DNA of 20,185 nucleotides from a virus. Below are positions 1 to 20,185 of this stretch, in pieces. Made by a program: the position numbers and the translations under genes. The notes beneath the pieces are model-generated. The model was not told the DNA's origin. It made no database searches and saw only the letters and a program-made list of their open reading frames with translations. The stretch lies in IMG/VR virus record IMGVR_UViG_3300006735_000349, positions 1 to 20,185 of that record; one strand, 5' to 3'. Numbering within the stretch: position 1 is the stretch's first letter; every line of letters starts with the position of its first letter.

Positions 1-368
1 AAACCTTTCAAGACTTAACAAAAGATATTTACGAAAACACTACAAAGCGTAAAGTTCAAATAGATTTGTTAATATCAGAAATACATGGATTCATTACAAC
101 CATAGATGATGTGGTTATGGTAGCTCCTATTATAAAAGAATATATGGATACTGCTGTTCGTAATGATGAACACTTGGTAAAACTCGCTGGTGTACTACAA
201 AGAATTATAAGTAAATCAAGTGGTGAATCTGATGAGTCAATGTTATTATCAGATGCTGAAAAAGAAGAATTAATGGGAACACTTCAAGATACTGTAGATG
301 ATTTACAAAAAGAAAGTGAAAGACTTGAATCTACAAAAAATAAAACAATTGATTTGGGGAGTAATTAA
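1..368 (+). CDS. 3' end of small helical protein of unknown function, upstream of the baseplate hub gene
   Basis: The reading frame is already open at base 3 and runs to the TAA at 366-368, so this is the C-terminal part of a gene that starts outside the window. A TTG at 66 could be read as a start, but the upstream codons (TFQDLTKDIYENTTKRK) are equally protein-like and no SD precedes it, so I treat the gene as partial. The visible ~121 residues are almost entirely predicted helix. The C-terminal part (around MGTLQDTVDDLQKESERLES) looks coiled-coil-like, and there is no signal peptide or membrane segment. Its stop overlaps the next ATG by one base (TAATG), and a GGGGAG at 356-361 within its last codons serves the next gene. 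The position before a baseplate hub gene suggests a small tail or baseplate assembly protein, but I do not recognise the family. Confidence 0.75.
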   Translation, partial: TFQDLTKDIYENTTKRKVQIDLLISEIHGFITTIDDVVMVAPIIKEYMDTAVRNDEHLVKLAGVLQRIISKSSGESDESMLLSDAEKEELMGTLQDTVDDLQKESERLESTKNKTIDLGSN

Positions 369-1615
369 TGGGTTCAGTATTTGTATCACAACCTGATAGA
401 ACCATAAAAGGATTTATGGGTAAAGAATACTCTGTTCCTTTTTATCTACAATTCGTACCCGGTTATTGTGTTGATGTTGTACATAGTGAAACATCAACTA
501 GATTTAATACTGAAAAAAGTATAAATAGTATAATTGCTATTCCACACATATCAGATAAATTATATAAAAAAAGAGCTAGTGCTGGGGAAGATTCAAGATA
601 TTTTCCTTTATTTAGAACATTTAATGATGTACCTACAAAAGGAGATCCTGTTTTATTGTGTACTATTGGAAAAATAAATTATTATTTAGGCCCTCTAAAT
701 ACAATAAACAACAGTCCGACTTGGAATGATGACCCTTCTTTTAGTGAAGAATTTATGGTAAATAATGAAGATATTATAGATGTAAACAGTAGAGGAAAAA
801 AAGGTGAAAGTTTAAATTTTGTTAAAACAAACCATTCAAGAATGCAAAAAAGATTTAATTCAACATTAGAACTTGGCTCTGCTATAAATGAAACAAATGG
901 TGATACTATTTTAGAGGGTAGGCATGGAAATAGTTTAAGAATTGGTAGTGCTGGGGCTAAACCTTATATTTTCATTTCAAATAAAAGAGATTCAGAAAAT
1001 TCTTTTGAATCTTTGGGTGATGGTTCTATAATTAGTATAACGTCTGATTCAAATTTAGCACAACATTTTCCTGTCCACACGGATAATTTAACAAAAGAAA
1101 ATAAATTTGGATTTCAATTGTCATCGGATAGTGTGGAAAATAATACATATCCAATTGGTAATATTTATTCAGATTTAAATAATGGGGTTGATTCTCAAGA
1201 AGGCATTCATGGGTATAATAAAAACCAAATGTTATTTCATTCAGGTAGAATAACTTTAAATTCTAAACTTGATGATATTTTTGTATCATCAATAAAAGAT
1301 ATTCACATAGGTGCTGGTAGACATATATCAATTGGAGCATATGAAAGTTTAAACATTTTATCATCAAATGTAAATATAGGTAATTCAACAAGAGCGTCTG
1401 AGATGCAATCAATGGTTTTAGGCGATACATTGAAAGAGGTGTTAACTGAAATGTTAAGTTTATTTACTAAAATAAAAATTGTGACAGCAAGCGGTCCAAT
1501 GGGTATACAAACAGACCCTGCATTTGCTGCAGTGGTACAGCCTGTAATAGATTCCATAACAAGTAAAATTGAAGAAATTACAAGTATTTACCATAAAATT
1601 GAATCAAACCAATAG
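368..1615 (+). CDS. Baseplate hub/spike protein, gp5-like OB-fold type, without a lysozyme domain
   Basis: This 415-residue protein is probably the central hub/spike subunit of the contractile-tail baseplate. Residues about 85-115 carry GDPVLLCTIGKINYYLGPLN, which fits the OB-fold (gp5 N-terminal/VgrG-like) region of T4-type spike proteins. It is followed by LEGRHGNSLRIGS from residue 182, a motif I associate with this group. Residues about 309-338 alternate short hydrophobic/glycine steps (DIHIGAGRHISIGAYESLNI, then SSNVNIG), as in the triple-stranded beta-helix of gp5/VgrG needles, but only a few turns long. Helical residues 345-415 close the protein. I see no T4-type lysozyme catalytic region between OB fold and helix, where T4 gp5 (575 residues) has one. 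The ATG at 368 sits 6 nt after GGGGAG and overlaps the upstream stop. The hub call rests on motif memory plus the gp25/gp6 neighbourhood. Confidence 0.7.
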   Translation: MGSVFVSQPDRTIKGFMGKEYSVPFYLQFVPGYCVDVVHSETSTRFNTEKSINSIIAIPHISDKLYKKRASAGEDSRYFPLFRTFNDVPTKGDPVLLCTIGKINYYLGPLNTINNSPTWNDDPSFSEEFMVNNEDIIDVNSRGKKGESLNFVKTNHSRMQKRFNSTLELGSAINETNGDTILEGRHGNSLRIGSAGAKPYIFISNKRDSENSFESLGDGSIISITSDSNLAQHFPVHTDNLTKENKFGFQLSSDSVENNTYPIGNIYSDLNNGVDSQEGIHGYNKNQMLFHSGRITLNSKLDDIFVSSIKDIHIGAGRHISIGAYESLNILSSNVNIGNSTRASEMQSMVLGDTLKEVLTEMLSLFTKIKIVTASGPMGIQTDPAFAAVVQPVIDSITSKIEEITSIYHKIESNQ

Positions 1616-1623
1616 AGGTAATT

Positions 1624-2019
1624 ATGAAAAAGAAAAAAACAAATATAAAAACTATAATCAGACAAATCGTTAGAGAAGAAGTTGCGATGGCTATCAAGGA
1701 AGTAATAACTGAATTGAAACAACCAATTGAATCTCAACCACAATCTAAAAAAATTGTTGAGAAAAAATCATTTACAAATAATTCTGTATTGAATGATGTA
1801 TTGAATGAAACAGCTCAAGATGGTGAATGGAAAACATTGGGTGGTAGTGAGTTCACTTCAGATAGAATGAATGAATTAGTTGGTAAGAACTATGGTAATA
1901 TGATGAATGGAACACAACCAGTTCCATCAAGTGACCCAATGAGTCAATTCTTAAATAAAGATTATAGTGAAGTATTAGAAAAGTCAATGGAAAAATCTAA
2001 AAACAAAATTGGAAGATAA
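1624..2019 (+). CDS. Small charged helical protein of unknown function in the baseplate operon
   Basis: This 131-residue protein starts at an ATG 5 nt after AGAGG (1614-1618), which itself overlaps the stop of the hub gene. The first ~10 residues are very lysine-rich. Residues about 10-33 (IKTIIRQIVREEVAMAIKEV and following) form an amphipathic helix suited to oligomerisation or docking. A low-complexity Gln/Pro/Ser/Lys linker covers about 34-50. A conserved-looking segment then begins SFTNNSVLNDVLNETAQDGE. The C-terminus is polar and basic. There is no signal peptide or membrane span. It lies between the hub and the wedge genes, with a 2-nt gap to the next ORF, so an accessory or assembly role in the baseplate is the natural inference. 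I do not recognise the family and assign no function. Confidence 0.8.
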   Translation: MKKKKTNIKTIIRQIVREEVAMAIKEVITELKQPIESQPQSKKIVEKKSFTNNSVLNDVLNETAQDGEWKTLGGSEFTSDRMNELVGKNYGNMMNGTQPVPSSDPMSQFLNKDYSEVLEKSMEKSKNKIGR

Positions 2020-2021
2020 CA

Positions 2022-2564
2022 ATGGGATTAAAAGCAGACTTATTAGATGCAATATTACAAGCATCAGCTGATGCTGGATTTCCAGAACCGCCTGATTTAT
2101 CAAATGGGACATATCCAGAAAGATTAGCCCATTATCAAACTGAAGCTATAGTAAACTTTTTAACACAGGCTGAATTTAGAATCACTCAATTAAATGCTCC
2201 TGTTGTTGTTGACAAATTAAAAACACCAGACCAGCCTGTAAACATTGAATTGGAAACAATGTTAGGTGAATATGGACCTATCTTGAAAACATTAAAACAA
2301 ATTGGAGGCCCACTTGGTTTAGGGGAGTTAATAGATTCGTTAGAAGGCGAAATTGAAAAAGCTGTGACTCCACTATTAGAAGGTGGTGCTAAATTAACTG
2401 GATTGGATTTGGGGAAAGATGAGGGTGGATTAGAATCAACTGGTTATGTTTTTATAGGAGAGGAGCCAGATTCTAGAGATGAATTTGATGTAGATGAAGA
2501 AGATGGACAGCGAGAATTTACAACTGTAAAATTATTTAGAGATGATATTGAGGACTTATTATAA
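2022..2564 (+). CDS. Acidic protein of unknown function directly upstream of gp25
   Basis: This 180-residue protein starts at ATG 2022, six bases after GGAAG (2011-2015). Its stop overlaps the gp25 start (TAATG at 2562-2566), so the two are probably translationally coupled. Residues 1-60 are helical (MGLKADLLDAILQASADAGF). Residues about 85-130 form a glycine/leucine-rich region (LKQIGGPLGLGELIDSLEGE) that could pack as a short helical hairpin. Residues about 145-165 are strongly acidic (EEPDSRDEFDVDEEDGQREF). There is no signal peptide and no convincing membrane helix. By position it could be a small wedge, hub or inter-wedge component. T4 gp53 has a similar length (196 residues), but I see no sequence reason to equate them. 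Real gene: high confidence. Function: unknown. Confidence 0.8.
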   Translation: MGLKADLLDAILQASADAGFPEPPDLSNGTYPERLAHYQTEAIVNFLTQAEFRITQLNAPVVVDKLKTPDQPVNIELETMLGEYGPILKTLKQIGGPLGLGELIDSLEGEIEKAVTPLLEGGAKLTGLDLGKDEGGLESTGYVFIGEEPDSRDEFDVDEEDGQREFTTVKLFRDDIEDLL

Positions 2565-3031
2565 TGGCTATTAGAGATACGTCAAGAAAACCATACATTC
2601 AAGATAACGATACTCGTGTAAAAATTGGTATTGATTTACCAATTCGTAGAGATAGTGAGTTGGATGGATTTTTTGCATCAACTTCAACAACCATTGAAGC
2701 TGTAAAAAATAACATAAGAAATTTATTACAAACGGAAGAGGGTGAGAGATTCTTTCAACCAAATTTAGGAATAGGATTAAGAAAACTTTTGTTTGAACAT
2801 ATTACACAATCTAATTTAATTGGTATACAAGATGCTATATTGGATAAAATAGAATTTTGGTTACCATTTGTAGAAGTGAGAGATATACAAGTTTTAAGTA
2901 AAGAAAGTGAAACAAGTATTGGAGTAAATGAAATAAGAGTAAAAATATTATTCAACATAATACAAGACCCAACCACTTTGGATTCAATAACTTTGGATTT
3001 TTCAAGTGATGTAACAGAGGGAGATAGATAA
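2564..3031 (+). CDS. 25: Baseplate wedge subunit, T4 gp25-like (GPW/gp25 family, TssE-like)
   Basis: This 155-residue protein belongs to the gp25/W family, a small wedge protein that ties the sheath to the baseplate in contractile tails and type VI secretion systems. The family signature is clear: a helix (TIEAVKNNIRNLLQTEEGER) leads into the conserved E-G-E-R at residues 59-62, then FFQPNLGIGLRKLLFEHI. A C-terminal beta region (VRDIQVLSKES, then RVKILFNII) follows, as in the family. The N-terminal ~30 residues precede the core fold, and total length is close to T4 gp25 (132 residues) with a short extension. GAGG (2550-2553) in the last codons of the upstream gene provides the SD, and the start overlaps that gene's stop. 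The gene order 25 then 6 without a gap is typical of contractile injection machines, which strongly supports both assignments. Confidence 0.93.
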   Translation: MAIRDTSRKPYIQDNDTRVKIGIDLPIRRDSELDGFFASTSTTIEAVKNNIRNLLQTEEGERFFQPNLGIGLRKLLFEHITQSNLIGIQDAILDKIEFWLPFVEVRDIQVLSKESETSIGVNEIRVKILFNIIQDPTTLDSITLDFSSDVTEGDR

Positions 3032-5271
3032 TGCCAACATATGGTAAAGAAAACTTTAAAGAATCAAATGTAAACTATTTAAATAAAGATTTTGTAGCAT
3101 TGAAAACATCTTTGATGAATTATGCTAAATCTTATTTTCCAGATACCTATCGTGATTTTAATGAAACATCACCTGGTATGATGTTATTAGAAATGAATGC
3201 ATATGTTGGTGATGTATTATCATTTTACATTGATAAACAATATCAAGAGATGTTATTACCATTAGCTGAAGAAAGAAGAAACATAATTACAATGGCTAAA
3301 ATGTTCGGTTATAAAGTTAAACCAATTGTTCCAGCTTATGTTGATTTAACTTTTACTTCTGAGGTAAATGCTTCAAGTGGTGATGTTTCAAAAGTAGACT
3401 ACTCTAATGCTGGAACTTTTGATGCTGGTATTGAAATAACTGCAAATACAAATTCAGACATTATTTTTACAACATTAGAACCAATTGATTTTAGAATATC
3501 AGCATCAAATGATACTGAAACAATTGGAACTACAGATGCTAGTGGTTTGGCTTCAACTTATACATTATCAAGAACTGTAAGAGCTGTAAGTGCAACTCAA
3601 AAAACAATTTCATTTCAAATTGGTACACCTGAAAAATTTAAGACATTAACTATACCTGATACAAATATAATTGATATTATTTCTTGTATAGACTCAAATG
3701 GAAATAATTGGTATGAAGTAGATTATTTAGCACAAGATAAAGTTCCAATTCAAACACATTATACTAATGATATAAATAGAGATTCTGCGTATGTTGACGC
3801 TACTGGATTATCAACATCAGAAGCTGTACCTTTTTCTTTAACTTATGCTACAACTACAAAAAGATTTACTCGTGAAACAAATCAAGATAATACGACTTCA
3901 CTTGTGTTTGGTAATGGGGTATTGAAAGATGGACAACTTGTTGATGATGGGTATATTGATATGGAGCAAGTTGGAATCATAATACCTGGACAAACTAATG
4001 ATTTAAATCAATCAATTAATCCATTGTTGGGTGATGAGTATTCAACATTAGGTGAAACACCAAACCAAACTACTCTTACAATTACTTATCGTGTTGGTGG
4101 TGGGATTACTTCAAACGTCCCAAGTGGTGATGTATCAACCACACCATCTATAACTGCGCAGAGTGGAAATACATCTGCAACTTTAACAACTGTTACAAAT
4201 AACCAACCAGCTCGTGGTGGTAAGGATGAAGAAGACACTATTGAAATAAAGGAAAGAGCTAAAGCATTTTTCACTACACAAAACAGATGTGTAACAAAAG
4301 AAGATTATGAGGCTAGAGTACTAAACATACCATCTAAGTTTGGTAATATTGCAAAAGCTTATGTTACACGAGGACAAGTTTCAAATATTTTTGAATCTCA
4401 AATATATGCGGCTAATCAACAACTTATTCAATTACAACAAACTTTTCAAAGCACTATTACAGACATCGCTGATAGTGTATATGCGGATGCGGATCCGCAA
4501 ACTGTAGTAAAATTGGTTGACTTTATAAACAATTCTTTACCACAAATGTTGAATATTTCATTTTCAGGTGAAAATCCAGATGCTACAGATGCAATCTCAA
4601 CTATAAACATTTATGTATTAGGATATGATAATAGAAAACAGTTAGTTGGTAATCCTCATACAAACACAACTTTAACAAATGATAATTTACCAACCACTTT
4701 AATGATGAATATAAAAAATTATTTAGAAAACTTTAAACTAATGACGGATGTTGTTACACTTAATGATGGGTATATTGTAAACTTTGGTGTTATATTTGAT
4801 GTGATAGCTGAAAAATATGCAGATAAACAACAGGTAAAACTTAGATGTATTCAAAAAATTAGAGATTATTTTAACATTGTAAAAATGCAATTCAATCAAC
4901 CAATTTATAAAAGTAATTTAGAGTATGAATTAATGGGTGTTGAAGGTGTTCGTTCAATCGGACATGTTACTATAACTCAACACGAAGATTATTTTTATGA
5001 TGATGGGGAAACATTAACATCACCAACTTATAGTTATTCATTTGATAACTCTGTTCAATTAATAGATATAGATGGTAATGGTACATTGGATGGCAGTTTT
5101 GTTGATTCTGTTTCTACAAACAATGAAGGGACTAATGGCTATGGTTACAAATATGATTTTAAAACTGCGTTGTCAGATGATGGTACAATTGTATTACCAC
5201 CATTAACATCAACACCAACAGTTTTTGAATTAAAAAATCCAAACACAAACATACAAGGGAGAGTTAGATAA
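3031..5271 (+). CDS. 6: Baseplate wedge subunit, T4 gp6-like (baseplate J family)
   Basis: This 746-residue protein is the gp6/J-type wedge protein that dimerises to form the continuous ring of the baseplate. The N-terminus has the diagnostic pattern: NYLNKDFVALKTSLMNYAKS, a DFNETSPGMMLLEMNAYVGD segment at about residues 42-61, then SFYIDKQYQEMLLPLAEERR, matching T4-type gp6 rather than the shorter phage-Mu/P2 J form. A middle beta-rich region contains TYRVGGGITSNVP and RGGKDEEDTIEIKERAKAFF, and the J-like NRCVTKEDYEARVLNIPSKF begins near residue 420. T4 gp6 is 660 residues, so this copy is slightly long. The C-terminal ~80 residues add an acidic beta segment with a DIDGNGTLD calcium-type loop (residues 679-687). 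The gene starts at a TAATG overlap with AGAGGGAGA (3016-3024) upstream, and ends in another TAATG. Confidence 0.93.
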   Translation: MPTYGKENFKESNVNYLNKDFVALKTSLMNYAKSYFPDTYRDFNETSPGMMLLEMNAYVGDVLSFYIDKQYQEMLLPLAEERRNIITMAKMFGYKVKPIVPAYVDLTFTSEVNASSGDVSKVDYSNAGTFDAGIEITANTNSDIIFTTLEPIDFRISASNDTETIGTTDASGLASTYTLSRTVRAVSATQKTISFQIGTPEKFKTLTIPDTNIIDIISCIDSNGNNWYEVDYLAQDKVPIQTHYTNDINRDSAYVDATGLSTSEAVPFSLTYATTTKRFTRETNQDNTTSLVFGNGVLKDGQLVDDGYIDMEQVGIIIPGQTNDLNQSINPLLGDEYSTLGETPNQTTLTITYRVGGGITSNVPSGDVSTTPSITAQSGNTSATLTTVTNNQPARGGKDEEDTIEIKERAKAFFTTQNRCVTKEDYEARVLNIPSKFGNIAKAYVTRGQVSNIFESQIYAANQQLIQLQQTFQSTITDIADSVYADADPQTVVKLVDFINNSLPQMLNISFSGENPDATDAISTINIYVLGYDNRKQLVGNPHTNTTLTNDNLPTTLMMNIKNYLENFKLMTDVVTLNDGYIVNFGVIFDVIAEKYADKQQVKLRCIQKIRDYFNIVKMQFNQPIYKSNLEYELMGVEGVRSIGHVTITQHEDYFYDDGETLTSPTYSYSFDNSVQLIDIDGNGTLDGSFVDSVSTNNEGTNGYGYKYDFKTALSDDGTIVLPPLTSTPTVFELKNPNTNIQGRVR

Positions 5272-6404
5272 TGCATCATTTTATTTTTCCAAATCAAGAC
5301 ACTTGGGTATCAAGTGGTTCAAGTAAAATAGATGGGACTTCTTTTAGAGACCAAAACTTTGGAAGAGACCAAATACTTGAAGTCAAAAAAGAATTTTTTA
5401 ACAATTCATTTGACCATCAAACGAGGGCATTAATTCAATTTAGTGGAGATGAATTTACTGAATTATCTAAGTCACTTGCTGATGGGACTATATCTCCACT
5501 TAGAGGTCCTACTGCTCTTAGTGGTACAAAAATTTATCTAAGATTATTTGAAGCTGAGGGTAATGCAGAAATGACTGAAGAGTATACTTTAGCCATCCAA
5601 CCAATATCACAATCTTGGACTGAAGGTACTGGTAAGTTTGGTGATAGGCCAAAAAATAAAAATGGGTGTAGTTGGGAAAATCGTAGTAATCCAATTGGTG
5701 GTAACGCCTTAACTTGGAGTAATGCTGGTGTTGATGTATTAAGTGTCAGTCAATCAACACAGACTTTTTCAAATCAATCACCTGATGTTGATGTTAATGT
5801 AACAGATATGTTCCGTATGTGGTACAATGGTCAAGAAGAAAACTATGGAATGTTAATTAGTTTTAGTGGTAGTCAAGAAACAGATTCTTCAACATTCGGA
5901 CATTTAAAATTCTTTTCAAGAAACACACATACGATTTACTCACCAAAATTAGAAGTTAGATGGAATGATTCATCATTTTCTACTGGTTCATTGAATGAAT
6001 TAACAATGAGTGGATTAGCTGATAACTTTTTATATATGAAAGGATTGAAGGAAAGTTATAAAGTAGGTGAACGAGTTAAGTTTAGAGTTGGTGCAAGAAA
6101 AAGATATATTCAAAAAACTTTTACTAATTCAGTACAAACCGTAACTGGTTCATTCATTACTCAAGGTAGTGGTTCATATGCAATTAAAGACGTAGCTACT
6201 GATGAGTTTATTGTTCCATTTGAAGATTCAACAGGAACAAGTTATACAAAACTTAGTTGTGATGAAAACTCAAATTATTTTATTCAATATTTAGATGGAT
6301 TCTATCCCGATAGAGTTTATAAAATTTTATTAAAATTAAAATTAGATGATGGACAAGAACAAGTGTTCGATGATGATTTTGAGTTTATAGTGAAAAGGAA
6401 ATAA
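5271..6404 (+). CDS. DNRLRE-domain baseplate-associated adhesin-like protein
   Basis: Residues about 8-235 of this 377-residue protein fit the DNRLRE domain, a beta-sandwich usually found in secreted bacterial surface and carbohydrate-active proteins. The signs are, in order: DTWVSSGSS, then RDQNFGRDQILEVKK, then RALIQFSGDE, then QSWTEGTGKF; next the terminal block DVNVTDMFRMWYNGQEENYG with W184 and G187, then LISFSGSQ, HLKFFSRNTH and SPKLEVRW. Residues about 250-377 form a second all-beta region (YKVGERVKFRVGARKRYIQK through YKILLKLKLDDGQEQVFDDD). There is no signal peptide, as expected for a virion protein assembled in the cytoplasm. The start overlaps the gp6 stop, and AAGGGAGAG (5255-5263) precedes it. 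In T4 this slot holds gp7, which this protein does not resemble in size or content. I infer a peripheral baseplate protein that may bind glycans. The domain call is from motif recognition only. Confidence 0.72.
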   Translation: MHHFIFPNQDTWVSSGSSKIDGTSFRDQNFGRDQILEVKKEFFNNSFDHQTRALIQFSGDEFTELSKSLADGTISPLRGPTALSGTKIYLRLFEAEGNAEMTEEYTLAIQPISQSWTEGTGKFGDRPKNKNGCSWENRSNPIGGNALTWSNAGVDVLSVSQSTQTFSNQSPDVDVNVTDMFRMWYNGQEENYGMLISFSGSQETDSSTFGHLKFFSRNTHTIYSPKLEVRWNDSSFSTGSLNELTMSGLADNFLYMKGLKESYKVGERVKFRVGARKRYIQKTFTNSVQTVTGSFITQGSGSYAIKDVATDEFIVPFEDSTGTSYTKLSCDENSNYFIQYLDGFYPDRVYKILLKLKLDDGQEQVFDDDFEFIVKRK

Positions 6405-6406
6405 GT

Positions 6407-8152
6407 ATGGCGTACACACAAGACCAAAATACAGACCTAATACCTTTGACTTATGAAGCCGAATCTGGAGATTTAGAAGCATTATTAGATTCTATAGCTG
6501 ATGCTTTAATTAGAAGTCAATATATTGATACATCAATAGTTGAAAATAATCAAAAATTTATTCGTAATGGGCAAATACAAACTGGACAAGGAGATGGAGT
6601 TCTTGCTCTTTACCAAAAAGATGTTGAGGCTAATGTAGAAGATAACTTACAAAGTGTAGCAGACCAAATTACTGGAGAATATCAAATAAGTTCAAGTTTA
6701 GGTATAGACAATAGTATTGGTATAAGTATTATTGGTGGTGGGTTTGCTGGTGGTGGATTAGACATTACTAATTTAGTTTTTTCAAATCAAGATGGTAATC
6801 CCTTAAATGTAAGTCAATTCATTCCATTAGAACAATCAGCATCATTTGTCGATGTTGACAAGGCTGAAGAATTTCTTGACACAAATATTTATGAATTATT
6901 ACCAACAGGTGATGCAAGGCAAGCTAGAATTGTTAGATTTTTTCAAGAATTAAATGCACTACTCCCACCACAACTACCTCAATTTGATTTAGACCAAGAT
7001 GGTAGTGTTGATAGAGGTTTAGATGGAAGCTGGACTGGTTCAATTGAATATAATAAGAATTATAGTATTTCATATGCTCAAGATAACGTAGATGGTAACA
7101 TTGATGAGGATGATGCATTTATTCATAGATTAAAGTCAACAGCCAATGATACAAATTCATCAAGAACCATTGAAGATATTTACAATAGAGTTCTTCCTTA
7201 TTTAACTGATAGATTGGAAGTTAATCAAGTTATGTCTGATACTAGACCAGAATATCAAAATGAATCTTCTGGTTATTTAAAATTTAGAAATCCAAATCAA
7301 GGTATTATTATTCGTAATGCAAATAAAGATTTTATTGAAGGATTAGACCCAAGTATTCCAACTTGGTTGACAACTGATTACAATGGCTTGTTAAATACAT
7401 ATAGTGGTGATGCAGCTCCTTATGACAATACAACAAATTTTATATTAAACAATGCGGGAACTGGCTTTACCATTACAATGTGGGTAAGATTTTTAGATAA
7501 AGTATCAGAAGGGACATTGTTTAATTTTGGAAATCCAACAAGAGATGAAAATCCATTTGGTTTTAAATTAGAAACTTATGTTGTAAATAGAGACGACCCA
7601 ACAGTTCAACTTAATAATAGATATGATTCTGATGGTAATCAAATAACCACTAATACTTTCGGAGAGTTTGTAGATAGTTCAAATGTAAATGGTGACAATT
7701 ATTTTAGAGATACATTGAATTTATTTAAAAATACAAATTCAGAAAGATTTGTTAGATTACAAGTTAGAGAATTTGGAATAAATGATGTAACTTATGATAG
7801 AGGATTCAGAAGTTCAGAACTTGGGAATCCAGGAGCTCCGAAATACACTTGGAATGCACCTGAATTGGGTGGTACAGATGGTGATGATTTAAGATTATTA
7901 AATAATACTAACATACCTGAAAATTTCAATGAATGGTATTTTATATGTGCTAGTTATAATCCATCTATAATTGAACCAAATTCTGCTGATTATCCAATTG
8001 ACAATATTGCGAACAATCCTTTGTATTGGTTAAATCATATAAATCCAGCTACTGGAAATTCCGTTGCAAATTCAGACTTTGGTAATAAATGTAAAGTAGA
8101 AATAATATCACGAAGTAACTTATTAAGAGCTCGTGGCTTTAAGGTAAATTAA
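6407..8152 (+). CDS. Virion structural protein with C-terminal LamG/concanavalin-like domain
   Basis: This 581-residue protein has an N-terminal attachment-like region: residues 1-80 are helical with LIPLTYEAESGDLEALLDSI, and residues about 85-140 are glycine-rich (SIIGGGFAGGGLDI). Residues 194-202 read DLDQDGSVD, matching the first nine positions of an EF-hand/dockerin-type calcium loop. From about 290 the protein is beta-rich (SGYLKFRNPNQGIIIRNANK). Residues about 340-575 look like a concanavalin A/LamG jelly roll: FTITMWVRFLDKVSEGTLFN with W359, then FGFKLETYV, FVRLQVREFG, NEWYFICASYNPS with W510, and a final KCKVEIISRSNLLRARGF strand. AAGGAA (6395-6400) lies 6 nt before the ATG, after a 2-nt gap from the upstream stop. 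Probably a baseplate or fibre protein that binds the cell surface or another virion protein. No enzymatic motif is visible. Confidence 0.72.
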   Translation: MAYTQDQNTDLIPLTYEAESGDLEALLDSIADALIRSQYIDTSIVENNQKFIRNGQIQTGQGDGVLALYQKDVEANVEDNLQSVADQITGEYQISSSLGIDNSIGISIIGGGFAGGGLDITNLVFSNQDGNPLNVSQFIPLEQSASFVDVDKAEEFLDTNIYELLPTGDARQARIVRFFQELNALLPPQLPQFDLDQDGSVDRGLDGSWTGSIEYNKNYSISYAQDNVDGNIDEDDAFIHRLKSTANDTNSSRTIEDIYNRVLPYLTDRLEVNQVMSDTRPEYQNESSGYLKFRNPNQGIIIRNANKDFIEGLDPSIPTWLTTDYNGLLNTYSGDAAPYDNTTNFILNNAGTGFTITMWVRFLDKVSEGTLFNFGNPTRDENPFGFKLETYVVNRDDPTVQLNNRYDSDGNQITTNTFGEFVDSSNVNGDNYFRDTLNLFKNTNSERFVRLQVREFGINDVTYDRGFRSSELGNPGAPKYTWNAPELGGTDGDDLRLLNNTNIPENFNEWYFICASYNPSIIEPNSADYPIDNIANNPLYWLNHINPATGNSVANSDFGNKCKVEIISRSNLLRARGFKVN

Positions 8153-8153
8153 A

Positions 8154-11100
8154 ATGGCTTTTCTTAAAGAAGCATTCTCTCCAGGATTTGGTGTTACTGA
8201 TGGTGTACAGCCTGAACAAACACTATTAAAACCATTTGATCCATTTAGTGGGTTGGATTTAAACTTATCTATTTTTCAAAATACAAATCAAAATCTTGAA
8301 GATTCAAATCAAGATGGTAGAATTGAATTAGGTATGTTTTCATTTAATGAAGACAATATTGCAAAAGATAATTTTCCTAATGCAGCTGCATCACCATTTA
8401 TTGGACTAACAAAAACAAATTTAGTTAAAAATGGAAATTGTAAATCTGTAGAAAAACAATTTGTTACTTTAGATGATAATCCAATTGTTGTTAAACCTGC
8501 AGGAGATTGGAAGTTTTTATCTTTATATGAACAGAAAGATGGACGTTTTAACAATCCTGATTTTCAAAATTTTCAAGGATATGGTGGTAAATATAATTAT
8601 ATTCCTCTATCATTAGAATTAGATAATGGTGATAGTGGTTTTAATTATTGGGGTAGAATTGAAAGGGCGTTTGAAGATGGTAACGCTAATGATAGTAAAA
8701 TAGCTGAATACTTTGGTTCTAATTTAAATGAATACAATACATCTTTTGACTATGGACAATCTCGTATCAATAATTCTATAAATGATTTAGTTCAAGTAAG
8801 AGCAAAAACAAGTTTTTATGGTAATGATGGAATGGCGAAAAATTCAAATACATCAACAAAACCCATACCACATATTGCTATGTGGGTAACAACACCTGAA
8901 GCTTATTCCAATAATAGGTGTTTATGTTTTATGAATTTTGAACTGTTTGGATTGTCTCAAGTTCTTGATTATACTTACACCACTGGTGGTAAGTATATTT
9001 TCAATTGGTTTATGAAAAAAAATCTACAAAGTAATGGTAAACCAGAAGAGGGTTTGACTTATGATACAAATAATGTTAATCATCACCATCAAGAACGAGT
9101 GTTAAATCAAGTACAACAAATTTATAATAAATTCAATGATGAAGAAATTAATCCATATAGTTCATTAAAAATAAGATTTAAAATGAAAACAACCAATGTT
9201 TTACCACCAGGTAATACAATTAATAATGCGAGTGACGAATCATTGTTTTTACAAAATCCACTAGACGAAAGTTTAGGTTATGCACCCAAAGTTGATATTG
9301 GTATTTTAGAAGCTCAATGGAATGAAGTTCCAAAAGCAGGTAAAAATTCTGTTCCCCAATATAGATTGGAACTAGAAGACCATACTTTTAGGTCTTCTGG
9401 TGGTTTTAATTCAAATAGATATTTTCAAGTTGATGAATTATATAAACAAGCAGATTCAAGATTTGGTGGGATGAATAGATTTCAAAATTCAATAATGAAC
9501 GAATGGGAAACATTTGAGTTTGACTTTAATTTAACAGAACAACATATGAATCGTGGTTTAATATATGGAGTTCCTTTTGGTGGTACATTTGATGATGCTG
9601 CGAATGGTGGTGTAGTTGAAATACAAATAAATACAAATTCTGATGAAGATAAACAAGTTGGTGACCAACCTGGTGAAATATTTTTTCAAATACCTGGTTA
9701 TGATAGAAACAATCCAAACATAGATGAATTTTACATAATACATCCTGATGGAACTCAAAGGAGAGTAAAACACGCTGAAGTTGGTAAATATAATGAAACT
9801 GATATAAATAGTGTTCCAACAGCTTTAGGTGATACTGGTGGTGATGCTGATGACCAACGAACTGGATTACAAGAAAGTGGTAGATTTCTTGAAGCATATT
9901 TAATGTATGTAGGTACAGTTTCAGAACAAGAAGAAATGTTTATGGAAGATGGTATTGATTATGCTGATAGTAGGGATGATTTTGGTGTAGATGAAAACCA
10001 TAGTGGGCCAGATGGAAGAGCTCCAATGGATTTAGTTCTTGCGTATTGGAATGGAGAACGATGGAGTTATGATGACAATAGTGGTTATGATGCAGGTAAA
10101 CAATTCAGTCCTGACGAAACTTGTTTCATACTTGGTAGATTGTATGCTAATCCTGCTGAACAAGGTGGTGAAGAAGAAACCAATCAAGGTATTAACCAAT
10201 TCGACCAATATATTGGTAATGAGTCTCAGTTTCCAACTGGTGGTGTGGGTAATCTGCATTTATTTTTACAGACAGGTAATAACTTTCAAGGTAGAGTGTT
10301 GATTGATGATATTGAATGTTATGAATCTTATGAGTTCATACCTGAAGTAGATGTTAGAAAAAAAATATCAGTTGATAATTATGGTTTAGCTGATTTAACA
10401 AAATACTATGATGAAGAATTGCAACCAGAAGAATATAAAGATACACAAGCACCATTGGAGGCTCAATTTTATTTTTATCCACAATATACGACTGATGAAT
10501 TGTTAGACATTGAAAGAACTCCAATTTATGAAGATTTTAAAAATGGAAAGTTTTATATTTTTGATATTGATTGGGGTGATGGTTCTGTGAATGAATTTAC
10601 TTCAAGGCCTAAACAAATAGATGAAGATACAGCTTTATATCATACATATGAAACCAATGGTGTGTTTGAAATTGTTGGTACAATGCTTAGAGTTAAAACT
10701 AATGATGATGATGAAATACTTGGAGTTATTCATAATAAAAAATTTAAATTAAGAATAAATATAAATCAAGGGAAGGATGAAGATTTTCAATATTTTGGAA
10801 GTAATGGTTTTTCTTTCATTCCATTTAAGAACACTACACCAATTGTAGGTGGAATTTCAAAGCAAAGTTCTTACTATAAAACTATAAAAAGACAACTTGG
10901 ATTTTTAGACAATGAAAAAATAAGTATAAACTTTAAAAATAAAAGTGATAAATTAAAAACTGAATTAGCTCTTTTAAAAATGGAAAATCAAAATGATTCT
11001 AATTTAGAAGTATTACCAAGTTATATGAGACAAAGATTTGATGAAAATGGTAATCTTATATACAATGGTATTACACCAGTCAAGGAAGAATTAGGAAAAG

Positions 11101-11804
11101 GAATTGGTGACTGTGATTTAACATCTATTAAATATTATAATAAACCAAAATCAATTTGGGAAATGTTTGGATTTAATGATAGAGATAGTAATGTTGATTT
11201 GGTTGCTAGAGAGGGTGAATTTATAAATAGAAGAACTGGGGAGTTAGTTCCAGCTGGCACTTTATATCATATTCATCCTGATGGTGGTCCTATGGAAGGT
11301 GGTGTACATAACACTGGAATACCTGGTGGAACTGAGGGACATGATTATTTTGATAACACTATAGCAATACCATCAAGTAATAGGTATTGGAAAAACATCA
11401 TACCTCAAGATTATTCTATATTTAATAGAGAAGGTATTGACTTAGATGCTAATGTGATTATAGATACTTATTCACAGCAAGAATGGCTTGATGGTTATTA
11501 CTATCCTGTTTTACCAAAATATAGTCAAGACGGTGAATTTATAGAAAATGATTTTCCAAATGATAAAATACCATTTCCACTACAAAGTAGTATAACAGAT
11601 GAAAAAGAAAGTGATGAAAGTTTATTAATCAGTATGAGTAATGAAAAAATAGAAGTCGATGTGTTAAATGATAGTAGTGGTAATAAAAATTATTTATTTT
11701 TATTTGATGATTTTACATCAAAATTTGATGAAAAAACTTTAAGAGTAAAAAAAGTAAGTCGAAGAAGTATGAATAAAACATCTAAACAAAATGGGGCATT
11801 TTAA
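8154..11804 (+). CDS. Giant multidomain baseplate/fibre-like protein with CBM-like, PKD and HxH modules
   Basis: This 1216-residue protein is a mosaic of extracellular-type modules. Residues 50-58 read DSNQDGRIE, a near-canonical calcium loop. From about 85, NLVKNGNCKSV starts a CBM4/9-like jelly-roll region. A second beta-sandwich closes near 713-725 with GRVLIDDIECYES. After DVRKKISVDNYGLADLTKYY comes a PKD domain: DWGDGS at 806-811 and YHTYETNGVFEIVGTMLRV from about 829. The tail opens with TTPIVGGIS at 894 and has a histidine cluster GTLYHIHPDGGPMEGGVH (H1039, H1041, H1052), then H1063. HxH sites bind iron in several phage spike and fibre tips, which is a possible role here. Residues 766-1216 resemble the C-terminal half of the next gene product. 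The last codons (NGAF, then TAATG) contain the next gene's SD. AAGG at 8141-8144 is the SD here. Specific target unknown. Confidence 0.72.
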   Translation: MAFLKEAFSPGFGVTDGVQPEQTLLKPFDPFSGLDLNLSIFQNTNQNLEDSNQDGRIELGMFSFNEDNIAKDNFPNAAASPFIGLTKTNLVKNGNCKSVEKQFVTLDDNPIVVKPAGDWKFLSLYEQKDGRFNNPDFQNFQGYGGKYNYIPLSLELDNGDSGFNYWGRIERAFEDGNANDSKIAEYFGSNLNEYNTSFDYGQSRINNSINDLVQVRAKTSFYGNDGMAKNSNTSTKPIPHIAMWVTTPEAYSNNRCLCFMNFELFGLSQVLDYTYTTGGKYIFNWFMKKNLQSNGKPEEGLTYDTNNVNHHHQERVLNQVQQIYNKFNDEEINPYSSLKIRFKMKTTNVLPPGNTINNASDESLFLQNPLDESLGYAPKVDIGILEAQWNEVPKAGKNSVPQYRLELEDHTFRSSGGFNSNRYFQVDELYKQADSRFGGMNRFQNSIMNEWETFEFDFNLTEQHMNRGLIYGVPFGGTFDDAANGGVVEIQINTNSDEDKQVGDQPGEIFFQIPGYDRNNPNIDEFYIIHPDGTQRRVKHAEVGKYNETDINSVPTALGDTGGDADDQRTGLQESGRFLEAYLMYVGTVSEQEEMFMEDGIDYADSRDDFGVDENHSGPDGRAPMDLVLAYWNGERWSYDDNSGYDAGKQFSPDETCFILGRLYANPAEQGGEEETNQGINQFDQYIGNESQFPTGGVGNLHLFLQTGNNFQGRVLIDDIECYESYEFIPEVDVRKKISVDNYGLADLTKYYDEELQPEEYKDTQAPLEAQFYFYPQYTTDELLDIERTPIYEDFKNGKFYIFDIDWGDGSVNEFTSRPKQIDEDTALYHTYETNGVFEIVGTMLRVKTNDDDEILGVIHNKKFKLRININQGKDEDFQYFGSNGFSFIPFKNTTPIVGGISKQSSYYKTIKRQLGFLDNEKISINFKNKSDKLKTELALLKMENQNDSNLEVLPSYMRQRFDENGNLIYNGITPVKEELGKGIGDCDLTSIKYYNKPKSIWEMFGFNDRDSNVDLVAREGEFINRRTGELVPAGTLYHIHPDGGPMEGGVHNTGIPGGTEGHDYFDNTIAIPSSNRYWKNIIPQDYSIFNREGIDLDANVIIDTYSQQEWLDGYYYPVLPKYSQDGEFIENDFPNDKIPFPLQSSITDEKESDESLLISMSNEKIEVDVLNDSSGNKNYLFLFDDFTSKFDEKTLRVKKVSRRSMNKTSKQNGAF

Positions 11805-11806
11805 TG
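11791..11806 (+). promoter_or_regulatory. SD and TAATG stop/start overlap at the 8154/11804 gene junction
   Basis: The final codons of the upstream gene (Asn-Gly-Ala-Phe) read AATGGGGCATTT and contain GGGG at 11793-11796, seven bases before the ATG of the next gene. The stop TAA shares its last A with that ATG. Ribosomes finishing the first protein are therefore placed to restart on the second, which implies coupled production of the two related proteins. The same layout, with GGAG in place of GGGG, recurs at the end of the second paralogue (14352-14367). Confidence 0.7.
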
Positions 11807-14365
11807 GCTCAAATAAAAAGAATAATATCTAATAAACCAAAAAGTGGTGATATAAGTCAATATAATTTTAATCAAGGTGATGCACTTGATTATGAAAATT
11901 CCAATAGTCTTCCTGAAAATTGGGATAAATTTCAAAATAAAGATTTATTTACAAATTGTGTTGGTGATAAAATTAATGATGGTATTATTGAAAAAAATCT
12001 ATCATTTCAAGGAGATACTCTTTTACAAATTGATAATTTATTTATTAAAAATACTGGTGTATCAGGAACCACAATAAATAACAAAGTTAATATATGGATA
12101 TTTTCAGAAAAAGCATATGGTGGTGATCCTACTAAAGATGGGTACACTACTGTAAAAGAGAATATGAAAGATGAATGGAAAGTTTTTTATGAAAAATTCG
12201 GTGATAAATCTGAAGGTGAAGATTTAGGTAATATAACTTCTGTAGAAGGTATTCCTATAATTAGTAATTTTTCTATTAATTCAATATCTCCTCAATTAGG
12301 AGACTTTCCTGGAATAAAATGGACTGTGGATGATGTGAATGATGATGATGGACCATTTAAACTTGATGGTAATACTGAGTCAGATTTGATAACTAGCATA
12401 TTTAATCAAGAACAATATAACCCCATATACATTGTTATTAATACAAAAGGTGATAAAGAACAATGGTGGCCTGTAAATTCAGATGAAAGAAGAAGAAAAT
12501 ACTCGGTTTACAAAATTAACAATCAAGATTTATTTCGAAAACAAGGGTCAAGTTTTCAAGGTTCAACTTTTCAAGTAAATTTAACTTCACCAAACTCAAC
12601 AAAAACTGGTGAAGGTGGTAGTGGTGCTAAAAAATCTCCCTGGTCAGTATCTTCACTTAAATTAACAATAAATACATCGGCTGGTGGTCAAAATTCTTTT
12701 ACTGGAGTTTCTAATTATCAAAACATAATACCTTCAATTTTACCAACGGCTAGAGTTAATGAAAATATTTTAAATAGTTTTGAATGGTTAGAAGCTTTAA
12801 ATCCACATTTACAACTTGACAATGATGAAATTCCTGACAATAATCCTAACTCTTCACTTAGACATCCTGATTTCATACCAATAACAACATTTGGTTTTAG
12901 TCAAAATAATTCTCTCAGTCCGCTTTATGCTGATTTACAAACTTATCATAGGGATTCTAACTCTTTAGCAAAATCATCCACTCCATTAAATGTAACATTT
13001 CAAATTAATGTTGCAAAACCTATTCCTGGTGAATTAATTGGTTTAGATTTGTATGGTGGTGGTGATAGATTATTTTATTATTTTGTAATAAGTTGGGATG
13101 ACAAAGAAGATGAAATTAAATCTATACAAGATTGGTTAGATGTAAGACCTGATAATGAATTTAAATACTTAGAACTTCTAAATCAAAATTTATATAAAAT
13201 CCAAAAAGTACCAGGTACAACTTTTAATACAGACCCAAATTATTTAGCTACTTTACCATTTCCACAATATAGAGAAGAATTTGATATAAGTAATGTTGGA
13301 GATAATATAACCTTTGACATTGTTCCTAGCACGATCAGATATGAAACTCGTGAATTGCATGGACAGGATATATCACAATGGACAGCTTTTGGTAGACCAG
13401 ATATTACACAATATTTACAACAATTAAATATTCAGGAAACCACATATGATGAAGATTTTTCTATACCTTATCCAATTAATTATTCTCAAGACTATGAACC
13501 CGATACTGAATTACAAATACCAAGTGCTCAAGATGCTGGTGTAACACCACAATCCCCAGCTAATTTTTTCAATCCAAGTTCTACATATGTTGAATCATCG
13601 ATGACTGAAACATTGAATAATGTCTATACAACACCTGGAATCAAAAATATAAAATTCATTATGTTTAGTGCTTTTGATGGTGATGGAACATCAGCTTCTC
13701 CGGATTTTGAAGTTGGAAGGTGGAAACTCTGTACATCGAGAATTTATTTAGACATACCACCAAATCAATATCCTGACTTTAATGATGTTGGTGGAAGTGA
13801 TTATACAACCCTTCCTTGGCCATATACCACACCAATAATTGGTGGATTGAGTGAAAATTCAAAATATAAAATGAGTGTTCAAGATACACTAAGTGGAGGT
13901 AAAATTAGTGAATTAGATATTATTGATGAAAAACTTTTGATTAATGATTTAGAAAATGATGAAATGGGAAAAAGTATAGAAAGTATGGATTTACAACAAT
14001 GTAGATATTTTAACACAGGTTATAGTATGTATGATTTACTTGGAATTAACGCTGTTATTAATGATAACTTAATACAATACAGTAACCCCTACTATGATGG
14101 TGATATAAATAAATTTCCGATGGAAAGTTCAGTCGGACAGATATTTATAAGTGATAATTCAGATTTAAATTTGAAACAAAGTTGTAAATTAGAATTGAAT
14201 ACAGGTGAGTTAAGTGGTAAATCAATAATTGATTCAAGTGGAAATTCTAATAAAGGAATGTTGATTGGTGATTACAAAGTTAAAAAAAATAGAAAAGGTG
14301 AACCGATGAGAAGAAATTCATTTATAAAAGTTCCTAAAAAATCAAACACTAATGGAGCACTGTAA
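11804..14365 (+). CDS. Large virion protein, diverged paralogue of the preceding protein, with interrupted PKD-like domain
   Basis: This 853-residue protein has a beta-rich N-terminus of unknown fold (about 1-390), with a glycine/serine stretch GEGGSGAKKSPWS around 267-280. From residue 393 it tracks the preceding protein: TPLNVTFQI corresponds to APLEAQFYF, and FVISWDDKEDE (W431) to the DWGDGS start of a PKD fold. About 150 extra residues follow, then VYTTPGIKNIKFIMFSAFDG (V607, Y608) matches the second half of PKD, and TTPIIGGLS at 675 matches TTPIVGGIS. SMDLQQCRYFN...MYDLLGIN and the terminal SNTNGAL also have counterparts. The WGDGS motif is degraded to WDDKE. Insert residues include a Leu/Asp-rich segment and PFPQYREEFDISNVGDNITF. 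GGGG (11793-11796) lies 7 nt before the ATG, inside the preceding gene. Inferred role: peripheral baseplate or fibre subunit, possibly partnering its paralogue. Confidence 0.7.
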   Translation: MAQIKRIISNKPKSGDISQYNFNQGDALDYENSNSLPENWDKFQNKDLFTNCVGDKINDGIIEKNLSFQGDTLLQIDNLFIKNTGVSGTTINNKVNIWIFSEKAYGGDPTKDGYTTVKENMKDEWKVFYEKFGDKSEGEDLGNITSVEGIPIISNFSINSISPQLGDFPGIKWTVDDVNDDDGPFKLDGNTESDLITSIFNQEQYNPIYIVINTKGDKEQWWPVNSDERRRKYSVYKINNQDLFRKQGSSFQGSTFQVNLTSPNSTKTGEGGSGAKKSPWSVSSLKLTINTSAGGQNSFTGVSNYQNIIPSILPTARVNENILNSFEWLEALNPHLQLDNDEIPDNNPNSSLRHPDFIPITTFGFSQNNSLSPLYADLQTYHRDSNSLAKSSTPLNVTFQINVAKPIPGELIGLDLYGGGDRLFYYFVISWDDKEDEIKSIQDWLDVRPDNEFKYLELLNQNLYKIQKVPGTTFNTDPNYLATLPFPQYREEFDISNVGDNITFDIVPSTIRYETRELHGQDISQWTAFGRPDITQYLQQLNIQETTYDEDFSIPYPINYSQDYEPDTELQIPSAQDAGVTPQSPANFFNPSSTYVESSMTETLNNVYTTPGIKNIKFIMFSAFDGDGTSASPDFEVGRWKLCTSRIYLDIPPNQYPDFNDVGGSDYTTLPWPYTTPIIGGLSENSKYKMSVQDTLSGGKISELDIIDEKLLINDLENDEMGKSIESMDLQQCRYFNTGYSMYDLLGINAVINDNLIQYSNPYYDGDINKFPMESSVGQIFISDNSDLNLKQSCKLELNTGELSGKSIIDSSGNSNKGMLIGDYKVKKNRKGEPMRRNSFIKVPKKSNTNGAL

Positions 14366-14367
14366 TG
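14352..14367 (+). promoter_or_regulatory. SD and TAATG stop/start overlap at the 11804/14365 gene junction
   Basis: The last codons of the 853-residue protein (Gly-Ala-Leu) contain GGAG at 14354-14357, seven bases before the overlapping ATG of the 1896-residue protein. The junction mirrors that at 11791-11806 in spacing and in encoded peptide (NGAL against NGAF). This suggests the gene end was duplicated together with the coupling signal, or is kept by selection on both protein and RBS. Confidence 0.7.
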
Positions 14368-17300
14368 CCAGAATTTGAATTTGAATTTAATCAACAAGAT
14401 AGAGATTTAGTAGTTACTCAATCTGAAGAAGTAGTATTTGGTGATTCTGATATTTCATTAGATTACATTCGTTTAACCATTTATCCTACTGAAGGAATTA
14501 ACAACATTGTTGATTTAGCTGATAGTACATCGGGTATAGATGGTAAGGCTATATTCTTTTCATCTTTAGATGAAGTTCAATTTGATGTAAACATTTCACC
14601 ATTTAAAGAAGATAACAAATTTACTACTCGACTTGTTGGTGGTTCGAATAATGATTTCCAAATATATAAAAATCCCAATGGAAGTATTTATATCAAACCT
14701 AATGAAATATTTAATACTTTTGATTTACCTCAGGGAAATTACAGAATACAGATTGACTTTTTAAAACAAGTTCTATCAGGCGCACCATTTATAATAAAAC
14801 AAATTTCAACTTCAAGGAAAGAAATTAGACTCAAAGTATTAAATTCTAAACTTGACAATACTTCAACTCTTATTTCTCAAATAAAAGATTTATTTAATAA
14901 CAATATTGAAGGTAGTAATCCTGAATTTCTTGAAGATACAGACGAATCATCTAATACTTTTGGTGAATTAGTAATACCAAATCCTAATTATAAATATCAA
15001 TTCAAACATATATTAAATATTGGAAATGGTGACCATATTCCAATAATGAATTATGCATTTGATAGATTTACAGATGGTAAAGAAAATCAATCTATCATAT
15101 TAAAACTTTATAATGATTTGCCAACTAATATAAGTAATTTAAAATTTGTATCAATTGAGAAAGAGATATTAACAACACAACTTCAAGATATATTTTATTT
15201 CTCTGATGTACCCGATGTTTATTTTGGTGATGGTTTATTATCAGACCCACAAGAAAATTGGATTACTTCTAATAACAATAGCATTGGATTTCAAAATTTA
15301 AATCAATTAGCCGTATCAGCTTCTATTGGTGATATTGAAATCAACTCTTTAATATCATCAAGTCAATATGATTATCCAAATCTTAATACAGATTTTAAAG
15401 AATTTTCAAATCACACATTTTTTGGTTCAGCTAAAAAGAAATTACAAAATTTTAAAACAAAAGTAGAAACTATTCAAGGACATTATACAGAAATATCAAG
15501 TTCACTTGTGGTTTCAAGTTCAATTCAAGGCGATTCCACTTTTATAATTAAAAAAAGAAAAGATTTATTTAATAAAATTAATGAAGAGTTTAAAACATTT
15601 ACACCTTATGAAAGATTTTTATATTTTGATGGTCAAACGGATTCAACTTCATCAGCTCCAAGTTTAAAAAATTATGCTGATACTTTACCAGTTACATTAC
15701 ATGGTGGTCCTGGCTCTCCTGTTGAGGGAATTGAATTAAATCAACATAATGGATTTAATGTTGTGTACAAACATTCATCAGAAAAACTATCAGGTAATCA
15801 TAATCAATATATAGATTTATTTACAGATAAATATTTTGTAGAAAATAAACCATTTTTTAATTACAGTGGTTCGATTTATTTATCATTTTTATTACAAGGT
15901 GATAGTGGTAGTTCATTGACTTGGGAAAATAGAAATAAAAGTTTAAATCCACCATTACCTCAAGATACTTTATATCAAAACAATATTTTAAATCCTGATA
16001 TGACATCAAGTGCATATCAAAGATATGTGTTTGAAGCTTCTCAATCTTATTTCATACCAAAAACAAATGGTAATGATATGGCTGATTTAAGTATCGATGC
16101 TGGTGACTTTAATGCCGGTTCTTCAAAAATTACAATTTTAAGTGGAAGTGTTAAAACAGGTTCTTACCAAATTAAAGATTCAACTAATCAGTATTCAACT
16201 ACGGTGGTAAGTCAAAGTGGTGTACCATTCTTTGGTTCAGTAATGCCAAGTGGTGAATTGTTTAGAATTTATAATCAAAACACATTGTCATCAAGTTTAA
16301 GTGGTAGTTACAATGTAGATTCCCAAACCTCAGGCGCTTCTGTTACAAACGCGATGTTAACTGACTTTAGTGGTAGAGGAAATACTGGTTCAATTGATGA
16401 AGGAACACCAAAAATATCAGATGGTGTTACTGTACATGGTAGACAATATGGAAAATCAATGTTGTTTTTAAGTGAGTCAAATGATTCCATAAGATTTTTT
16501 TCTGATAATGATTTTAACTTTAATAGAGATGATAATTTTTCATTATCCATATGGGTAAAAAGATTTCATCCAAATACAGGTTCAGCTGACTCATCACACC
16601 CTTCAACTGCAAATACACAGGCTATTTTTACAAGAGGACAAACAGGTAACTCTTATGGTATTGATTATGAATTTCACACAAACAACATAAGAGCTGCTGT
16701 AAGGGGTAATAGTTCAGAACAAGCAGCTAAAATTCAAGTAACAGATGATTTATTAAATTGGAATCATGTTGCGTTCACTTATGAAAGTGGTTCGGCTACT
16801 GGTATAAAACTTTATCTTAATGGTGAATTGAAAGCTACTCATACAACAACTGGAGCTGGTTATTCGATAACTGGTTCAAGTCATTTTTCAGCATCATCTG
16901 CTACTATAGGAGGCTCAGCTGATGCATTAAGTTTAGGTGGTAATGATGTATTAGCTGGTACAAATGGTCACTTTAATGGATTTTTACAATACCCAAGAGT
17001 TTATGGTAGAACATTAACATCTGCTGAAGTTCAACAATTGTATTTAAAACCAGATGGTATTACTGAAACAAAAATCACAGATGTAAAAGTAACATTAAAA
17101 AACCCAACTGATGTATTACCATTTGATAATATATTTAAAACAACATCTACTGAGTTTACAAATTGGTATAATGATATGTTGACAAAAGCAGAAACATTTG
17201 ATACTGATAACATACATTCATTTGAAAACAATTTACCTCTTTATATTCAAGACAGTTCTGAATACAATGATATGAAAGATTTCTTAAATCTACAAGGAGA

Positions 17301-20055
17301 ACAATATGATTTAATTAGAAACCATATTGATTCAATGGGTACAATTCATAAGAGGGGATATAAGAAAACCAACTCACCACCTGATAATACATTACCAATG
17401 TTGTTATCCAATATGGGGTGGCAAGCTATTAATCCATTTAGTGGAAGTTTAACTGATACATTGGGTAGTTATCTAAGTGGTGTAACTACAATTGATGATA
17501 TTAAAAACAACACTTGGAGAAAAACTCTAAACAATTTATTATATATTTATAAATCAAAAGGAACAAAAAACTCCGTTAGAGGATTATTAAACACATATGG
17601 TTATCCGCCTGACGTATTAAAATTTCAAGAGTTTGGTGGAGAGAGTTCTCCACGTTTAGATGGTCAAGATATTATTAATGATGAAATTCCACTTAGTGAA
17701 CCAGATAAAACCGATTTAAATTTACAATTAAGCACTGGAAGTTTTTCTTTTACCGAAAAGAAACAAAAACTTTATAATTATAATTTCAATGCAAATACGG
17801 ATAGAATTTTAAATTTAGACTGGTGGATGGATGATGCTAATATTAACACACTTGAATTTGTTTATAAACACAGTGAAACAACAAAAACACAAACAATATT
17901 GAAATCAAGTGGTAGTGGTACACAAACTCTTTGGGATTTAAGATTAATTCCAAGTTCAGATGGAGTTAGTTCATCATTTGAATTTAGATTAAATAATTCA
18001 CAAAATGGTGGCACCGATATTGGTAGTAGAGGCTTTTCGATGTCATTAGCATATAATGATATGAAAGATGGACAATTGTGGAATGTCATGATTCAAAGAA
18101 TGACTGGTTCGAGTAAAGGACCAGGAACCGCTGAATATAGGTTACATTCAGCTTTTCAAGATAAACAATCAATAGCTCCTTATAGTTATGTAACAATGTC
18201 AATTAGTGGTGGAATGGCAGGTGACTCTTCCACTCTTGGTGGTAAAGGATTTTTTGCAAATAAAAATTTCCAATCAAGTGGTTCAAGAGGAATAGACACG
18301 GCTTCAAATTTAGTAATTGGTGAAACATTTAGTGGCTCATTATCAGAAATAAAAGGTTGGGCTACTCAGTTAAGTATTTCAAAGTTCAGACAACATACAT
18401 TAAATAAATTTTCAACTGTTGGTAATACCATAAATTCACATAAAGACGATTTAGTTTATCACTTCAAATTAAATGAAAATTATATAAGTGCATCAGTATC
18501 TGCGTCTGGACAAAATTTAACAATTGTTGATGCATCACCAACAACAACTTATACTGATTATTCAATTATAAAAGATGGAGGGTTTTTTACAAGTTCAATA
18601 ATTTATGGTTTTGATTTTATAGATGTTATTAAATTAACATTAAAAGATAATGCTACTAAACCAAACGACAACACTATTTTAATAAATCCAAATCAATCTA
18701 TTATTGGTAATTTACACTTTGAAAACTCGGCTGTAGATTCATTTACAAAACCATTTGGTAAAAAACCACAATTCAATACATCGCCTAAATTAGAATTATA
18801 TCGTTCACCACAAACATTTATAGATGATTTTATATTAGATAATTTGAGTGGATTTAATTTAGAAACATTATATGGTAGTCCAATAAATTATTATTCACAA
18901 TCATATGATGAGTTTGATACATTTAGAAATGATTTCTTTACAGCTCATCCAATAGAAGTTAATGTTAATACATTTATTAGAGCTCATGAAAATATGTTTA
19001 ATGATTCTATAGCAGAGGGAATAAAAACATTAGTTCCTGCTCGTTCAACATTTAGTGGAAAAAATAGTAATGTAGGTGTAGAAATAAAGCCAACTTTATT
19101 AGAAAAACAAAAATATGAAAATGAAGAACATAGTATAGAAGCTAATCCAAATACTGGAATAGGTTCTATTGATGTTGATTCTATTACACATATTCCTAAC
19201 TCAAATTATGAAACAATAAAAGAAGGAACAATACAAGGAGTTCCATCCAATAGTGGTTCATTGGAGTTACCATTAAGTGTAACGATAAAAGTATCTGATA
19301 CTGGTAGCGATGGTAATCCTTATTTAGGAAATGCTTACATGTCTATGACAAGTTCAGTAGTAAATCCATATAGTGCTTCTTTTTCATATTCAGAAACAAA
19401 AGGAATACAAAACATACCACCAACATTATCGGGCTCATCAGTACCAACTTCAAAAAATGGAACAATTGATTACGCTTCAATAGCAAATAAATCTTTTGAA
19501 GATGTTCATAAGAATTGGGGAACAAGTTCGGCGGATGTACAACATATTAATTTTGCAGGTGGAACTGGTTCATATGGAACTTATAATACATATGATATAG
19601 AAAAAAGATTTGTATTTCATGCCATTGGTGATAATGAATATTATTCAGCATCAAGTGGTTATCCTTCACATTTTACAAACATTAATAGAATTTACAATAG
19701 ATTAATGATTGATACTAATGCACATGCAAGTGTTAGTTATCAATCTTTAATAAATGGAAGTGGTAGTGATTCAAATCAAACTGGTAAAATGATGGGTAAA
19801 ACAAGATATTTTATAACAAGTTCAGATGGGAACATCATATTACCATCAAATCACGTCACTAAGTTTAGTCAACCATTTAAAGATAGAATGAATGAAGGAA
19901 CACAAAATACAAATCCAGGTACATTACCCGTTCAACACGATGACTATTCAACAGCTTCATTTTATAGAATATCAGTTACTGGTGGTGAAAATCAACTTAT
20001 AGTAAAAGGTGGTGCAGGTAGTATTGGTGGTGGTGATAAAATAATATATGATTAA
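14365..20055 (+). CDS. Very large virion protein with two LamG/concanavalin-like domains (fibre/adhesin-like)
   Basis: This 1896-residue protein is the largest in the window. Residues 1-155 form a beta-rich N-terminal domain ending in STSRKEIRLKVL. Around 405-425 is EEFKTFTPYERFLYFDGQTD. Residues about 697-893 are a convincing LamG domain: FSLSIWVKRFHP, WNHVAFTYES, IKLYLNGELKATH and FNGFLQYPRVYGRTLTSAEV. Residues 1063-1081 (KSKGTKNSVRGLLNTYGYP) are a helical motif I associate with large structural proteins of marine phages. Residues about 1150-1355 look like a second concanavalin-like jelly roll (LDWWMDDANI through GETFSGSLSEIKGWATQLSI). Near 1558-1580, VPARSTFSG and GVEIKPTLLEKQKY form another such motif. 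The C-terminus is Gly/Ser/Asn-rich (GENQLIVKGGAGSIGGGDK). GGAG (14354-14357) lies 7 nt before the overlapping start. I infer a fibre, adhesin or outer-baseplate protein. No hydrolase or protease motif was recognised. Confidence 0.75.
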   Translation: MPEFEFEFNQQDRDLVVTQSEEVVFGDSDISLDYIRLTIYPTEGINNIVDLADSTSGIDGKAIFFSSLDEVQFDVNISPFKEDNKFTTRLVGGSNNDFQIYKNPNGSIYIKPNEIFNTFDLPQGNYRIQIDFLKQVLSGAPFIIKQISTSRKEIRLKVLNSKLDNTSTLISQIKDLFNNNIEGSNPEFLEDTDESSNTFGELVIPNPNYKYQFKHILNIGNGDHIPIMNYAFDRFTDGKENQSIILKLYNDLPTNISNLKFVSIEKEILTTQLQDIFYFSDVPDVYFGDGLLSDPQENWITSNNNSIGFQNLNQLAVSASIGDIEINSLISSSQYDYPNLNTDFKEFSNHTFFGSAKKKLQNFKTKVETIQGHYTEISSSLVVSSSIQGDSTFIIKKRKDLFNKINEEFKTFTPYERFLYFDGQTDSTSSAPSLKNYADTLPVTLHGGPGSPVEGIELNQHNGFNVVYKHSSEKLSGNHNQYIDLFTDKYFVENKPFFNYSGSIYLSFLLQGDSGSSLTWENRNKSLNPPLPQDTLYQNNILNPDMTSSAYQRYVFEASQSYFIPKTNGNDMADLSIDAGDFNAGSSKITILSGSVKTGSYQIKDSTNQYSTTVVSQSGVPFFGSVMPSGELFRIYNQNTLSSSLSGSYNVDSQTSGASVTNAMLTDFSGRGNTGSIDEGTPKISDGVTVHGRQYGKSMLFLSESNDSIRFFSDNDFNFNRDDNFSLSIWVKRFHPNTGSADSSHPSTANTQAIFTRGQTGNSYGIDYEFHTNNIRAAVRGNSSEQAAKIQVTDDLLNWNHVAFTYESGSATGIKLYLNGELKATHTTTGAGYSITGSSHFSASSATIGGSADALSLGGNDVLAGTNGHFNGFLQYPRVYGRTLTSAEVQQLYLKPDGITETKITDVKVTLKNPTDVLPFDNIFKTTSTEFTNWYNDMLTKAETFDTDNIHSFENNLPLYIQDSSEYNDMKDFLNLQGEQYDLIRNHIDSMGTIHKRGYKKTNSPPDNTLPMLLSNMGWQAINPFSGSLTDTLGSYLSGVTTIDDIKNNTWRKTLNNLLYIYKSKGTKNSVRGLLNTYGYPPDVLKFQEFGGESSPRLDGQDIINDEIPLSEPDKTDLNLQLSTGSFSFTEKKQKLYNYNFNANTDRILNLDWWMDDANINTLEFVYKHSETTKTQTILKSSGSGTQTLWDLRLIPSSDGVSSSFEFRLNNSQNGGTDIGSRGFSMSLAYNDMKDGQLWNVMIQRMTGSSKGPGTAEYRLHSAFQDKQSIAPYSYVTMSISGGMAGDSSTLGGKGFFANKNFQSSGSRGIDTASNLVIGETFSGSLSEIKGWATQLSISKFRQHTLNKFSTVGNTINSHKDDLVYHFKLNENYISASVSASGQNLTIVDASPTTTYTDYSIIKDGGFFTSSIIYGFDFIDVIKLTLKDNATKPNDNTILINPNQSIIGNLHFENSAVDSFTKPFGKKPQFNTSPKLELYRSPQTFIDDFILDNLSGFNLETLYGSPINYYSQSYDEFDTFRNDFFTAHPIEVNVNTFIRAHENMFNDSIAEGIKTLVPARSTFSGKNSNVGVEIKPTLLEKQKYENEEHSIEANPNTGIGSIDVDSITHIPNSNYETIKEGTIQGVPSNSGSLELPLSVTIKVSDTGSDGNPYLGNAYMSMTSSVVNPYSASFSYSETKGIQNIPPTLSGSSVPTSKNGTIDYASIANKSFEDVHKNWGTSSADVQHINFAGGTGSYGTYNTYDIEKRFVFHAIGDNEYYSASSGYPSHFTNINRIYNRLMIDTNAHASVSYQSLINGSGSDSNQTGKMMGKTRYFITSSDGNIILPSNHVTKFSQPFKDRMNEGTQNTNPGTLPVQHDDYSTASFYRISVTGGENQLIVKGGAGSIGGGDKIIYD

Positions 20056-20129
20056 TTTAAATTTGGTTATTTTTTCAATTTATTTATATTTATATATGAA
20101 TTAAAGTATTTCGAAATTAGGAGATAAAA
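20056..20129 (+). promoter_or_regulatory. Only sizeable intergenic gap; candidate promoter before the next gene
   Basis: These 74 bases are almost entirely A/T and separate the tightly packed operon from the next gene. A weak sigma70-like arrangement is present: TTGGTT at 20063-20068 and TATATT at 20085-20090, with a 16-nt spacer. The bottom strand carries two overlapping exact TATAAATA octamers (20081-20088 and 20087-20094), which is the T4 late-promoter core but points leftward, away from the gene. No GC stem followed by a U-run was found, so I do not call a terminator. The 10-bp palindrome AATTTAAATT at 20054-20063 is within reach of chance for this composition. Promoter function is an inference from the gap alone. 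Confidence 0.3.
20119..20124 (+). promoter_or_regulatory. Strong Shine-Dalgarno for the 20130 gene
   Basis: AGGAGA lies five bases before the ATG at 20130 and is the cleanest SD match in the window. It fixes the start of the truncated last gene. Unlike most other SDs here, it lies in non-coding sequence rather than inside the previous gene's last codons, consistent with independent and strong initiation. Confidence 0.8.
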
Positions 20130-20185
20130 ATGGGATATTTAGATAATTCATCAATTACGGTTGATGCAGTCTTAACAAAAAAAGG
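20130..20185 (+). CDS. 5' end of a further virion-type gene, truncated by the window edge
   Basis: Only 18 complete codons are visible: MGYLDNSSITVDAVLTKK, in frame to the last base. The start is supported by AGGAGA five bases upstream and by the end of the previous gene 74 bases before. I recall similar N-termini (MGYLDNSS...VDA.LTKKGRELLA) on structural proteins of marine T4-like phages in metagenomes. That is a memory, not a search result, so I leave the function as probable structural protein. It is the only gene here not packed directly against its upstream neighbour, so it may be expressed separately or at a higher level. Confidence 0.75.
   Translation, partial: MGYLDNSSITVDAVLTKK

Follow-up and report, generated by a model that had tools for sequence, protein, structure and literature searches.

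What does this phage carry behind its gp25-gp6 pair, where T4 has the genes 7 to 12 of its baseplate? The window, by which we mean the whole stretch of DNA that was analyzed, is a virus record of 20,185 bases in which five genes follow gp25 and gp6 on one strand. An earlier note, made from the sequence alone, had described these five genes as about 14.8 kb of sugar- and surface-binding modules without gp7 to gp12 features, a lineage-specific outer shell joined to a conserved wedge core. It had also proposed that this baseplate periphery may itself act as a multivalent adhesin array, in place of a platform that bears fibres of its own. Here, we ask which of the five genes belong to the wedge, which of them are specific to the lineage and what kind of proteins they may encode. 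The labels A to E, which we use for the five genes, were coined in this analysis, as were 'gp5like', 'orf1', 'orf3' and 'orf4'.

The operon behind gp25 and gp6

The gene pair at the start of the operon was readily identified. A gp25-type wedge or sheath-initiator protein is encoded at 2564-3031 (+; PF04965, E 8.1e-12; phrog_261, E 3e-19) and a gp6-type wedge protein of the Baseplate_J type at 3031-5271 (+; phrog_219, E 1.8e-22), and these were the only two genes with confident matches in the PHROG search of the window. The five open reading frames that had been placed behind this canonical pair are all present, and from gp6 to E the intergenic gaps measure -1, +2, +1, -1 and -1 nt, so that the genes form one tight operon. 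In one scan, a gp6 relative was found to be encoded in 179 IMG/VR stretches. Upstream of gp25 lie four genes (3-368, 368-1615, 1624-2019 and 2022-2564) that relatives conserve together with the wedge operon; matches in Microcystis phage Mel-JY01 or Flavobacterium phage immuto were obtained for three, and none of the four gave a confident Pfam or PHROG match. The gene at 368-1615 may encode a hub or spike protein. On the other side of the operon, three relatives (L102, L109 and L141) carry, 3' of E, three conserved genes without an assigned function (234, 370 and 295 aa in L102) and then RuvC-like, primase and SbcC-like genes, which is why the tail module appears to end soon after E in these loci. 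A host search matched two MAG contigs (Flavobacteriales and Poseidoniales), both distantly, and these matches are too weak for naming a host. A 5 kb contig (L312) binned in a MAG of the archaeal Poseidoniales was seen to carry the terminal part of an A-like gene and, behind it, an E-like gene; its host assignment is doubtful. Two loci, L317 and L327, were left out of the comparisons.

We compared profiles of the window genes with T4-family profiles of gp6 to gp12, each built from 38-45 sequences. For none of A to E was a match to the gp7, gp8, gp9, gp10, gp11 or gp12 profile observed (probability at most 0.9%), and the gp6-gp6 positive control reached 95.7% (E 1e-8). At the level of sequence profiles, gp7 to gp12 are undetectable in A to E, and to this extent the earlier note was right. 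When the alignments of A, B, C, D and the E core were searched by profile against the sequences of the PDB, no meaningful match came up. T4 baseplate chains were absent among the structure matches listed, where the matches of the E core came from its LamG part only, and this absence does not argue against a structural relation.

Genes A and E

Gene A (5271-6404, +) was observed directly 3' of gp6 in 63 of 66 groups, which had been dereplicated by shared exact 300-mers. The three exceptions have another ORF after gp6: in L030 an ORF of 1272 aa separates gp6 from A, and the contigs of L099 and L101 stop within the extra ORF. We also found A in Mel-JY01 and immuto, with 31% identity over nearly the full length. 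Since A follows gp6 with this regularity and is kept in both phages, it is part of the conserved core, despite the CBM96-type fold in its N-terminal half. This half (5271-5966, +), a jelly roll of CBM96/DNRLRE type, matched CBM96 above the Pfam cut-off (E 4e-8; 33.6 bits against 26). In the structure model of A, which has a mean pLDDT of 66, residues 1-232 matched the chondroitin-binding CBM 8wab (Z 11.1 over 159 residues, 3.3 A). Residues 250-377, belonging to the C-terminal half (about 6009-6401, +), matched macroglobulin-type beta sandwiches, the best being 5a42 (Z 8.9 over 98 residues, 3.0 A). A Foldseek search of A against the PDB returned short or low-TM matches only, and the model matched several uncharacterised viral proteins in BFVD with TM values of 0.57-0.68. 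Judged by its fold, the CBM96-type half may bind carbohydrates.

Gene E (14365-20055, +) encodes a giant protein, and for its classification the order of genes in P2 is instructive. In P2-type tails gp25, gpJ and gpI form the wedge. The genes of P2 stand in the order W (gp25), J (gp6) and I, followed by the fibre gene H, and in nine more phage records the gpI gene was found downstream of a baseplate gene, which in most of them is annotated as J. E likewise lies downstream of the gp25 and gp6 homologues, with A and a slot of variable content between. Its most conserved stretch is a helical domain at 17125-17634 (+), and residues 921-1080 of E showed a mean identity to the window of 0.81-0.94 in the 18 aligned copies. 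Using hhalign, we observed profile similarity between this domain and the N-terminal domain of gpI with 84.5%-85.8% and E values of 5e-6 to 7e-6 (11 diverse gpI-family proteins were used in the run with 84.5% and E 7e-6). The aligned part of P2 gpI covers about residues 16-106. In the controls, the values did not exceed 0.3% for 20 column-shuffled profiles and 1.1% for 15 other families.

The Pfam family Tail_P2_I matched 14 of 19 members of the E-core domain, all below the cut-off; the copy in the window was matched at 17503-17622 with 10.8 bits. As the best match of any E reached 16.1 bits against a Pfam cut-off of 20.6, we do not file E as a formal member of the family and claim a related domain instead. 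When whole records were searched, 16 of the 21 that were not controls had a Tail_P2_I match in E, and none of those 16 had a second one; Mel-JY01, immuto and 3 of 19 metagenomic records gave no match, and the controls yielded 189 bits for P2 and none for T4. A model built from 18 E copies, including that of the window and excluding those of Mel-JY01 and immuto, matched both phages nonetheless (E 1.7e-32 and 2.8e-24, respectively). In the region of the gpI-like helices, the AlphaFold model was poor (pLDDT about 34-67) and the structure search was not informative on them, so that the proposed relation to gpI is drawn from sequence profiles only. Together with the gene order, these profiles suggest that E is probably a wedge protein of gpI/gp7 type and hence that such a protein is present. 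Given the gpI-related domain in E, a conserved core plus a wholly new shell is too strong a description, and the supposed lack of a gp7 counterpart probably does not hold.

Around the helical domain, E carries LamG-like domains. The one at residues 716-890 (16510-17034, +) passed the Pfam cut-off for Laminin_G_3 (E 1.1e-13; 52 bits against 27.6) and is optional, as the LamG-bearing residues 641-880 were present in about half of the 18 aligned copies. A second LamG/pentraxin-like domain at 17764-18636 (+), with model pLDDT mostly 60-92, matched PAPP-A with Z 16.6 (213 residues, 3.6 A) and a pentraxin with Z 14 in a structure search of the model. In two further loci, L160 (7994-19078) and L178 (7991-19066), the protein in the position of E has a length of about 3,690 aa.

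The slot between A and E

Next to the conservation of A and E, we analyzed the distance between them in 59 loci, counted per locus, so that several loci come from one contig and same-contig repeats are kept. The spacing fell into the ranges 219-350, 594-1241 or 7486-9479 nt, with nothing between these ranges. Short slots hold one ORF of 72-112 aa, middle slots one gene of 191-413 aa, and the slot of the window holds B, C and D on 7,960 nt. A comparison of the slot genes of other clades with B, C and D detected no homology. Slot genes of 231-278 aa in a second clade have one domain in common with the 413 aa slot gene of Mel-JY01 (98.9%). A and E share a locus in 29 dereplicated groups, among which we found B-C-D in 9, one unlabelled gene in 17, no labelled gene in 2 and a split A in 1. 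B-C-D thus marks the clade of the window and represents a replacement or insertion within the wedge operon. The lineage-specific part consists of B, C and D only. Lineage-specific proteins of lectin- or CBM-like kind are joined to a conserved core, as the earlier note had it, and these proteins are fast-evolving, but they extend over the 7,960 nt of the slot and not over 14.8 kb, with A standing in the core and E probably in the wedge.

The slot genes were found to diverge faster. Over 15 contigs, or 14 in the case of gp25 and A, the median of the identities relative to the window was 0.80 for gp25, 0.74 for gp6, 0.81 for A and 0.63 for E, compared to 0.57 for B, 0.43 for D and 0.37 for C. Gene B (6407-8152, +) was found only in the clade of the window; for its C-terminal part there is a weak hint of a LamG-like fold, with Laminin_G_3 matching 1 of 30 members (E 0.008). 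Gene C (8154-11804, +) is highly mosaic: in 43 complete frames its length ranges from 1145 to 2140 aa, the N-termini vary and inserts occur at recurrent sites. We scanned 23 C proteins and found CBM60 in four of them, CBM_4_9 in one and a HINT/intein-type domain in one (PT-HINT, E 2e-8), which indicates that inteins invade this array; the C of the window contained none of these domains. A search of whole records found CBM60 in 2 of 27. The C-terminal part of C (10509-11801, +, approximate bounds) is common to C and D (hhalign 98.3%, E 1.3e-14), and gene D (11804-14365, +) is paralogous to C at its C-terminal end, at about 13601-14362. In addition, a module in residues 456-600 of the window's D (13169-13603, +) is present in relatives as well, both in C and within the N-terminal part of E. 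The blastp rows for this module, which are not dereplicated by contig, number 22 for C, 19 for D and 7 for E among 276 sequences, and from this distribution we conclude that modules move between the genes of the array.

In the window, Pfam and PHROG searches assigned B, C and D to no confident family, the best PHROG match being phrog_11897 (E 0.009, function unassigned), and no tail-fibre PHROG was matched by any of the three. For this reason, the proposed adhesin role draws on the relatives, on the mosaicism and on the position of the genes. The DNRLRE-type and LamG modules named in the earlier note were borne out by A and E, respectively. CBM-like modules were recovered in A and in the C of some relatives (CBM60 in 4 and CBM_4_9 in 1 of 23) but not in the C of the window, and the PKD modules, at most a weak signal, were not confirmed, PKD_4 giving 0 matches in the window's C (G000) and 13 of 27 records having sub-threshold matches, none over the cut-off. 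In G005, a PKD-like match (complement 18741-18956) was observed inside an open reading frame of 4,675 aa. None of A to E has an N-terminal hydrophobic segment, which fits virion rather than secreted proteins.

For the question of separate fibres, a relative of 69 kb with the same A-B-C-D-E operon (G001, locus L013) is most informative. It carries three further large genes downstream, two of which matched tail-fibre PHROGs in hmmscan (E 4e-28 and E 6e-18, the former with a protein truncated at the start), followed by terminase, portal and head protease genes. As the matches lie in repetitive sequence and are perhaps partly compositional, we call these genes fibre-like. A search of 30 records, G001 included, with phrog_9942 matched three of them but not G001; both search routes together yielded tail-fibre-family matches in four records, and the absence in the other 26 means little, since most of the 30 records are fragments that may end before the fibre genes. 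The extra ORFs after gp6 in L030 (5163-8981), L099 (7476-9872) and L101 (2965-3327) were also labelled fibre-like. The L099 record matches a tail-fibre PHROG; the ORF of L030 has no such match and owes its label to an N-terminus resembling that of L099. The slot proteins apparently stand beside ordinary tail-fibre genes and not in their place, and with fibre-like genes in G001 and other relatives the claim that the array replaces the fibres is unsupported for this group.

Interpretation and comparison with known systems

We consider it fairly probable that the phage combines a P2-type wedge with a recombining and probably glycan-binding cassette at the baseplate periphery. According to this model, gp25, gp6, A and E would form the conserved core of the contractile-tail wedge, where gp25, two gp6 and E, judged by profile similarity, would assemble the wedge itself. 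E would be the third wedge protein (P2 gpI / T4 gp7 type), enlarged by LamG-like domains, and A would be a universal two-domain beta-sandwich protein of this phage group, serving in the wedge or as its decoration, so that A and the LamG domains of E would decorate the wedge. B, C and D would fill a recombination-prone slot between A and E and make up the variable periphery, as probable adhesins whose exchangeable central CBM- or lectin-like modules may bind glycans of the host surface before or while the separate tail fibres engage. A location of these proteins in the virion, a peripheral place, glycan binding and a role in adsorption are inferences that go beyond the observed homology and gene order.

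Other readings of the locus were weighed against these data. A wedge core with a wholly new outer shell in place of both gp7 to gp12 and the fibres would agree with the lack of T4 gp7-gp12 profile similarity in A to E and with the lectin- and CBM-like domains, but the gpI-related wedge domain in E, the position of A in the core and the separate fibre-like genes in relatives make it distinctly improbable. We judge it rather unlikely that B, C and D are ordinary tail fibres or spikes with connectors, highly diverged and located within the wedge operon of a baseplate that is nothing special, because they match no fibre family, C and D have conserved, paralogous ends, and G001 has separate fibre-like genes elsewhere. 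For such fibres speak the P2-like phages, with a fibre gene directly after gpI, the fibre-like ORFs adjoining gp6 in L030, L099 and L101, and the mosaic evolution, which is typical of fibres.

A fold of LamG-like or CBM-like type need not imply more than a structural role, and all of A to E might be built from such beta-sandwich blocks without binding sugars. The CBM96-type half of A is kept across Flavobacterium and Microcystis hosts, unlike a receptor binder, which favours this possibility; the exchange of CBM60, CBM_4_9 and LamG among relatives and the fast divergence of C and D suggest selection on ligands instead, and we hold a purely structural role to be unlikely. That B to D are non-virion proteins, such as secreted enzymes or decoys, which lie in the operon by chance, would be in line with our literature search, where no proteomic evidence of a virion location was found. 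We regard this as very improbable in view of the tight coupling between two wedge genes and the missing N-terminal hydrophobic segment.

The reading as a P2-type wedge with an exchangeable cassette gives the genes of the region testable places, namely E in the wedge, A in the core and B-C-D on the variable surface, and the slot marks where host-range evolution may occur within the baseplate itself. With immuto and Mel-JY01, cultured phages carrying the core are at hand. More tentatively, and as a possibility that we would not yet call likely, a group of T4-like phages might have a dedicated exchange slot between a universal CBM-fold A and an enlarged gpI-type E, in which large proteins that bind glycans are exchanged and reassembled from modules also present in the wedge protein itself, resulting in a multivalent, evolvable adhesin shell in addition to the tail fibres. 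New here are the slot in the wedge operon, the enlarged gpI-type protein and the modules common to both, and no description of such a slot was found in the literature searched.

Compared to the T4 genes 6-12, the Straboviridae baseplate, the operon has a T4-type gp6 and the same position behind it in common, but the gp7-gp12 profiles are without a match in A to E. With the P2 wedge operon W-J-I-H it shares the order from gp25 and gp6 to a gpI-type protein, and the helical domain of E aligns to gpI; the gpI proteins in the set used measure 176-240 aa, whereas E has 1896 aa with LamG domains, and P2 lacks both A and the variable slot between gp6 and E. Flavobacterium phage immuto and Microcystis phage Mel-JY01 have the same gp25-gp6-A-slot-E order, their slot being occupied by one gene of 112 or 413 aa, respectively, and not by B-C-D. 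Far-T4 phages are described in the available sections of PMC4360716 as virome phages with T4-type structural modules and in those of PMC7198788 as linked in silico to marine Bacteroidetes; no occurrence of the term 'baseplate' was counted in either paper, nor of 'gp6' in PMC4360716. In siphophages of lactic acid bacteria, according to the accessible parts of PMC7291167 and PMC8540738, CBMs are built into baseplates as evolved Dit proteins, so that the principle is not new. What these siphophages share with the present phage is the idea of exchangeable CBMs inside conserved baseplate proteins, realized there in the siphophage Dit and here in a myophage wedge operon.

Follow-up and report, generated by a model that had tools for sequence, protein, structure and literature searches.

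Two neighbouring baseplate-operon genes of an uncultured phage group are diverged paralogues whose shared half is interrupted by insertion hot spots

Results

The baseplate locus and its relatives

The window, by which we mean the whole stretch of DNA analysed, is a virus record of 20,185 bases (IMGVR_UViG_3300006735_000349, positions 1 to 20,185), derived from an uncultured, apparently marine phage. The following genes are central to the analysis:

2564..3031, + strand: gp25, baseplate wedge (Pfam PF04965, E 8e-12; PHROG baseplate wedge subunit, E 3e-19)
3031..5271, + strand: gp6 / Baseplate_J-like protein, baseplate wedge (PHROG, E 1.8e-22; tblastn to isolates)
5271-6404: 377-aa protein, between gp6 and the gene for a 581-aa protein (CBM96 match, E 4e-8)
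8154..11804, + strand: gene A, 1216 aa (one copy per spanning contig; relatives 1058-3207 aa)
11804..14365, + strand: gene B, 853 aa (1-nt overlap between its start codon and the stop codon of A)
14365..20055, + strand: gene C, 1896 aa (Laminin_G_3 domain and KGT motif)

The 581-aa protein is encoded between the 377-aa gene and gene A, and the extents of A and B agree with those given in an earlier note on this DNA. With the genes for gp25 and gp6 nearby, the locus has the content of a contractile-tail baseplate cluster; the product of gene C may be gpI/gp7-like, to judge by its KGT motif.

Relatives were gathered from viral contigs. Gene maps were drawn from an iterated pass of HMMs for the whole operon, in which A and B were not separated; this inflates the scores between them, hence it served for the maps only. 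The order 415-131-180-gp25-gp6-377-581-A-B-C was constant, except that three contigs have an additional gene near 377. This gene, of around 1138-1272 aa, lies between gp6 and the 377-type gene in L020/L063 (3300030095_005379), L023 (3300030060_008202) and L031/L074 (3300030331_005568), being visible in the last only as a 487-aa stretch; in all three the 377-type gene is diverged and longer (414-416 aa), and 3300030095_005379 has a second 377-like gene. A DNA primase gene (L006:21945-22862; PHROG E 4e-39) was seen a short distance downstream of the baseplate cluster.

Exactly one A and one B were found in all 36 of the contigs spanning 581 to C, from a total of 53; two copies of either gene in three contigs were taken to be single genes cut at the separations of about ten bases between stored stretches. 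Of 44 contigs, 39 show the 1-base overlap of A and B, and an overlap of B with C is present in 29 of 39. Hence the number of these genes per spanning contig is two, never one or three, and falls to none in the three more distant isolates or complete records and in the 80 wider relatives retrieved by means of gp6. The former, Microcystis phage Mel-JY01, Flavobacterium phage immuto and the unannotated record LR756508, have the gp25, gp6, 377 and C genes, with one smaller unrelated gene replacing 581, A and B. Mel-JY01 and immuto share with the window the order gp25 - gp6 - 377-type - C, and their gp6 is around 33-36% identical, but the replacing gene encodes just 413 or 112 aa. In the 80 contigs no A or B block was detected, the slot being filled by one to three unrelated genes. 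A slot gene of these wider relatives was considered as an ancestor of A and B and rejected, BLASTP against around 50 slot proteins giving no match. One wider relative (L141) has an open reading frame of 141 aa, resembling a GNAT acetyltransferase by eye, between the 377-type gene and C in the baseplate operon. The 377-aa protein is kept even in the distant isolates; given this conservation and its CBM96 match, a carbohydrate-binding-type fold may be a core part of the baseplate across the whole wider group.

Searches further afield were unproductive. Neither A and B, nor their divergent members, nor the inserted module described below had a tblastn match in 50,697 phage records, so that A and B are known here from their genes alone, and 84,980 genomes of bacteria and archaea, scanned twice, gave no result. 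PHROGs yielded only isolated weak matches to A and B members (such as phrog_11897, E 0.003-0.009) and none to the module, and no A or B block matched a Pfam family above its gathering score.

Homology of the C-terminal halves

The earlier note had proposed, from a series of landmark motifs in the same order, that A and B are diverged paralogues over their C-terminal halves. This is confirmed. Plain BLASTP already aligns the two proteins (E 7e-7, A residues 865-1008 with B 646-749), with a second collinear piece at the C-terminus. HMMs built with the members of A and B kept apart recognise the opposite family in both directions: those from A alone match 29 of 46 B members (best E 2.7e-16) and those from B alone 35 of 52 A members (best E 6.6e-15; both with Z=1000), and neither has any match to other gene families of the operon (581, 377, C and gp6). 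HHalign of the full profiles gave a probability of 98.7% (P 2.3e-16). With inserts removed, using profiles built solely from orthologues of each gene, A 746-1216 and B 376-853 are joined by a single end-to-end alignment of 268 columns (probability 99.6%, P 9e-25), within which the landmarks lie in register. The homology thus covers the ranges previously suggested, 766-1216 of A and 393-853 of B, though it starts some 20 residues earlier, at around 743-746 of A and 372-376 of B; and within B only the scaffold is shared, residues 463-601 being an inserted, non-homologous module.

The shared half resolves into four blocks separated by gaps:

10380..10607, + strand: A block 1, aa 743-818, PKD-like beta-sandwich, first half (P 0.0037 by HHalign with B1, the best in its row; PKD-type chains top the fold comparison; Pfam PKD sub-threshold in 8/27 members)
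10623..10901, + strand: A block 2, aa 824-916, end of the PKD-like domain and TTPI-GG motif (HHalign to B2 P 6.5e-13)
10902..11075, + strand: A gap 2, aa 917-974, site of insertions (length 58 aa in the window, up to 402 aa in relatives)
11076..11180, + strand: A block 3, aa 975-1009, DCDLTSIKYYN..WEMFGFN (HHalign to B3 P 1.4e-11)
11181..11561, + strand: A gap 3, aa 1010-1136, hot spot for insertions at a position homologous to B gap 3 (length 127 aa in the window and 68-850 aa in relatives, whose inserts include CBM60 and EF-hand-like modules)
11562..11801, + strand: A block 4, aa 1137-1216, C-terminal domain ending NGAF (HHalign to B4 P 2.2e-8; constant C-terminal position)
12917..13189, + strand: B block 1, aa 372-462, PKD-like beta-sandwich, first half (block HHalign, fold comparison)
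13190..13606, + strand: B gap 1 insert, aa 463-601, EF-hand/dockerin-like module in a loop of the PKD-like domain, as it appears from the models (close relatives lack the module at this site)
13607..13918, + strand: B block 2, aa 602-705, end of the PKD-like domain and TTPIIGG motif (block HHalign)
13949..14050, + strand: B block 3, aa 716-749 (block HHalign)
14051..14110, + strand: B gap 3, aa 750-769, hot spot for insertions (length 20 aa in the window and 19-739 aa in relatives)
14111..14362, + strand: B block 4, aa 770-853, C-terminal domain ending NGAL (block HHalign)

When each block was compared with every other, the four proved collinear, each scoring best with its own counterpart, whilst the controls, comprising 12 off-diagonal block pairs and 16 reversed-sequence comparisons, all gave P values of 0.033 or above. 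Block 1, which contains the landmarks APLEAQFYF/TPLNVTFQI and DIDWGDGS/VISWDDKED, is weak by itself and takes its weight mainly from collinearity and an agreeing predicted fold. Comparison of the A and B blocks with 581, 377 and C gave P values of 0.0028 or higher in every case, and these families, like gp6, were not counted as members of the A/B family.

Identity between the A and B scaffolds is low, with a mean of 25% and a maximum of 33%. PKD-like folds are common, and the weakness of block 1 (P 0.0037) might be taken to suggest that the resemblance is convergence in PKD-like beta-sandwiches and in low-complexity, N/D-rich sequence. However, blocks 3 and 4, neither of which belongs to the PKD-like region, are nonetheless matched with P values of 1.4e-11 and 2.2e-8, and the reversed and off-diagonal controls are empty; the block test refutes this reading, which we regard as having almost no chance of being correct.

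AlphaFold models of A and B have a mean pLDDT of only 51-52. The region of blocks 1 and 2 is more confident in both and is the sole usable part, being PKD-like: both models have PKD and related beta-sandwich chains among their best matches, albeit with weak scores (Z 4-6; PKD chains Z 4-5 over 59-82 residues). Pfam PKD (PF00801 / PF18911) did not reach its gathering score, with a best E of 0.023 amongst the 8 of 27 A members matched. In B, the matched domain spans both sides of the gap 1 insert, so that on these models the gap would correspond to a loop within the PKD-like domain. Ig-like and PKD domains occur on phage structural proteins, and A and B resemble these in having what may be a PKD/Ig-type beta-sandwich and in being probable virion proteins. 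They differ in that this domain belongs to the conserved scaffold and, in B, is split by an insert.

N-terminal halves and the origin of the pair

The N-terminal halves of A and B have no detectable relation by HHalign (P 0.19), although very remote homology may exist. The A proteins of L057 (4286-13906) and L059 (4937-13969) are 3207 and 3011 aa long, with the conserved region beginning after around 1670-1880 residues. A segment with the pattern AYWxGERWSYDDNSGY..CFI.RLY is located in the N half of those A members that possess it, at residues ~570-690 in the window A (9861-10223), but occupies residues ~930-1015 of the L002 A, in gap 2; hence this segment also changes place. Cysteine-containing repeats of the type CxDxxAxNYDxxAxxDDGSC were seen at the N-terminus of the L010 A, in gap 3 of the L050 A and in the A proteins of L185, L186 and L188.

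In a tree of the scaffolds, a single branch with a support of 100 parts A from B, and no row is misplaced. The two scaffolds have not recombined with each other in the present data, and the event that made the pair, whether a duplication or a double acquisition, must precede the spread of this phage group. The duplication is therefore old. It had been suggested that tandem duplication of a baseplate or fibre subunit was followed by replacement of the N-terminal halves. Paralogy, the tandem position and the baseplate context, with gp25 and gp6/Baseplate_J upstream, are all borne out; replacement is not, as the P value of 0.19 fits extreme divergence equally well. Since no outgroup with a single A/B copy was found among the three isolates or complete records and the 80 wider contigs, tandem duplication is put forward as the simplest reading rather than as proven.

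The alternative is that two unrelated adhesins each acquired the shared half independently, as an attachment module providing a common dock in the manner of the N-terminal anchor of different fibres in one phage. The unrelated N-terminal halves and the lack of a single-copy outgroup among the wider relatives examined are what such a history would leave; however, A and B are adjacent, with identical orientation and order in every contig, and the part they share is long, consisting of four ordered blocks that reach the last residues. We consider separate acquisition unlikely.

The pairing itself raises the possibility, contained in the earlier note, that A and B form a hetero-oligomer, in its strongest form an obligate one joined through the shared halves and with pairing as its main function. 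The presence of one of each gene in all 36 spanning contigs and the 1-nt overlap in 39 of 44 are in keeping with this, as is the partial distance correlation of 0.46 between A and B, the highest among A, B, gp6, 377 and C, although it was obtained from only 18 contigs and from pairs that are not independent. However, constant pairing, overlap and correlation are expected of any neighbouring essential structural genes, and B and C overlap too. These signs are circumstantial, and an obligate hetero-oligomer, though compatible with the scaffold-display role discussed below, is a tentative proposal somewhat short of an even chance.

Insertion hot spots and their modules

When the block models were placed on every A and B member and the gaps between them measured, the order of the blocks and the C-terminal place of block 4 were found to be invariant, A ending in NGAF and B in NGAL with few exceptions. 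The gaps are a different matter. The one separating block 3 from block 4 differs in length among members of both families, from 68 to 850 aa in A and from 19 to 739 aa in B, indicating a hot spot at a homologous position, whilst gap 2 is variable in A only (58-402 aa) and gap 1 mainly in B (8-179 aa). Hence insertion hot spots break up the scaffold that A and B have in common, a point absent from the earlier note.

The commonest insert is a module of around 60-125 aa with the signature yLxTLPFPqYfEEFDIxgdGxixxxDxxxWxxxGRPDIA, each copy of which has one visible EF-hand-type loop, where true dockerins have a pair of EF-hand motifs. A canonical 12-residue DxDxDG-type loop is present in 22 of 63 modules, compared with 0.2 in shuffled sequences; in the copy in the window (B 463-601) the calcium loop is degenerate. 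Among PDB sequences, the module is matched best by EF-hand and dockerin chains (best E 8e-6). Pfam Dockerin_1 matches 12 of 19 modules below threshold, and Pfam EF-hand is also weak in many members, both falling under the gathering score in the L006 module. Copies occur in the N half, gap 2 and gap 3 of A, in gap 1, gap 3 and once the N half of B, in C, where relatives have it near residues 110-190, and in a 581-family protein; extra contigs retrieved by module search alone belong to the same phage group. The A inserts of several members contain CBM60-like domains (E 4e-10 and 3.6e-8), that in gap 3 of the L004 A scoring above the gathering cut-off of PF16841 (34.2 bits against 28.2). CBM60 was not found in the window.

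The position of the module differs even between close relatives. It lies in gap 1 of the window B and in gap 3 of B in L006, L007 and L008, whilst the B proteins of L017 and L020 have no insert of module size in either gap; yet the B scaffolds of the window, L006, L007, L017 and L020 are around 77-81% identical, those of L006 and L007 being 79-80% identical to that of the window. Between A and B, 16 pairs of inserts of at least 70 aa share at least 45% identity, the best reaching 62% over 98 aa. Judged against the scaffold maximum of 33%, these identities show modules to have been shared after the split of A and B. Only five matches between A and B inserts are within a single contig, hence most of the sharing would appear to have been between phages, and recent copying within one genome was rejected as the main route.

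It could be argued instead that gap 3 already contained an EF-hand-like module when A and B split, and that this was subsequently inherited and lost, with no movement between genes at all. Gap 3 is indeed homologous in A and B and has the module in both, and the module tree shows some clustering of site labels, requiring 28 changes compared with 36.8 in shuffles, a rough indication given 61 columns and few firm branches. However, the insert identities of up to 62%, the grouping of the L027 A gap 3 module with that from gap 1 of the L024 B (97/82) and the presence of the module in C and a 581-family protein all run counter to strict inheritance, which is disfavoured and seems very improbable. 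A bolder proposal in the opposite direction is that 581, A, B and C constitute one combinatorial adhesion system, in which modules from a shared pool are carried from one defined loop to another by a process that is dedicated or strongly site-directed, and the scaffolds are shielded from recombination; this we regard as improbable.

Discussion

We favour, with a probability of roughly 0.6, the reading that A and B are ancient paralogous peripheral baseplate scaffolds displaying interchangeable adhesion modules. The C-terminal halves would represent one conserved scaffold, composed of the PKD-like beta-sandwich, the TTPI-GG block, a short conserved segment and the C-terminal domain. Assembly would most likely be the task of the invariant blocks, docking each protein onto the wedge or its partner, with the loops between them acting as display sites able to accept EF-hand/dockerin-like, CBM60-like and other domains. 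The inserted modules probably bind glycans of the host surface, possibly in a calcium-dependent manner. As modules would move between sites and neighbouring genes whilst the scaffolds stay separate, adhesion could be varied without disturbing assembly.

The closest known parallel is the evolved distal tail protein (evoDit) of lactococcal skunaviruses and other siphophages, a baseplate-protein core with internal insertions encoding carbohydrate-binding modules; the presence and type of insertion vary among relatives, and one has been shown to change adsorption (PMC10688798). A and B likewise combine a conserved core with adhesion-type modules inserted in loops. However, they lie in a contractile-type gp25/gp6 baseplate cluster, a neighbourhood that argues against either being Dit, and they are two paralogous scaffolds rather than one, with several sites per protein, a single module family distributed over four neighbouring genes, and an EF-hand/dockerin-like domain as the commonest insert. 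The analogy hence supports a guess at function and not membership.

Domain shuffling in phage tail proteins is already well known: tail and baseplate proteins exchange domains, receptor-binding and baseplate proteins being over-represented among them (PMC10684548). That survey ranges across genomes and functional classes, and the word 'paralog' is absent from its text, whereas the sharing described here is between adjacent paralogues with mutually non-recombining scaffolds. The novelty lies in a fixed pair of paralogues whose scaffolds do not recombine with each other and whose modules are shared and switch sites, in an uncultured group and in families with no convincing match in Pfam or PHROGs.

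The analysis provides block models for two protein families that lie outside Pfam and PHROGs and have no detectable relative in around 50,000 phage records. It also extends the insertion of carbohydrate-binding modules, known from siphophage baseplates, to an uncultured contractile-type group and a fixed pair of paralogues, in which, by analogy, the modules plugged into the loops probably vary the grip of the virus on its host. As the scaffold is clearly separable from its cargo, the movement of modules, the tolerance of loops to insertion and a role in host range can be addressed directly.
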